64,000 bases of DNA from Gemmatimonadota bacterium (GTDB lineage Bacteria; Gemmatimonadota; Gemmatimonadetes; Gemmatimonadales; GWC2-71-9). Position 1 is the first letter of the stretch; every line of letters starts with the position of its first letter. The notes under the pieces are model-generated. The model ran no database searches, was not told where the DNA came from, and was given only the letters and a program-made list of their open reading frames with translations. The DNA lies in contig QHUU01000065.1 in assembly GCA_003222155.1 (NCBI GenBank), forward strand, positions 1 to 64,000, in the 5' to 3' direction. The translations under genes and the position numbers were made by a program. Positions 1 through 64,000 of the stretch are shown piece after piece.

Positions 1-4
1 GTCG

Positions 5-2029
5 ATGCCGTTCGACCTCGTGTCCCCGTTCACGCCGGCGGGGGATCAGCCGCGCGCCATCCGGGAGCTGTCGGCGGGCCTCGCCCGGGACGACCGCTAC
101 CAGACGCTGCTCGGCGTCACCGGCTCGGGGAAGACGATGACGATGGCGCACGTCATCGCCCGGTTCGGGCGCCCCACGCTCGTGCTGTCGCACAACAAGA
201 CCCTCGCGGCCCAGCTGTACGGGGAGCTGAAGTCGTTCTTCCCGCGGAGCGCCGTCGAATTCTTCATCTCCTACTACGACTACTACCAGCCCGAGGCGTA
301 CGTCCCGCAGACCGACACCTACATCGCCAAGGACTCGTCCATCAACGACGACATCGACCGGCTGCGGCTGCGGGCCACGTCGAGCCTGATGGAGCGCGAG
401 GACGTGGTGATCGTCGCGAGCGTCTCGGCCATTTACGGCCTGGGCGATCCCGAGATGTACCGACAGCGCCTCGTGACGGCGAGCGTGGGCGAGGAGCGCG
501 GCCGGGACGCGCTGCTCGAGCAGCTGGTGGGCGTGCAATATCAGCGGAACGACGTCGCATTCGAACGCGGCACGTTCCGCGTACGGGGCGATACGATCGA
601 GGTGTTCCCCGCCTACGACGAGCAGGCGGTGCGCATCGAATTCTGGGGCGACACGGTGGAGCGCATCGCGAAGATCGACCCGCTCACGGGCGACACCATC
701 ACCGAGCTACCGCGCGCCGCCGTCTATCCCGCCACCCATTTCGTGACCGAGCGCCCCACCATCCAGCGTGCCGTCGCGGCCATCCGGGCCGAGCTCACGG
801 GCCGTCTCGCGGAGCTGCGCGCCCGGAACAAGCTGCTCGAGGCCCAGCGCCTCGAGTCGCGCACCAACTTCGACATCGACATGCTGCTCGAGGTCGGGCG
901 GTGCACGGGGATCGAGAACTACTCGCGCCACCTGACGGGCCGGGCGGCGGGGGAGCGTCCCGCGTGCCTGCTCGACTACTTCCCCGCCGACTACCTGTGC
1001 ATCCTCGACGAGTCGCATCAGACCCTGCCGCAGCTCGCCGGAATGTACGAGGGAGACCGCTCCCGCAAGCAGACCCTGGTGGACTACGGCTTCCGCCTGC
1101 CCTCCGCGCTCGACAATCGGCCGCTGCGCATCGACGAGTTCATGCAGCTCGTGCCGCGGATCGTGTTCGTGTCGGCCACGCCGGGCGACGAGGAGCTACG
1201 GCTGGCGGGCGGCGTCGTGGTCGAGCAGATCATCCGCCCGACCGGCCTCGTGGACCCCGAGGTGGAAGTCCGTCCCGTGAAAGGGCAGGTGGACGACCTG
1301 CTGCACGAGATCCGGCTGCGAGAGAAGAAGGGCGAGCGCGTGCTCGTCACCACCCTCACCAAGCGGATGGCGGAGGACCTCACCGACTATCTGCAGCAGC
1401 ACGGCGTGCGCGTGCGCTACCTGCATTCGGAGATCGACGCGATCGAGCGGGTCGAAATCATTCGCGGCCTGCGGCTCGGGGAATTCGACGTGCTCGTGGG
1501 CATCAATCTGCTGCGGGAGGGGCTCGATCTGCCGGAGGTGTCGCTCGTCGCCATCCTGGACGCGGACCAGGAAGGTTTCCTGCGGTCCGACCGGTCGCTC
1601 ATCCAGACCGTGGGCCGCGCGGCGCGGCACCTGTACGGCCGTGCGATTCTCTACGCCGACCGCGTCACCGGCTCCATGCAGCGCGCTCTCGGAGAGATGG
1701 CCCGCCGGCGCGAGGCGCAGGTGGCGCACAACGCGCAGCACGGCATCACGCCCCGTTCGATCGTCAAATCCGTGGACCAGGTCCGCTTCGCGACCCGTTT
1801 CGCGGACGCCAAGACCGCGCGCCCCGCCGAGGGAGGCGTACCGCGCCCGGCCGACGCCAAGGAGCGCGACGCGCTCATCAAGCTGCTGGAAAGTCAGATG
1901 CAGGCCGCCGCCGAAGAGCTCGACTTCGAGCTCGCCGCCGTGCTGCGCGACCAGATCCTCGAGCTCCGGGCCGAAGCCGACACCGGTCGTCATGCGCCTG
2001 TCCGCGGACGAGCTCCAGCGGTTCGGTGA
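5..2029 (+). CDS. uvrB: Excinuclease ABC subunit UvrB
   Basis: 674 aa ORF; N-term [24 protein letters not shown] Walker [14 protein letters not shown]-terminal UVR-like motif ([30 protein letters not shown]). Confidence 0.98.
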
Positions 2030-2402
2030 AGCGCTCGGGCGCGACCTCGCCGGCCCCGTCGTGATCGGGCTCTCCGGCGAGCTCGGGACCGGGAAGACGA
2101 CCCTGGTCCAGGCGATCTGCGAGGGTCTCGGCGCCCGGGTCCTGGCCACCAGCCCCACCTACGCCCTGGTGCACCACTACGAGACGTCCGACGGCCGTCC
2201 GGTCTACCACGTGGACTGCTACCGGCTCAAGTCCCCCGACGAGGCGCGCGACCTCGCATTCGAGGACATGGTGCGCGACGGAGCGATCGTGCTCATCGAA
2301 TGGCCCGAGCGCGCCGGACCGTGGACGCCGCCGCTCGACCGGCACTTTCGGCTGAGTTACGGTGAGCTGCCGGACATCCGGGAGTTGGAGGAGGTTCGGT
2401 GA
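1992..2402 (+). CDS. tsaE: tRNA threonylcarbamoyladenosine biosynthesis ATPase TsaE
   Basis: Internal ATG of the 1641-2402 ORF gives [45 protein letters not shown]; overlaps the uvrB end; next to tsaB. Confidence 0.93.
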
Positions 2403-2422
2403 GCGGCGGGTCGACGGTTTGT

Positions 2423-2546
2423 GAACGCGGAAGGCGGAACGCGGAAGGCGGAACAGATCGTACCACGCTCGGGGCGAGACACAGGCCCTGCGGATCGAAC
2501 TGGGATTTTCTGTTCCGCGTTCGACGTTCCGCGTTCCGCGTTGGGT
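2423..2546. repeat. Heptad-repeat inverted repeat (GAACGCG/GAAGGCG ... GTTCCGC) between tsaE and tsaB
   Basis: Left: gaacgcg gaaggcg gaacgcg gaaggcg gaac (2423-2454). Right: gttccgc gttcgac gttccgc gttccgc (2512-2539). Core of about 57 nt. Confidence 0.85.
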
Positions 2547-2556
2547 GGAGGGGTTG

Positions 2557-3291
2557 ATGGGCGGGGTTTGGCTCGCCATCGACACGGCCACCGACATCGC
2601 GAGCGTCGCTGTGGGCCGACCGCCGGCCGCCGAAAGCGGGGCACACGTTCAGGGAGCCCGCCGGCACGCCGCGGAGATCATCCGGTTGGTCGACTTCGTG
2701 CTCAGCCGGCTGAGGCTCCGCCCCCGGGACCTGGAGGGCGTCGTGGTCGGGGACGGGCCGGGGAGCTTCACCGGCCTGCGCATCGGCTGGTCGGCCGCAA
2801 AGGGGCTCGCCCACGAGGCCGGGCTCGACATCCGGGCCATCCCGTCCCTCATGGCCGCGGCCGCCGGTGCGGCGCTGCGCCTCGGCACCGATCCGGTGGC
2901 GGCCTGTTTCGACGCGCTGCGCGGTCAGGTGTACGGCGCGATGTACGCCTTCCACGCCGACCGCGTGGACATTTTGGTGCAGCCCACGGTGCTGACGCCG
3001 GCCGAGTTTGCGCGGGTCGCCCCGGTGCGCCCCCGCCTCGTGGTCGTTGGTGGTGGCGCCCGGTTCGCGGACCAGATGACCCAGTGGGCCGGCGCCCCTC
3101 CCGTGCCGCTCGAGAGCCTCCCCCCAGCCGCGACGATGCTGCTCGCCCTGCTCGGGCGCGCCGGCGTCGGTCGTGCCCTCGACGATCCCGCCACGGCCGA
3201 ACCGGTCTACGGACGTCCTGCCGAAGCGCAGGCCCAATGGGAGGCGCGCCACGGCCGTCCCTTCCCGGATTCGTCCGGCCGCGCTGGCTGA
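2557..3291 (+). CDS. tsaB: tRNA threonylcarbamoyladenosine biosynthesis protein TsaB
   Basis: MGGVWLAIDTATDIASVAVG..GDGPGSFTGLRIGWSAAKGLAH; ORF open from 2545. Confidence 0.92.
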   Translation: MGGVWLAIDTATDIASVAVGRPPAAESGAHVQGARRHAAEIIRLVDFVLSRLRLRPRDLEGVVVGDGPGSFTGLRIGWSAAKGLAHEAGLDIRAIPSLMAAAAGAALRLGTDPVAACFDALRGQVYGAMYAFHADRVDILVQPTVLTPAEFARVAPVRPRLVVVGGGARFADQMTQWAGAPPVPLESLPPAATMLLALLGRAGVGRALDDPATAEPVYGRPAEAQAQWEARHGRPFPDSSGRAG

Positions 3292-3721
3292 CGTCGACGA
3301 CGTCGCGGCGATCGAGCGTGCCGTATTCTCCGATCCCTGGTCACGTCGCGACTTCGCGGAGTGCGTCACGTCTGGCGTGCCGTTCCTCGTCGCGGAGGCG
3401 GACGGCCTGGTCGCGGGCTACGTGATCGCGCATTGCGCGGCGGACGAGGGTGAGATCCTCAACCTCGGGGTGGCGGTGGCCCATCGCCGCCACGGTGCGG
3501 GACGGGCGCTGGTGGAACACGTGCTCGCCGCGCTGGGGGCCCGGGGCGTGCGCGTGGTGTATCTGGAGGTGCGCGAGTCGAACGCCGGCGCCCGGCGGCT
3601 GTACGAGGCGCTTGGGTTCGGAGAAGTGGCCCGGCGGGCGCGGTACTACCGCCGGCCCGTCGAGGACGCGGTCGTGCTGTGCGCTGCCATTGACTCGGCC
3701 GGACGGTCTGCAAAAATTTAG
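3173..3721 (+). CDS. rimI: Ribosomal-protein-alanine N-acetyltransferase RimI-like (GNAT); start uncertain
   Basis: RIRPAALADVDDVAAIERAVFSDPWSRRDF..NLGVAVAHRRHGAGRALVEHVLAAL..YLEVRESNAGARRLYEALGF; the GNAT domain begins about 3275, so the N-terminal extension overlapping tsaB may not be translated. Confidence 0.88.
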   Translation: MPSTIPPRPNRSTDVLPKRRPNGRRATAVPSRIRPAALADVDDVAAIERAVFSDPWSRRDFAECVTSGVPFLVAEADGLVAGYVIAHCAADEGEILNLGVAVAHRRHGAGRALVEHVLAALGARGVRVVYLEVRESNAGARRLYEALGFGEVARRARYYRRPVEDAVVLCAAIDSAGRSAKI

Positions 3722-3741
3722 CCCAAGTGGCGTATCTTTGA

Positions 3742-3770
3742 TTGACAGAATGACTTGCGGGTCATATACT
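3742..3770 (+). promoter_or_regulatory. Sigma70-like promoter upstream of ssb (TTGACA-N17-TATACT)
   Basis: TTGACA at 3742-3747 and TATACT at 3765-3770, 17 nt spacer. Confidence 0.7.
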
Positions 3771-3815
3771 GTTGTCGCCCTTGGTCCGGACCCGCCCAGC
3801 GTTCGGAGGTTTTTC

Positions 3816-4319
3816 GTGAGCCGCAGTCTGAATAAGGTCATGCTAATCGGGAACTTAGGGGCCGATCCCGAGGTGCGGAGCACCAACAACGGCTCCCGTG
3901 TCGCCACGCTGTCGCTGGCGACGAGCCGGCAGTGGACGGGGCAGGGTGGCGAGAAGCAGGAAAAGACCGAGTGGCACCGGGTGATCTGCTGGAACAACAA
4001 GGGTGCCCAGCTCGCGGACCTGGCCGAGAAGTACATGAAGAAAGGCGACCGGATCTACGTCGAGGGGCGGGTCGAGTATCGCACGTGGGAGGATCGGGAA
4101 AAGCAGACGCGGTACACGACCGAGATCATCGCGCGGGAAGTGCTTCTCTTGTCGTCTCGGGGAGGGGGAGGGGGCAGCGGGGGAGGCGGGGAGGGCTCGG
4201 GCGATTTCGCGCGGGCCAAGGCCGCCGCCAAGGTGGCGCCCGAGGCGGGGGGCAAGGCGGAATCGCTCGATGCGTTCCCGGAGGCCCTGGATGAGGAGGA
4301 CGACGATCTGCCGTTCTGA
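3816..4319 (+). CDS. ssb: Single-stranded DNA-binding protein
   Basis: GTG start; MSRSLNKVMLIGNLGADPEVR..WHRVICWNN.., Gly-rich linker, acidic tail DEEDDDLPF. Confidence 0.96.
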   Translation: MSRSLNKVMLIGNLGADPEVRSTNNGSRVATLSLATSRQWTGQGGEKQEKTEWHRVICWNNKGAQLADLAEKYMKKGDRIYVEGRVEYRTWEDREKQTRYTTEIIAREVLLLSSRGGGGGSGGGGEGSGDFARAKAAAKVAPEAGGKAESLDAFPEALDEEDDDLPF

Positions 4320-5574
4320 ACGAGCAGCCCTGCTCGCCCTTGTAGCAGGGCTGCTCGCGGGGCCGGCGCCGGTGCTCGTGGCGCAGGACACCACGCAGGC
4401 ACGGCCGGACACATTGCAACCGGCGCCGGACACGTCGCAAGCGGCGCCCGCGCCGGCCCCGGAGGGGCAGCTCCCCTCGACTCACGTCGTCACCCGGGGC
4501 GAGACTCTCTGGTCGATCGCCCAGCTCTATTTCAACGATCCACTGCTCTGGCCCGAGATCTACCGCCTCAATACGGCGATCATCGACGACCCGCACTGGA
4601 TCTATCCCGGTGAAGAGCTGAACCTCGCGGGCGCGGTGAGCGTTGCTCAGGCGCCCGACACCGCGGTCGTCGCCGCGCCCCAGCAGGTCGCTGCCGACAC
4701 GGTACATGCGCAGCCCACGCCCACGGCCGATACCGTGGCGGCCGATACCACTACCGTGGTCGACACCGCGGTCGTGGCCCCGCCGCCGCCGGGGCCCACG
4801 GAGACCTACCAGACGATCTTCGATCGGCGCCGCACGCCCTCCCAGGAGGTACGGGACGAGCTGCGGGCGTACGCCAATCAGCCGTATCGTCCGTTGCGCC
4901 GGGGCGAGTTCTACTCGGCCGGCTTCCTTACCGAGGAGGAACGGCTCCCCTACGGCCGGGTCCTTGGCAATACGGCCACCCCAGCGATCCCGCGGCTCAC
5001 CGAGCGCTCGTCGGCTATCACGTTCGATCAGATCGCGATCCAGCCGCCGCAGAGCGCCTCGTACCACGTGGGCGACTCGCTGCTGATCGTGCGCGTGGAT
5101 CGCGACATCGCCGGGTGGGGAGGCGTGGTCGTGCCGCTGGGCGTGGCGCGCGTGACGGAGCCGCAGCGTCGGCAGGTGTTGGCGGACGTGGTGATGCAGT
5201 TCGGTCGCATCCACGAGGGCCATCTGGCGTTGCCGCTCGAGCCGTTCAAGGACCCGGGCCGGGTGCGCCCCACGCCGGTCGATGGCGGGCTCGAAGGCAT
5301 CGTGATCGCGGAGCGGGACCTGCATGTGCTCACCGCTCCTCAGCAGATCATCTTCATCAATCGCGGGCGGGCGGACGGCGTGAGCCCCGGCGATGTGTTT
5401 GAGGCGTTCAAGCCGGCGTCCGGCCTGCCCGGCACGTCGTCGCAGCAGGTGCAGGTGGTGGTCGAGATCGTGCACACGCGGGACCATTCGTCCTCGGGAC
5501 TGATCCTCAACATCGAACACCCCAACCTCGTTCCGGGCATGCCCGTGCGGCTCATCCGGAAGATGCCTTCCTGA
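4291..5574 (+). CDS. LysM-domain secreted protein
   Basis: Signal-peptide-like N-terminus, then THVVTRGETLWSIAQLYFNDPLLWPEIYRLN (LysM). Overlaps the 3' end of ssb in another frame. Confidence 0.85.
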   Translation: MRRTTICRSERAALLALVAGLLAGPAPVLVAQDTTQARPDTLQPAPDTSQAAPAPAPEGQLPSTHVVTRGETLWSIAQLYFNDPLLWPEIYRLNTAIIDDPHWIYPGEELNLAGAVSVAQAPDTAVVAAPQQVAADTVHAQPTPTADTVAADTTTVVDTAVVAPPPPGPTETYQTIFDRRRTPSQEVRDELRAYANQPYRPLRRGEFYSAGFLTEEERLPYGRVLGNTATPAIPRLTERSSAITFDQIAIQPPQSASYHVGDSLLIVRVDRDIAGWGGVVVPLGVARVTEPQRRQVLADVVMQFGRIHEGHLALPLEPFKDPGRVRPTPVDGGLEGIVIAERDLHVLTAPQQIIFINRGRADGVSPGDVFEAFKPASGLPGTSSQQVQVVVEIVHTRDHSSSGLILNIEHPNLVPGMPVRLIRKMPS

Positions 5575-5578
5575 TTCG

Positions 5579-5604
5579 CCGGTCCCCGCATCCGGCGGGG
5601 CCGG
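5579..5604 (+). other. Intergenic hairpin (CCGG-t-CCCCGC / GCGGGG-CCGG)
   Basis: 10 bp stem with one bulged T between the LysM gene and the ccsA-like gene; no T-tract. Confidence 0.45.
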
Positions 5605-5616
5605 TGCTCATGGCTC

Positions 5617-6408
5617 GTGGTGCTCACTTCGCATTTCGTCGCACTGGGCCTGTACGCCCTGACCACAGTGCTGGTGCTGGCCCCGTTCGCCGGGCTGCGC
5701 TCCGCACCGCGCAGCCTGCTCCTGGGTGTACCCATCGCCGGCATGGCGGCGCACCTGCTCGGGGTCGCACAGCTGACGCCGTTCATGGGCGTCGCCCCGA
5801 CCCTATCGATGCTCGCGCTGTTCCTCGCGCTCTTCCAGGTGGCGAGTGAGGCGGCGTTTCGGGCGTCGGCCGTCGGAGTGTTCACCGGGCCGCTCGCCAC
5901 GGGGCTCATCGGGCTGGCCTTGCTCATCGGTCTCGTGCCCGACGCGCGGCCGGTCGCGGGGCGCAGTCCGTGGTCGATCCTGCACATCACCGTGAGCATC
6001 TTGGGCCTGGCCATGCTGGCCCTCGCGTTCATCGCGGCGGCGCTCTACCTGCTGCAGTTCCGGGAGCTCAAGGCCAAGCGGTTCGGCCAGGTATTCCGGC
6101 TGTTCCCGCCTCTGGAGCGGCTGGACCAGCTGAACCATCTATCTTTGGTGGTGGGCTTTCCGACCGTGACCCTGGGAGTGCTGCTGGGGTTCGGCGTGCG
6201 CTATGCAGGGGGGGTGTCGGTGGACGCCGCGCAGGTCGTGTGGGGGATGCTCATGTGGCTCGTTCTCGGGTGGGCGGTGGGCGTGCGCGTGGTGCGGCAC
6301 TGGGCGGGACGGCGCGCGGCGTTCGCGAGTATCGCGAGCTTCGCGGCGGTGCTGCTCGTGTATCTCGCGCTCAAGCTCACGACGCCCGGGACGCAGCGGT
6401 TCCTCTGA
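5617..6408 (+). CDS. CcsA/HemX-like cytochrome c biogenesis membrane protein
   Basis: Multi-TM protein with WSILHITVSILGLAMLALAFIAAALYLLQ..LERLDQLNHLSLVVGF; directly upstream of hemA. Confidence 0.85.
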   Translation: MVLTSHFVALGLYALTTVLVLAPFAGLRSAPRSLLLGVPIAGMAAHLLGVAQLTPFMGVAPTLSMLALFLALFQVASEAAFRASAVGVFTGPLATGLIGLALLIGLVPDARPVAGRSPWSILHITVSILGLAMLALAFIAAALYLLQFRELKAKRFGQVFRLFPPLERLDQLNHLSLVVGFPTVTLGVLLGFGVRYAGGVSVDAAQVVWGMLMWLVLGWAVGVRVVRHWAGRRAAFASIASFAAVLLVYLALKLTTPGTQRFL

Positions 6409-6419
6409 GCGACGAGGCC

Positions 6420-7682
6420 ATGAGCATCACCGTTCTGGGCGTGAATCACCGTACCGCACCCCTCGACGTGCGCGAGCGCTTCGCCCACACGGCGGGTGAG
6501 GTGCCGCAGGCGCTCGAGCGGGTGCTGGCGGCGGGGGCGCGCGGCGGTGTGCTGCTCTCGACTTGCAACCGCACCGAGTTCTACCTGGCCGAGCCCGACG
6601 ACGCCGTTCCCGAAGCGGTCTGGGCGCTCCTGTCGGAGCGCCTGGGCGCCGGGCGCAGTGCGAGCGAGTATGGCTACGTCCAGCGCGATCGCGACGCCGT
6701 GCGACACCTGTACCGCGTGTCGGCCGGGCTCGATTCGATGATCCTCGGCGAGCCGCAGATTCAGGGGCAGGTGCGCGACGCGTGGGACGTCTCGAAGCCC
6801 CTGGCGGGACCGGTGCTGCATCGCCTGTTCCAATCGGCGCTGCTGGTAGGCGCCCGGGTGCGCAGTGAGACGAGTCTCGCCACCGGTGCCGCGTCGGCTC
6901 CGTCGGCAGCGGTCACCGTGGCCGGCAAGATCTTCACCCAGCTCGCCGGCCGCTCCGCGCTGATTCTGGGCGCGGGTGACATTGCCGAGCTGGCCGCGAC
7001 GTGCCTCGTGTCCGAGGGTGTGCGCGTCACGCTCGTCGCGAACCGCACCTACGAGCGGGCCAGGGCGATCGCCGAAGAGCTCGGCGCGCGGGCGCTCACG
7101 CTCGACGAAGCGTGGGAGCACTTCGGTGACTGCGACATCGTGCTCAGCTCGACCGCGGCACCGCATGCGGTCGTCACCTGGGACCGCGTGGCAGCGGCCA
7201 TCGGGCGCCGCGGGGGACGACCCCTGTGCATTCTCGATCTCGCCGTTCCGCGGGACGTGGAGCCCGCCGTGGCCCAGCTCGAGAACGTATTCCTGTACGA
7301 TCTCGACGACCTGCAGGCCGTGGCGGCGCACGCGGCGGCCGAGCGTCGCGACGACATCCCCGCGGCCGAGCGGATCGTGACCGAGGAGGTGGAGCGCTTC
7401 TGGGGGTGGTACGGCGGGTTGGTGGTCGTGCCCGTGCTGCGGGAGTTCCGCGACCGCATGGAGGCGGTGCGGGCGGCGGAGCTCGAGCGCACGCTGCGCC
7501 GCCTCCCGCACTTGAGCCCCGAGGATCGCGACCAGATCGAGTACTTCAGCCAAGCGCTGCTCAACAAATTCCTCCATCAACCCACCGTCGCTTTGAAGGA
7601 GGCCGCGCGTGCCGGGCGGGGGTACGGGTTGCTCGACGCCCTGAAGCGGCTGTTCGGTTTGGAGCGACGGGATGGGACATAG
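6420..7682 (+). CDS. hemA: Glutamyl-tRNA reductase
   Basis: MSITVLGVNHRTAPLDVRERFA..LLSTCNRTEFYL..GLDSMILGEPQIQGQVRDAW. Confidence 0.97.
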   Translation: MSITVLGVNHRTAPLDVRERFAHTAGEVPQALERVLAAGARGGVLLSTCNRTEFYLAEPDDAVPEAVWALLSERLGAGRSASEYGYVQRDRDAVRHLYRVSAGLDSMILGEPQIQGQVRDAWDVSKPLAGPVLHRLFQSALLVGARVRSETSLATGAASAPSAAVTVAGKIFTQLAGRSALILGAGDIAELAATCLVSEGVRVTLVANRTYERARAIAEELGARALTLDEAWEHFGDCDIVLSSTAAPHAVVTWDRVAAAIGRRGGRPLCILDLAVPRDVEPAVAQLENVFLYDLDDLQAVAAHAAAERRDDIPAAERIVTEEVERFWGWYGGLVVVPVLREFRDRMEAVRAAELERTLRRLPHLSPEDRDQIEYFSQALLNKFLHQPTVALKEAARAGRGYGLLDALKRLFGLERRDGT

Positions 7683-8655
7683 GGTCCTGGTCACGGGAGG
7701 GGCGGGGTACATCGGCAGCGTCGTTGTGGAGCAGCTCCTCGCCCGAGGCCACGTGCCCATCGTGCTGGACGACCTGAGCACGGGTCACCGCGCGGCGATC
7801 GCGCCCGGGGTCGCCTTCGTGCAGGGCAACGTGGGCGACCGGCGCGTGCTCGAGGATGTGTTCCACGGCCAGGGCGTCGACGCCCTCATGCACTTCGCCG
7901 CCTTCGCGTTGGTGGCCGAGTCGGTGGCGAACCCCGCGAAATACCACGCGAACAACGTCGCCGCAGGTCGCGTGCTGCTCGACGCCGCGGTGGCGGCGGG
8001 TGTGCGCCGGGTGATCTTCTCGTCGTCCTGTACGATCTATGGTCACAGAGGGGCGGAGCCGATCGGCGAGGATACGCCGGCGGCGCCCGTCAATCCGTAC
8101 GGCGAGACCAAGCTGGAATTCGAGCGCATGCTGGGCGTGGCCGCGCGGACGCAGGGAGTCGCCTCCATCAGTCTCCGCTACTTCAACGCGGCGGGCGCCT
8201 CGGAGCGCTGCGGCGAGGATCACGAGCCCGAGACGCACCTCATTCCCAACGTGCTCCGGGTGGCGCAGGGCCGGGCGCCCGCCCTGGAGGTGTACGGCAC
8301 CGACTACCCGACCCCCGACGGAACGGCCGTGCGCGACTACATCCACGTGCTCGACCTCGCGGACGCCCATATCCGGGCACTCGACGCGGAGCTGGACGGC
8401 GCCGTGGCCGTCAATCTGGGGACGGGAACGGGGAGCTCCGTCCTGGCCATCGCGGAGGCCGCGCGTCGCGTGACCGGACGCGCGGTCGCGACGGCCGCCC
8501 GGCCGCGCCGGCCGGGCGATCCGCCGTTCCTGGTGGCCGCGCGTGGTCGCGCCGAACGGCTGCTCGGGTGGCGGCCGCGCCACTCGAGTCTCGAAGAGAT
8601 CATCGCGAGCGCGTGGGCGTGGCACTGTGCGCACCCGCTCGGGTACGGGAACTGA
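7672..8655 (+). CDS. galE: UDP-glucose 4-epimerase
   Basis: MGHRVLVTGGAGYIGSVVVEQLL..DDLSTGH..SSSCTIYG..PYGETKLEFERML. Confidence 0.93.
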   Translation: MGHRVLVTGGAGYIGSVVVEQLLARGHVPIVLDDLSTGHRAAIAPGVAFVQGNVGDRRVLEDVFHGQGVDALMHFAAFALVAESVANPAKYHANNVAAGRVLLDAAVAAGVRRVIFSSSCTIYGHRGAEPIGEDTPAAPVNPYGETKLEFERMLGVAARTQGVASISLRYFNAAGASERCGEDHEPETHLIPNVLRVAQGRAPALEVYGTDYPTPDGTAVRDYIHVLDLADAHIRALDAELDGAVAVNLGTGTGSSVLAIAEAARRVTGRAVATAARPRRPGDPPFLVAARGRAERLLGWRPRHSSLEEIIASAWAWHCAHPLGYGN

Positions 8656-8669
8656 GGAGGGTTGACAGC

Positions 8670-9392
8670 GTGCTCCTGCTACAGGTGGGCCGGGCGGTTC
8701 CGACGACGCCGTGGGAGCTGGTGCTCACATCCAGTCGCGAGACCAAGTTCGTGCTCGCGATCCTCGTCGTCTTCTCCGTCGTCTCGTGGTACCTCATCTT
8801 CCTCAAGTGGTGGCAGTTCCGCCGCATGCGCCGCCATGCGGACCGGTTCATGGCGGAGATCGCGCGCGCGCCGCGGCTCGACGACGCCTACCACGCCGCG
8901 ATGCGGCTGCCCTCCTCGCCCTACAACCGCCTGCTGCGCGAGGGCATCCACTTCTTCTCCGAGCTCAAGCCCGGCGGCCTGAAGGAGAACGGGCCGGCCG
9001 TGGCGACCCAGAGCGCGCTGACGATGACGCAGCTCGAGGCGCTCCGGATGGTGCTGGCCAAGGAGGTCGCGGCCGAGCGCGACGCCGCCGCCCGGTTCAT
9101 CCCGTGGCTCGCCACCTTCGGGTCCGTCAGCCCGCTGCTCGGGCTGCTCGGCACGGTGCTCGGCGTGATGGACGCGTTTATCGGGATCGCCGTGGGCGGG
9201 TCCGGCAACATCGGCGCCGTCGCCCCGGGCGTCGCCGAGGCGCTCGTGACCACCGTCGCGGGGTTGGCGGTGGCGGTCCCCTCGGTGATGGCCTACAACC
9301 TGTTCGTGAACCGCCTGGGGCTGTTCGCCGGAGAGCTCGAGGGCTTCGCCCAGGAGATCATCGGCACGATGGCGCGCGAAGGGAGGCTGTAA
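8670..9392 (+). CDS. tolQ: TolQ/ExbB/MotA-family proton channel
   Basis: GTG start; FIPWLATFGSVSPLLGLLGTVLGVMDAF, VAPGVAEALVTTVAGLAVAVPSVMAYN; first gene of the Tol-Pal run. Confidence 0.93.
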   Translation: MLLLQVGRAVPTTPWELVLTSSRETKFVLAILVVFSVVSWYLIFLKWWQFRRMRRHADRFMAEIARAPRLDDAYHAAMRLPSSPYNRLLREGIHFFSELKPGGLKENGPAVATQSALTMTQLEALRMVLAKEVAAERDAAARFIPWLATFGSVSPLLGLLGTVLGVMDAFIGIAVGGSGNIGAVAPGVAEALVTTVAGLAVAVPSVMAYNLFVNRLGLFAGELEGFAQEIIGTMAREGRL

Positions 9393-9829
9393 TGGCCGGC
9401 TTGGTAGGAGGCGGTGGGGGCCTGCGCGGGCACGGCGAGCTCCCCTTGAACGCCGATATCAACGTGACGTCGCTCGTGGACGTCGCGTTCGTGCTGCTCA
9501 TCATTTTCATGATCACGGCGCCCATCATGCAGGGCGGCGTGGACGTCCGCCTGCCGCGCGCCCAGGCACGTCCGCTCGAGCCCAAGTCCGGATTGGTCGT
9601 GACCTTGGACCGCGACGGGCGCATTTACATGGAGCAGGCGGCGCTCTCGTACGACGACTTCCGTGCCACGTTCCCCGCCTTTGTGCGAACCAAACGGCCC
9701 ACCGGGGTGTACCTCCGGGCCGACGGTCGGGTGCCGTACGCCGACGTCGTGCAGGTTCTGGCCGTCATCCGGACGTCGGGCGTGAACGACGTGGGTCTCG
9801 TGGCCGAGCCGGAGACGGTCGAGCGGTGA
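9392..9829 (+). CDS. tolR: TolR/ExbD-family protein
   Basis: MAGLVGGGGGLRGHGELPLNADINVTSLVDVAFVLLIIFMITAPIMQGGVDVRLP; TAATG overlap with tolQ. Confidence 0.93.
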   Translation: MAGLVGGGGGLRGHGELPLNADINVTSLVDVAFVLLIIFMITAPIMQGGVDVRLPRAQARPLEPKSGLVVTLDRDGRIYMEQAALSYDDFRATFPAFVRTKRPTGVYLRADGRVPYADVVQVLAVIRTSGVNDVGLVAEPETVER

Positions 9830-10512
9830 AGGGCCGGCCCCGGGCGCCCGCCAACGTCGGCATCGGCCTCGCGGGCACCGTTCTTGTCCACGCCTGCGCC
9901 GGGGTGCTGTTCCTGGTGGGCGCCGCCAATGCGCGCAAGCCGGCGCCGCCCACGTACCGAGTCCATCTGGTGGCCGCGCCCGCGCCGACCGAGGACGTGC
10001 GTAAAGCGCCCGAGGCGGTCGAGCGGCCGGCCGAGGAGAAGCCCGCGCCGGCACCCAAGGCGAAGTCTCCGAAGTCCACCGTGGCACCCGCGCCGCCGCC
10101 GCCCGTGGCGGACAACACCAAGCGCGAGGCTGCGCCGCGTACCACGCCCAAAGCGCAGCCCCTCCCCGGTGAGCAACCGTCCACCGGGAGCGACCCGCTC
10201 ACGGTGTCCACCGAGGGGATCGAGTTTCCGTTCCCCGCGTACACGAACAACATCATCGCTCAGATCGCGATCCGGTGGCAGCGCCCGCAGCAGAGTACGC
10301 CGCTCGACGCGGAAATCGGGTTCCTGATTCACCGCGACGGGTCGATCAGCGATATGCAGTTCATCAAACGGTCGGGCAGCTTCGGGTTCGATCTCGAAGC
10401 GCAGGGCGCGATCGAGGACGCGGGACGCCGCAAGGCGTTCGGGCCGCTCCCGGACGGCTGGACGTCGGAGGTGCTGTTCGTTCGCTTCTACTTCAGCGGC
10501 AAGCGCCAATGA
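9826..10512 (+). CDS. TolA/TonB-family protein
   Basis: N-terminal TM, Pro/Ala/Lys-rich linker, C-terminal IGFLIHRDGSISDMQFIKRSGSFGFDLEAQGAI (TonB C-terminal type). Confidence 0.85.
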   Translation: MKGRPRAPANVGIGLAGTVLVHACAGVLFLVGAANARKPAPPTYRVHLVAAPAPTEDVRKAPEAVERPAEEKPAPAPKAKSPKSTVAPAPPPPVADNTKREAAPRTTPKAQPLPGEQPSTGSDPLTVSTEGIEFPFPAYTNNIIAQIAIRWQRPQQSTPLDAEIGFLIHRDGSISDMQFIKRSGSFGFDLEAQGAIEDAGRRKAFGPLPDGWTSEVLFVRFYFSGKRQ

Positions 10513-11924
10513 CGGTGGTCGGGCGCTCAGGCGGTCTGGCGGTCGGAGTGGCCGCGGTGTTGCTGACCGCCGGCCCGCCCGACCGCCTGACCGCCCAAGA
10601 TACTTCCGCGGTCGATCGGGGCGTCCGCATCGGCATCCTGTACCGACCGGGCGTGCGCCCCGGGATCGTCGTCCTGACCGGCCGCGCCCCGGCGCTCGAC
10701 TCGCTGCGCACGATCCTGGCGCGGGATATCGATTACAGCGACCGCTTCGAGCTGATCACGCTGCCGGGCAGCGACTCCATCCGCCTGGCGGCCCTCCCCC
10801 CCGCGTCGGGCGCACGCCCTCCGGCGGGCACCGGTACGGGGAAAGCCGGCGGCGGCGCCGCGTCCGCTGGCGGACTCAACTACCCGCTGTACCAGGCGCT
10901 CGGCGCGGACTTCGCGGTCGCCGTGACGTCCACGGCCGCTGATACCACGGTCGTCACCGTGCATGACGTCGCCGGCAGCACCGTGCGCCGGGAGCTGCGC
11001 TCCCGGCTGCCTCCGCTCACCGATCCGGGCTTCCGGATGGCGGTGCATCGGCTCTCGGATCGCGTGCTCGAGGCCACACTCGGCGCGCCCGGGATCGCGG
11101 CCACGCGCGTGTTGTTCGTGATGGACGGGAAGGTCTACGTCATCGATCAGGACGGGGCTGACCGGCGTCTCGTGTCCTCGACGGATCATGCGGCTATGTC
11201 CCCGGCGTGGGCGGTCGACGGCCGGCGCTTCTCGTATATGGAGTTCTGGCAGGGGCACGGGCGCCTGTTCGTGCAGGACGTGGCGACCGGCAAGCGGTCG
11301 CCGGTGCCCACCACGGGCCAGGCGCTCGACTTCACGCCCGCGTTCTCCCCCGACGGCAAGACGCTCGCGTTCAGTCGCGCCATTGAAGAAGGAACCGACG
11401 TCTATACGGTCAACGTCAAGGACGGCTGCTGTTTACAACGCTTGACCGTGGGACGCTTTTACGACAACTTGTCACCGACCTACAGTCCCGATGGCCAGCG
11501 GATCGCGTTCGTGTCGACGCGGGCGGGACTGCCGCAGATCTACGTGATGGCGGCGGACGGGACGGACCAGCAGCTGTTCGCGCCCTTCGACTACGGGGCG
11601 ACGGGGTCGTCCAACGCGCCCGAATGGTCACCCGACGGGCAGGCCGTCGCCTTCCACCGCGATGTAGCGGGCACGTTACAGGTGTTTGTCCTCGACGTGC
11701 GGACGCGCGCGGTGCGGCAGCTCACTTCAGTAGGGCGGAACGAGGATCCAACCTGGGCACCCGACAGCCGTCATATGGCGTTCGTGTCGGATCGTTCGGG
11801 ATATCGGCAGCTCTGGATCATCGATTTGGAAACCGGCCGTATCCGCCCGCTGCTGCAACAGAGCGGCGCGCGGCTGCCGGCCTGGTCTCCGCGTCTGCCG
11901 GAGACCGTACCGACGACCCCTTGA
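10509..11924 (+). CDS. tolB: TolB beta-propeller protein
   Basis: Repeated SPAWAVDGRRFSYMEF, TPAFSPDGKTLAFSR, SPTYSPDGQRIAFVSTRAGLPQIYVMAADG units; signal peptide; ATGA overlap. Confidence 0.93.
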   Translation: MTVVGRSGGLAVGVAAVLLTAGPPDRLTAQDTSAVDRGVRIGILYRPGVRPGIVVLTGRAPALDSLRTILARDIDYSDRFELITLPGSDSIRLAALPPASGARPPAGTGTGKAGGGAASAGGLNYPLYQALGADFAVAVTSTAADTTVVTVHDVAGSTVRRELRSRLPPLTDPGFRMAVHRLSDRVLEATLGAPGIAATRVLFVMDGKVYVIDQDGADRRLVSSTDHAAMSPAWAVDGRRFSYMEFWQGHGRLFVQDVATGKRSPVPTTGQALDFTPAFSPDGKTLAFSRAIEEGTDVYTVNVKDGCCLQRLTVGRFYDNLSPTYSPDGQRIAFVSTRAGLPQIYVMAADGTDQQLFAPFDYGATGSSNAPEWSPDGQAVAFHRDVAGTLQVFVLDVRTRAVRQLTSVGRNEDPTWAPDSRHMAFVSDRSGYRQLWIIDLETGRIRPLLQQSGARLPAWSPRLPETVPTTP

Positions 11925-11943
11925 ATTCGGAGAGACGCCACCG

Positions 11944-12561
11944 ATGAAACGCCTACCTTTGCTCCTGCTGGGCGGCTTCGCGATCGCGGCCGTCGCCGCG
12001 TGCCCCGGCAAGAAGCCGGAGACGACGCCCCTGCCGCAAGCCGCGAACGCGGACTCGGCCGCGGAGGCTCAGCGGTTGGAGGAGGAACGCCGCGCCCGGG
12101 AGGCGGCCGACGCTGCGGCTCGTGAGGCGGCGGAGCGCGAGGCGCGCCAGCGGGTCGCGGATTCGCTCGCCGCACTCGGACGGACGACCGAAGCGGTGAA
12201 GACCATCCTCGCGACGCTGATTCACTTCGACTACGACAAGGCGATTATCCGCGGCGGCGACGCGGCGGTGCTCGATCAAAAGGTGGCGATCCTGCAGGCG
12301 AACCCGGGCTTGCGCATCCGCATCAGCGGCCACTGTGATGAGCGCGGGTCCGACGAATACAACCTGGCGCTTGGCAATCGGCGCGCCACGGCGGCGAAGC
12401 AGTATCTCGTGAGTCACGGGATCGACGCAGGTCGAGTCGAGACGGTCTCGTACGGGGAAGAGCGGCCCATGGATCCCGGCCACAACGAAGACGCGTGGTC
12501 CAAGAACCGCCGCGACGAGTTCGACATCCTGGCGGGCGGCGACGCCCTGAAGCAGCCCTGA
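11944..12561 (+). CDS. pal: Peptidoglycan-associated lipoprotein Pal (OmpA domain)
   Basis: Signal peptide ending in a Cys; IHFDYDKAIIRGGDAAVLDQKVAILQANPGLRIRISGHCDERGSDEYNLALGNRRA. Confidence 0.95.
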   Translation: MKRLPLLLLGGFAIAAVAACPGKKPETTPLPQAANADSAAEAQRLEEERRAREAADAAAREAAEREARQRVADSLAALGRTTEAVKTILATLIHFDYDKAIIRGGDAAVLDQKVAILQANPGLRIRISGHCDERGSDEYNLALGNRRATAAKQYLVSHGIDAGRVETVSYGEERPMDPGHNEDAWSKNRRDEFDILAGGDALKQP

Positions 12562-12572
12562 GCGGCGGGCGC

Positions 12573-13361
12573 GTGACCCGCGCGTGGCTGCCGCTGGTCG
12601 GCCTGGGGCTCACCGCCGGCTGCGCCCTCAAGGGCGACGTGCGGCGTGTCGAGCTCCAGGTCGAGGCGCTCCGGGTCGAGCGCATGCGCGGCGACAGCGC
12701 GCGCGCGGTCCAGATCGACTCCGTGCGTGCCCTGCTCGCCGTGGTGCAGGAGAAGCTCGCGGCGCAGCAAGCCTACCTGGTACAGCTGCGGGGCGACATG
12801 AAGACCGATTTGCTCGCCGTGCAGCAGCAGGTCGTTACGGTGCAGGAGCTGACCGGCCAGAGCCAGCAGCGCCTCACCGAGCTGCGAGGCCGGCTGGAGG
12901 AGCAGGCGCGGCAACCGGTGCCGGTCCCGGACACCAGCCACGGCGGCAACGCCGTCCCAGTCGGGCCCTCGGGGACCCCCGCCGGTCCGGGCCCGGACCG
13001 CATGTTCGATCTGTCGCTGCAGCAGTTCCGCCGGGGCAGCCTCGGCACGGCGCGACTGGGGTTTCGGGAGTTCCTGCGCGTGTTCCCGACGCACGAGCGG
13101 GCGCCCGACGCGTTGTTCTACGTGGGTGAGACGTTCGCGGGGGAGAGCGCGGACTCGGCGGCCGCGGTGTATCAGCAGGTCGTGAAGACCTTTCCCAATT
13201 CGCCGCGGGCTCCCTCGGCGCTGTACAAGCTGGGCCTCCTCGCCGAGCAGCGGGGCGACAAGGCGGCCGCCCGCACCTATTACGCTCGGGTGATCGCGGG
13301 CTATCCCCGCTCCGACGAGGCCAATCTCGCGCGCGACAAGCTGCAACGCCTGGGGCGCTAG
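12573..13361 (+). CDS. ybgF: Tol-Pal system protein YbgF/CpoB
   Basis: GTG start; coiled-coil N-term, then TPR-like FDLSLQQFRRGSLGTARLGFREFLRVFPTHERAPDALFYVGETF. Confidence 0.9.
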   Translation: MTRAWLPLVGLGLTAGCALKGDVRRVELQVEALRVERMRGDSARAVQIDSVRALLAVVQEKLAAQQAYLVQLRGDMKTDLLAVQQQVVTVQELTGQSQQRLTELRGRLEEQARQPVPVPDTSHGGNAVPVGPSGTPAGPGPDRMFDLSLQQFRRGSLGTARLGFREFLRVFPTHERAPDALFYVGETFAGESADSAAAVYQQVVKTFPNSPRAPSALYKLGLLAEQRGDKAAARTYYARVIAGYPRSDEANLARDKLQRLGR

Positions 13362-13381
13362 CCCGGGGCCGGTCGTGAGTC

Positions 13382-16300
13382 GTGCCTGACACTCCCGGGA
13401 GCCGGGCCGAGATGCCGTTCCTCGACCACCTCGAGGAGCTGCGTTGGCGCATTCTGTACAGCCTGCTCGCGGTCGTGGTCGGCACGTTGGTCGGCTGGAT
13501 GATCGTCGAGCACGTCGACGTCATCGGCTTGCTGATTCAGCCGATCAAGCCGCTGATCCCGGGCGGCAAGCTGCGCGTCACCAGTCCCACCGACCCGTTC
13601 TTCATCACGCTGAAGTTCGCCTTCGTGGTGGGGCTGGTGCTCGCGTCGCCCGTGGTAGGGTATCAGGCCTGGGCGTTCCTCGTGCCGGCGTTGTACGAGC
13701 GGGAGCGACGCCTGATCATCCCGGCGCTGTCCGCCGGTGCCCTGCTGTTTCTCGCAGGCGCGTCCGCCGCGTACCTGTGGGTGCTGCCCCGCGCGCTGGG
13801 CGTCCTGCTCAGCTTCCAGCAGAACGTCTTCGACCCCCTCATCACGGCGGACAAGTACTTCGCCTTCGCCGCCCAGCTGATCATCGCGTTCGGCGTCGTC
13901 ACCGAGCTGCCCCTGGTGGTGGTCATTCTCGCGATCCTCGGTCTCGTGAGCCCGCAGTTCCTGGCCCGCAACCGGCGCTACGCCATCGCCATCTCGGCGG
14001 GAGCGGCCGCCCTGCTGGCGCCGCCGGACGCTGTCTCGATGCTCCTCATGATGGTGCCCCTGTGGCTCCTGTACGAAGTGAGCATCTGGTGCGCCTGGGT
14101 CGTCGAGAAACGCCGGGTGCGACGGCAGCGGGCCGGAGGGGGAGCGGCGAGCGCCGCCGCCCTGGCCGTATTGCTGCTGTTTGCCCTGGGCGGGTCGCTC
14201 CAGGCGCAGACCCCGCCCCTGCGGCCCCCCCTCCGGCCGGCGCGCCCCGACACGGGACGCACGGCCGCGGACTCCCTGCAGGGTCGGGCGCTCGACACCG
14301 CGACCGCCCGAAAGCTCGGCCTCCCCACCGGGCCGAGCCGCAGCTTCCCGGCCTCCGATGCGGTGATCGACTCCCTCAAGCAGCTCAAGGGATTCCGGAT
14401 GACGCAGTACGTGGCCGACACGCTGGTCGTGCAGGGGGGCGACACCGAGACGATCCACCTGCGCGGCGCGGCGTACGTCGAGCGGGAAGGCACCAAGGTG
14501 GAGTCCGACTCGATCCGGTACCGCCGGCAGAGCTGCCGCCTCGACGCCGTGGGAGAGCCGAAGCTGTTCGATCAGGCGACCGTGCTGGTGGGTGAAGGCA
14601 TGGCGTACGACACCTGCGTCAAGCGCGGCACCGTGCACAAGGCGCTCACCGATTTTCAGCAGGGCGCCGCGCATTGGCTGGTGCGGGGAGACCTCGCGGT
14701 GGATTCCGGCTCCACGCGCCTGTACGGCGCCAACAGCGAGATCACCTCGGACGACAACCCCGTTCCCGACTACCACTTCTCCACCGGTCAGATGAAGTGG
14801 CTCAACAAGAACGTGATGGTGGCGCGCCCCGCGGTGCTCTACATCCACGACGTCCCGATCATGTGGCTGCCGTTCATCTTTCAGGACGTCCGCCGGGGGC
14901 GTCGCAGCGGCATCCTGGTGCCGCGCTTCGGGCTCAGCGACATCGTGCGTCCCACGCGCCGCTACCAGCGCCACGTGGCGAACCTCGGGTACTACTTCGT
15001 GATCAACGACTACACCGACGTTCTGGTGTCGGGAGACTGGTACGCGGACCGCTACCTGGCGATCAAGGGACAGACGCGCTACCGCTGGCTCGACCACTTC
15101 GTCAACGGCGGCCTGTCATTCGAGCGCTACGCCCAGCTCGACACCCCGGGCAGCTCGATCCGTCTCGGCTGGCAGCATCAGCAGAGCTTCTCCTCGCGGA
15201 CCAGTTTCAACGCGAGCGTCGACTATGCGACGAGCACGAGCGTGATCCAGAACAACACGGTCAATCCCTACCTCGCGACGGCCAGCCTGGGCTCGCAGAT
15301 GAGCTTCAACAAGCAGTTCGACTGGGGCACGCTCAACATCGGCGGCAGCAGGCGCCAGGAGATCGGGAGCGGCCTGATCACGCAGAACTTTCCCAACGTG
15401 AGCCTGACCCCGTCGCCGGTGAACATCACGCCGGCGATCACGTGGTCGCCCGGCTTCTCCTATAACAACCAGCAGACGTTCCACCAGCTGGAGGCGCCCG
15501 TGCTCCTCCCCGGGGGCGCCCAGGATACCCTGTTCGCCGACACCCGCCAGACGGGCCTCAACTTCCAGACCCCGCTGCGGCTGGGCCGCTGGACCTGGAA
15601 CAACAACTTCGTGATGAACGATGCCATCAGCAACGCGCGCCAGGGAGTCGACATCCTCGACTCGACCGCCCTCGGGGGGGTCCGCCACGTGGTCTACTAT
15701 CAGACGTTCAGCACGACCATCGACTGGGACACCGGCATCAACCTGCCGTCGCTTTTCACGGGAACGTGGAAGCTCCAGCCCGGTATCTCCATCGTCAACC
15801 AGACGTCGCAGGGGAGCTTCCGGATCCGCAACCAGTTCACGGGCGGGCAATGGGTGCAGCAGGGTAAGCGCCTGCAGTTCAGCGCCGGTCTCTCGCCCAC
15901 GTTCTTCGGTTTTTTCCCGGGGATCGGCCCCATCGAGCGGATCCGGCACTCGGTGTCGCCGATCGTGAGCTACGCCTATGCGCCCGGTTCCCAGGTGTCC
16001 GACGAGTTCGCGCACGCCGTCGACCCCACCGGGCGCAACTTCAGGGCGCGCAGCGATCCGCAGCAGACCATCAGCCTGGGCCTGTCGCAGAACTTCGAAG
16101 CCAAACTCAAGCCGCCGCCGGGCGACACGACCGAGCACGCGGCGCGCAAGCTCCGCCTCCTGAACATCAGTACCAGCTCGTTGTCGTACAACTTCGAGCA
16201 GGCCAAGCAGCCCCACCACACCGGTTGGCAGACACAAGTTCTGAACAACACGCTCGCTTCCGATCTCCTGCCGGGGTTCAACTTCAGCGTCACCCACGAC

Positions 16301-16915
16301 CTGTGGAACGGTCAGGTGGGCACCGACACCGCGAGGTTCGACCCGTTTCTGACGAACATCTCGGCCAGCTTCACGATCACGCCCGCCACCATTCGGGGAA
16401 TCGCCGGCCTGCTGGGCCTGGGCGGCAAGGCGCCCGCCAACGCGCCCCCGACCCCGCCCGCAGGCACGCAGGGGCAGCCGGGCGTGCCACCGGCGGGAGC
16501 ACCGTTCGGGCAGAAGGGATTCGCAGGGCCGGGCGGACTGCCGGGCGGAGGCGCGGGATCGGGGTTCAACCTGTCAGTGACCTACACGGGGTCGCGGACA
16601 CGGCCCCACGCTGTCGATACCTTGCTGACGGGCGTCCCCGTGGCGAGCGGCACGGGCGGACGCCAGCAGGTGACGCTGCGCCTCTCGTTCCAGCCCACGG
16701 CGCACTGGTCGGCGACTTGGAATTCGAGCTACGATTTCGACACCCAGCAGTTCGGAATGCACGTCATTCAGCTGGAGCGGGACCTGCACCGCTGGCACGC
16801 GAGCTTTTCGTTCAACAAGACCCCCACGGGCAGCTTTGCGTTCAGCTTCTACGTTTCGCTGCTCGACCAGCCCGACATCAAATTCAACTACGAACAGCAG
16901 TCGCTCACGCGTTAG
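13382..16915 (+). CDS. TatC translocase subunit fused in frame to LptD/OstA-like outer-membrane protein
   Basis: Residues about 1-245: MPFLDHLEELRWRILYSLLAVVVGTLVG.. six-TM TatC. Then signal-peptide-like VRRQRAGGGAASAAALAVLLLFALGGSLQAQ. Then OstA-like/beta-barrel part with VPIMWLPFIFQDVRRGRRSGILVPRFG. No stop codon between them; in-frame GTG at 14117 is a possible internal start. Confidence 0.88.
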   Translation: MPDTPGSRAEMPFLDHLEELRWRILYSLLAVVVGTLVGWMIVEHVDVIGLLIQPIKPLIPGGKLRVTSPTDPFFITLKFAFVVGLVLASPVVGYQAWAFLVPALYERERRLIIPALSAGALLFLAGASAAYLWVLPRALGVLLSFQQNVFDPLITADKYFAFAAQLIIAFGVVTELPLVVVILAILGLVSPQFLARNRRYAIAISAGAAALLAPPDAVSMLLMMVPLWLLYEVSIWCAWVVEKRRVRRQRAGGGAASAAALAVLLLFALGGSLQAQTPPLRPPLRPARPDTGRTAADSLQGRALDTATARKLGLPTGPSRSFPASDAVIDSLKQLKGFRMTQYVADTLVVQGGDTETIHLRGAAYVEREGTKVESDSIRYRRQSCRLDAVGEPKLFDQATVLVGEGMAYDTCVKRGTVHKALTDFQQGAAHWLVRGDLAVDSGSTRLYGANSEITSDDNPVPDYHFSTGQMKWLNKNVMVARPAVLYIHDVPIMWLPFIFQDVRRGRRSGILVPRFGLSDIVRPTRRYQRHVANLGYYFVINDYTDVLVSGDWYADRYLAIKGQTRYRWLDHFVNGGLSFERYAQLDTPGSSIRLGWQHQQSFSSRTSFNASVDYATSTSVIQNNTVNPYLATASLGSQMSFNKQFDWGTLNIGGSRRQEIGSGLITQNFPNVSLTPSPVNITPAITWSPGFSYNNQQTFHQLEAPVLLPGGAQDTLFADTRQTGLNFQTPLRLGRWTWNNNFVMNDAISNARQGVDILDSTALGGVRHVVYYQTFSTTIDWDTGINLPSLFTGTWKLQPGISIVNQTSQGSFRIRNQFTGGQWVQQGKRLQFSAGLSPTFFGFFPGIGPIERIRHSVSPIVSYAYAPGSQVSDEFAHAVDPTGRNFRARSDPQQTISLGLSQNFEAKLKPPPGDTTEHAARKLRLLNISTSSLSYNFEQAKQPHHTGWQTQVLNNTLASDLLPGFNFSVTHDLWNGQVGTDTARFDPFLTNISASFTITPATIRGIAGLLGLGGKAPANAPPTPPAGTQGQPGVPPAGAPFGQKGFAGPGGLPGGGAGSGFNLSVTYTGSRTRPHAVDTLLTGVPVASGTGGRQQVTLRLSFQPTAHWSATWNSSYDFDTQQFGMHVIQLERDLHRWHASFSFNKTPTGSFAFSFYVSLLDQPDIKFNYEQQSLTR

Positions 16916-17035
16916 GCGTCCCCTGCAGATGACACCGCCGCCCGGCGTCTCGGTTGCAAATGCCCGGTGACGCGCCACTTACCCTCCGGCACGGCGCGTG
17001 CCTGTCACACCACCCAAACCGCTCCCGAGGCTCTC

Positions 17036-18190
17036 ATGCTGCGTTCGTCCCGATACATCCTCGCCGTCGCCGGGCTCCTGGGCATCGCATGCCAGAACAG
17101 CACGACGAACGTCTCCGGCTCCCCGCTGTCGCCTCCACAGCGCCTCGGCTATCAACTGGACGCGAGCGGCGATCCCAATACGCCGGCGGGGATCCTGCTC
17201 GTGTGGGCCGACGTGCTGAGCTCCGATTTGGCGAGCTACCGCGTGTACTCGCGGGCGAGCACGTCGGGGTCGTTCCAGCTGCGCGGCGAGACCAGCTCGA
17301 ACACCTTTCACGACAACGGTGTCCCGCACCTGCAGTATGCCGTCACGGCGGTCGACGTGAACGGTGGCGAGAGCGATTTCAGCAACATCGTGACGGTCAA
17401 CGAGTACTTGCAGACCGGCGCCCCATCAGCGCTCGTGGGCGTCTCGCTCGACAGCGCGATCCACATCGATTGGCACGATACACCCAACTTGTCACGCCTC
17501 AAGTGGTATCGTGTGTACAGCTCGGACTATGTTTCCGGGTCGAACCCCTGCATGAACTGGGTCCTCGAGGGCACGACGGTCTCGCACGAGTTTCTCGCGG
17601 CGCAGCTCCCGAACGGCGTGACGCGCTGCTTCGACGTCTCGGCGGTCGACACGCTGGGCTACGAGAGTCTGGGGGCGGGGGTGTGGACGGACACGCCCCG
17701 TCCCGATGCGCGCAACGTCCTCGTGTGGGCGGTCGGCGTGAACACTCCGGCGGCGGGGTTCCGGTTCTGGAACGACGCGAACGGCAACCGCGTCGGCGAT
17801 CCGGGCGAGCTGGGCCTGGTGCAGCCGGGGAACCGGACCGACATCGACTTCTCGGTGTTCGTAAATCCGGGCGACTCGACGCTCTGGTTTGTCCCGGTGT
17901 TCACGGGAGACTCACTGCTGCTGTATTCCAACTCGCCCGTGGCGGACCTGACGTCGATCGACCTGGCTCCCGCGACTGGCTACAGCCGAGACACGATCCA
18001 GGCGTTGCCGGGCTATGGCTACGTGTTCAAGCGGGTCGAGAGTGGCGCGGTCCACTACGCGGCCCTGCGGGTCACGGCCGTGAGCCGCCAGTACGTGATC
18101 TTCGATTGGAGCGTGCAAACGGATCCCGGGAATCCGGACCTGACGCCGCGGCGCTCAGCGACCAGCAGGCCGTCCGTAGCCTCAAGGTAG
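17036..18190 (+). CDS. Putative lipoprotein with fibronectin type III-like domains
   Basis: MLRSSRYILAVAGLLGIAC lipobox; ILLVWADVLSSDLASYRVYSRASTSGSFQLRGETSSNTFHDNGVPHLQYAVTAVDVNGGESDFSN FN3-like. Confidence 0.65.
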   Translation: MLRSSRYILAVAGLLGIACQNSTTNVSGSPLSPPQRLGYQLDASGDPNTPAGILLVWADVLSSDLASYRVYSRASTSGSFQLRGETSSNTFHDNGVPHLQYAVTAVDVNGGESDFSNIVTVNEYLQTGAPSALVGVSLDSAIHIDWHDTPNLSRLKWYRVYSSDYVSGSNPCMNWVLEGTTVSHEFLAAQLPNGVTRCFDVSAVDTLGYESLGAGVWTDTPRPDARNVLVWAVGVNTPAAGFRFWNDANGNRVGDPGELGLVQPGNRTDIDFSVFVNPGDSTLWFVPVFTGDSLLLYSNSPVADLTSIDLAPATGYSRDTIQALPGYGYVFKRVESGAVHYAALRVTAVSRQYVIFDWSVQTDPGNPDLTPRRSATSRPSVASR

Positions 18191-18197
18191 AGACGGC

Positions 18198-18303
18198 TAG
18201 ACGCCCAGACGCCCAGCGGCGGTGAGGAGTGAGTGACATCAGGTAGGCCTTCCTGACCACTCGCACCTCACCGCCGCTAGGCGTCTCGGCGTCTGGGCGT
18301 CTA
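18198..18303. repeat. Large imperfect inverted repeat made of about 8 bp units
   Basis: Left arm TAGACGCCCAGACGCC-CAGCGGCGGTGAG (18198-18226); right arm 18267-18303 is the reverse complement of TAGACGCCCAGACGCC-GAGACGCCT-AGCGGCGGTGAG, i.e. same arm with an extra GAGACGCC-type unit. Confidence 0.85.
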
Positions 18304-18313
18304 TCTTTGCCGC

Positions 18314-19798
18314 ATGTCGACCCCGATCACACTCGACGGCCAGTCTCTCTCGATCGCCGACGTCGTCGCCGTCGCTCGTCGCGCCGCGCCCGTGGCCATC
18401 GCCCCGCACGCCCTGGTGAGTGTGGGCGCATCCCGGCAGGCCGTCGAGGCCGCGGTCGCCCGAGGCGACACGATCTACGGGGTCAATACGGGATTCGGCA
18501 AGCTGGCGCACGTGCGCATCAAACCCGACCAGGCGCGGGAGCTGCAGCTCAACCTGATCCGCAGCCACGCGTCCGGCGTAGGAGAGCCGCTGCCCGTGGA
18601 CGCCGTGCGGGCGATGATGCTGCTGCGAGCCAACGTGCTGCTGCGCGGGACGAGCGGGGTCCGCGCGATCCTCCCCGAGCTGATCGTCGGCATGTTGAAC
18701 GCGCAGGTGCATCCACGCGTCCCGTCGCAGGGGAGCGTGGGAGCATCGGGGGACCTCGCGCCCCTCGCGCACCTTGCGCTCGCCATGATCGGCGAGGGGG
18801 AGGACGGGCCGACGCTGCGAGCCAAGCGGCTGCAACCCATCACGCTGGAAGCGAAGGAGGGCCTCGCGTTCGTCAACGGCACGCAGGCCCAGACGGGGCT
18901 GGCGGCGTTGCTGGTGCACGACGCCTGGGTTCTGTGGCGCACGGCGCACGCCGCCGCCGCGATGAGCCTCGAGGCCGTGCGCGGCACGCCAGCGCCGTTC
19001 GACCCCCGCATCCATGACGCGCGTCCCCATGCCTATCAGCAGCGGTCCGCGGCACTGCTCCGCACCCTGCTCGCCGATTCCGAGATCCGCGAGTCGCATC
19101 GCGAGAACGACCCGCGAGTGCAGGATGCGTACTCGCTGCGCTGCACACCCCAGGTCCTGGGGGCGGTCGGAGAAGGACTCGCGTTCGCCGAACGCCTGGT
19201 GACGACGGAGCTCAACTCGGCCACCGATAATCCGCTGGTGATCGACGGCGAGGTCCTGTCGGGAGGCAACTTCCACGGTCAGCCGATTGCCCTGGCGCTC
19301 GACGTGATGGGCATCGTGCTCGCCACGCTCGCCGGGCTCGCCGAGCGGCGGCTCGAGCGAGTCGTGAACCCCGACCTGTCGTCCGGGCTCCCCGCGTTCC
19401 TGGCGCGGGATCCCGGGCTCGAGTCGGGCTTCATGACGCCCCAGATCGCGGCCGCGGCCCTGGTGGCCGAATGCCGCGTGCTCGCCACGCCGGCGAGCGT
19501 GCAGTCCGTGCCCACCGAGGGGAACCAGGAGGACGTCGTGCCGATGGGCATGACCGCCGCCTGGAAGGCGGGGCGGATCCTGGCCAACGCCGCCCGGATC
19601 GTGGCGATCGAGCTGCTCGCGGCAGCGCAGGGGCTGGACTTCTTGAGACCTCTGAAGCCGGGGCGCGGCGTAGGCGGCACGCTCGCCGCCGTGCGGGCTC
19701 TGGTGCCACCGCTCGAGCGCGACCGTCCGCTCAGCCGAGACATCGAGCGCATCGCCGAGGGCGTAGGCGGCGGGACGTTTGATCCGGGGCCGGGATGA
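18314..19798 (+). CDS. hutH: Histidine ammonia-lyase
   Basis: [38 protein letters not shown] (ASG MIO motif), followed by hutU and hutI. Confidence 0.97.
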
Positions 19799-21465
19799 CG
19801 GCGCCACGCATGGTGCGAGCGCCACGGGGGCCGGCCCGGACGTGCAAGGGGTGGGTCCAGGAGGCCGCGCTGCGGATGCTCATGAACAACCTGGACCCGG
19901 AGGTGGCCGAGCGGCCCCAGGACCTCGTGGTGTACGGCGGCACCGGAAAGGCGGCGCGCGATTGGCCGGCGTTCGACGCGATCTGCCGCACGCTGCTCAC
20001 GCTCGGCGACGACGAGACGCTGCTGGTGCAATCTGGCAAGCCGGTCGGCGTCTTCACAACGCATCCCGAGGCTCCGCGCGTGCTGATCGCCAACGCGAAC
20101 CTGGTGGGGCGGTGGGCTACCTGGGACGTGTTCCGCACGCTCGAGCGCCAGGGTCTGATCATGTACGGGCAGATGACCGCGGGCTCGTGGATCTACATCG
20201 GGACGCAGGGCATCCTGCAGGGCACCTATGAGACGTTCGGGGCCGTGGCGCGTCGCCACTTCGGGGGCTCGCTGGCCGGCCGGGTCGTACTGACGGGGGG
20301 ACTCGGCGGCATGGGGGGGGCCCAACCGCTCGCCGCCACGATGCACGACGCAGTCTGTCTCGCCGTCGAAGTCGACCCCGCGCGCGTGCAACGTCGTCTC
20401 GACACCCGCTACCTCGATCGGTCCACGACGTCGCTCGATGAGGGCCTGCGCTGGTGCGACGAGGCCAAGCGTGAAGCCCGGGCGCTGTCGGTCGGGCTCG
20501 TGGGCAACTGCGCCGACGTGCTCCCGGAGCTGGTGCGGCGCGGGTATGTCCCCGATGTCCTGACCGATCAGACCTCGGCGCACGATCCACTCAACGGCTA
20601 CATCCCCGCGGGCCTGACGCTCGCGGCGGCGACGGAGCTGCGGCGCCACGCCCCCGAGGCGTATCTCGAGCGGTCGGTCGCGAGCATCGCGACGCACGTG
20701 CAGGCGATGCTCGCGCTCAAGCGCCGCGGTGCCGTGACGTTCGACTACGGGAACAACATCCGGACGCAGGCCAGAGATGCCGGCGTCGCGGATGCGTTCG
20801 AGATACCCGGCTTCGTGCCCGAATACATCCGGCCGCTGTTCTGCGAGGGGAAGGGGCCATTCCGCTGGGTGGCGCTCTCGGGCGACCCGCGCGACGTGGA
20901 ACGGACCGACCGCCTGGTATTGGAGCTCTTCCCGGAGGAGGGCCACCTGCGCCGTTGGATCGAGCTCGCGCGGGAGCGGGTCGCGTTCCAGGGACTTCCC
21001 GCCCGCATCTGCTGGCTGGGGCAGGGCCAGCGTGCCCGCTTCGGGTGCGCGCTGAACGACCTGGTGAAGAGCGGCGACCTCGCCGCACCGGTGGTGATCG
21101 GGCGCGACCACCTCGACACGGGCTCGGTGGCCTCGCCGTTCCGTGAGACCGAGGCGATGCGGGACGGGTCCGACGCGATCGCAGACTGGCCGATCCTCAA
21201 CGCGCTGCTCAACACGGCGTCGGGCGCGGGGTGGGTGTCATTTCACCATGGTGGCGGTGTGGGCATCGGGAACTCGCTGCACGCGGGGCAGGTGAGCGTG
21301 GCGGATGGATCGGCCGCGGCGGGGCGACGGCTCGAGCGCGTGCTCACCAACGATCCCGGGCTCGGCGTGGCGCGTCACGCGGACGCCGGCTATGCGGAAG
21401 CCATCGAGACGGCCCGCCGCCATGGGATTCGCCTCCCGATGCGCGAGGCGGAGGCGCACGACTGA
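19795..21465 (+). CDS. hutU: Urocanate hydratase
   Basis: [57 protein letters not shown]. Confidence 0.97.
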
Positions 21466-22760
21466 AGACCCTCCTCGTCGGCGCCAGGCAGATCGTGACG
21501 TGTCGCGGACCCGCCCGTGCCCGCCGCGGTCGTGAATTGGCGGACCTGGAGGTGTTGCAGGACGCCGCCGTGCTGATCGAAGGCGAGCGAATCGCCTGGG
21601 TCGGTCCGCGCTCCGAAGCCAGCGACCTCCATTCCGCATTCCGCATTCCGCAATCCGCCATCGACGTGGTGGAGGTGAAGGGCGTCCTCTTCCCGGGCTT
21701 CGTGGACTGCCACACTCACGCGGTGTTCGGAGCCCCCCGGCTCGACGACCAGGAGCGGCGCGCGCTGGGCGAGGACTACAAGACCATTGCCGCCCGCGGT
21801 GGCGGCATCCTCCAGTCGGTGCGCGACGTGCGCGCACGCCGCGAGGAGGACCTCCTGGCGCTCACACGCGCGCGCGTCGCGACACTGTTGGCGCACGGCA
21901 GCACGACGATCGAGGTCAAGTCGGGATACGGCCTCGATCGCGCCACGGAGCTCAAGCAGTTGCGCGTGATCCGCGCCGCCGGGGCATCCGCGCGCGCGAC
22001 CCTGGTCCCGACGTTTCTCGGAGCCCACGAAGTGCCCCCGGAGTTCCGCGACCGGCGTGCCGACTATGTGCGTCTCGTGTGCGAGGACCTGATTCCCACG
22101 GTGGTGCAGGAGCGGTTGGCCGTCGCCTGCGACGTGTTTTGCGAGCCGGGCGTGTTCGACGTCGCCGAGACGCGCACCATTCTCGACGCTGCCCGTCGGT
22201 ACGGTCTCGCCGTGAAGCTGCACGCCGACGAGCTCGAAGGCTCGGGCGGCGCCGAGCTCGGCGCCGCGTTGGGCGCCGCGTCCGTCGACCATCTCGCCGG
22301 CATCTCGGAGGCCGGGATTCGGGCCCTCGCAGCCAGCGATACGGTCGCAGTCCTGCTCCCGGCCACTATGGCGTTTCTGGGCCAACACAGGCAGGCGCCG
22401 GCCCGGCGCCTCGTCGAGGCCGGAGCGGCGGTGGCGCTGGCCACGGACTTCAACCCCGGGTCGTCGCCCACCGTGAGTCTGCCCCTGGTCATGGTGCTCG
22501 GCGTCTCGCAGCTGGGCCTGCGGCATGCCGAGGTCGTCATGGCCGTGACGGTGAACGCCGCCGCGGCGGTGGGGCTCGCCGCGGACCGGGGTCAGATCGC
22601 GCCGGGTTTTCGCGCGGACTTGGTGTCCTGCGGCGTGTCGGACTGGCGTGAAGTCGCGTACTGGATGGGTGAAAACCTCGTAACCGCCGTCTGGACAGGA
22701 GGTTCCGCTTGTCCGCCCTCCCCGGCGCCGGTATCTTTAGGGCTCCATGTCCAAGCTTGA
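21462..22760 (+). CDS. hutI: Imidazolonepropionase (start codon uncertain; ORF open from 21231)
   Basis: [66 protein letters not shown]. Confidence 0.95.
21631..21658 (+). repeat. Four tandem heptads (ATTCCGC)x3 + AATCCGC inside hutI
   Basis: attccgc attccgc attccgc aatccgc; encodes the low-complexity insert [11 protein letters not shown]. Confidence 0.9.
22709..22737 (+). promoter_or_regulatory. Candidate promoter TTGTCC-N17-TATCTT for the TPR gene at 22747
   Basis: TTGTCC 22709-22714, TATCTT 22732-22737, start ATG at 22747, so leader of 0 to a few nt. Confidence 0.5.
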
Positions 22761-25299
22761 GAAGCAGAAGGAAAAGGCCAGGAGCCTCGAAACCAAGGAC
22801 CCCCGGGGGGCGATCGAGGTGTGGCTCGAGGCGCTGAAGGCGCAGGAGGACGAGGGGGAGCCGAACCCCGACTTCTCCATCTTCAATCGCGTCGGCGACC
22901 TCTACCTCAAGGTGAAGGATCCCGCCCAGGCGGCTGACTACTACGACCGGGCGGTGGACAAGTACGCCGAGCTCGGCTTTCACAACAACGCCATCGCGAT
23001 GTGCAACAAGGTGCTGCGCAACGCGCCGGCGCGACAGACGACCTACCTCAAGCTCGCCAAGCTGTACGCGGCCAAGGGCTTCATGGCCGAAGCGAAGCAG
23101 AATTTCCTCGAATACGCCGAGCGGATGCAGAAGGCGGGCAAGATCCAGCAGGCGTTCGCGGCGCTGAAGGAGCTCGCCGACATCTCCCCGGAGAGCGCTC
23201 ACCTGCGGACGATGCTGGAAGAGCACCTGCGGATGTATGGCGATCCGGACCGGCGGCCGGTCGGCGGGGCGGCGGCTCCGGCCAAGCCCCCACCACGCGA
23301 AGAGCCGGCCAAGTCCGGCAAGCACAAGTCATCGAGCCTGGTGTTCCTCGACGTGGACGAGCCGCCCGCCCCCAAGGGCGCGCCCACGGCGCGAACGGCG
23401 CCTCCCCCGCCGCCGCCGCCCGTGGCCGAGCCGGAGCCCGAGCCCGAGCTGGAGCCCGAGCCGGTGGAGGGGTTGATCGAGCCGGTTGCGGCCGAGCCGG
23501 ATTCGTCGCTCGAGATCGAGTCCACGAGTCTGGTGGAGGGGCTCGAGCCGACCGCGCCCGCCGATACCCTGGAGGGCTTCGAGACGACGAGCGCGGAATT
23601 CGGCGAGGTGCGCCTGGACGCCGCCGACGTTCCCTCCTTGCGGGAGGAAGTGACCGTCGATGACGTGGCGCCGATCGCGGAGCTCGAGCCGACCGTGAGC
23701 GAGGACGCCAGCGCGGCCGAAGTGGAGGAAGAGCTCGAGCCGTTGCTCGATGTCGAGATCGAGGCCCCCGCGCCCCCCATGCCCAAGGCGGCACCGCCGG
23801 TTCCGAAGACGGTCCCGCGGGTGTCTCCCGTGACGCCAAAACGCCCCGCGGTCGGGCCACCGCCGCGGGGAGCGGGAGCCAAGCCGCCCGCCCCGAAGTT
23901 CGAACCGCCCCGCGCGGAGCCGCCCAAGGTGAAGCCGGTGGTGCCGAAGCGGCCGCCCGCGGCGCCGCCCGGCCGCAAGACGCTGGTGGAGGTGCCGCCC
24001 CTCGAGCTGGAGCCGGACTTCGATACCGCGGCGACCGACGAGGCGCACGAGGTCGACGATCAGCCGCTCGCGCTCGACGAGACGCCCGCGGCCGACTCAC
24101 CCGTCGCGTTCTTCCAGACCGAGGCCGACACATCGATCACGCCGTCGGGGCGCCGGTCCGCGGCGATCGATTTGGGGCTGGACGGCGTGGTGAATCAGGC
24201 GGACCGGGGCTCGCTCGTCTTCGCCAACATCGAGGCGACGCCGACACAACCCACGATCGAGGAGCTGGAGACCCGGGTGGCCGACGATCCCGACGATCCT
24301 GGAGCGCACCAGGGGCTGGGCGAAGCGCTGATCGAGGCGGGGGAGCGCGACCGCGGGATCGAGGAGTTGGACCACGCCACCACCGGGTTCGAAAACCGCG
24401 GCAATCTGGCGCAGGCACAGCATCTGGTGGACGAGATCCTGCGGCTCGACCCCAACAGCGTGCGGCACCGCCAAAAGCAGGTGGAATTCGCGTTCAAGTC
24501 GGGCGATAAGGCAAAACTGATCGAAGCGTATGTCGAGCTGGCGGACACCCTGCTGCGCAGCGATCTCCCGGACAAGGCCCGCTCCGTGTACCAGCGCGTG
24601 GCCGAGCACGATCCCGGGAACGCGCGCGCCACGGCGGCGCTGGCGATGCTGGCGCCGGTGGCGCCGGCCCCGCCGCCGCCCAAGGCGAAGGCGGCGGCCC
24701 GCGGCGCCGAGCAGAAGACCGCGGCACGCGACGCCAAGATGAAAGTGCGCGATGAGGCCGCCGAGGCGGGCGAGTGGGTGGACCTGAGCGCGATGATCCT
24801 GGATGACGAGCTGCCCGAGCGCGACACGCGCATGAAGGTGGCCGACGAGGAGCCTACGGGAGACGAGGAGCAGGACTTCCAGGACATGCTCCAGCGCTTC
24901 AAGCAGGGGATCGACGAGAACATCGACGAGGCCGACTTTCAGGCGCATTACGACCTGGGGGTGGCCTTCAAGGAGATGGGCCTGCTGGACGAGGCGATCG
25001 CCGAGCTGCAGAAGGCGCTGCGCGCCTCCGAAGGAAAGCTGCGCACCTCGGAGGCCCTGGGTGTCTGCTTCGTGGAGAAGGGCGCGTACGTGGTGGCGGA
25101 GTCGATTCTGCGGCGCGCGCTCGAGCTGCCGGCCTCGGGCGATCAGGAGCGGCTCGGTATCCTCTACTGGCTGGCTCGGGCGCTCGAGGAGCAGGGGAAG
25201 CGGGTCGAGGCGCGCGACCTGTACGGGCGGGTGTTCGCGGTGGACATCCGGTTCAAGGACGTCGGCGCGCGCGCCAAGGCGCTCGCCAAGGCGAAGTGA
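22747..25299 (+). CDS. Tetratricopeptide-repeat protein with long Pro/Glu-rich disordered centre
   Basis: NRVGDLYLKVKDPAQAADYYDRAVDKYAELGFHNNAIAMCNKVLR.. and C-terminal AHYDLGVAFKEMGLLDEAIAELQKALRA. Confidence 0.85.
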   Translation: MSKLEKQKEKARSLETKDPRGAIEVWLEALKAQEDEGEPNPDFSIFNRVGDLYLKVKDPAQAADYYDRAVDKYAELGFHNNAIAMCNKVLRNAPARQTTYLKLAKLYAAKGFMAEAKQNFLEYAERMQKAGKIQQAFAALKELADISPESAHLRTMLEEHLRMYGDPDRRPVGGAAAPAKPPPREEPAKSGKHKSSSLVFLDVDEPPAPKGAPTARTAPPPPPPPVAEPEPEPELEPEPVEGLIEPVAAEPDSSLEIESTSLVEGLEPTAPADTLEGFETTSAEFGEVRLDAADVPSLREEVTVDDVAPIAELEPTVSEDASAAEVEEELEPLLDVEIEAPAPPMPKAAPPVPKTVPRVSPVTPKRPAVGPPPRGAGAKPPAPKFEPPRAEPPKVKPVVPKRPPAAPPGRKTLVEVPPLELEPDFDTAATDEAHEVDDQPLALDETPAADSPVAFFQTEADTSITPSGRRSAAIDLGLDGVVNQADRGSLVFANIEATPTQPTIEELETRVADDPDDPGAHQGLGEALIEAGERDRGIEELDHATTGFENRGNLAQAQHLVDEILRLDPNSVRHRQKQVEFAFKSGDKAKLIEAYVELADTLLRSDLPDKARSVYQRVAEHDPGNARATAALAMLAPVAPAPPPPKAKAAARGAEQKTAARDAKMKVRDEAAEAGEWVDLSAMILDDELPERDTRMKVADEEPTGDEEQDFQDMLQRFKQGIDENIDEADFQAHYDLGVAFKEMGLLDEAIAELQKALRASEGKLRTSEALGVCFVEKGAYVVAESILRRALELPASGDQERLGILYWLARALEEQGKRVEARDLYGRVFAVDIRFKDVGARAKALAKAK

Positions 25300-25300
25300 C

Positions 25301-26290
25301 GTGAGCCAACAGCTCGCCCGCGCCACCCTCGGCGACATCCAGCGTCCGGTGGCTGAAGACCTGGAGCGCGTCGCGGCCGAGCTGCGACGCATCATCGCGG
25401 CCGCCTTCCCGGTCATCGCCGAGGTCAACGAGCACTTGCTGCGGATGAAGGGCAAGCTGTTCCGGCCCACGCTGCTGCTGCTCGCGAGCCGGGCGGCGGG
25501 CGCGGACGAGCCGCGCGGCGTGACGCTCGCGGCGGTGGTGGAGCTGATTCATCTCGCCACCCTGGTGCACGACGATTCCGTGGACCACTCGGTGCTGCGG
25601 CGCGGCATGCCGACCATCAACGCGCTGTTCTCCCATCAGGTCGCCGTGATCATGGGGGACTACCTCTACTCCCGCGCGATCATCGAGCTCGTGCGCCTGG
25701 AGGACCTGGAGCCGCTGCGCGTGTTCGCGCGGGTGACGAACGAGATGACGGTCGGCGAAATGCGCCAGCTCGAAGCGCACGACAAGCTCTCCTACGGCGA
25801 GGAGCAGTACGACCAGCTGATCCGGGCGAAGACGGCGTCGCTGCTCTCGGGCGCGTGTGAGGTCGGCGCGTTGCACGCGCCTGCGCCCTATCGGGAGGCG
25901 CTGGCCCGGTACGGGATGCAGCTCGGAATGGCGTTCCAGATCGCGGACGACGTGCTGGACTACACGGCGGCCGAGGCCGTCACCGGGAAGCCGTCGGGGC
26001 TCGATCTGCGGGAGCACAAGGTGACGCTGCCCCTGATCGCGGCGCTCGGCGACATGGCGCCGGCCGACCGCCGGCTCGTAGCCGAGCTGATGGGGACCCC
26101 CGAGCCGCCGGATGCGCTGGTGGCGGACGTGATCCGGCGGGTGGCCGGCGCGGGCGGCCTGGACTACGCCCGCCGCCGCGCCCTCGAGCTGGCGCAGCAG
26201 GCGGAGGCGGAGCTGGAGGTGCTCCCGGCGTCGCCGGCCCGCGACGCGCTGCGCGACAGTATTGCGTACGCCGTGGAGCGGCGCAGCTAA
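25301..26290 (+). CDS. Polyprenyl diphosphate synthase
   Basis: GTG start; LVHDDSVDHSVLRRGMPT (DDxxD-like), GMAFQIADDVLDYTA second Asp-rich motif. Confidence 0.93.
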   Translation: MSQQLARATLGDIQRPVAEDLERVAAELRRIIAAAFPVIAEVNEHLLRMKGKLFRPTLLLLASRAAGADEPRGVTLAAVVELIHLATLVHDDSVDHSVLRRGMPTINALFSHQVAVIMGDYLYSRAIIELVRLEDLEPLRVFARVTNEMTVGEMRQLEAHDKLSYGEEQYDQLIRAKTASLLSGACEVGALHAPAPYREALARYGMQLGMAFQIADDVLDYTAAEAVTGKPSGLDLREHKVTLPLIAALGDMAPADRRLVAELMGTPEPPDALVADVIRRVAGAGGLDYARRRALELAQQAEAELEVLPASPARDALRDSIAYAVERRS

Positions 26291-26293
26291 GCC

Positions 26294-26566
26294 GTGGCGC
26301 AAGGCCCGCGCAGGCCGCTATTTTACTTCGGAGTGCTGGCCACCGGCTTCGTGGTGGGAGGGTTCCTCCACTCGCTGCTGCGGCGGTTTCTGCCGCAGGG
26401 GCCGGCAAAGGACATCTTCACCTGGGCGGTGACCCCGACCGTGGGGCCGGTCCACATGGACCTGCTGGTGGTGTCGGTCACGCTCGGGCCGATCGGGTTC
26501 GACGTATCGCTGCTCGCGCTGGTGGGCGTCGCGCTGGCGTACTACGTCGCCCGGTCGATCTTCTGA
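26294..26566 (+). CDS. Small membrane protein (DUF4321-like)
   Basis: 90 aa, two hydrophobic segments; FGVLATGFVVGGFLHSLLRRFLPQGPAKDIFTWAVTP..DLLVVSVTLGPIGFDVSLLALVGVALAYYVARSIF. Confidence 0.6.
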   Translation: MAQGPRRPLFYFGVLATGFVVGGFLHSLLRRFLPQGPAKDIFTWAVTPTVGPVHMDLLVVSVTLGPIGFDVSLLALVGVALAYYVARSIF

Positions 26567-26578
26567 CGCGAGGCGTCT

Positions 26579-26821
26579 ATGTTCGGGGACCTGTCGTTCA
26601 GTCACATTCTGATTCTACTGCTCGTGCTCGTGCTGGTGTTCGGCGCGAAACGGATTCCGGAGATCGGATCGTCTCTGGGGCAGGGAATCAAGGAGTTCAA
26701 GCGGAGCCTGAAGGAGGCCACCGGCGACGACCAGCCGCTGTCACCGCCGCGCAGCGTGCAGCCGCCCGCCGCGTCCGGCTCCGTTCCCTCCGGCGGCGAC
26801 CCGAAGCGCTTGAGCGACTAG
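26579..26821 (+). CDS. tatA: Sec-independent translocase TatA/TatE
   Basis: MFGDLSFSHILILLLVLVLVFGAKRIPEIGSSLGQGIKEFKRSLKE. Confidence 0.94.
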   Translation: MFGDLSFSHILILLLVLVLVFGAKRIPEIGSSLGQGIKEFKRSLKEATGDDQPLSPPRSVQPPAASGSVPSGGDPKRLSD

Positions 26822-28656
26822 CTCTCGCTCGCGGCCGCCGCGGGACGGAAGATCTCGTTGCGGCGGTCCACGATCGTCGCCTTGGCGCGCAGGGCGGCGA
26901 GGTACTGCTGGATGCGCGCCTGCTCGATCGGTCGTACCAGCGCCTCCCGCTGTTGATCGCGTTGCTTCCGCCACGCGGCCGAATCGGCGGTCGTCCGGGC
27001 GATCCCCTGTAAGAGAAAGAACCCCGTCTCACCGGCGATCAAAGCACTGCGCTCCCCGGGGCGCAGCGCGAACGCCGCACCGAGCACGACCGGGTTGCGT
27101 GTGAACTCCGGTCCGGCGGTCACTCGCGTGAACGGTCCTTCCCTCTGTACCCGCAGGCCCCGCGCCCGACCGGCGGCGAGCAGATCGGTCGCGTCGCGCA
27201 GCTCTCGCGCCACCTGCTCGGCGTGCTCCCGGGCCAACGCCTTTTTCCTCTCGTGGCGCGCCTCGTCGAGCACCCGGGCGCGCAGCTGCGCCAGGGGGGG
27301 GACGCCGGCCGGCTCCAGGGAGTCGAGGCGGAAAACGTAGCTGGCCCGCGGCCCGTCGATCACCGGGCTCGTTTCCCCGGGGCGGGCGTCGAATGCCCAC
27401 ACGCTCACATCGGGCACGGGCCCCTCGGGGAGCACGAGCCGCTCGCCCTGCACGAGCTTGGGCGCCCGCTCGAGCGGCAGGTTGAGTACATGCGCGGCGC
27501 TGTCGAGCCTGTGGCCAGCGGTTTGATCCGCCGCCACCCGATCGAGTGTGTCGGTGCGCGCGTCGACCGCGTCGAGATGCTTCCCCTGGAGTGCGATCGC
27601 CACCAGGATGTGTCGCGCGTGCACGGAATCACCCTTGGCGGCGTCGATGCGGATCAGATGATAACCGAAGCTCGACAGCACCGGCTGGCTCAGGCTGCCC
27701 ACCGGCAGTGAACGCAAGCCGGCGACGAACCGCGGGTCGAAGCCCGACTGGTTCCGCTTGATCCAGCCCAGGTCGCCGCCCCGCGCCCCGCTGCCCGAAT
27801 CGGCCGACTCCTTCTTCGCGACGTCTTCGAATTTCGCCTTCCCGCTAGCGAGCTCCGCCCGCAGGGCGCGCGCCCGGGCGAGCGCGGCCGCACTGTCACG
27901 GGCGTCGGGGACGCGAGGCTGCGCGACGTAACTGAGCCACGCCGCGGCCGGCCGCTTGAAGTCGCTCTGGTGCCTCTCGTAGTACTGTTCCAGCTCGGCG
28001 TCCGGTATGCGCACCAGCGAGTCGGGCACGTCCTCGGGTCGCACCGCGAGCAGCACGATGGTGACCGATTCGTGCTGGTCGCGCCAGATGCGCCACAGCT
28101 TGGCGTCCGACACGTAGACGTCGGCGGTGAGGTACTCCTGCAGCTTCCGCTGAGGGAGGTAATCGCGGTACAGCTGCTCGATCTGCCCGGCGAACTCGGG
28201 GCCCGCGCTCGACAGATAGCGCTGCCACTTGGTGATGTCGAACTGGCCGTTGGTCTGAAAGGTGGCCTCCTGCAGCACCTGCTGCAGGATTTGCGGAGGT
28301 GGCCCGCTGCGCGCCGCCTGGATGATCTCCTCGTCCGAGACCGTGATTCCGAGACGGTGGTAGGCGCGCTCGAGCAGGATGTTGTGGATGAACTGATCGG
28401 CCACCTGGTTCTGGACCTGCTGCTCGTCCTCGCGGCTGAGGCGCCCGCCCCCCTGTTGCCGCCGGTACTGTTCGAGGGCCGCCTGGTACTGTAGTTGGAA
28501 CGGCTGCGACCGCACGACCTCGCCGTTCACCTTGAGCACCACGTCCTTGCCGCCGCCCAGGATGTCGGTGACCTGACCGATCGCCAGCCAAGCCACGAAC
28601 GAGATGGCCAGGACGTAGAACACCGGCTTCACGATGGCGCGCATCGAGCGCATCAT
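26818..28656 (-). CDS. PpiD/SurA-type peptidyl-prolyl isomerase, membrane anchored
   Basis: One N-terminal TM; SurA_N-like segment; parvulin-type DSVHARHILVAI and AKKESADSGSGARGGDLGWIKRNQ. Confidence 0.9.
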   Translation of the reverse strand: MMRSMRAIVKPVFYVLAISFVAWLAIGQVTDILGGGKDVVLKVNGEVVRSQPFQLQYQAALEQYRRQQGGGRLSREDEQQVQNQVADQFIHNILLERAYHRLGITVSDEEIIQAARSGPPPQILQQVLQEATFQTNGQFDITKWQRYLSSAGPEFAGQIEQLYRDYLPQRKLQEYLTADVYVSDAKLWRIWRDQHESVTIVLLAVRPEDVPDSLVRIPDAELEQYYERHQSDFKRPAAAWLSYVAQPRVPDARDSAAALARARALRAELASGKAKFEDVAKKESADSGSGARGGDLGWIKRNQSGFDPRFVAGLRSLPVGSLSQPVLSSFGYHLIRIDAAKGDSVHARHILVAIALQGKHLDAVDARTDTLDRVAADQTAGHRLDSAAHVLNLPLERAPKLVQGERLVLPEGPVPDVSVWAFDARPGETSPVIDGPRASYVFRLDSLEPAGVPPLAQLRARVLDEARHERKKALAREHAEQVARELRDATDLLAAGRARGLRVQREGPFTRVTAGPEFTRNPVVLGAAFALRPGERSALIAGETGFFLLQGIARTTADSAAWRKQRDQQREALVRPIEQARIQQYLAALRAKATIVDRRNEIFRPAAAASES

Positions 28657-28747
28657 AGGGACCGAAACTCCGGGCGAGGGCAGGTGCGAAGGGACTTAAG
28701 TCTAAAAACGACAACGGGAAAACTCAAGCGACTCGCGTCGTTTCCAA

Positions 28748-28777
28748 TTGACAGCGCGCCCGAGCAAACACTATCTT
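28748..28777 (+). promoter_or_regulatory. Sigma70-like promoter TTGACA-N18-TATCTT
   Basis: TTGACA 28748-28753, TATCTT 28772-28777 upstream of GTG start at 28805. Confidence 0.65.
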
Positions 28778-28804
28778 CGTCCAATTCCCACAACCACTTA
28801 GGCC

Positions 28805-30484
28805 GTGGCCTACACCAGCGAGATCGAAAAGCTCGAAAAGCGTTGGGCCGAGAATCCCAAGGGACGCAATTTCGCGCCCTTGGCCGACGCCTATCGCAAA
28901 GCGGGAGAACTAGATAGAGCCATCGAGCTGTGTACGGCGGGCCTCGAGCGGCACCCCGATTACGTCAGTGCCCACATCGTGTTCGGGCGCTGCCTGATGG
29001 ACCAAAAAAACGACCCCGCCGCCTCCGAGGTGTTCCGCAAGGTCCTGGCGCTCGACCCGGAGAATGTGCTGGCGCTCAAGATCCTGGCCGACATCGCCGA
29101 GCGCGGCCACCGCTACGACGAAGCGGTCGATTGGCTGACCCGGCTGCTCTCAGCCGACCCGATGAATGGCGAGGCGGCGGAGACGTTGACCCGTACCCGG
29201 AGCAGGGCGGCGCAGGCCGCCGCGAGATCCACTCCCCCGCTGGGTGAGACACCGGCCCGCGCGGGCCCCCCCGAGCCAGTGGTGCGACTGGTGCCGGACC
29301 CGGCGCCCGGGGTCTCGTTCACCGCAAAGCGGCCTCCGCCGCCGCGTCGAGACTTCGTCGTAGAGCACGAGTCGGAGCGGGGTGTTGCGGAGACCATCCC
29401 GGCCAAGGCCGCGGCGCCGGCTGGCGACATCGAGACGTTCGACGGCACGCTCGACTTCAACTCGGTGGCGCATGACGCCGCGAAGGCGGAGGGGCTCGAG
29501 GTGCAGGAAGAGGTGGAGCTCAAGCCGCAGGACCTGGTGGTGGAGGGGCTGGCGCACACGCAATTCGAGAGCGCCGCATTCGGGCCGTCGCCCGGAGTCT
29601 CCGAGGACGAACTGCCGACGATCGACCTGCCGTTGATCATGCCTGACGACGAACCTGCGCCGCCCGTCTTCGCGGGAGCGGCGCCCCCCGTCGCAGCCCA
29701 GCGGGCACCGGCTGCTCCGGGGGACGCCGCTCCCGGGACGCCTGCCGCAGTGCAGCTGTCGGACGACGACGGTGCGGCCGACACGGCGGCCCTGTCACGC
29801 GCCGAGCCGGTCGTCACCGAGACCATGGCGGAGCTGTATCTGCGTCAAGGGCACCCGGACGATGCGCTGCGCGTCTATCAGGCACTGCTCGCCCAGCGAC
29901 CGGGGGACCCACGGCTGCGTGCCCGGGTCGACGGACTGGCGGCGGGCGAGTCCGCAGCGACAGGGCACGGAACCGGGGAGTCGGCACGGACTTTCCTGCG
30001 GCGGATCCTGGCGGGCCGGCCGCCGGTGCGGGGTGAGGACGCCCCGCCCCGTCCGCCGCCATTGCCTGCGGCGGAATCCCCGGGCTCACCGCTCGATGGT
30101 GCGTTCGCGATCGCGCCGCTCGAGCCCGATCCGGAGCCCGAAATCCTCGCGCCCGGCGAGGCCAGCCGGCCGGCCGACGACAGTATCACGCTCGATTCCG
30201 TGTTCGGCGAGGAAGCCCCCAGGGGCGGCGGTGCGCCGGCGGAGGCGTCCCCGACGTCCGCGGAGCCGCCACCCGCGAGCCCGCCCCCGTCCGGCGGGTT
30301 TTCGTTCGACCAATTCTTCAGCCCGCCCCCCGCGTCGGGGGTGGGCGGTACGGCCCCGCCGGCCCAAGCAGGTGCGGCGACTCCGGGGCCGGGCCGCAGC
30401 TCCGGCTCGCGGCCGCGGCCGCCGATGGAGGATGAGGGCGACCTCGATCAGTTCCAGGCCTGGCTCAGAGGCCTCAAGTCCTAG
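28805..30484 (+). CDS. Tetratricopeptide-repeat protein
   Basis: LADAYRKAGELDRAIELCTAGLERHPDYVSAHIVFGRCLMDQKNDPAASEVFRKVLALDPENVLALKILADIAE; disordered Pro-rich C-terminal part. Confidence 0.85.
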   Translation: MAYTSEIEKLEKRWAENPKGRNFAPLADAYRKAGELDRAIELCTAGLERHPDYVSAHIVFGRCLMDQKNDPAASEVFRKVLALDPENVLALKILADIAERGHRYDEAVDWLTRLLSADPMNGEAAETLTRTRSRAAQAAARSTPPLGETPARAGPPEPVVRLVPDPAPGVSFTAKRPPPPRRDFVVEHESERGVAETIPAKAAAPAGDIETFDGTLDFNSVAHDAAKAEGLEVQEEVELKPQDLVVEGLAHTQFESAAFGPSPGVSEDELPTIDLPLIMPDDEPAPPVFAGAAPPVAAQRAPAAPGDAAPGTPAAVQLSDDDGAADTAALSRAEPVVTETMAELYLRQGHPDDALRVYQALLAQRPGDPRLRARVDGLAAGESAATGHGTGESARTFLRRILAGRPPVRGEDAPPRPPPLPAAESPGSPLDGAFAIAPLEPDPEPEILAPGEASRPADDSITLDSVFGEEAPRGGGAPAEASPTSAEPPPASPPPSGGFSFDQFFSPPPASGVGGTAPPAQAGAATPGPGRSSGSRPRPPMEDEGDLDQFQAWLRGLKS

Positions 30485-30552
30485 TGCCGTTCCCACCAAT
30501 AGTGCCCCCCCGGATCGGAGCCCTGGCCTGCAATCCGTGGGAACGGCACTAG
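30481..30552. repeat. Perfect 16 bp inverted repeat bounded by CTAG, spanning the TPR stop and aroQ start
   Basis: CTAGTGCCGTTCCCAC (30481-30496) and GTGGGAACGGCACTAG (30537-30552) are exact reverse complements. Confidence 0.9.
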
Positions 30553-30998
30553 TGCACATCGCCGTCCTGAACGGCCCGAACCTGAATCTGCTGGGCGAGC
30601 GCGAGCCGGAGCTGTACGGTCGGACGACCCTCGCGGAGATCGAAGCGCGCACGCGCGAGCAGGCCCGCGCGCTCGGCGTCGACGTGTCCTGGACGCAAAC
30701 GAATCACGAGGGCGAGCTGGTCGACGCGATCCAGCGGCTCAAGGGCAAGGCGGACGGGCTGGTCATCAACGCCGCGGCGTACACGCACACCAGCCTCGCC
30801 GTGCGCGACGCGCTGCTCGCGGTGCGCGTGCCGTTCGTCGAAGTGCACCTCTCCAACCTGTTCGCCCGGGAGCCGGAGCGGCGCCGCTCGATGCTCGCGG
30901 ATGCCGCGGTGGGCATGGTGACGGGGTTCGGCGCCGAGAGCTATCGGCTGGGACTCGAGGGCCTGGTCGGGTATCTCCAGGCCCGCCATGGCACCTGA
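30552..30998 (+). CDS. aroQ: 3-dehydroquinate dehydratase, type II
   Basis: GTG start; IAVLNGPNLNLLGEREPELYG..QTNHEGELVDAIQ..LVINAAAYTHTSLAVRDAL..EVHLSNLFAREPERRRS. Confidence 0.96.
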   Translation: MHIAVLNGPNLNLLGEREPELYGRTTLAEIEARTREQARALGVDVSWTQTNHEGELVDAIQRLKGKADGLVINAAAYTHTSLAVRDALLAVRVPFVEVHLSNLFAREPERRRSMLADAAVGMVTGFGAESYRLGLEGLVGYLQARHGT

Positions 30999-32088
30999 CC
31001 GGCGGCGCACGCGGCAGGAGGCGCTCGTGCGGGCGCTCGACGCCGATGGGCTGGACGGGCTGCTCGTCGTGTCGCGCGCCAACATTCGCTACCTCACCGG
31101 GTTCTCGGGCTCGGCGGCCCTGGTGGCCGTGACGCGAGGCGACGTCCTGCTCGTGACGGATTTCCGTTACGACGAGCAAGCCCACGCCGAAGCAGGCGAG
31201 GTGGCGCGCATCGAGGTCGAGAGCACGAGCGTGTGGGACCGCTTCTTCCGGGAGCTCGTGACGCTCGGTCCGCTCACCGAGATCGGCTACGAGGCCCACG
31301 CGCTCACGGTGCACGACGCCCGCCGCTTCGCCGAGGCAGGAAAGCCCTGGCGCTGGCGGCCGGTCACCGAGCTGGTGGAGCGACTGCGTGCTGCGAAGGA
31401 CGCGGGTGAAGTCGCGGCGATTCGCGGGGCCGCGCTGCTCGCGGGCGAAGCCCTGCACCGGACCCTGGCGCAGGTGCGTCCGGGCATGACCGAGCTGGCC
31501 ATCACCGGTCTGCTGGAGGGGGCGCTGCGCCAGCTGGGAAGCGAGGGCCACCCCTTCGCGACCATCGTGGCCTCGGGGCCCCGCAGCGCGCTGCCGCACG
31601 CGCGCTCCAGCACGCGCGTCGTGGCGGTGGGCGAGTGGCTGCTGCTAGACTTCGGGGCTCAGGTAGACGGCTACTGCGCCGACATCACGCGCACCGTGGT
31701 CGTGGGAGCGCGGGCCAGCGAGCGGCAGCGCGCGCTGTACGGCGTCGTGTACGATGCGCAGCGGAGCGCGCGCGGCGGCGTGCGCGCGGGAATGAGCGGG
31801 CGGGACGCCGACGCACTGGCACGTGAGCCGATCACGGCGCGCGGCTTTGGCGACGCATTCGGGCACTCGCTCGGCCACGGGCTCGGGCTGGAGGTGCACG
31901 AGGCTCCCCGCCTGTCGAAAACCAACGCCGAGGCGCTGCCCGGGGGCGCCGTCGTCACCGTCGAGCCGGGCGTGTATCTGGCGGGCGAAGGGGGTGTACG
32001 CATCGAGGACGACGTGCATCTCCCCCCGGACGGCGGCGCGGCGCAGCTCCTGTCCGACGGGCTGACGGACCTCGTGGAGGTCATGTAA
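30988..32088 (+). CDS. pepP: Xaa-Pro aminopeptidase (M24)
   Basis: [52 protein letters not shown] metal-binding motifs. Confidence 0.92.
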
Positions 32089-32099
32089 CTTTGGACCCC

Positions 32100-32591
32100 A
32101 TGAACCTCGATATCATCGCCCAGCTCGTGCGGATGCTGAAGGATGCCCCCGAGCTCGGAGCGATCGAGGTCCGCCGGGGTTTGTTCGGGTCGTGGTCCTC
32201 GGTCCGGGTGACCAAGGTCGGACACCAGGCCAACGCCGGCGGTCAGCACGTGGTCGTCGCGCAGGCGCCCGCGATGGCTGGCTCCCCGCTTCCGCCGCCC
32301 GCGGTGGAGCCGGCGGGCGGCCGCCGGGAGGTGGCTGCTCCGGCCCAGCTGCTCGAGATCAAGTCCCCCATGGTGGGGACGTTCTACACCGGCCCCGAGC
32401 CGGGCGCCGAGCCCTACGTCAAGGCGGGCAGTCGTGTGGCGCCGAGGCAGGTGGTGTGCATCATCGAAGCGATGAAGATCATGAACGAAATCGAATCCGA
32501 GGTCGCGGGCGTCGTCCGGGAGGTGTTGGTGGAGAACTCCCAGCCCGTCGAGTTCGGACAGACCCTTTTCCGAGTAGACCCCCATGCCTGA
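32100..32591 (+). CDS. accB: Acetyl-CoA carboxylase biotin carboxyl carrier protein
   Basis: [18 protein letters not shown] biotinylation motif; [19 protein letters not shown]. Confidence 0.95.
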
Positions 32592-33750
32592 ACCTCCCCA
32601 GACCGGCCAACCGACCTTCAATTTCAAGTCGGCGATCACGCTGATGGTCCAGCGCAATGCGTCGGACCTGCTGCTGAAGGTGGGCCGGCCGGCGACGATC
32701 CGGGTGAACGGCGAGCTGGTGTCGCTGGAGAGCGCTCCCCTCAAGCCCGAGGAGCTGAAGTCGCTGGCCGAGCAGATCATGACCCCGCGTCAGGTGAAGG
32801 AGTTCGCCGAGCACAAGGAGGCGGACTTCGCGATCGGCGTGCCGGGGGTGGGTCGATTCCGGACCAACGTGTACCAGCAGCGCGGCACGGTGGCGTTCGC
32901 GTTTCGGGCCATTCCCTACGAGGTGAAGACCATTCGCGAGTTGAACCTGCCCCCGGTGCTCGAGGAGATCGGGCTGCGGCCGCGTGGCCTGGTGCTGGTG
33001 ACGGGCGTGACGGGATCGGGCAAATCGACCGCGCTGGCGGCGATGATCAACCACATCAACACCAACCGCCGCGTGAACATCATCACGATCGAGGACCCGA
33101 TCGAGTTCCTGCACCGCGACAACCTGTCCAACATTTCGCAGCGCGAGGTGGGGAACGACACGCTCTCGTTCAATGCGGCGCTGCGCCACGTGCTGCGCCA
33201 GGCGCCGGACGTGATCCTGATCGGCGAGATCCGCGACATGGAGACGCTCGACACGGCGCTCAAGGCGGCCGACACCGGGCACCTGGTGTTTTCGACGCTC
33301 CACACGACGGACGCGACGCAGACGATCAACCGGGTGATCTCGTTCTTCCCCCCGCACCAGCACGACGAGGTGCGGCACCTGCTCTCGACGGCGCTGCAGG
33401 CGATCGTGTCGCTGCGTCTCGTGCCGCGCAAGGACGGCAAGGGCCGCGTGCCGGCGTCCGAAGTGCTGATCAACACGGCCGCGGTGCAGGAGAACATGCG
33501 CGACCTCACCAAGTCGCTCTCCATTCCCGACCTGATCGCGCAGGGCTCCGTGCAGTACGGGATGCAGAGCTTCGACCAGTCGCTGTTCCATTGGTACCAG
33601 CAGGGCATGGTGAGCTACGAAAGCGCGATCTTCTACGCCACGAACCCGAGCGAGTTCGCGCTGAAGGTATCGGGGGTCGATTCGGGGGAGAGCCAGTCGT
33701 TTGGCGGGACCACGGCCGCGGCGGGCCTGCGCGGCGACATCACGCCCTGA
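32584..33750 (+). CDS. pilT: Type IV pilus retraction ATPase PilT
   Basis: [64 protein letters not shown]. Confidence 0.93.
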
Positions 33751-35108
33751 TGTTCAAGAAGGTACTGATCGCCAACCGCGGGGAGATCGCCCTGCGGGTG
33801 ATCCGTGCGTGCAAGGAGCTGGACATCCATACGGTGGCCGTCTACTCCGAGGCGGATCGCGACAGCCTGCACACGCGGTTCGCCGATGACGATGTGTGCA
33901 TCGGGCGGGCCCCGGCCCGCGACAGCTACCTGAACATTCCGCGCATCATCGCCGCGGCCGAGATCACGGGGGCGGACGCGCTGCACCCCGGGTACGGTTT
34001 CCTCGCGGAGAACGCCGAATTCGCCGACATCGTGCGCACGTCGAACATCACCTTCGTCGGCCCGACGGGGGACCAAATCCGCCAGATGGGCGACAAGGCG
34101 GCGGCGCGCAAGCTGGCCCAGCGACTCAAGGTGCCGACTGTGCCCGGCTCGCCCGGCCCGGTGGAGGACGCGGACACGGGGCTCAAGCTGGCCGAGAAGC
34201 TCGGCTTTCCGGTGATCATCAAGGCGGCCGCGGGCGGGGGCGGGAAGGGGATGCGGGTGGCGCAGGACGGGGAGCAATTCCCGCAGGCGTTTTCGCTGGC
34301 CAAGCAAGAGGCGCTGGCGGCGTTCGGCTCGGACGAGGTGTATCTGGAGAAGTACCTCGCCCGGCCGCGGCACATCGAGATCCAGATCATGGGCGACACG
34401 CACGGCAGGATCATGCATCTGTGCGAGCGGGACTGCTCGGTGCAGCGGCGCCACCAGAAACTCGTCGAGGAAGCGCCGAGCCCGGCCGTGGATGCCACGC
34501 TGCGCCAGGACATCGGTGACTCGGCCGTACGGCTTGCCGAAGCGATCGGCTACGTGGGAGCGGGGACGATCGAGTTCCTGCTCGACGAGGACGGCTCCTT
34601 TTATTTCATGGAGATGAACACCCGTATCCAGGTCGAGCATCCCGTGACCGAGATGTGCACGAACTTCGATCTCGTCAAGGAGCAGATCCGCGTGGCCGCG
34701 GGCGAGCCGCTGTCGTTCGTGATGAACGGCAATCGGCTCCGGGGGCATGCCATCGAGTGCCGCGTGAACGCGGAAGATCCGGCGCGCAATTTTCAGCCGA
34801 GCCCTGGCACGATTACGGCGTACCACCCGCCCGGCGGACCTGGCGTGCGCGTCGACACCCACATCTACGCGGGCTACACGGTGCCGCCGTTCTACGATTC
34901 GCTGCTGGCGAAGGTGATCGTCCACGGGAACACCCGGGCGGAGGCGTTGGCCCGCATGCGCCAGGCGCTCGACTCGTTTATCATTGAAGGCGTGACCACG
35001 ACCATTCCCTTCCTCAGTCGGGTCATGCGTCATCCCGACTTCGTCGCGGGCCGCGTGGACACCAAGTTCCTCGAGCGCGAGCCGCAGCTGCTCCAGCCAC
35101 CCGCATGA
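33750..35108 (+). CDS. accC: Acetyl-CoA carboxylase biotin carboxylase
   Basis: [53 protein letters not shown]. Confidence 0.97.
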
Positions 35109-35820
35109 GGATCGACGTCCACTTCACACCGCTCGGCCTCGGCGCGGGGGATCTCGCCGGCCGGGGCGTCGTCGTCGTCGACGCCCTGCGCGCGACGACC
35201 ACGATCATCACGGCCCTGGCGAACGGCGCCAAAGCGGTCATCCCCGCCGCCACGTCGGAGGAGGCGGTCCGCCTCGCGTCGAACCTCGAGAAGGACGGGG
35301 TACTGCTCGCCGGCGAGCGCCGCAGCGTGAGGATGGAAGGCTTCGCGCTGGGCAACTCGCCGCGGGAGATGGTGCCCGCGGCGGTGGCGGGCAAGACGAT
35401 CGTGCTCGCCACCACGAACGGCACGCCCGCCCTGGTCGCCGCGCAGGGCGGGGAGCCCGTGCTGGTGGGCGCTCCCGTGAACTTCAAGGCGCTGGTCGAG
35501 CGCGCCCGCGCGGTACTGCTCGCGCCCCGCGACCTGGTGATCATCTGCGCCGGCCGCGAGAAGCAGTTCGCCATCGAGGACGCCTACACGGCGGGCCGCG
35601 TGATCAAGGCCGTGAAGAAGGGTCTCCGCAAGCTCGCGTTGAACGACGCCGCCCGCGCCGCCCTCGCCCTTACCGACGAGCTGACGAGCTGGACGGAGGC
35701 GCTGGAGGGCTCCGAAGCGGCGCATCAGCTCGGTGAGGTCGATCTGGAAGAGGACGTCGCCTTCGCCGCCCGGCCCGACCGGTTCGGCGTGGTCCCGACC
35801 TACGCGGACCGCCGCATCAC

Positions 35821-35824
<4 letters not shown>
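35105..35824 (+). CDS. comB: 2-phosphosulfolactate phosphatase (ComB) family
   Basis: VVVVDALRATTTIITALANGAKAVIPA..GERRSVRMEGFALGNSPREM..IVLATTNGTPAL. Confidence 0.85.
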
Positions 35825-38013
<2,189 letters not shown>

Positions 38014-38022
38014 TGTCCCCGT

Positions 38023-39312
38023 CTACCCGCCCACCTTGCGCCACAGGATGGCGTGGGTGTGGAACTGCGAGTCTAGCGCGAATCCGAGCACATCGCCCCG
38101 ATGGTTGATCACCTGCGCCTGGCTGCCCCGTCCGTCCGCGACTCCGGGACCCAGATCCGTCATCTGACCGTCCTGCCACACGAACGCGTGACGCTCCCCA
38201 GAGGCGGTCAGACTCCATCCGACCACCTCTCCCGCGTCGCCCAACGCCGATATCTGCGTGTCACCTTCCCCGAGCGAGCCCAGCTCCTGAACGACGCCGT
38301 GGTCCCACAGGAACGCGACCGCAGGAAACACTGCCGTGCCGGCTACTTGGCCGCGATCGTTGATGGCGATCGGAAGGATCGTCCGGTCCGGATAGACGTC
38401 CAGCTCCCGTACGGCGGCGTCCTGCCACACGAGGGCGCGACTGAGCCCGGCGCTGTTCACCGCCACGCCGAGCACCTCGCCGCGGGCGTTGATCCCGAGC
38501 GCCCGCGCCGAGGCGCAATTCACGGTGGGGTCGCCCCGGCACGGTCGCTCGAACGGGACGCCGAGATCCTGTAAGCGCCCGTTCTCCCACAGGAACGGAT
38601 GCAGGTGAACGCCTCCTTCGGGCCGATCGACCGTGCTGGCGCCCACGACCTGGCCACGCGCGTTCATCGCGTTCGGAAAGGTTCGGATCTGCGTTGGGCT
38701 GAATCCGCCCAAGTCCTGGGGCACGCCCGCGCGCCACACGACGCCGCGGGTCGCTGACGGCGAGTAGTCCACCTCGGCGACCAGGTCACCGGCGTCGGTC
38801 AAGCGGACGACTTGCGTGCCGCCATGTCCGGGCCCGTCGGGGGGATCGAGCTGCCGCAGCGACCCCGAGTCCCAGAGAAACAGGCGAACCACCTGGTTGC
38901 AGGCGAACTCTCCGCAGCTCTCGATCATGCTGCCGGCGATCTGGCCGCGTGCGTTGATCGCCTCCGCCTCGGCGGCGATCGTGCCGTCCAGGAAGCCGAG
39001 GTCCTGCAGGACGCCGTCTTGCCACACGAACGCGTGATCGGCGCCACTCGGGACCGACGCGCTTCCGGCGACCTGCCCGCGGTCGTTCAATCCGGCGCCG
39101 AGCGTGGAGATACCACCGAACGAGCCAAGGTCGACGACTTCGTAGCCCGAGGGCCCGGCCGCGACATCGGCGACGATGGATGACGGTGACGGAGTGATGG
39201 CGTCGCGGCAGCCGCAGCACACGACGACCGCGATGGCGAGGATCGGCAGGCGCGACATGCGGCACTCCTCGGAGGCGGATATCGTGCGCGGGCCGCAAGA
39301 CGCGTGCGCCAT
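38023..39312 (-). CDS. HAF-repeat secreted lipoprotein (true start possibly 39255)
   Basis: Repeated DLGSFGGISTLGAGLNDRGQVAGSA..HAFVWQDGVLQDLGFL..INARGQIAGS units; MSRLPILAIAVVVCCGC lipobox. Confidence 0.8.
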   Translation of the reverse strand: MAHASCGPRTISASEECRMSRLPILAIAVVVCCGCRDAITPSPSSIVADVAAGPSGYEVVDLGSFGGISTLGAGLNDRGQVAGSASVPSGADHAFVWQDGVLQDLGFLDGTIAAEAEAINARGQIAGSMIESCGEFACNQVVRLFLWDSGSLRQLDPPDGPGHGGTQVVRLTDAGDLVAEVDYSPSATRGVVWRAGVPQDLGGFSPTQIRTFPNAMNARGQVVGASTVDRPEGGVHLHPFLWENGRLQDLGVPFERPCRGDPTVNCASARALGINARGEVLGVAVNSAGLSRALVWQDAAVRELDVYPDRTILPIAINDRGQVAGTAVFPAVAFLWDHGVVQELGSLGEGDTQISALGDAGEVVGWSLTASGERHAFVWQDGQMTDLGPGVADGRGSQAQVINHRGDVLGFALDSQFHTHAILWRKVGG

Positions 39313-39359
39313 CCTGCAACATCTGTGGTCGTGCTGTAGCCCAAATATTCCCCGTAGGC

Positions 39360-39388
39360 TTGCGCGGTCTTCCGCCCGTTCTTACTAT
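39360..39388 (+). promoter_or_regulatory. Candidate promoter TTGCGC-N17-TACTAT for the riboswitch leader
   Basis: TTGCGC 39360-39365 and TACTAT 39383-39388, about 85 nt upstream of the aptamer. Confidence 0.35.
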
Positions 39389-39470
39389 GGCCACTGTGGT
39401 TTTGGGGCGACACGGTTTGCCCCAGCGCCATGACTGTAGCGACCGCGACACACGGTCGTTGACATCGACA

Positions 39471-39561
39471 TCGCTGCTCAGAGCAAACCCGTCGAAAGAC
39501 GGTGACGCAGAGTCACGGGACTACGGCGACGACGTCGCTAGGTCCGCCGGGCCGCCAGCGA
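39471..39561 (+). ncRNA. GEMM-I class cyclic dinucleotide riboswitch aptamer; A at the Vc2 G20 position suggests GEMM-Ib (3',3'-cGAMP) type
   Basis: TCGCTGCTCAGAGCAAACCCGTCGAAAGACGGTGACGCAGAGTCACGGGACTACGGCGACGACGTCGCTAGGTCCGCCGGGCCGCCAGCGA. Matches the Vc2 layout AGGGCAAACC-hairpin(GAAA)-GGGACGCAAAGCC..GGCCUA..GCGGGGUUACC. P1 TCGCTG/CAGCGA. A18=39480, A20=39482, G21-C46, C92=39555. Confidence 0.9.
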
Positions 39562-39599
39562 AACGACCCCAGGGTCCTCGCTGGCGGCCTCTTCGTTTT
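39550..39599 (+). terminator. Rho-independent terminator acting as riboswitch expression platform
   Basis: Perfect 11 bp stem GGCCGCCAGCG (39550-39560) / CGCTGGCGGCC (39579-39589) followed by TCTTCGTTTT; the 5' arm lies inside the aptamer including P1 3' strand. Confidence 0.85.
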
Positions 39600-39647
39600 G
39601 GTGCCCGCCCCGAGCCCCCGACGTGATGTGAAAGGACGCCATAGTCG

Positions 39648-39779
39648 ATGCCGTTCGGGTTCAAGCTGTCGCATCGTCTTTCGCTGACCAAAGCGGCGGT
39701 CGGTACCGCCGCCGTGCGCGTTCGCCGCACGGCGGATTGTCCGTTCCGCCGCGCAATCCATACCCCCCAAGAACCATGA
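39648..39779 (+). CDS. Short leader ORF (43 aa) overlapping the next start codon by ATGA
   Basis: AAAGGA 5' of ATG; MPFGFKLSHRLSLTKAAVGTAAVRVRRTADCPFRRAIHTPQEP*; N-terminus resembles MPFLFKLSHRVARMR at 41885. Confidence 0.5.
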   Translation: MPFGFKLSHRLSLTKAAVGTAAVRVRRTADCPFRRAIHTPQEP

Positions 39780-41800
39780 CCTTCATGCACAAGCTATCGT
39801 GCCGACTGGCACGTCTAAAAGACCGTGTCGCGTGCGTGCCCGCCGCGGCGCTCGCCGCCGTGGCGGTGCTCGGCTGCGAGCGCCCCGTGGCGATCACGGA
39901 CACCGGCTCGCAACTCGCCCAGTTCCTCATCGCACCTCAAGTCGTCACGCTGCAGCAAAACCAGACGCAGGACTTCACGACCGTCGGTCTCACGGCCACG
40001 GGCGATACGGCGCTGATCGCCGTCTCGTGGAGCGTGACCGGCGGCGCCATCGACACGAGCAGCAGTGGCGGGAAGCACTACGGCCATTACCGGGCGACGC
40101 AATGCGGGGACTATACGGTGTCCGCGACGAGCACCCCCGGGGCGATGCAGGCCACGGCGAGCGTCAGCGTGCTGTGTCCGGGCGCGGTTCCGGTCGACAC
40201 GGTCGTCGTGAGCCCTGCGACGGCGCGCGTGTTCGTGGGGGGGACGGCGCAGCTCGGCGCGACGGCCCAGGATTCGGCGGGCAATCCGCTCAGCGGCCGA
40301 ACCGTCACGTGGACGAGCAGCGACGGCGGTGTGGCGCGCGTGAACGGCAGCGGCCTCGTCACGGGCGTGGCCGCCGGCACGGCGACGATCACCGCGACGA
40401 GCGGCGGAAAGAGCGGCAGCGCGGCGGTGACGGTCGTAGCCGTTCCAGTGGCGACGGTGAGCGTGAGCCCCGCCACGGCGAGCGTGGCGGCGGGTAATTC
40501 GGTGCCGCTCAGCGCGACGCCGAAGGACTCGGCGGGTCACCCGCTGAGCGGGCGGGTGGTGAGCTGGGCGACCAGCGACGCTGGCGTGGCCACGGTGAGC
40601 ACGAGTGGCGTGGTGACCGGGGTCGCTCCGGGCTCGGCGACGATCACCGCGACGAGCGAAGGGAAGAGCGGCACGGCCGCCGTGACGGTGACGGCGGCGC
40701 CCCCGCCGGGCACCTGCGTCGGCGCGTGCCACTACGTCGACGCCGCGACGGGCAACGACGGCAATGCGGGGACCAGCACCGCTCCCTGGCGCACGATCCA
40801 GCACGCCGCCGACGTGACAAACCCGGGGGACACCGTGCTCGTGAACGACGGGGTGTATACCGGGGGCGGGAACGTCGTGACGATCAGCCGCAGCGGCACG
40901 GCCACGGCCTGGCTCGTGTTCCGCGCGGTGCACCTGTGGGGCGCCGTGATCGACGGTCAGAACAACAGCTCCACGGTCGGGATCGAGATCAACGGGAACT
41001 ACGTCCGCGTCGAAGGCTTCGAGGTCCGCAACACCAGCCGCTACGGCATCGACGCCTACGGGGGCTCGGAAAGCTCCGCCGGGAACCACGATGTCGACGT
41101 GGTGCAGAACCACATCCACGACATCGGCCACATCTGCACCGGAGACGTGGGGGGCATCGTGGGCGTCGACGCCTACGCCGACAACCTCGTCATCGAGCGG
41201 AACGTCATTCATGACGTGGGACGGCTCGGCCCGGGCGAGCAGGGCTGCGTGGAGCCGAACGGCAACTGGCAGAACCACGATCACGGGGTCTATCACGGCA
41301 TCGGCAACAACGTCGTGATCCGCAACAACGTGTTCTACAACTTCATCCGCGGCTGGGCGATCCAGCGCTACAACGGCAACGGCGCGGTGACGACCGGGCT
41401 CACGATCGTGAACAACACGTTCGCGTTCCCGAATCCGTGGCGCGATGGTCACATCATCATCGCGACGGGCGTGAACGACCTGCTGATCGCGAACAACGTC
41501 TTCTACCAGCCGACGACGGCCGGAGTCTGGCTCGACACCGGGGGTCTGGGCAACGCGACGGTGTCCAACAACATCACCTTCGGCGCGGTGGCGAGTGTGG
41601 GCTCGGGCGCGACCGGCGCCGGCAACCTCGACAATACGGATCCGAAGTTCGTGAACGTCGCCGGGCTCGATTTCCGCGTGCAGGCGGGGAGCCCCGCGAT
41701 CGGGGCGGGCCTGCCGCTGACGATGGTGACCAACGACATCAGCGGCGCGGCGCGTCCGGCGACCGGCGGTTATACGATCGGAGCATACGAGTTCAAGTGA
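39776..41800 (+). CDS. Secreted surface protein: BIG2/Ig-like repeats plus right-handed beta-helix domain
   Basis: Lipobox-like AVAVLGCERP; two VSPATA..AGNSVPLSATPKDSAGHPLSGR..VATVSTSGVVTGVAPGSATITATSEGKSGTAAVTV units; parallel beta-helix C-terminal domain. Confidence 0.82.
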   Translation: MTFMHKLSCRLARLKDRVACVPAAALAAVAVLGCERPVAITDTGSQLAQFLIAPQVVTLQQNQTQDFTTVGLTATGDTALIAVSWSVTGGAIDTSSSGGKHYGHYRATQCGDYTVSATSTPGAMQATASVSVLCPGAVPVDTVVVSPATARVFVGGTAQLGATAQDSAGNPLSGRTVTWTSSDGGVARVNGSGLVTGVAAGTATITATSGGKSGSAAVTVVAVPVATVSVSPATASVAAGNSVPLSATPKDSAGHPLSGRVVSWATSDAGVATVSTSGVVTGVAPGSATITATSEGKSGTAAVTVTAAPPPGTCVGACHYVDAATGNDGNAGTSTAPWRTIQHAADVTNPGDTVLVNDGVYTGGGNVVTISRSGTATAWLVFRAVHLWGAVIDGQNNSSTVGIEINGNYVRVEGFEVRNTSRYGIDAYGGSESSAGNHDVDVVQNHIHDIGHICTGDVGGIVGVDAYADNLVIERNVIHDVGRLGPGEQGCVEPNGNWQNHDHGVYHGIGNNVVIRNNVFYNFIRGWAIQRYNGNGAVTTGLTIVNNTFAFPNPWRDGHIIIATGVNDLLIANNVFYQPTTAGVWLDTGGLGNATVSNNITFGAVASVGSGATGAGNLDNTDPKFVNVAGLDFRVQAGSPAIGAGLPLTMVTNDISGAARPATGGYTIGAYEFK

Positions 41801-41810
41801 TGTGAATGCG

Positions 41811-41847
41811 GGGCCGCCCGTCCTCGCTCGGACCGGCGGCCCTTTTT
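41811..41847 (+). terminator. Rho-independent terminator between the two beta-helix genes
   Basis: GGGCCGCCCGTCC / GGACCGGCGGCCC stem (one mismatch) followed by TTTTT. Confidence 0.85.
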
Positions 41848-41884
41848 GTTGCCTGTAAACAACCTGTATCAGGAGTGCAACACT

Positions 41885-44128
41885 ATGCCCTTTCTCTTCA
41901 AGCTGTCCCATCGCGTGGCGCGCATGCGAACCCGCGCCCTCCTCCTCGCCGCGGCGGCCACGCTGGGCGCCTGCGAGGCCAGCGATCCTTCCGTCAGTGC
42001 CCCTACCCACCCGAGCTTTTTGACCACTACAGGCGCCCCCGCCGGGGTCACGGACCTCGCCGCGGCCGCCATGACCGACAGCTCCGCCACCCTGACCTTC
42101 ACGGAGGTGGACGATGGCACGGGCGCGCCGGCGAGTTACGACGTACGCGGCGTCCCCGGCGCGTCGATCACGTGGGGCGCATCGGCGCCGAGCGTCACCC
42201 GAGGGACCTGCGCGACGCCGGTGGCGGGTACGACAATCGGCGCGAAGCGCACCTGCACGGTGCTGGGGCTCGCGCCGAGCGCGACCTATAGCTTCGAGCT
42301 GGTGGCGTACCGCGGGACGCTGCGCGTGAATGCCGTATTTGGGCCGCTTTCGAGCATTGCGAGCGGCAAGACCGCGCCGAGGGGGAGCGTTCCCGCACCT
42401 GTGGCCTCGGTGGTCCTGAGCCCGGCGACGGTGAGCATGGTGGCGGGGAGCACCGCGCAGCTGACCGCGACGCCGAAGGACTCGGCCGGCACCGCGCTCA
42501 GCGGCCGGCCCGTGAGCTGGGCGTCGGGCAACGGGGGCGTCGCCACAGTGAGCGGGGCGGGGGTGGTGACGGGCGTCGCGGCGGGCGCGGCGACGATCAC
42601 GGCGACGAGTGAAGGCAAGAGCGGGACGGCGACGGTGACCGTCACGGCCTCGCCTACGACGGTGACGAATCCCGGCACGGTGACCGATTTGCGCGTGGCG
42701 GGCGTGTCGGATACGGGTGTGACGCTGGCGTTCACGGAAGTAACGAACGGCAGCGGCGGCGCGGCCAGCTACGATGTCCGAAGCGTCCCGGGGAATACGT
42801 TGACCTGGGGCACGGGGGCGCCGAGCGTCAGCCGGGGGACGTGCGCCACGCCGGTGGCGGCGACCACCATCGGCGCGAAGCGGACCTGCACGGTGCTGGG
42901 CCTGGCGCCGAGTACCGCGTACGGTTTCCAGCTCGTGGCCTATCGAGGGACGCTGAAAGTGAACGCCGTGTTCGGCGGGCTCTCGAACGTTGCCACCGGC
43001 ACGACCGCCGGCCGCGCCGGGCCGCCGCCTCCTCCGCCATCGGGGAGCTGCAGTAGCGCCTGCCGCTACGTCGACGGGGTCGCCGGCAACGATGCGAACC
43101 CGGGGACCAGCTCGGCTCCCTGGCGCACGATCCAGCATGCGGCCGACGTGGCCAACTCCGGGGACACCGTGATCGTGAACGACGGCGTCTATACGGGGGG
43201 CACCAACGTCGTGACGATCGGCGGCAGCGGCACGGCGAGTGCGTGGCTGGTGTTCCGGGCCGCGCACCGCTGGCAGGCGATCATCGACGGACGGAGCAGC
43301 AGCTCGGCCGTCGGTATCGAGATCAACGGCAGCTACGTGCGCGTCGAGGGTTTCGAGGTGCGTAACACCAGCCGGTACGGCATCGACGCCTACAACGGGC
43401 ACGACGTGGATGTCGTGGCGAATCACGTCCACGACGTGGGGCACGTCTGCACCGATGACGTGGGGGGGCGGGTCGGCATCGACGCCTACGCCAGGAACGT
43501 CACCATCGAGCGGAACGTCGTGCACGACGTCGGCCGGTTCGGCCCGGGTGAGCAGGGGTGCTCCCCGAGCACGGGCAACTGGCAAAACCACGACCACGGC
43601 ATCTATGAGGGCAGCGAGCACGCCGGGCAGAGCGACAACCTCGTGGTCCGCAACAACATCTTTTACCACTTCACGCATGGCTGGGCGATCCAGCGCTACG
43701 ACGGCAGCGGCACCAGCGTGAACGGGCTGACCATCGTGAACAACACGTTCGTCGGCGCCAACCCATGGCGCGACGGCCAGATCATCATCGCGACCGGCGC
43801 GAGCAACGTGGTCATCTCCAACAACATCTTCTACCAGCCGACCACGGCCGGGATCTGGTTCGATACCGGTGGCCTGACCAACGTCACCGTGTCCAACAAC
43901 CTGTCGTTCGGCGCGGCGGTCTCCACGGGTCTTTCCGGTGTCGCCTCGGCGAGCAACCTCGTGAACGTCGACCCCCGGTTCGTGAGCGCGTCCGGGCTCG
44001 ATTTCCACGTGCAATCCGCCAGCCCGGCGATCGGGGCCGGGATGACGCTGTCGAGCGTGCCGAACGACTTCGACGGCTACTCGCGCTCGGGCGGGGCCTA
44101 TACGATCGGAGCCTACCAGTTCCACTGA
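41885..44128 (+). CDS. Secreted surface protein: FN3-like / BIG2 / FN3-like modules plus right-handed beta-helix domain
   Basis: MPFLFKLSHRVARMRTRALLLAAAATLGAC lipobox; two near-identical modules ..GTCATPVAGTTIGAKRTCTVLGLAPSATYSFELVAYRGTLRVNAVFG..; C-terminal region closely matches 39776-41800. Confidence 0.82.
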   Translation: MPFLFKLSHRVARMRTRALLLAAAATLGACEASDPSVSAPTHPSFLTTTGAPAGVTDLAAAAMTDSSATLTFTEVDDGTGAPASYDVRGVPGASITWGASAPSVTRGTCATPVAGTTIGAKRTCTVLGLAPSATYSFELVAYRGTLRVNAVFGPLSSIASGKTAPRGSVPAPVASVVLSPATVSMVAGSTAQLTATPKDSAGTALSGRPVSWASGNGGVATVSGAGVVTGVAAGAATITATSEGKSGTATVTVTASPTTVTNPGTVTDLRVAGVSDTGVTLAFTEVTNGSGGAASYDVRSVPGNTLTWGTGAPSVSRGTCATPVAATTIGAKRTCTVLGLAPSTAYGFQLVAYRGTLKVNAVFGGLSNVATGTTAGRAGPPPPPPSGSCSSACRYVDGVAGNDANPGTSSAPWRTIQHAADVANSGDTVIVNDGVYTGGTNVVTIGGSGTASAWLVFRAAHRWQAIIDGRSSSSAVGIEINGSYVRVEGFEVRNTSRYGIDAYNGHDVDVVANHVHDVGHVCTDDVGGRVGIDAYARNVTIERNVVHDVGRFGPGEQGCSPSTGNWQNHDHGIYEGSEHAGQSDNLVVRNNIFYHFTHGWAIQRYDGSGTSVNGLTIVNNTFVGANPWRDGQIIIATGASNVVISNNIFYQPTTAGIWFDTGGLTNVTVSNNLSFGAAVSTGLSGVASASNLVNVDPRFVSASGLDFHVQSASPAIGAGMTLSSVPNDFDGYSRSGGAYTIGAYQFH

Positions 44129-44154
44129 TCTGACCTGTAGCCGCGGCACGGCCT

Positions 44155-44195
44155 AGCCCAGGGGGAGCTCGCGAGAGGGGAGCTTCTCCTGGGCT
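44155..44195 (+). terminator. Strong hairpin after the second beta-helix gene
   Basis: AGCCCAGGGGGAGCT / AGCTTCTCCTGGGCT, 15 bp stem with two G-U pairs; weak T-tract. Confidence 0.5.
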
Positions 44196-44364
44196 CGGAC
44201 GTTTACGGCCCTGGCGGGCTGTGGAGAGCGCGCCACAGGTCCGCTCCGGTCCTGTGGACGCCGCGGTCGGCATAGTTCTTGACCCCTCCCCGCCTGATGA
44301 TGGTGCATCGGCTCGAACCCTGGGACACTCTCGACCGCGGGCTCCCCGCGGCGGTGGCGGCGCG

Positions 44365-46353
44365 ATGTGCGGGATCGTAGGGGTCGTCGGCCTGGGCCGA
44401 CCGGTCGACGTGGCCGCCCTGCAGCGCATGAACGACCGCCAGGTGCATCGGGGGCCCGATGGCGAGGGGTTCCTGCTCGCCTGGCCGAACGGCGGGGGAG
44501 GCCGGTTCCGGCACGCGTTCCTGCCGCACACCAACCGGTGGGATGCCGCCGCTCCCGTCAGCGTGGGGCTGGGGCACCGGCGCCTGGCGATCCTCGACCT
44601 GTCGGACCGCGGGCTGCAACCCCTGACGGTGGGCGACTCCGACGTCTGGATCGCGTTCAACGGCGAGATCTACAATCACCAGGAGTTGCGCGCCGAGCTC
44701 GAGACGCTGGGGTACTGCTTCACCACGCGCACCGATACCGAGGTGCTGCTCCAGGCCTACCGGCGGTGGGGCGAGGACTGTCTCGGCCGCCTCGACGGCA
44801 TGTTCGCGTTCGCCGTGTGGGACGGGCCGCGGGGTCGGCTGTTCTGTGCCCGCGATCGGCTCGGCATCAAGCCGTTCTATTACGCGACGCCCGCGGGGGC
44901 GTTCATCTTTGCCTCCGAGATCAAAGCCCTGCTCGCGTACCCCGGTCTCGAGGCGAAGCCCGACGACGAGGCGGTCGTGGGCTTCCTGGTCCACGCCAAT
45001 TGCGATTACGGCGAGCGGACGCTGCTCACCGCGGTGAAGGCGCTGGCACCGGCCCACACGTTGACGCTGGACGCGGCGACGGGGCGGTTCGCGCCGCGCG
45101 CCTACTGGCGGCTCGAGCCGGCAGTCCAGAACGGGAAACAGGACGCGGCGCGGATCGACGGGCTGCGCGAGCTGCTGCTGGCGACGACGCGCCGGCACTT
45201 GATCAGCGACGTGCCGGTGGGGAGCTGCCTCTCGGGAGGGCTCGATTCGTCGACGGTCGTCTCGCTGATCGGGAAGATCTGGCGCGAGCAACCGGACGCG
45301 GCCCAGGCCCTGGGGGACTGCTTCAACACGTTCACGGCGTGTTACGAGCAGCGGGAAGTCGACGAGCGAGAGTACGCGCTGGCGGTGGCGCACTCGGTCG
45401 GCGCGAACCCGCACCTCGTGTTCCCCGCGCCGGACGACTTCCTGCAGACGTTCGCGCGGATGGCGTGGCATCAGGACATGCCGTTCGGGGAGATGACCTA
45501 CTACGCGCAGTGGCGGGTCATGCGGGCCGCGAAAGACGCGGGCGTGAAGGTGCTGTTGGACGGCCAGGGGGGCGACGAGGTGTTCGGCGGCTACGCGAAG
45601 TTCCGCTACGCCTATCTCGCGTCCCTGCTGCGATCGGGTCGGTGGATCGGACTGGCGAAGGAGTTCGGCGCGACCGTGCTGCAGGGCGACCGCTACGTCT
45701 TGAACATCCGGAACGGGTACCGCTACCTGCCGCGGCAGCTGCGCCGGGTACTCGGCGTCGACTCCCTGCTCCGCAAGGCGCTGCGCGGCGATTGGGACCG
45801 CGCGGTGATGGGCGAGAGCACTCCGGCGACCCGCTGGTGGCGCTATGCGTCCCGCAACGGAGACGGCGCATCGCCCGCCACGGTCATGCAGCGGATGCAG
45901 GTCGACGACATCATGGTCGATACCCTGCCGATGCTGCTGCGGATGGAAGACCGCTCCTCCATGGCGTTCTCGCTGGAGGCGCGCGTGCCGCTGCTCGACC
46001 ATCATGTGGTGGAGTACGGCCTCTCGCTCCCCGACCGTCTCAAGATCCAGAACGGCTGGAGCAAGTTCGCCATGCGCCAGGCGCTGCAGGGGATCATCCC
46101 CGACGTCGTGCGGCAGCGCAAATCGAAGCTCGGGTTCGCCGTCCCGAGCCGTCAGTGGCTGACGCGGGAGCTGCGGCCCCAGGTCAGCGCGCTGATCGAG
46201 GACTCGCTCAAATCCGCCAAGTATGTGGATCCGGAGGTGCTGCGGCGCTGGTACCGGGCGTCCCCCAACGGGGCCCAGAGGGCGGAGGCCTATCTCGGGC
46301 TGTTCCGCCTGTTGTCGCTGGAGATGTGGATGCGGGCGTTCAGCATCAGCTAG
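44365..46353 (+). CDS. asnB: Asparagine synthetase (glutamine-hydrolysing)-type amidotransferase
   Basis: MCGIVGVVGLGRPVDV..GEIYNHQELRAELETLGYCFTTRTDTEVLLQAYRRWG..GSCLSGGLDSSTVVSLIG. Confidence 0.92.
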   Translation: MCGIVGVVGLGRPVDVAALQRMNDRQVHRGPDGEGFLLAWPNGGGGRFRHAFLPHTNRWDAAAPVSVGLGHRRLAILDLSDRGLQPLTVGDSDVWIAFNGEIYNHQELRAELETLGYCFTTRTDTEVLLQAYRRWGEDCLGRLDGMFAFAVWDGPRGRLFCARDRLGIKPFYYATPAGAFIFASEIKALLAYPGLEAKPDDEAVVGFLVHANCDYGERTLLTAVKALAPAHTLTLDAATGRFAPRAYWRLEPAVQNGKQDAARIDGLRELLLATTRRHLISDVPVGSCLSGGLDSSTVVSLIGKIWREQPDAAQALGDCFNTFTACYEQREVDEREYALAVAHSVGANPHLVFPAPDDFLQTFARMAWHQDMPFGEMTYYAQWRVMRAAKDAGVKVLLDGQGGDEVFGGYAKFRYAYLASLLRSGRWIGLAKEFGATVLQGDRYVLNIRNGYRYLPRQLRRVLGVDSLLRKALRGDWDRAVMGESTPATRWWRYASRNGDGASPATVMQRMQVDDIMVDTLPMLLRMEDRSSMAFSLEARVPLLDHHVVEYGLSLPDRLKIQNGWSKFAMRQALQGIIPDVVRQRKSKLGFAVPSRQWLTRELRPQVSALIEDSLKSAKYVDPEVLRRWYRASPNGAQRAEAYLGLFRLLSLEMWMRAFSIS

Positions 46354-47539
46354 TCGGAGGACGAGCGGGCCCCTCGAGCCCCATCCCCCAGGGCCAGTCG
46401 CCGTCGCCCCGGTTCATATGCACGGCACGGCCGGCGGGATCGGCGGTCGCGATGAGCTGGGCGAGCGCGGGTGCCGCCGCGAAGAGGCACGATGACGGGC
46501 CGGGCAGGAAGCCCGCTTCGACGAGGCCGCGGCGCCACGCATAGTGGCTCTGGTTCGAGATGATGAGGTCCACCCCGCGCTCCGCGAGCGCGTCCGCGCT
46601 GGCGCGAATCACGGCCCCGGCATGCTCGGGGGCCGCGAACCCGTCCACGATGGTCCCCAGCCGCATGTCGCCGAAGTGCTCGCTCGAGGTGAGCTGGGTG
46701 TCCTGCACCACGGCCCAGCCGATCGCGCTGTCGCCGTGCGACACGCGCAACCGCAGGAACGCCGTGCCCCCGGGCGGATAGGTGGCGTTGAGGGCTGCGG
46801 CGTCCCGGCCGCCCACGAAGGAGTAGTGCGGCAGGTTCGCCGCCCAGATCGCGTCGGCCCAGTCGCCGAACCGCTCCACCAACTCGACGCGCACGGTCCG
46901 GTCGCTACGCGGGCGCCCGCGCAGCGCGCCGCCGGCCAGCTTGAGCCCGAGCCACCCCGCTCCGGTCACGGCGGCCACGTCGAGCAGGAGGGCGACGCCG
47001 GCACGGCGTCGCAGCACGCGCAGCTCGCGGAGAAACCGGGTCGGACGGAGCGCCTTGAAGTAGAACGGGAGGGTCGTGAGACGCCACCCGAGCGCCTGGT
47101 CGAGCCTGGCGATCGCCTGGTCCCGGGCGACGATGCCGAACAGCAGGGGCTCTTGCTCGAGCGCCGCCTGCAGCAGGCGCGGCGCCACGACGGCGTAGGT
47201 CGAGTCGACCACGCCTTCCGAGAGCGGCCAGTAGAAGCTGCCGACGCGCCGGTACCCGCCGCCGAGGGCGGCCTCCTGTCGCTTCAGCACGAAGGCGCCG
47301 CGCACCGTATCGTCCTGGAGCAGGAGGAAGTATTCCTGCCACACGGGGACGCCGGCGACCTGAGGAAGCCAATCGGGGACGGCGGTCTCCGGGAAGCGCC
47401 ACGGCGCCCCGGCTCGCGCCAGCCGCTGGTTGAACGCCCGCACGGCGGCTGTGTGCTCCGGGGCGAACCGCACCGCGCGACCACGTCCCGCGCGCGCGGG
47501 GCCGGACGTGGTCAGGGGCGCTCCGCCACCGCGTCCCAT
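46346..47539 (-). CDS. GNAT-like acyltransferase of polysaccharide locus
   Basis: YFLLLQDDTVRGAFVLKRQEAALGGGYRRVGSFYWPLSEG..AFLRLRVSHGDSAIGWAVVQDTQL; opposite strand to asnB. Confidence 0.6.
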   Translation of the reverse strand: MGRGGGAPLTTSGPARAGRGRAVRFAPEHTAAVRAFNQRLARAGAPWRFPETAVPDWLPQVAGVPVWQEYFLLLQDDTVRGAFVLKRQEAALGGGYRRVGSFYWPLSEGVVDSTYAVVAPRLLQAALEQEPLLFGIVARDQAIARLDQALGWRLTTLPFYFKALRPTRFLRELRVLRRRAGVALLLDVAAVTGAGWLGLKLAGGALRGRPRSDRTVRVELVERFGDWADAIWAANLPHYSFVGGRDAAALNATYPPGGTAFLRLRVSHGDSAIGWAVVQDTQLTSSEHFGDMRLGTIVDGFAAPEHAGAVIRASADALAERGVDLIISNQSHYAWRRGLVEAGFLPGPSSCLFAAAPALAQLIATADPAGRAVHMNRGDGDWPWGMGLEGPARPPTS

Positions 47540-48315
47540 TCGCGCGTGGTACGGGCGACGTAGGCCCGGTAGAGCGACGGCAGGGCGGCGCGCGCCGCGC
47601 CTTTGGCCCGGCGCACGAGCAGGGCGCTGCGCCAGCTGCGAAACGCCGCCAGGGCGGCGATGCGGGTGGACGGCGTCGCGGCCTTGACGATGTAGCGGCC
47701 GAGGATCCAGCAGCCGTGGATCCGGCGTGGCACGAGCCAGGGCTCGGACGTGAACAACGCGCGCAGGCCGGCGGCCGCGGCGGACTCGAGCACCTGCGGC
47801 GAGATATCGCCTCCCGGGACCGCGGCAGTGGCGCAGCGCTCGCCGAGCACCTGGGACAGCGCGTCGGTGCTCGTGTGCCATTCCTCGAGCATGCGGCGGG
47901 GCGACAACGCGTTGAAGATGTCGGGGTGCGTGTGCGAATGGCTGCCGATCAGGTGACCGCAGCTCCGCAGGTAGCGGAGGTCGGTGGAGGCCAGGAAGGT
48001 GCGGGCCCCGAGCAGGTTGCTCACGATGAAGAAGTGGCCTCTCCAACTCCGCGCGCACAACGCGTCGCCGATGTGCAGCGCGCTCTTGCCGCCGTCGTCG
48101 AACGTGAGCAGCAAGTGCCGACCGGGCGCGGAGAGATCGATATCGGTGACGAGCCGTGGTGCCGTCGGGACCCCCGCGAGCGCGTCGAGATCGCGGGCGA
48201 ATCCCGCCACCGTGTGTTTGAACGGCAGCGCGCCGGCCCGCTGAAAGCCCGAGACGAAGGGGTCGTCGGTGACGTCGTGATAGCCCAGGCTCGCGATCTG
48301 GAGGCGGATCGTCAT
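47512..48315 (-). CDS. Polysaccharide deacetylase family protein
   Basis: HLLLTFDDGGKSALHIGDALCARSWRGHFFIVSNLL..LIGSHSHTHPDIFNAL..AVPGGDISPQVLESAAAAGL. Confidence 0.88.
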   Translation of the reverse strand: MTIRLQIASLGYHDVTDDPFVSGFQRAGALPFKHTVAGFARDLDALAGVPTAPRLVTDIDLSAPGRHLLLTFDDGGKSALHIGDALCARSWRGHFFIVSNLLGARTFLASTDLRYLRSCGHLIGSHSHTHPDIFNALSPRRMLEEWHTSTDALSQVLGERCATAAVPGGDISPQVLESAAAAGLRALFTSEPWLVPRRIHGCWILGRYIVKAATPSTRIAALAAFRSWRSALLVRRAKGAARAALPSLYRAYVARTTREWDAVAERP

Positions 48316-49376
48316 GGCGCGCCTCGCGCGGCGACGACGCGCGGCGGGCGACGCTCCGCGATCACGGGCTGCTGGCCGTCGCGAGCTCCCAGGACCGAGC
48401 GGTAGACGCCGATCACCTGCTGCGCCAGGCGACGCTCGTCCAGGTCCTGCACCGCGGCGCGCCCGGCCGCCCGCGCCCCGCGTCGCAACACCCGCTCCAG
48501 CGCGGCCGCAATGGACTCAGGTGCCTCATCGGGGCAGAGCTCGCAGCCGGCCACGCCGCCGATCCGCTGCGCGACGTCGCCGACCGGCACCGATACCACC
48601 GGAAGATCGCACGCCAGCGCTTCCTTGACGGCGTTGGGTGAGCCTTCCTGCATCGACGTGAACACGAGGGCGTCGCACGCGTTCATGAGGAACGGGATGT
48701 CTTTGTGCCACACCCCCCAGGCCACCATCAGCTCGGCCGGGACCGAGCGGTTCAGGAGGTCCACCGCCTGGCGCGCCAGGGGATATCGCTTCCGCTCGAG
48801 CGCCGGGTTCCCGACGAACAGCACGAGGCGCCGGTCGAGCGGCAGGCCGAGATGGGCCCGTGCCCGCTCGCGGGGAATCGGGCGGAACTGCTCGAAGTCG
48901 ATGCCGGAGGGGATCACATGGGTCGGCACCGACGGCGGCAGGTACTGCTTCATGTGCTCGGAGACCACGATACAGGCGTCCGCCGCACGCGCCACGGCGC
49001 GGGACAGTGTCCGGAGCACTTTGCCCGCCGGGGTGATCCGGAGGCCGCGACCCACGATGCCCTGCAGATCGTCGCCCCGGAAGGTCACGACGAGCGGCAG
49101 GCGCTTGGGCAGCGCCACAAGACCGCTCTGCCCGAATTGCGCGTGCACCAGATCGTAATGGTTGCGGGCCATGCGGCGGCGCGCGCGGAACCAGGCGCGC
49201 AGGTAATTGGAGGGTCGCATCGCCGATGTAAAATGGAACACGTCGACCGCCACACCCGCGGCCTGCAGGAATTCCGCCTGGCGCTTGATGAACGTGCTCG
49301 TGCGTCCCGGGCGATCCGGGGTCGGCCACTCGCATGTGATCATCAGCACCCGGATCGGGCGCCCGGTACCGGTCAT
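48312..49376 (-). CDS. Glycosyltransferase family 4
   Basis: VLMITCEWPTPDRPGRTSTFIKRQAEFLQAAGVAVDVFHF..LVHAQFGQSGLVALP..CDALVFTSMQEGSPNAVKEALACDLPVVSVPVGDV. Confidence 0.9.
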   Translation of the reverse strand: MTGTGRPIRVLMITCEWPTPDRPGRTSTFIKRQAEFLQAAGVAVDVFHFTSAMRPSNYLRAWFRARRRMARNHYDLVHAQFGQSGLVALPKRLPLVVTFRGDDLQGIVGRGLRITPAGKVLRTLSRAVARAADACIVVSEHMKQYLPPSVPTHVIPSGIDFEQFRPIPRERARAHLGLPLDRRLVLFVGNPALERKRYPLARQAVDLLNRSVPAELMVAWGVWHKDIPFLMNACDALVFTSMQEGSPNAVKEALACDLPVVSVPVGDVAQRIGGVAGCELCPDEAPESIAAALERVLRRGARAAGRAAVQDLDERRLAQQVIGVYRSVLGARDGQQPVIAERRPPRVVAARGAP

Positions 49377-50695
49377 CGACTCTTGAATGCCTGGATGAGC
49401 ACGTCTCGCACTCCTTCCACCCATTCGGCTATGGCCGGCCACTTGTCGCCCCGATCCCACACTTCCAGGCGGGTGCCGGCCGGCTGGCGGCCGAATAGCT
49501 CCTGCAGGCCCCGGGCCACCGAGGGGTAGGCACCCGGGTACCCGCGAGGCGGCCCGGCCACAATGTAGAGGAAGCGCTTCACGTCTCCCCAGAGCCAGCG
49601 CACCGTGACGCCGTCGCGATATGCCCGGGGGGGGTCGACCACCTTGCCCGCGAGGAGGTCGACCCAGAGGCGGGGAAAGTCGCACCCGGCGGCGATCGAG
49701 AGCTGCAGCGACCCCCAGAAACGCCCGTTCACCTCCATGAGCCAGGGTGCGTCTACGCCATCGTCGCGAAATTCAACCATGGCCGGCCCGTGCCACTGCA
49801 TGGCCTCGAGCAGCCGCTCGGCGCGCAAGCGCAGCCGCGGGTCCACTGCCACCGACCGCCGCAGGCTCGAACCGGAGCCCGACGGTCGAATGTCCCGGAG
49901 CCGCTCGTGGGCGAACCAGGCGACGGGGCGGCCCTGATCGCACACCGTGAACACCCCCTTGCCCTGCCCGGGCACGAACCGTTGGATCAGGGGCCAATGG
50001 CTGCCTTGGCGGCGCGTCAGCACCGCGTGGTCGAGCTCGGCCGCGCTCGCCACATAGCAGAGGCCGGGGTCGGGAACGAGCCCCAGGCCGTTCCACGCCG
50101 CTGTGAAGCGGGGTTTCACGATGCAGGGGTACCCAATGGCGTTGGCCGCCGCGCGACACTCGTCGAGCGACGCCGGATAGCGAGTGAGCGGGATCTCCAC
50201 GCCGCACGCCTCGGCCAACCGCAGGGTCTGTGCTTTGTCGAACGCGCGGAGCGCGAGCGGCTCGGGCGCACACCCGATGATCATGCCGAGCGCTTCCCAT
50301 TGTGCCCGCTCGGCGTTGCAGAGCTGGCAGGCCAGCTCGGTAAGGGGCAGGACGATGCGCACGCCGTGCGCGTGGGCCCAGGCCCGGGCGGTGGCGAATC
50401 CTTGAAGTGTCTCTTCCGCGTGCCAGCAGGTGCCCGCGCAGTAGCGCGACCAGGCCGCCAAGGGCCAGCGGCGGTGGCTGGCCACGAAGACGGTGTACCC
50501 CGCCCGCCCGAGCGAGCGCACGCACGCGAGAGCGGCGTTGGAATAGCCGTCCAAGACCAGGACGCGATCCGGGACCAGCCGTTGGGGGTGCGTGTGCGCG
50601 CCGACCGTGCCGGGCCGGGGGCGGCGGATGTCCCGCACCTGCTGCTCCTTGAGTGATTCTTGTGTGCTGCTCAGTCGTGCCAAGCGGGTCTCCAT
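49373..50695 (-). CDS. ATP-grasp domain protein
   Basis: RVLVLDGYSNAALACVRSLGRAGYTVFVASHRRWPLAAWSRY..AIGYPCIVKPRFTAAWNGLGLV..APWLMEVNGRFWGSLQLSI. Confidence 0.85.
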   Translation of the reverse strand: METRLARLSSTQESLKEQQVRDIRRPRPGTVGAHTHPQRLVPDRVLVLDGYSNAALACVRSLGRAGYTVFVASHRRWPLAAWSRYCAGTCWHAEETLQGFATARAWAHAHGVRIVLPLTELACQLCNAERAQWEALGMIIGCAPEPLALRAFDKAQTLRLAEACGVEIPLTRYPASLDECRAAANAIGYPCIVKPRFTAAWNGLGLVPDPGLCYVASAAELDHAVLTRRQGSHWPLIQRFVPGQGKGVFTVCDQGRPVAWFAHERLRDIRPSGSGSSLRRSVAVDPRLRLRAERLLEAMQWHGPAMVEFRDDGVDAPWLMEVNGRFWGSLQLSIAAGCDFPRLWVDLLAGKVVDPPRAYRDGVTVRWLWGDVKRFLYIVAGPPRGYPGAYPSVARGLQELFGRQPAGTRLEVWDRGDKWPAIAEWVEGVRDVLIQAFKSR

Positions 50696-51160
50696 AACGA
50701 TGCGGCTGCAATGCGCCCTGTAACGGTCGTGTACCGTTCACGGCTCATCATGCAGCTATCGTGCAGCCCTGCGGCGACATTGCGCACCTCCCGCACCGGC
50801 GTACTAATCCGTTGCACCACCAATCATTACAACGCCCGGCGCCGACGATGACGCGCGACCGACAGCCGGCGTTGTCGCCGGCAGGCCACACGTGCTACAG
50901 GCGCGGAGTCGCTCGCTCGCAGCATGATTTGCAGGGGTTTAGGCGCGCGGCCGCTCAGTCCAGGCCCGTATCAGCCCGGCACGTCACCTGTCGCGACTGA
51001 AGCGGCACCCAACTTGCGCGCCTGGTGGGACAGCGACGGCGATTTTGTGTTACACAACAGGCTCGGCAGCCTGTCGCGTCTCCGCAACACCGTGACGATT
51101 CGGTGTGGATTCTGTGCAGGAGTCGTGTGTTGAATTGTGGACGAGCGTGTTGAGCCACGG

Positions 51161-52543
51161 ATGACGCTGCGACTGGCAGCAGTGGGGCTCGTGCTGCTCA
51201 CGGGCGTACCGGGTGGTGGGGGGAGGAGTCACTACGTCTCGCCATCCGGTGCGAGTGCCGGTGACGGCACGATGACCCGGCCCTGGGACCTGGCGACGGC
51301 GCTCGCTGGCGGGGGTGGCCGGGTCGCGCCGGGCGACACGATCTGGTTGCGTGGCGGCACGTACCGCGGGGCGCTCGTGAGCAGCGTGCGCGGCGCGCCG
51401 GGGGCCCCTGTGGTGGTGCGGCAGTACCGCGGCGAGCGGGCCGTAATCGATGCGGCGGGCGCGACGTCGCGAACCGGGCGCGGCGACCTGTTCGTGGTCA
51501 CCGGCGAGTACTCGGTATTCTGGGGCTTCGAGGTGATGGATTCCGATCCGGACCGCACGACGGACACGCGGCCGAACATGATCGTGAACGACGCGTCGCA
51601 CACACGCTACGTCAATCTGATCGTGCACGACGGCGGGATCGGCTTCTACACGTACGCCCCGCCCTCGGACGTGGAGGTAAGCGGCTGCCTGTTCTACAAC
51701 AACGGGTGGGAGGTGCCGCGCCAAGCCAACGGTCACGCGATCTACGCCAAGAGCAACACGGGTCCGCTGGTGTTGCGCGACAACATCGCATTTGATCAGT
51801 TCGGCTACGGCTTGCACGTGTACACGGAAGCGCGCAGCGGATTGCTGAACAACATCCGTCTCGAAGGAAACGTAGTCTTCAACAACGGTACTCTCTCGGC
51901 GAAGTCGGGGGCTGCGAACATCCTCGTGGGAGGACGCGCGCGTGCCGACGCGATCGTGGCGCAGGACAACCTGGCCTACTTCAGTCCCGGCGTGCCCCAG
52001 ACGAATGCGGTGTTCGGGTGGCGGAACGCGCAGAACGTTCGCAATGGGACCCTCACCCTGTCGCACAACTACCTCGTCGGCGGAAACGTGGTGCTCGACC
52101 TCCACGCCTGGGAGCGCTGGGAGGTGAGGCAGAACACGCTGTATGGTCCCGGGGCCCGGCCGATTGTGGCACTCGATGAAACGGTGCAGCCGTTGGATGG
52201 AACGAATCACGTGCTGGCGGCGCCTCCGTCCCAGCCGGCGGTCTTCGTCCGCACCAACCCGTACGAGGCCGGCCGGGCGAACGTGGTCGTCTACAACTGG
52301 TCGCAGCAGGACACGGTCGCGGTCGCGCTCTCGGGAGTGTTGCAGCGCGGCGACCGGTATGCGGTGTACAACGTGCAGGACTTCTTCGGGGCACCGGTCG
52401 CGGGCGGCGTGTACGCCGGCGGAGCGGTGCGCATCCCGATGAAAGGCGTGGCGCCGCCGCCGCCGATCGGCGGGGCCCCCCAGCTGCCGCCCCCCACCGG
52501 GCCGGCGTTCGGCGTGTTCGTTGTGACGAGGCTCCCGCGGTGA
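51161..52543 (+). CDS. Secreted right-handed beta-helix repeat protein (paralogue A)
   Basis: HYVSPSGASAGDGTMTRPWDLATALAGGGGRVAPGDTIWLRGGTYRGALVS..YVNLIVHDGGIGFYTYAPPSDVEVSGCLFYNNGW. Confidence 0.82.
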   Translation: MTLRLAAVGLVLLTGVPGGGGRSHYVSPSGASAGDGTMTRPWDLATALAGGGGRVAPGDTIWLRGGTYRGALVSSVRGAPGAPVVVRQYRGERAVIDAAGATSRTGRGDLFVVTGEYSVFWGFEVMDSDPDRTTDTRPNMIVNDASHTRYVNLIVHDGGIGFYTYAPPSDVEVSGCLFYNNGWEVPRQANGHAIYAKSNTGPLVLRDNIAFDQFGYGLHVYTEARSGLLNNIRLEGNVVFNNGTLSAKSGAANILVGGRARADAIVAQDNLAYFSPGVPQTNAVFGWRNAQNVRNGTLTLSHNYLVGGNVVLDLHAWERWEVRQNTLYGPGARPIVALDETVQPLDGTNHVLAAPPSQPAVFVRTNPYEAGRANVVVYNWSQQDTVAVALSGVLQRGDRYAVYNVQDFFGAPVAGGVYAGGAVRIPMKGVAPPPPIGGAPQLPPPTGPAFGVFVVTRLPR

Positions 52544-52605
52544 GACGCCGTGGGCCGTGCGGTGAACCAAACAACACCGTCTCACACGGGGTTGAGAGTG
52601 GAGCT

Positions 52606-54141
52606 ATGAGAGACTTGCGGCTATCGACGCCGGCGTGGCTCGTGGTGCTCGCGAGCGTGGCCGGCTGTGAGCATGGGGGCGTGGTCCAGCCACCGCCTCC
52701 GCGATCCCCGGCGCACTACGTGTCGCCGACAGGGTCGGCAGCGGGCGACGGGAGCAGCGCACGGCCGTGGGATCTTGCGACTGCGCTGGCCGGCGCCGCG
52801 GGGAAGGTGCAGCCGGGTGACACCATCTGGTTGCGCGGAGGCATCTATTCGCCGGGGGCGCCGCTGGTGAGCACCGTCGCCGGCGCCGCGGGGAAGCCGG
52901 TCGTGGTGCGGCGGTACGCGGCGGAGCGCGCCGTGCTCGACGCGACGGCCTTCTCGAGCGATTCGGTCCGCCGCGATTTCTTCATCGTGCGCGGTGATTA
53001 CACCACCTGGTGGGGCCTCGAGTTCACCGACTCCGATCTCAACCGCGGTACGGCGAGCCGGCCCAACCTGCTGGTGAACAACGCCTCGCACACCCGCTAC
53101 GTCAATCTCACGCTGCACGACGGTGGTATCGGGTTCTTCAGCTACCCCAATCGCGCCGACGTCGAGGTGAGCGGGTGCATCGTGTACAACAACGGCTGGT
53201 CGGTCGGGACCGTCGGGAACGGACACGGCCTGTACGTGAAGAGCGATGCGGGCCCCATGGTGCTGCGCGACAATGTGCTGTTCGACCAGTTCGGTTTCGG
53301 CATTCACGCCTACACCGACGCGACGGACGGGCTGCTGAACAACATCACGGTCGATGGGAACGCCAGCTTCAACAATGGGCTGCTCTCCGGCAGCGCGAGC
53401 GGCTCGAACGTCCTGGTCGGCGGACTCGCGCCGGCGGACGGCATCGTCGTCGACAGCAACATGACGTACTTCAGTCCCGGGGTCGCATTCCCGAACGTGT
53501 GGCTGGGCTGGTCCAAGTCACAGGTACTGAACGGCTCGCTCCAGGTCCGGAGCAACTACATCGTGGGGGGCGCCGCCGTGTTCGACGTGCACGCCTGGCA
53601 ATCGGTCACCGCCCGCGGTAACACTCTCGCCCCCGGTGGCGGAGGGGAAGTGGTGCGGCTCAACGACTCGAGCACGACGGATGCGGCCGGGTACAGCTGG
53701 GGAGGAAACGCCTACTACACCGATCCCGCCGACACCGCCTGGAGCTACCACGACACCACCTACACGTTCGCGGCGTGGCGGGCGAAGACCGGTTTGGGCG
53801 CCACGGATCAGGCGATGCCCACGGCTCCAGCGGCGCCCGCGGTCTTCGTGCGCCCGAACGCGTACGAGGCGGGCCGGGCCAACATCGTCGTTTACAACTG
53901 GGGGCATCTCCCGAGCGTGCCCGCGGACGTCACGGGCATCCTGCAGCCGGGACAGGCCTACGCCGTGTGGAGCGTGCAGGCGCTGTTCGGCCCGCCCCTG
54001 GTGAGCGGCGTCTACTCGGGCGGCGCCATCGACCTGCCGATGACGCAGCGACCGCCGCCGGTCCCGGTCGGCATGGCGACATCGCCGGCGCCCACGACCG
54101 TCCCGGACTTCGACGTCTTCCTGCTTACGCGCGCCTCGTAA
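52606..54141 (+). CDS. Secreted right-handed beta-helix repeat protein (paralogue B)
   Basis: HYVSPTGSAAGDGSSARPWDLATALAGAAGKVQPGDTIWLRGGIYSPGAPLVS..YVNLTLHDGGIGFFSYPNRADVEVSGCIVYNNGW; lipobox VASVAGC. Confidence 0.82.
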   Translation: MRDLRLSTPAWLVVLASVAGCEHGGVVQPPPPRSPAHYVSPTGSAAGDGSSARPWDLATALAGAAGKVQPGDTIWLRGGIYSPGAPLVSTVAGAAGKPVVVRRYAAERAVLDATAFSSDSVRRDFFIVRGDYTTWWGLEFTDSDLNRGTASRPNLLVNNASHTRYVNLTLHDGGIGFFSYPNRADVEVSGCIVYNNGWSVGTVGNGHGLYVKSDAGPMVLRDNVLFDQFGFGIHAYTDATDGLLNNITVDGNASFNNGLLSGSASGSNVLVGGLAPADGIVVDSNMTYFSPGVAFPNVWLGWSKSQVLNGSLQVRSNYIVGGAAVFDVHAWQSVTARGNTLAPGGGGEVVRLNDSSTTDAAGYSWGGNAYYTDPADTAWSYHDTTYTFAAWRAKTGLGATDQAMPTAPAAPAVFVRPNAYEAGRANIVVYNWGHLPSVPADVTGILQPGQAYAVWSVQALFGPPLVSGVYSGGAIDLPMTQRPPPVPVGMATSPAPTTVPDFDVFLLTRAS

Positions 54142-54148
54142 CGGAAGC

Positions 54149-55195
54149 TTAGCGCGACATCGGGAGGGCCGAGAGCTCGGGCATCTGTTTCCGCGGGCGG
54201 AGCAGATGGTCTCGCAGCCCCAGCAGGAATCCCACGCCGTAGGCCACGTGCAGCACGGGGAACACGAGCGCCAGCGCCGCGGCGACGCGCGGGCCGTGGC
54301 GCGGCACCGCGGCCGCGCCGGCGGCGAGCAGCGCCGCCGCGTACGCCGCCGCCAGCCCCGCGCCCGCGAGGGCGGCAGGTCGCCACCACACGGCGGCCAG
54401 GCCGCTCGCCGCCAGGGCCGTGAGGAACAGGCTCGGGACCAGCTGCCGCAGGGTCATCACACGGCCCACCTTGCGCGCGACCAGCGGCTTGAAATAGCCG
54501 TATTGGAAATACATGCGCCACAGCTGCCGCAGCGACTTGCGGGCCACGTAATAGGCCCTCGCCGTCGGCATCAGCAGCACGCGTCCGCCGCGGCGGATGA
54601 GGCGGTAGTTGAACTCGTCGTCCTGGTTGCGCACCAGCTCCTCGTCGAACAACCCGGCGCGCTCGAACGCCTCCCGCCGGAAACAGCCGAAGGCCACCGT
54701 GTCGACCCAGCGGGGCTGGGACGCCCCCACGCGGAAATACGAGTTGCCGACCCCGAACCGGTGCGAGAGGCCGAGCGCGATGGCGCGCGCCACCGCCGTA
54801 TCGGCGCCGGGGAGCGTTTCCAGCACGCCGCCCACGTTGTCCGCCCCGCGCTCGAGCAGCGCATGCACGAGAATCGGGAGGTAGCTGGGCAGGTAGATGA
54901 CGTGCGCGTCCATGCGCAGGATCACCTCACCGCGCGCCGCCTGGATGCCGAGGTTCAGCGCACACGGTGCGATGAGGCGCGGGTTGTCGAGCAGCCGGAT
55001 CATGGGGTGACGCGCGGCATACGACGCCACGATGTCGCGCGTGCGGTCGCTGCTCATCCCGTCCACGACGAGCAGCTCCATCCGGTCGTGCGGATAGTCG
55101 CTCGCCAGGATGGACTCGAGACACCGACCGAGGTGCTGCTCCTCGTTGCGGCACGGCACGATCACGGAGACGAACGGCGGCGGCGGGCGAGTCAT
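54149..55195 (-). CDS. Glycosyltransferase family 2
   Basis: VSVIVPCRNEEQHLGRCLESILASDYPHDRMELLVVDGMSSDRTRDIVASYAARHPMIRLLDNP; C-terminal TM segments. Confidence 0.93.
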   Translation of the reverse strand: MTRPPPPFVSVIVPCRNEEQHLGRCLESILASDYPHDRMELLVVDGMSSDRTRDIVASYAARHPMIRLLDNPRLIAPCALNLGIQAARGEVILRMDAHVIYLPSYLPILVHALLERGADNVGGVLETLPGADTAVARAIALGLSHRFGVGNSYFRVGASQPRWVDTVAFGCFRREAFERAGLFDEELVRNQDDEFNYRLIRRGGRVLLMPTARAYYVARKSLRQLWRMYFQYGYFKPLVARKVGRVMTLRQLVPSLFLTALAASGLAAVWWRPAALAGAGLAAAYAAALLAAGAAAVPRHGPRVAAALALVFPVLHVAYGVGFLLGLRDHLLRPRKQMPELSALPMSR

Positions 55196-56259
55196 GAGGT
55201 CCTCGCTTCGGCGGCCTGCGGCCAGGCGTGGAAGGTGGCAGTGTGTCGGCTCAGACGCGCGCCGAGCGCCGCGAGCGGCCACAGCCCGAGGCGCCGGGCG
55301 GCCGCCCAGTCGCGGGAGACGAGCGCCCCGGCCAGCTGGCGGGCGTGGACCCGACCGGTGACCCAGAGTGCGGAGCAGTGGAACCCCGCGCGATCGAAGC
55401 GGGCGCGGCGGGAGAGACGCGGCCCCAACGCCCGGCGCGTGCGGGCCGTCAACAGCTCGCCGCCCAGGAGGCGGGCGTGGATGTCGTCGACGAGATGGAG
55501 GTAACATGAGAGTCCGGCCCGCGCGCCGAGCGCGCGTGCCGTCGCGATGATGTACTCCCAGTCGAGACCGCCCCGGCGGATCGTGGCGATCGTGTGCACC
55601 ACGTCGGTGAGATGGAACGCGCGCCGGGCGACCACCTTCTCCACACCCTGCAGCACGAGCTGGTCCTCCGGGGCCGGACCGGCGCAGACCAGCCCGGCGA
55701 GCGCCACGGTGCGACGGTTGCGGAACAGCCGGGCGACGTACCCGGCGTGCTGGCCCGCGTGGCCCACGCGGCCGTGACGGATATCCAGCACCAGGTCCGC
55801 GCCCACGACGCCGTACACTGTGCTCCCCGCCAAGCGGTTGGCGAGGGTCGGCGCGTGAGCGGCGACCGCGAGGCCCTCGAGCAGCGGTCGGTCGACCGTG
55901 TCGCCAGCGGCCAGCACCAGGAGGTCGAGGTCGTCCCCAAGGTCCGGGTAGCGATCGCATGCTTTGGGGAGGAGCCATTCGATGCCGTGGCGCACGCCGG
56001 CCGCGTGGATTTGGGCGACCACGTCGAGCGCCAGCCGCGCGCGTGCCCGCTCCCGCTCCGCCCGCGCGGCGAAGCGGCGCGGCGGGTGCACTCCGCACGC
56101 GGCGAGCCGGTCGGCGAGGCGCACCAGGACGGCGTTCTGCTCCGCCAGCCCCGCGAGGAGACTCCAGTCGACGTCGGCGAGCCCGGCGGCGGAGACGCGC
56201 TCCCCCAGCAGCAGCCCGAGGGTCAGGCCGGCGAGCCGTTCCTCGCGCGGGATGCTCAC
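55192..56259 (-). CDS. Nucleotidyltransferase-fold protein (NTP_transf_5-like)
   Basis: GIEWLLPKACDRYPDLGDDLDLLVLAAGD matches the DLDLLV signature of this family; weak elsewhere. Confidence 0.6.
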   Translation of the reverse strand: MSIPREERLAGLTLGLLLGERVSAAGLADVDWSLLAGLAEQNAVLVRLADRLAACGVHPPRRFAARAERERARARLALDVVAQIHAAGVRHGIEWLLPKACDRYPDLGDDLDLLVLAAGDTVDRPLLEGLAVAAHAPTLANRLAGSTVYGVVGADLVLDIRHGRVGHAGQHAGYVARLFRNRRTVALAGLVCAGPAPEDQLVLQGVEKVVARRAFHLTDVVHTIATIRRGGLDWEYIIATARALGARAGLSCYLHLVDDIHARLLGGELLTARTRRALGPRLSRRARFDRAGFHCSALWVTGRVHARQLAGALVSRDWAAARRLGLWPLAALGARLSRHTATFHAWPQAAEARTS

Positions 56260-56870
56260 GCGACCAGCCGCTCGCCGACCAGCCGGGCCACGGTCTGCTG
56301 GGCGGCGTGCAGGTCGTCGTTCTTGACGACGAGGGCGCCCCGCACCCAGGGGAAAACGGTGCGATACGCCAGCCAGCGGTCCCGGAGATAGTCGACCGGA
56401 TAGTCGCGCTTGCGCGCGAACGATTCCTCGGGACCGACGTCGAGCAGCACGGCCACGTCGGGAGTGGGGGTGAGCCGCTGGAGCAGCCGCAGCACGCCCC
56501 AGTGCCGGCCGTCGGCGACGTCCACGAGCGTGTCGTAGAAATAGCGGTCCATGATGACGACGCGCCGCCGGATGAACTCGTGATACAGGCGATACGCGAG
56601 GAAGAGCAGGAGGTCGAGCGGGTAGATCATGCGTCTGAGGAGCTTGCCCCAGAGGAGGGCGTTGCGAACGCGGTGCAGCGCGCCCGCGCCGTTCCGGGGC
56701 GGGGCGCCGCCCAGCTGGTTCCGCAGCAGCCGGAGGTAGGCGTACACGCCGACGTGGTCGTTCATATGGAACACGACCACGCGTCGATTCTGTCCCTCGA
56801 GTGTCTGCTGCAGCCAGCGCACCAGGGTGGACTTGCCGGCGCCGTCGAGGCCCGAAAACGTGATCAGCAT
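56256..56870 (-). CDS. Thymidylate kinase-like P-loop kinase
   Basis: MLITFSGLDGAGKSTLVRWLQQTLE..VVIMDRYFYDTLVD..DVAVLLDVGPEESFARKRDYPVDYLRDRWLAYRTV. Confidence 0.85.
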   Translation of the reverse strand: MLITFSGLDGAGKSTLVRWLQQTLEGQNRRVVVFHMNDHVGVYAYLRLLRNQLGGAPPRNGAGALHRVRNALLWGKLLRRMIYPLDLLLFLAYRLYHEFIRRRVVIMDRYFYDTLVDVADGRHWGVLRLLQRLTPTPDVAVLLDVGPEESFARKRDYPVDYLRDRWLAYRTVFPWVRGALVVKNDDLHAAQQTVARLVGERLVA

Positions 56871-56874
56871 CGGC

Positions 56875-58809
56875 TCACCACGACAGGTGGTGGTCCCCGA
56901 GCCACAGCTCGAGGGCCAGCAGGGTGAAGACGCGCTGATACAGCCCGCCGCGACTGATACCGCCGCCCCCGCTGCCGGTCTCGGGGCGGGCGCGCCGGAA
57001 CGCGTCGAGCCAGCCGCGCACCAGCGCGCCGTCGACCACGCAACGGGTGCGGGCTCGCGGCGAGAGCAGCACATCGTCGAGGGCCGCGTGAACCTGGGGC
57101 CCGACCATCACGTCCAGCGGGATCGAGAACCCGTGCTTCGGGTGTCTGGCCACCTCGCGCGGCAGCCAGCGGCGCGCCAGCGTGCGGAGCACCAGCTTGC
57201 CGGAGCGCCCGTTGGTTTTGAGCCGGTGGGGCAGGCTGAGGCCCAGGGCCACGACGTCTTCATCGAGCAGCGGCACCCGCACCTCGATGCTCGCCCGCAT
57301 GCTCATCATGTCCACCTTTCTGAGCATGTCCGAGGGCAGGCTGACGCGGAACCACGTTTCCGTCATACGGCGGGACAGTTCCTCCAGATCGCCGGCGGCC
57401 GCCGGGTCGTAGCCGTCGTACAGCCGATACACGGGGGCGAGGCCGTCGCGCGCCTCGGGCCGCACCAGCGCGGCCTTCTGGTCTTCGCTCAAGTAGTTCG
57501 CCAGTCCGGCGAGCAGCACGCTCGAGTCGTCGCGACCGGCTTCGGCAAGCGTGAGCGCTTTGGTCACCTGCCGGCCCCAGTTCTCGGTCCAGTGCGTCAG
57601 GGCGCCGGTGGTGCGCCGCGTGGCATGACGCAGCCACGCCGGCAGGGCCGACGCGCGCATGAGCTGGTTGGCGCGCCAGAAGCACGGGTACCCCCCGAAC
57701 ACTTCATCGCCGCCGTCCCCCGAGAGCGTGCAGATGATCCCGCGGTCCCGGACGGCGCGTGAGATCCAGTACATCGGCACCAGGCTGGTGTCGGCGAACG
57801 GCTGGTCGAAGTGACGCAGCAGGCCGAACAGCGCGTCGGGAGAGAGCGCCGAGTCCGCGAGGTCGATCGTATGGTGCCGGGTGCGGCAGTGCGTTGCCGC
57901 GGCCAGTGCCGCGTCGGTTTCGTCGTGGCCCTTGTCCGGGAAGCGCACGTTGAAGGTGGACGTCGGGCCCAGCCCGGCGCGCTCGTGGGTCGCGACGACG
58001 AGCGAGGAATCGATCCCGCCGGAGAGGAGGGCGGCGACCGGCACGTCGGCGACGGATTGCCGCCGGACGGCGGTGAGCAGGCGGTCGGCGAGCGCCTCGA
58101 CGGTGTCCTCGAGCCGGCGCTCGGGCCGGGGCGCGGCGACTACGCTGTCGTACGACTCGAGGCGCTCGCCCTCTGGGGCGACGGTGAGGACGCTTCCCGG
58201 CGGCAGCGCGCGGACGTTCGCGAACCCGGTGGCCGGCTCCGGCACGTACCCCAGGCCGAGGAAGTCGTAGCAGGCCTGGCGGTCGAGGCGCGGGACGAAG
58301 CCGCGCCGCGCGGCGATCGCCTTGATCTCGCTCGCGAACAGCCATTCACCATTCAGCTCCGCATAGAACAGGGGCTTCACGCCGTAGCGGTCGCGGGCCA
58401 GCAGCAGCCGGCGCCGGGGCCGGTCGTAGATCGCGAACGCGAAGATCCCCCGCAGCGCCTGCACGAGATTCACGCCTTCTTCTTCGTAGAGGTGCACGAG
58501 GACTTCCGTGTCGGAGCTGCTCTTGAAGACGTGCCCGCGGCGTGCCAGGGCGGCGCGCAGGTCGGCGTGGTTGTAGATCTCGCCGTTGTAGACGACCTGG
58601 ACGCTGCCGTCCTCGTTGGTCATCGGTTGCGCCCCGCGGGGCGAGAGGTCGATGAGCGCCAGACGCCGGTGCACGAGCTCGCAGCGCTCGTCGGCGTAGC
58701 AGCCGGCGCCGTCGGGGCCCCGATGACGCAGCAGCTCGTCGGCCCGCCCCGCCCACGCGGGGTCGGGCGCCAGTGCCTGCGGATGAAACCGTCCGGCGAG
58801 GCCGCACAT
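56875..58809 (-). CDS. asnB: Asparagine synthase (glutamine-hydrolysing)-type amidotransferase
   Basis: MCGLAGRFHPQ..HRLALIDLSPRGAQPMTNEDGSVQVVYNGEIYNHADLRAAL..VAALLSGGIDSSLVVATHE. Confidence 0.93.
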   Translation of the reverse strand: MCGLAGRFHPQALAPDPAWAGRADELLRHRGPDGAGCYADERCELVHRRLALIDLSPRGAQPMTNEDGSVQVVYNGEIYNHADLRAALARRGHVFKSSSDTEVLVHLYEEEGVNLVQALRGIFAFAIYDRPRRRLLLARDRYGVKPLFYAELNGEWLFASEIKAIAARRGFVPRLDRQACYDFLGLGYVPEPATGFANVRALPPGSVLTVAPEGERLESYDSVVAAPRPERRLEDTVEALADRLLTAVRRQSVADVPVAALLSGGIDSSLVVATHERAGLGPTSTFNVRFPDKGHDETDAALAAATHCRTRHHTIDLADSALSPDALFGLLRHFDQPFADTSLVPMYWISRAVRDRGIICTLSGDGGDEVFGGYPCFWRANQLMRASALPAWLRHATRRTTGALTHWTENWGRQVTKALTLAEAGRDDSSVLLAGLANYLSEDQKAALVRPEARDGLAPVYRLYDGYDPAAAGDLEELSRRMTETWFRVSLPSDMLRKVDMMSMRASIEVRVPLLDEDVVALGLSLPHRLKTNGRSGKLVLRTLARRWLPREVARHPKHGFSIPLDVMVGPQVHAALDDVLLSPRARTRCVVDGALVRGWLDAFRRARPETGSGGGGISRGGLYQRVFTLLALELWLGDHHLSW

Positions 58810-58811
58810 GG

Positions 58812-60062
58812 TCAGCGGCCTCGCCCGCGCCCGGCCGCGTCGGCGTGTGCCAGCACGAGCCAGAGGAGCTTTGAAGCGATCCAGGTGCCGCTCATGGTAC
58901 CGGTCAGCATCGTGACGAGCATCGCGGACGGCAGGGCGCCCGCTGGGCCGAGCCGCGACCGCCAGGCGGATCGGACACACGCCGTGAGCCCGATGAGGAA
59001 CGGGATCGTGCCCGCCACGCCCGTGCTCGTGAGCAGCTCGAGCAGCAGATTGTGTGCGTCGCGTTTGACGTAACCGGGATCCTGCAGGCGCCGCTCGAGC
59101 TCCACCTGGTTCTCGACGGGACCCCAGCCGACGAACGGTCGTTCGCGGATCATCACGAGGAGGGCGGGATAAATCCGCTCGCGTCCGGCGAGCTGGCCGC
59201 TTTCCGCCGCCGCAAACAGCCGGTTCCGCATCCCTTCGGAGTGGTACGCGGCGAAGCCGAGCACGCCGAGCGCCGCGAGGGCGGCCACGCCGTTACGCAC
59301 CCGGGCCCAGAGCGTCCGCTCCCCGCAGAGGATCGCCAGGAGGCCGACGCTGAGCGCGAGCAGCCCGCCACGCGACCCCGTCTGGACGACGGCGACCGCG
59401 ATCAGGACCACGATCGGCCAGCGCACCGCCGCGGGCCAGCGGCGCCCCTGCCGGTTCACGAGCGCCAGGGCCGCAAGCAATCCGCACGAGAGGATCAGAG
59501 CGCTGAGGTTGGCATTCTGTCCCAACGCCGACATGCGCGCGCCCCCCGTCCAAAGGGCCTTTTCGTTGCGGGCGATCCCGAAGACCTGAAGCGCGGCGCG
59601 AAATCCACAGGCCAGGGCAAACGCGCGCAGCGCGGCGACGCGCACCGGCTCCTCCCTCATCAAATTGGCGCCGGTCCAGAAGATCAAGACCACCTGGAGC
59701 AGCTCGAGGAAAAACTTCAGGACGTAGGGCTCGTGGCTGGTGAGGTTGACGAGCGCGGCGACCGTGAACATCCAGAGGTACCCCGTAAAGGCCACCAGCG
59801 GGAGGTCGATGCGGCCGTAGGCCGCGCGGCGGTCGAGCAGCGTCGCCAGGAGGAAGACGCACCCCACGAGCGTCGGGATCTCGACCGGCAGCGATCGCTG
59901 CGGCATTTCGAACGGGATCGAGCAGACGTAGAGGTAGAGCGCCCAGCGCACCACCGGCTGCACCCGAGGCCCGGCGGCGGCGACGGGTTGCGGCCCGCGC
60001 GGCCACGGCTCGGGGGTACGCGCAGCGGGCGGAAGGGACAGAACGGGCTGCACGGTCACCAC
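58812..60062 (-). CDS. O-antigen ligase/polymerase family membrane protein
   Basis: Multi-TM; WALYLYVCSIPFEMPQRSLPVEIPTLVG..GSRGGLLALSVGLLAIL..RERPFVGWGPVENQVELERR..HNLLLELLTSTGVAGTIPFL. Confidence 0.88.
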   Translation of the reverse strand: MVTVQPVLSLPPAARTPEPWPRGPQPVAAAGPRVQPVVRWALYLYVCSIPFEMPQRSLPVEIPTLVGCVFLLATLLDRRAAYGRIDLPLVAFTGYLWMFTVAALVNLTSHEPYVLKFFLELLQVVLIFWTGANLMREEPVRVAALRAFALACGFRAALQVFGIARNEKALWTGGARMSALGQNANLSALILSCGLLAALALVNRQGRRWPAAVRWPIVVLIAVAVVQTGSRGGLLALSVGLLAILCGERTLWARVRNGVAALAALGVLGFAAYHSEGMRNRLFAAAESGQLAGRERIYPALLVMIRERPFVGWGPVENQVELERRLQDPGYVKRDAHNLLLELLTSTGVAGTIPFLIGLTACVRSAWRSRLGPAGALPSAMLVTMLTGTMSGTWIASKLLWLVLAHADAAGRGRGR

Positions 60063-61633
60063 CCCAGCGCGGGCCGGAGGGCCCGCAGCCGCGTCAGGAC
60101 GAGGCGACGCCCGTCACCCGACGGCCCCGCGAACAGCGCGGTGACGAACGCGAGGGCGGCCGTGAGCGCCACCCCCGCCCCCCACACCACCCAGTGCGAC
60201 GTCCTCACACGCTGACCGAGGAACAGCGCGGCGGCGAACAGCAACGCCGTGACGACCGCGAGGCGGGTCGCTTCGCTCCAGTGTGGCCCGCCGCGGCTGC
60301 CGAGCGAGTCCCGCACCAGCAACGGGTAGGCCGCCGACTGGACGGCGCGGCCGGCGAGCAGGCCGACGCACAGGCCGACGGCGCCGAACAGGCGGGTGAG
60401 CGGCACCGCCACGACGATCGTCACGAGCGCCGCACCCGCGCCCGCGAGCACCCGGGGGCGGGGCCGCAGTGCGGCGTCGATGACGTACGCGTCGGTGCGG
60501 ATGAAGACGGTCTGCACCGCCGCGAGGACGATGAGCAGGTCCAGCCACGGCCCGCCGTAATGCTGCTGCCCCACCCAGAGCCCGAGAAAGGAGCGGTTCC
60601 AGCACAGGACCGTGACGCCGACGGTGGTGGCGAACAGCCAGGTGAGCGTCAGGAGCTCGTGGCGCACCGCGCGAGCCCGGTCCTGCTCGCCGCGACCGAT
60701 CAGACCGCCCAGGCCCGGCATCGCCGCCCCCGCCGCGAACACGTGGATGCCCACCGCCGTACGCGCGGCGTAGCCGGTCAGCACGTAAGTGGTGACGACG
60801 GCGGGTGACACGACCCAGCCGAGAATGATCACGTCGCACGCGAGCAGCAGTTTGGCGACCGCCTCGCCCACGGTGAGCCATGCGCTCATCGACAGCAGCG
60901 GGATGACGTCGGCCCGGCCGGGCCGCGCCACCCCGAACCAGCCCACGTAGCGCTGCGCGAGCATCCAGAAGAGCAGGCCGGTCACGGCGGCGACGCCCAC
61001 CTGCGCTCCTCCCAGCCCGGCGAGCCCCAGGCCGGCCCGTACCGCCACGACGGTCAGGAGCCCGCCCAGCACGTTCAGGCTCGCCTGCAGCCCCATGCGC
61101 CGATAGCCGAGGTTCATGCCGCGCAGCACCGACTCGGGGACGCCGGCGACCAGGGTGAGGAAGAAGCTCAGGAGCAGGAGGGCGGTCACGGCGCGGACGG
61201 CGCCGCGCAGCGCGGGGGCGACGTGGGTGATGGTCGGGGCGATCCAGATCAGGATCGCGCCGACGGCGGCGATGAGCGGCAGGAACAACACCCAGATCAG
61301 CAGCGCGGCGCCGACGGCGCGACGCTGCAGCGCATCGTCCTCCACCGCCTGGCGGCTCGACACGATCAGGCGCAGCGCTTCGGTCGGTCGGCCGTCGGCC
61401 GCGCTCATGTAGGTGACGAGCCGGTTGAGCATCTCCCACACGCCGAACAGCGAGCCCCCCAGCCCGGCCACGACGATGGGGGTGACGACGAGCCCCACGC
61501 CGAGCTTCGCGCCGTAGTCGAGCAGCGACTGGAGGGCGTTGAGCGACGCCCGCCCGGTCAGCGAGGGCGCGCGCGGGGCGCGGCCGCCGACGCCGGCGCG
61601 CTCGGTCCGGAGTGCCGCGGCGTCACTCGACAT
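60056..61633 (-). CDS. Oligosaccharide flippase (Wzx/MATE-like)
   Basis: About 12 TM; NALQSLLDYGAKLGVGLVVTPIVVAGLGGSLFGVWEMLNRLVTYM; sits between O-antigen ligase and kinase genes. Confidence 0.85.
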   Translation of the reverse strand: MSSDAAALRTERAGVGGRAPRAPSLTGRASLNALQSLLDYGAKLGVGLVVTPIVVAGLGGSLFGVWEMLNRLVTYMSAADGRPTEALRLIVSSRQAVEDDALQRRAVGAALLIWVLFLPLIAAVGAILIWIAPTITHVAPALRGAVRAVTALLLLSFFLTLVAGVPESVLRGMNLGYRRMGLQASLNVLGGLLTVVAVRAGLGLAGLGGAQVGVAAVTGLLFWMLAQRYVGWFGVARPGRADVIPLLSMSAWLTVGEAVAKLLLACDVIILGWVVSPAVVTTYVLTGYAARTAVGIHVFAAGAAMPGLGGLIGRGEQDRARAVRHELLTLTWLFATTVGVTVLCWNRSFLGLWVGQQHYGGPWLDLLIVLAAVQTVFIRTDAYVIDAALRPRPRVLAGAGAALVTIVVAVPLTRLFGAVGLCVGLLAGRAVQSAAYPLLVRDSLGSRGGPHWSEATRLAVVTALLFAAALFLGQRVRTSHWVVWGAGVALTAALAFVTALFAGPSGDGRRLVLTRLRALRPALGW

Positions 61634-62354
61634 CGATGCTGCGCTCCACGGCGGCGACCAGCCGCTCAGTCGTGCGCCCGCTCGGCTCGTCGCCCGTGTA
61701 CAGGGTCACGAGCCGGGGACCGGAGGCCGCTCGCAGCTCGGCGCCGACGTGGTTGAAGGCGGTGCGGAAGCGCGCGGTGAACGCATGGATCACCGCGTCC
61801 GGGCTGTGCTTCAAGGGATGCGCCTTGGTGCGGGTGCGCAGCCGGTAGGTCAACACCGGATCGGGCGCGTCGACCAGGACGATGAGATCGAGCAGCCGGG
61901 CCCAGCGGGCCAGGACGCGCCGGCGCCAGGCGGCGCGGCGTGGACCCTCACGCCGGGGGTAGAACACCTCCATCCAGCTGAGCGCGAACACCGGGCCCTC
62001 GTCGAGCACGACCGACCGCCCGGCGGCGCGGCGGCGCTCCACCAGCTCACTCAGGGTCTCGAGACGGACGAGCTGGGTCTGCTCCGCCCACAGGGGCTGC
62101 TGCCCGTCGCGCACGAATCCCCAGAACGTCGGCAGGAGGCGGGCGGCGTGGGCCGCGAGGCGAGGCAGCGGCAGGCCCCACAGGCTGAGCGGCGCCCCGG
62201 GCGCGCCGAGGCGATCGCCCAGCTGACGCGCCAGGGTGCTCTTACCCGCCCCCGCGGGCCCGACCAGCTCGATCACGAGCGGGCGCACCCCGGGCTCGGG
62301 TGCGGTCAGGGCGGCGGCGTCAGATGAGCGACCAGACCAGCGACTTGAGATCAC
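61623..62354 (-). CDS. P-loop kinase-like protein
   Basis: PLVIELVGPAGAGKSTLARQLGDRLGAP..SVVLDEGPVFALSWMEVFY..LIVLVDAPDPVLTYRLRTRTKAHPLK. Confidence 0.75.
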   Translation of the reverse strand: MISSRWSGRSSDAAALTAPEPGVRPLVIELVGPAGAGKSTLARQLGDRLGAPGAPLSLWGLPLPRLAAHAARLLPTFWGFVRDGQQPLWAEQTQLVRLETLSELVERRRAAGRSVVLDEGPVFALSWMEVFYPRREGPRRAAWRRRVLARWARLLDLIVLVDAPDPVLTYRLRTRTKAHPLKHSPDAVIHAFTARFRTAFNHVGAELRAASGPRLVTLYTGDEPSGRTTERLVAAVERSIDVE

Positions 62355-63765
62355 TCAGCACCTCCGGCAGCGCCCGCCCGGCGTCGACGATGTAGACGCC
62401 GTCGACGCCCGCCCAGTCGGTGTGCCACACGATCTGGGCGCGCTCCCGCACGTAGTCCTCCGGCTCGTCGGTCTTGCGGCTCACGGCGAGCTCCGGGTCG
62501 AGCTGCAGCACGATCGTCGCGTCCGGGGGTCGCATCCACTCGTAGTACGTCCACTCGACCCGGCGCAGCAGGCGCGCGAGCCCGGTGTCGAGCGTCGTCT
62601 GGACGCCCTGCTCCTCGCTCGGTCCGCAGAGCGCGTAGTTCGCGGGGATGGGATAGCGCTCGGCGATCACGACCCCGCCGCGCGCGGCGAAGCGCCAGGC
62701 CCGCCGATACAGCCGATAGCGATCGCGGGCCGTACACACGCAGCGTAGCAGCTCGAAATGCGCCGCCACGCCCCCGTGGAGCCAGCGCGCGACCTTCAAG
62801 GCGCACCCGACCGCAAGGGTCGCGAGTGAGCGCGGCGGGCGGCCGAGGTGCACCCGCAGGGTGGCGAGCTCGCGTCCCAGCCAGGCGGTGAGCTCGGTGG
62901 CACAGGTGGTCTTGCCCGCGCCGTCGCCGCCCACGAGGGCGAGCACGCGACCGCCCGTCACGAGTCCCTTGCCCTCGACGGGCGCGGGCAACCCGACGGC
63001 GCTCGCCACGCGCGCCGCGATGGCCCGCGGGGTGGCCCCGAGCGCGGGGCGGCGCGCGAACGGGCGCAGCCCCCAGGTGAGCGCGCGGCCGATCACGCAG
63101 ATGCGCCAGCGCGACGCGTCGGACAGGAACGCGTCGAGGCAGCGCTCGAACAGGCGCACGGAGACCGAGGGGAGGTCCCGCTCGATGGTCGCGACCAGCT
63201 CGGACCACTCGGCACGCGGCTCCAGCCGCTGCAGCTCGCGCCGCGTGGCGGCGATCCAGTCCGAGCGGCCCCGCTGCACGATGTCCCGCACCGTCGATCG
63301 TTGCGCCGCCTGGAGCAGCACCAGCAGCAGCTCGTGCTCGGGCGCCGGCGCGCGCACCACGAAGCTGGGCGTCGCACCGGCGAGCACGGTCTGCGCCAGC
63401 GGCACCGCGTACGTCGTCCGCCACGGGAGGCCGATGACGATGCGATGATAGGTATGCACGTGGACCAGGGGGCCACCCGGCTGGTCGTAGCCCAGGTAGC
63501 TGTCCACCCCGGGCAGCTGCAGCCAGGGCGGCGCAACGGCGCGCTTGAAGCCGAGCTGCAGCAGCACTTCCACCAGGGCGGGCCACGCGGCGGCGTCGAC
63601 CAGCAGATCCAGGTCGCCGGCGCCGGTCATCCAGCGGTTCCGCTTGGAATGACCCTTCCACTGGCAGTACGCGATGCCGGCGCTCTCCAGGGCGTCGGCG
63701 AGCCGCTCGACGAGCGTCGCCGGGGCCTGCCGGACCGTCGCGCGCAGTCGCTCAGCGGTCGTCAT
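62320..63765 (-). CDS. Fusion: N-terminal nucleotidyltransferase (NTP_transf_5-like) + C-terminal thymidylate kinase-like domain
   Basis: GIAYCQWKGHSKRNRWMTGAGDLDLLVDAAAWPALVEVLLQLGFKRA then GGRVLALVGGDGAGKTTCATELTAWLGRELATLRVHLGRPPRS..VVIAERYPIP..TIVLQLDPELAVSRKTDEPEDYVRERAQIVW. Confidence 0.8.
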   Translation of the reverse strand: MTTAERLRATVRQAPATLVERLADALESAGIAYCQWKGHSKRNRWMTGAGDLDLLVDAAAWPALVEVLLQLGFKRAVAPPWLQLPGVDSYLGYDQPGGPLVHVHTYHRIVIGLPWRTTYAVPLAQTVLAGATPSFVVRAPAPEHELLLVLLQAAQRSTVRDIVQRGRSDWIAATRRELQRLEPRAEWSELVATIERDLPSVSVRLFERCLDAFLSDASRWRICVIGRALTWGLRPFARRPALGATPRAIAARVASAVGLPAPVEGKGLVTGGRVLALVGGDGAGKTTCATELTAWLGRELATLRVHLGRPPRSLATLAVGCALKVARWLHGGVAAHFELLRCVCTARDRYRLYRRAWRFAARGGVVIAERYPIPANYALCGPSEEQGVQTTLDTGLARLLRRVEWTYYEWMRPPDATIVLQLDPELAVSRKTDEPEDYVRERAQIVWHTDWAGVDGVYIVDAGRALPEVLSDLKSLVWSLI

Positions 63766-64000
63766 GGCGATGCTGGCTCCCCAGTTCCGCGAGGCCGTGG
63801 GTCGCGGTTCCCACCAGTCGCGCCAGGTGCCCGCGAATGGCCTGCTGCACGCGATAGCCCCGCTCGGCCCAGAAGCGCAGGGAGGTGAGCCAGGGTGGGT
63901 TGCCCAGCACCCAGCGGTGCTTCGTCAGGTCGGGCACGGCGCCGAACTTCTCCTTGAACACGCCCTCGCCGTTCAGGTCGAAGTTCACACACCCCGCCTG
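63752..64000 (-). CDS. C-terminal end of a gene running off the window (GNAT/FemAB-like acyltransferase, tentative)
   Basis: NFDLNGEGVFKEKFGAVPDLTKHRWVLGNPPWLTSLRFWAERGY; reading frame open to the window edge; 14 nt overlap with the fusion gene. Confidence 0.4.
   Translation of the reverse strand, partial: QAGCVNFDLNGEGVFKEKFGAVPDLTKHRWVLGNPPWLTSLRFWAERGYRVQQAIRGHLARLVGTATHGLAELGSQHRHDDR

Follow-up and report, generated by a model that had tools for sequence, protein, structure and literature searches.

Which second messenger is read by the leader RNA at positions 39472–39590 of the 64,000-nucleotide stretch of DNA analysed here (the window)? An earlier note had recognized a GEMM-I riboswitch in this leader and, from an A in place of G at position 20, had predicted control of a surface protein by 3′,3′-cGAMP rather than c-di-GMP, with a mixed specificity as the alternative. 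The host, as had been supposed, is not a Geobacter relative but a soil Gemmatimonadota (genome of 3.45 Mb in 130 contigs, 95% complete). Computational analysis of the window and of this genome demonstrated the aptamer, its A20, its overlap with a terminator and a co-resident Hypr-type enzyme. The evidence for each is given below, followed by an assessment of the ligands that this RNA may bind.

Results

A GEMM-I aptamer with A20 and G48

The full window was used as the query in a cmscan search against Rfam 15. The family RF01051 (c-di-GMP-I/GEMM-I) matched at 39472–39559 on the forward strand with 57.4 bits (E = 1.4e-8), compared with a gathering score of 35 bits, and was the sole Rfam family to exceed its cut-off within the window. 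This search and the look-up of position 20, both proposed in the earlier note, returned a GEMM-I match with an A at 39482, the base expected of GEMM-Ib. The elements of the aptamer are as follows.

39472–39560, + strand: GEMM-I (c-di-GMP-I) aptamer of the A20/G48 subclass (RF01051 match; pairing and covariation over 44 relatives)
39472–39476, + strand: P1 5′ strand, CGCUG (partner CAGCG, 39556–39560; compensatory changes at 3/5 P1 pairs in relatives)
39482, + strand: A20, a pocket base that is G in Vc2 and G20-type aptamers (cmscan alignment, model position 11)
39510, + strand: G48, A in Vc2, pocket-adjacent (found together with A20 in 61/64 family A20 matches, overlapping loci being counted repeatedly)
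39555, + strand: C92, expected to form a Watson–Crick pair with the guanine that c-di-GMP and cGAMP share (cmscan alignment)

The aptamer positions were numbered after the Vc2 nucleotides of the 3IRW sequence. In the resulting alignment A18 corresponds to 39480, A47 to 39509, C93 to 39556 and the G14–C93 pair to 39476/39556, and the hand placements of A18, A47, C92 and G14–C93 made previously agree with it. In the established structures of Vc2, C92 pairs with the ligand. The aptamer has the secondary structure, A18, A47, C92, G14–C93 and GAAA tetraloop in common with Vc2 (Vibrio cholerae; GEMM-Ia, RF01051), but differs from it in having A20 for G20, G48 for A48, C90 for U90, and CUC preceding A18. 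The change at position 48 had been overlooked in the earlier note. We conclude that the aptamer at 39472–39559 is a real riboswitch.

The downstream genes encode predicted lipoproteins

Two related genes lie downstream of the aptamer.

39776–41800, + strand: regulated gene, encoding a predicted lipoprotein (Cys34) with BIG2 and a DUF1565/beta-helix-like C-terminal part (Pfam; alignment)
41885–44128, + strand: paralogous lipoprotein gene (fn3, BIG2, beta-helix), without its own aptamer here (Pfam; cmscan)

The target is predicted to be a lipoprotein that carries BIG2 repeats and ends in a beta-helix-like part (the DUF1565/beta-helix match being weak in Pfam), in line with the surface protein that had been proposed. 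The two proteins of the window were aligned with the family proteins whose genes stand behind A20 or tandem leaders, 26 proteins in all. The lipobox-compatible Cys34 was invariant (26/26) and BIG2 was present in 25/26, so that the regulon looks like a set of surface lipoproteins. A similar leader is found in genome G027 (L203), ahead of a gene for a protein with 70% identity.

Some further features of these genes were recorded. A 43-codon open reading frame at 39648–39779 (MPFGFKLSHRLSLTK...) shares the N-terminal motif of the lipoproteins and overlaps the main gene at its end through an ATGA; it may be a remnant or a coupling ORF. A terminator-like stem without an aptamer (41800–41885) stands ahead of the second lipoprotein gene, whereas a gene similar to this second one has its own A20/G48 aptamer in G027 and G021. 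The aligned downstream proteins have a common N-terminal motif, M-x-F-x-H-K-L-x-x-R-L-A-x-L-K, preceding the lipobox, which makes for an atypical-looking lipoprotein signal.

The aptamer overlaps an intrinsic terminator

A strong stem-loop follows, and partly includes, the aptamer.

39549–39590, + strand: intrinsic terminator stem-loop with arms at 39549–39561 (GGGCCGCCAGCGA) and 39578–39590 (UCGCUGGCGGCCU), then a U-rich tail

Its 5′ arm contains C92 (39555) and the P1 3′ strand (39556–39560). The fold energy of 39545–39604 is −37.4 kcal/mol, and for the leader as a whole (39462–39605) the minimum free energy structure, which has the terminator, is at −70.7 kcal/mol, as compared with −48.7 kcal/mol when the aptamer pairs are enforced. 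Because the terminator arm takes in both C92 and the 3′ strand of P1, ligand should turn the gene ON; we infer the direction of control from this overlap, and 39472–39590 should act as a transcriptional ON riboswitch. In the ligand-free state, the 3′ portion of the aptamer, comprising C92, C93 and the 3′ strand of P1, would go into the strong terminator. A cyclic dinucleotide bound at A20 and C92 would keep these bases in P1 and the aptamer, allowing polymerase to enter the lipoprotein gene. Such a terminator-competing ON arrangement has been reported for the cGAMP-activated pgcA leader of Geobacter (PMC6456294). Complements of at least 8 bases were found downstream of the aptamer in 21/38 distinct family leaders, 19 of these 21 having a T-rich tail, in a search that scored mismatched stems and leaders clipped by search or contig ends as negative. 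A sigma-70 promoter scan found none.

A20/G48 aptamers recur as a subclass

Covariation was counted at 27 pairs over 44 related A20/G48 aptamers, with 500 shuffles and slid registers as controls. Standard pairs made up 95.7% of the total, and both-sided changes were seen at 18 pairs as compared with 10.2 in the shuffles. No shuffle (0/500) approached the observed pairing, and the slid registers fell to 29–48%. The 44 aptamers thus show the compensatory changes by which their membership of GEMM-I was tested.

The host genome has five GEMM-I aptamers, three of them A20/G48 and two G20/A48. Among 91 matches read at loci of the family, in which overlapping loci are counted repeatedly, 61 were A20/G48, 27 were G20/A48 and 3 were A20/A48; there was no G20/G48, every G20 aptamer carrying A48. 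Records of Nitrospirota, Deltaproteobacteria, Acidobacteria and Eisenbacteria also contain similarly flanked A20/G48 aptamers. Judged by these alignments, A20/G48 is a recurrent subclass, separate from the G20/A48 type.

We considered G48 as the base that sets specificity, but did not adopt this view. C90 accompanies G48 in 44/44 aligned A20/G48 aptamers, and G48 may therefore be only a change in an adjacent base pair that does not itself determine the ligand. A pocket difference between the aptamers of the family and those outside it was likewise rejected on comparison, the two sets being alike.

Two loci of genome G009 carry A20/G48 aptamers in series: three consecutively, with 157 nt spacing, in L184 (G009:C36), and two by pattern in L183 (G009:C3), where the Rfam search gives a third. 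Leaders of the Gemmatimonadota type were also seen in metagenome-assembled genomes labelled Chloroflexi and Armatimonadetes (L032 and L091), perhaps on misbinned contigs.

Leaders with both aptamer types

Nine leaders, from seven genomes and three genera, have an A20/G48 aptamer and then a G20/A48 aptamer 158–185 nt further on, and this order is the same in all nine. One of them (L026) is in the host genome.

C121:1952–2224: tandem A20/G48 and G20/A48 aptamers, ahead of a BIG2 lipoprotein gene

In the tandem leaders that were read, a terminator-like stem lies behind the first aptamer. The start codon is 91–107 nt past A18 of the second aptamer, which suggests that the G20/A48 aptamer probably acts on translation. 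Folding of the tandem leaders gave no clear switching fold for this second (G20) aptamer.

Two or three GEMM-I aptamers per leader are likewise found in the Bacillus thuringiensis triplet and in other tandem c-di-GMP-I riboswitches (PMC9481103), but the nine leaders described here differ from the known tandems in mixing A20/G48 with G20/A48. A systematic catalogue of tandem riboswitches contains fifteen kinds of two-ligand gate, in addition to 347 c-di-GMP-I doublets (PMC9481103). A pairing of c-di-GMP-I with c-AMP-GMP is absent from its two-ligand gates, and the doublets might include unlabelled mixed pairs (PMC9481103).

A candidate cGAMP synthase in the same genome

The host genome has 20 GGDEF matches, in 12 of which the motif was legible by pattern. 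One of these 12, L015 on contig C81, has Ser replacing the canonical Asp (GHLVGS). All three Hypr marks that were examined are present in this protein, namely Ser348, GGDEF rather than GGEEF, and Tyr304 at the cross-dimer position. Natural Ser/Thr enzymes retain GGDEF, and diguanylate cyclases have Arg at the cross-dimer position (PMC6456294). The GHLVGS of L015 aligns with that of G. metallireducens GacA, the Geobacter Hypr GGDEF (PDB 6D9M), which shares Ser348, GGDEF and Tyr304 with it. Comparison of L015 with GacA gave E = 1.5e-25, two ordinary diguanylate cyclases scoring slightly higher. The L015 gene is truncated by the contig end; its homologue in G027 (L255) is a complete MASE1-GGDEF and so has a MASE1 input domain, whereas the annotation of 6D9M is that of a response-receiver/GAF-type diguanylate cyclase.

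By its Hypr marks L015 is a candidate cGAMP synthase, and the search for Hypr-type GGDEF proteins that the earlier note had called for was thus positive. SMODS (DncV-type) synthases above the cut-off were found in none of 20 genomes, the host genome included. Another GGDEF protein of the host, L012 (G000:C127:16255–16731), has GHEAGN, with Asn at the selectivity position, and is encoded behind an apparent ferredoxin/hydrogenase-like region.

Co-occurrence of A20/G48 aptamers and Hypr enzymes

In pattern searches over 395 Gemmatimonadota genomes, with reversed patterns as controls, 58 genomes matched the A20/G48 pattern (control 2) and 32 matched the Hypr pattern (control 0). The family to which the host belongs is represented by 81 genomes: 23 had both patterns, 49 had neither, and the 9 discordant genomes had Hypr only (4) or A20/G48 only (5). 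The Fisher p-value for this association was 1.3e-11 by genomes and 0.005 by genera, kinship being ignored in both. The 5 family carriers without Hypr compare with ∼3 expected from genome incompleteness.

Outside the family there were 30 A20/G48 carriers and 5 Hypr genomes, and the overlap was 0, as against ∼28 carriers with Hypr expected under a strict link. In three of these outside carriers, one of which has seven A20/G48 aptamers, every legible GGDEF domain had the canonical Asp. SMODS-type cGAMP synthases were sought in 12 of the 30 and none was found above the cut-off. The expectation that the aptamer be absent where the synthase is not found, which is not part of the published definition of GEMM-Ib, therefore failed, 30/30 outside carriers being without a Hypr match. 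This weighs against a strict link between aptamer and Hypr enzyme, not against A20; such carriers show that the enzyme cannot be predicted from the aptamer alone.

Among Nitrospirota, Hypr was found in 5/8 A20/G48 carriers compared with 65/198 of the phylum sample (p = 0.12). Across phyla, it was found in 11/18 A20/G48 genomes compared with 2/32 mostly A20/A48 genomes (p about 5e-5), a contrast that is confounded by phylum. We dropped it as independent support because the Hypr pattern is present in 65/198 Nitrospirota genomes in any case. This last proportion is itself above expectation, Hypr enzymes having been put at 0.17% of GGDEF domains (PMC9140294).

The ligand of the A20/G48 aptamers

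In Gmet_0970, position 20 alone flips the ligand, A giving cGAMP and G giving c-di-GMP (PMC6456294). More generally it has been described as a selectivity factor, not a hard filter (PMC9262584). The A20 variant of c-di-GMP-I from Desulfobacca acetoxidans, which resembles the present aptamer in its single pocket change and in having G20 aptamers in the same genome, gained cGAMP binding and retained much c-di-GMP binding; it differs further in its tandem arrangement with an AdoCbl riboswitch (PMC9481103). Because the Desulfobacca A20 aptamer is mixed and 30 carriers are without the Hypr pattern, A20 by itself does not fix the ligand. The step from A20 alone to cGAMP is thus the less secure part of the earlier reading, and the mixed specificity offered there as an alternative is still plausible, whereas GEMM-I, A20, the non-Geobacter host, the surface lipoprotein and the Hypr GGDEF are all supported.

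Support for cGAMP comes from A20 and the effect of position 20 in Gmet_0970, from the competing terminator of the pgcA kind, from the Hypr marks of L015, from the co-occurrence within the family, and from the two pocket types, which stay separate within genomes and within leaders. We infer that the ligand is most likely 3′,3′-cGAMP, which L015, the GGDEF protein of contig C81 with Hypr marks, would supply; c-di-GMP may be a second ligand that binds more weakly. That cGAMP, alone or mixed with c-di-GMP, is the physiological ligand appears probable to us, by a modest degree of confidence.

The carriers without the Hypr pattern would be accounted for if the A20/G48 aptamer, identical in type in all 30, were an ordinary c-di-GMP ON switch in which G48 (with C90) or other changes rescue binding, the Hypr enzyme then serving another effector. 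The wholly canonical legible GGDEF domains in three of the 30 and the permissiveness of position 20 (PMC9262584) are consistent with this. However, in the natural A20 aptamers described in two studies, A20 favoured or improved the binding of cGAMP (PMC6456294, PMC9481103), and the strict split into two types, the mixed tandem leaders and the co-occurrence with Hypr within the family also argue against it, so that we regard it as rather unlikely, while giving it appreciable weight. That many carriers are without a recognized cGAMP synthase would also fit an orphan variant class, sensing a different cyclic dinucleotide or a wide range of them. The retention of C92 and A47, by which one guanine or more should be bound, makes this improbable, as does the co-occurrence with Hypr in the family. 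The Rfam alignment contains a small number of non-standard pairs, including a C–U where the GAAA hairpin begins at its base, and these might be taken to mean that the aptamer is decayed or non-functional. Such decay is very improbable in view of a covarying structure conserved across several phyla, the similar leader and closely related product in G027, and the intact terminator.

Discussion

The reading that we prefer, a cGAMP-responsive ON switch, would place this leader beside the cGAMP (GEMM-Ib) riboswitches of Geobacter such as GSU1761 and Gmet_0970, with which it has A20 and terminator-competing ON control in common. Surface-associated targets and a Hypr GGDEF in the genome are also common to both (PMC6456294). 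It differs from them in its Gemmatimonadota host, in belonging to the A20/G48 subclass, in that its ligand is a predicted one, and in its targets, which are BIG2 lipoproteins whereas those of Geobacter are cytochromes. No paper on Gemmatimonadota riboswitches of this type was found in the open-licence literature, which is weak evidence of absence.

Taken further, the data could be read as a Gemmatimonadota cGAMP pathway, in which a Hypr MASE1-GGDEF supplies the A20/G48 riboswitches and some leaders form a two-messenger RNA gate with cGAMP and c-di-GMP in series, the A20/G48 aptamer with its transcription terminator coming first and the G20/A48 aptamer lying close to the start codon. We propose this tentatively, as a plausible scheme that falls somewhat short of being probable.

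Most cGAMP riboswitches for which selectivity has been measured and a pathway is known in vivo come from Geobacter. If another lineage had a matching synthase, it would provide an independent test of the ligand change in the GEMM-I pocket. The A20/G48 subclass sharpens the question of whether A20 is enough, or whether the subclass reads c-di-GMP, as the carriers without Hypr may suggest. The mixed A20–G20 leaders would be a natural test of how two second messengers are compared on one mRNA.
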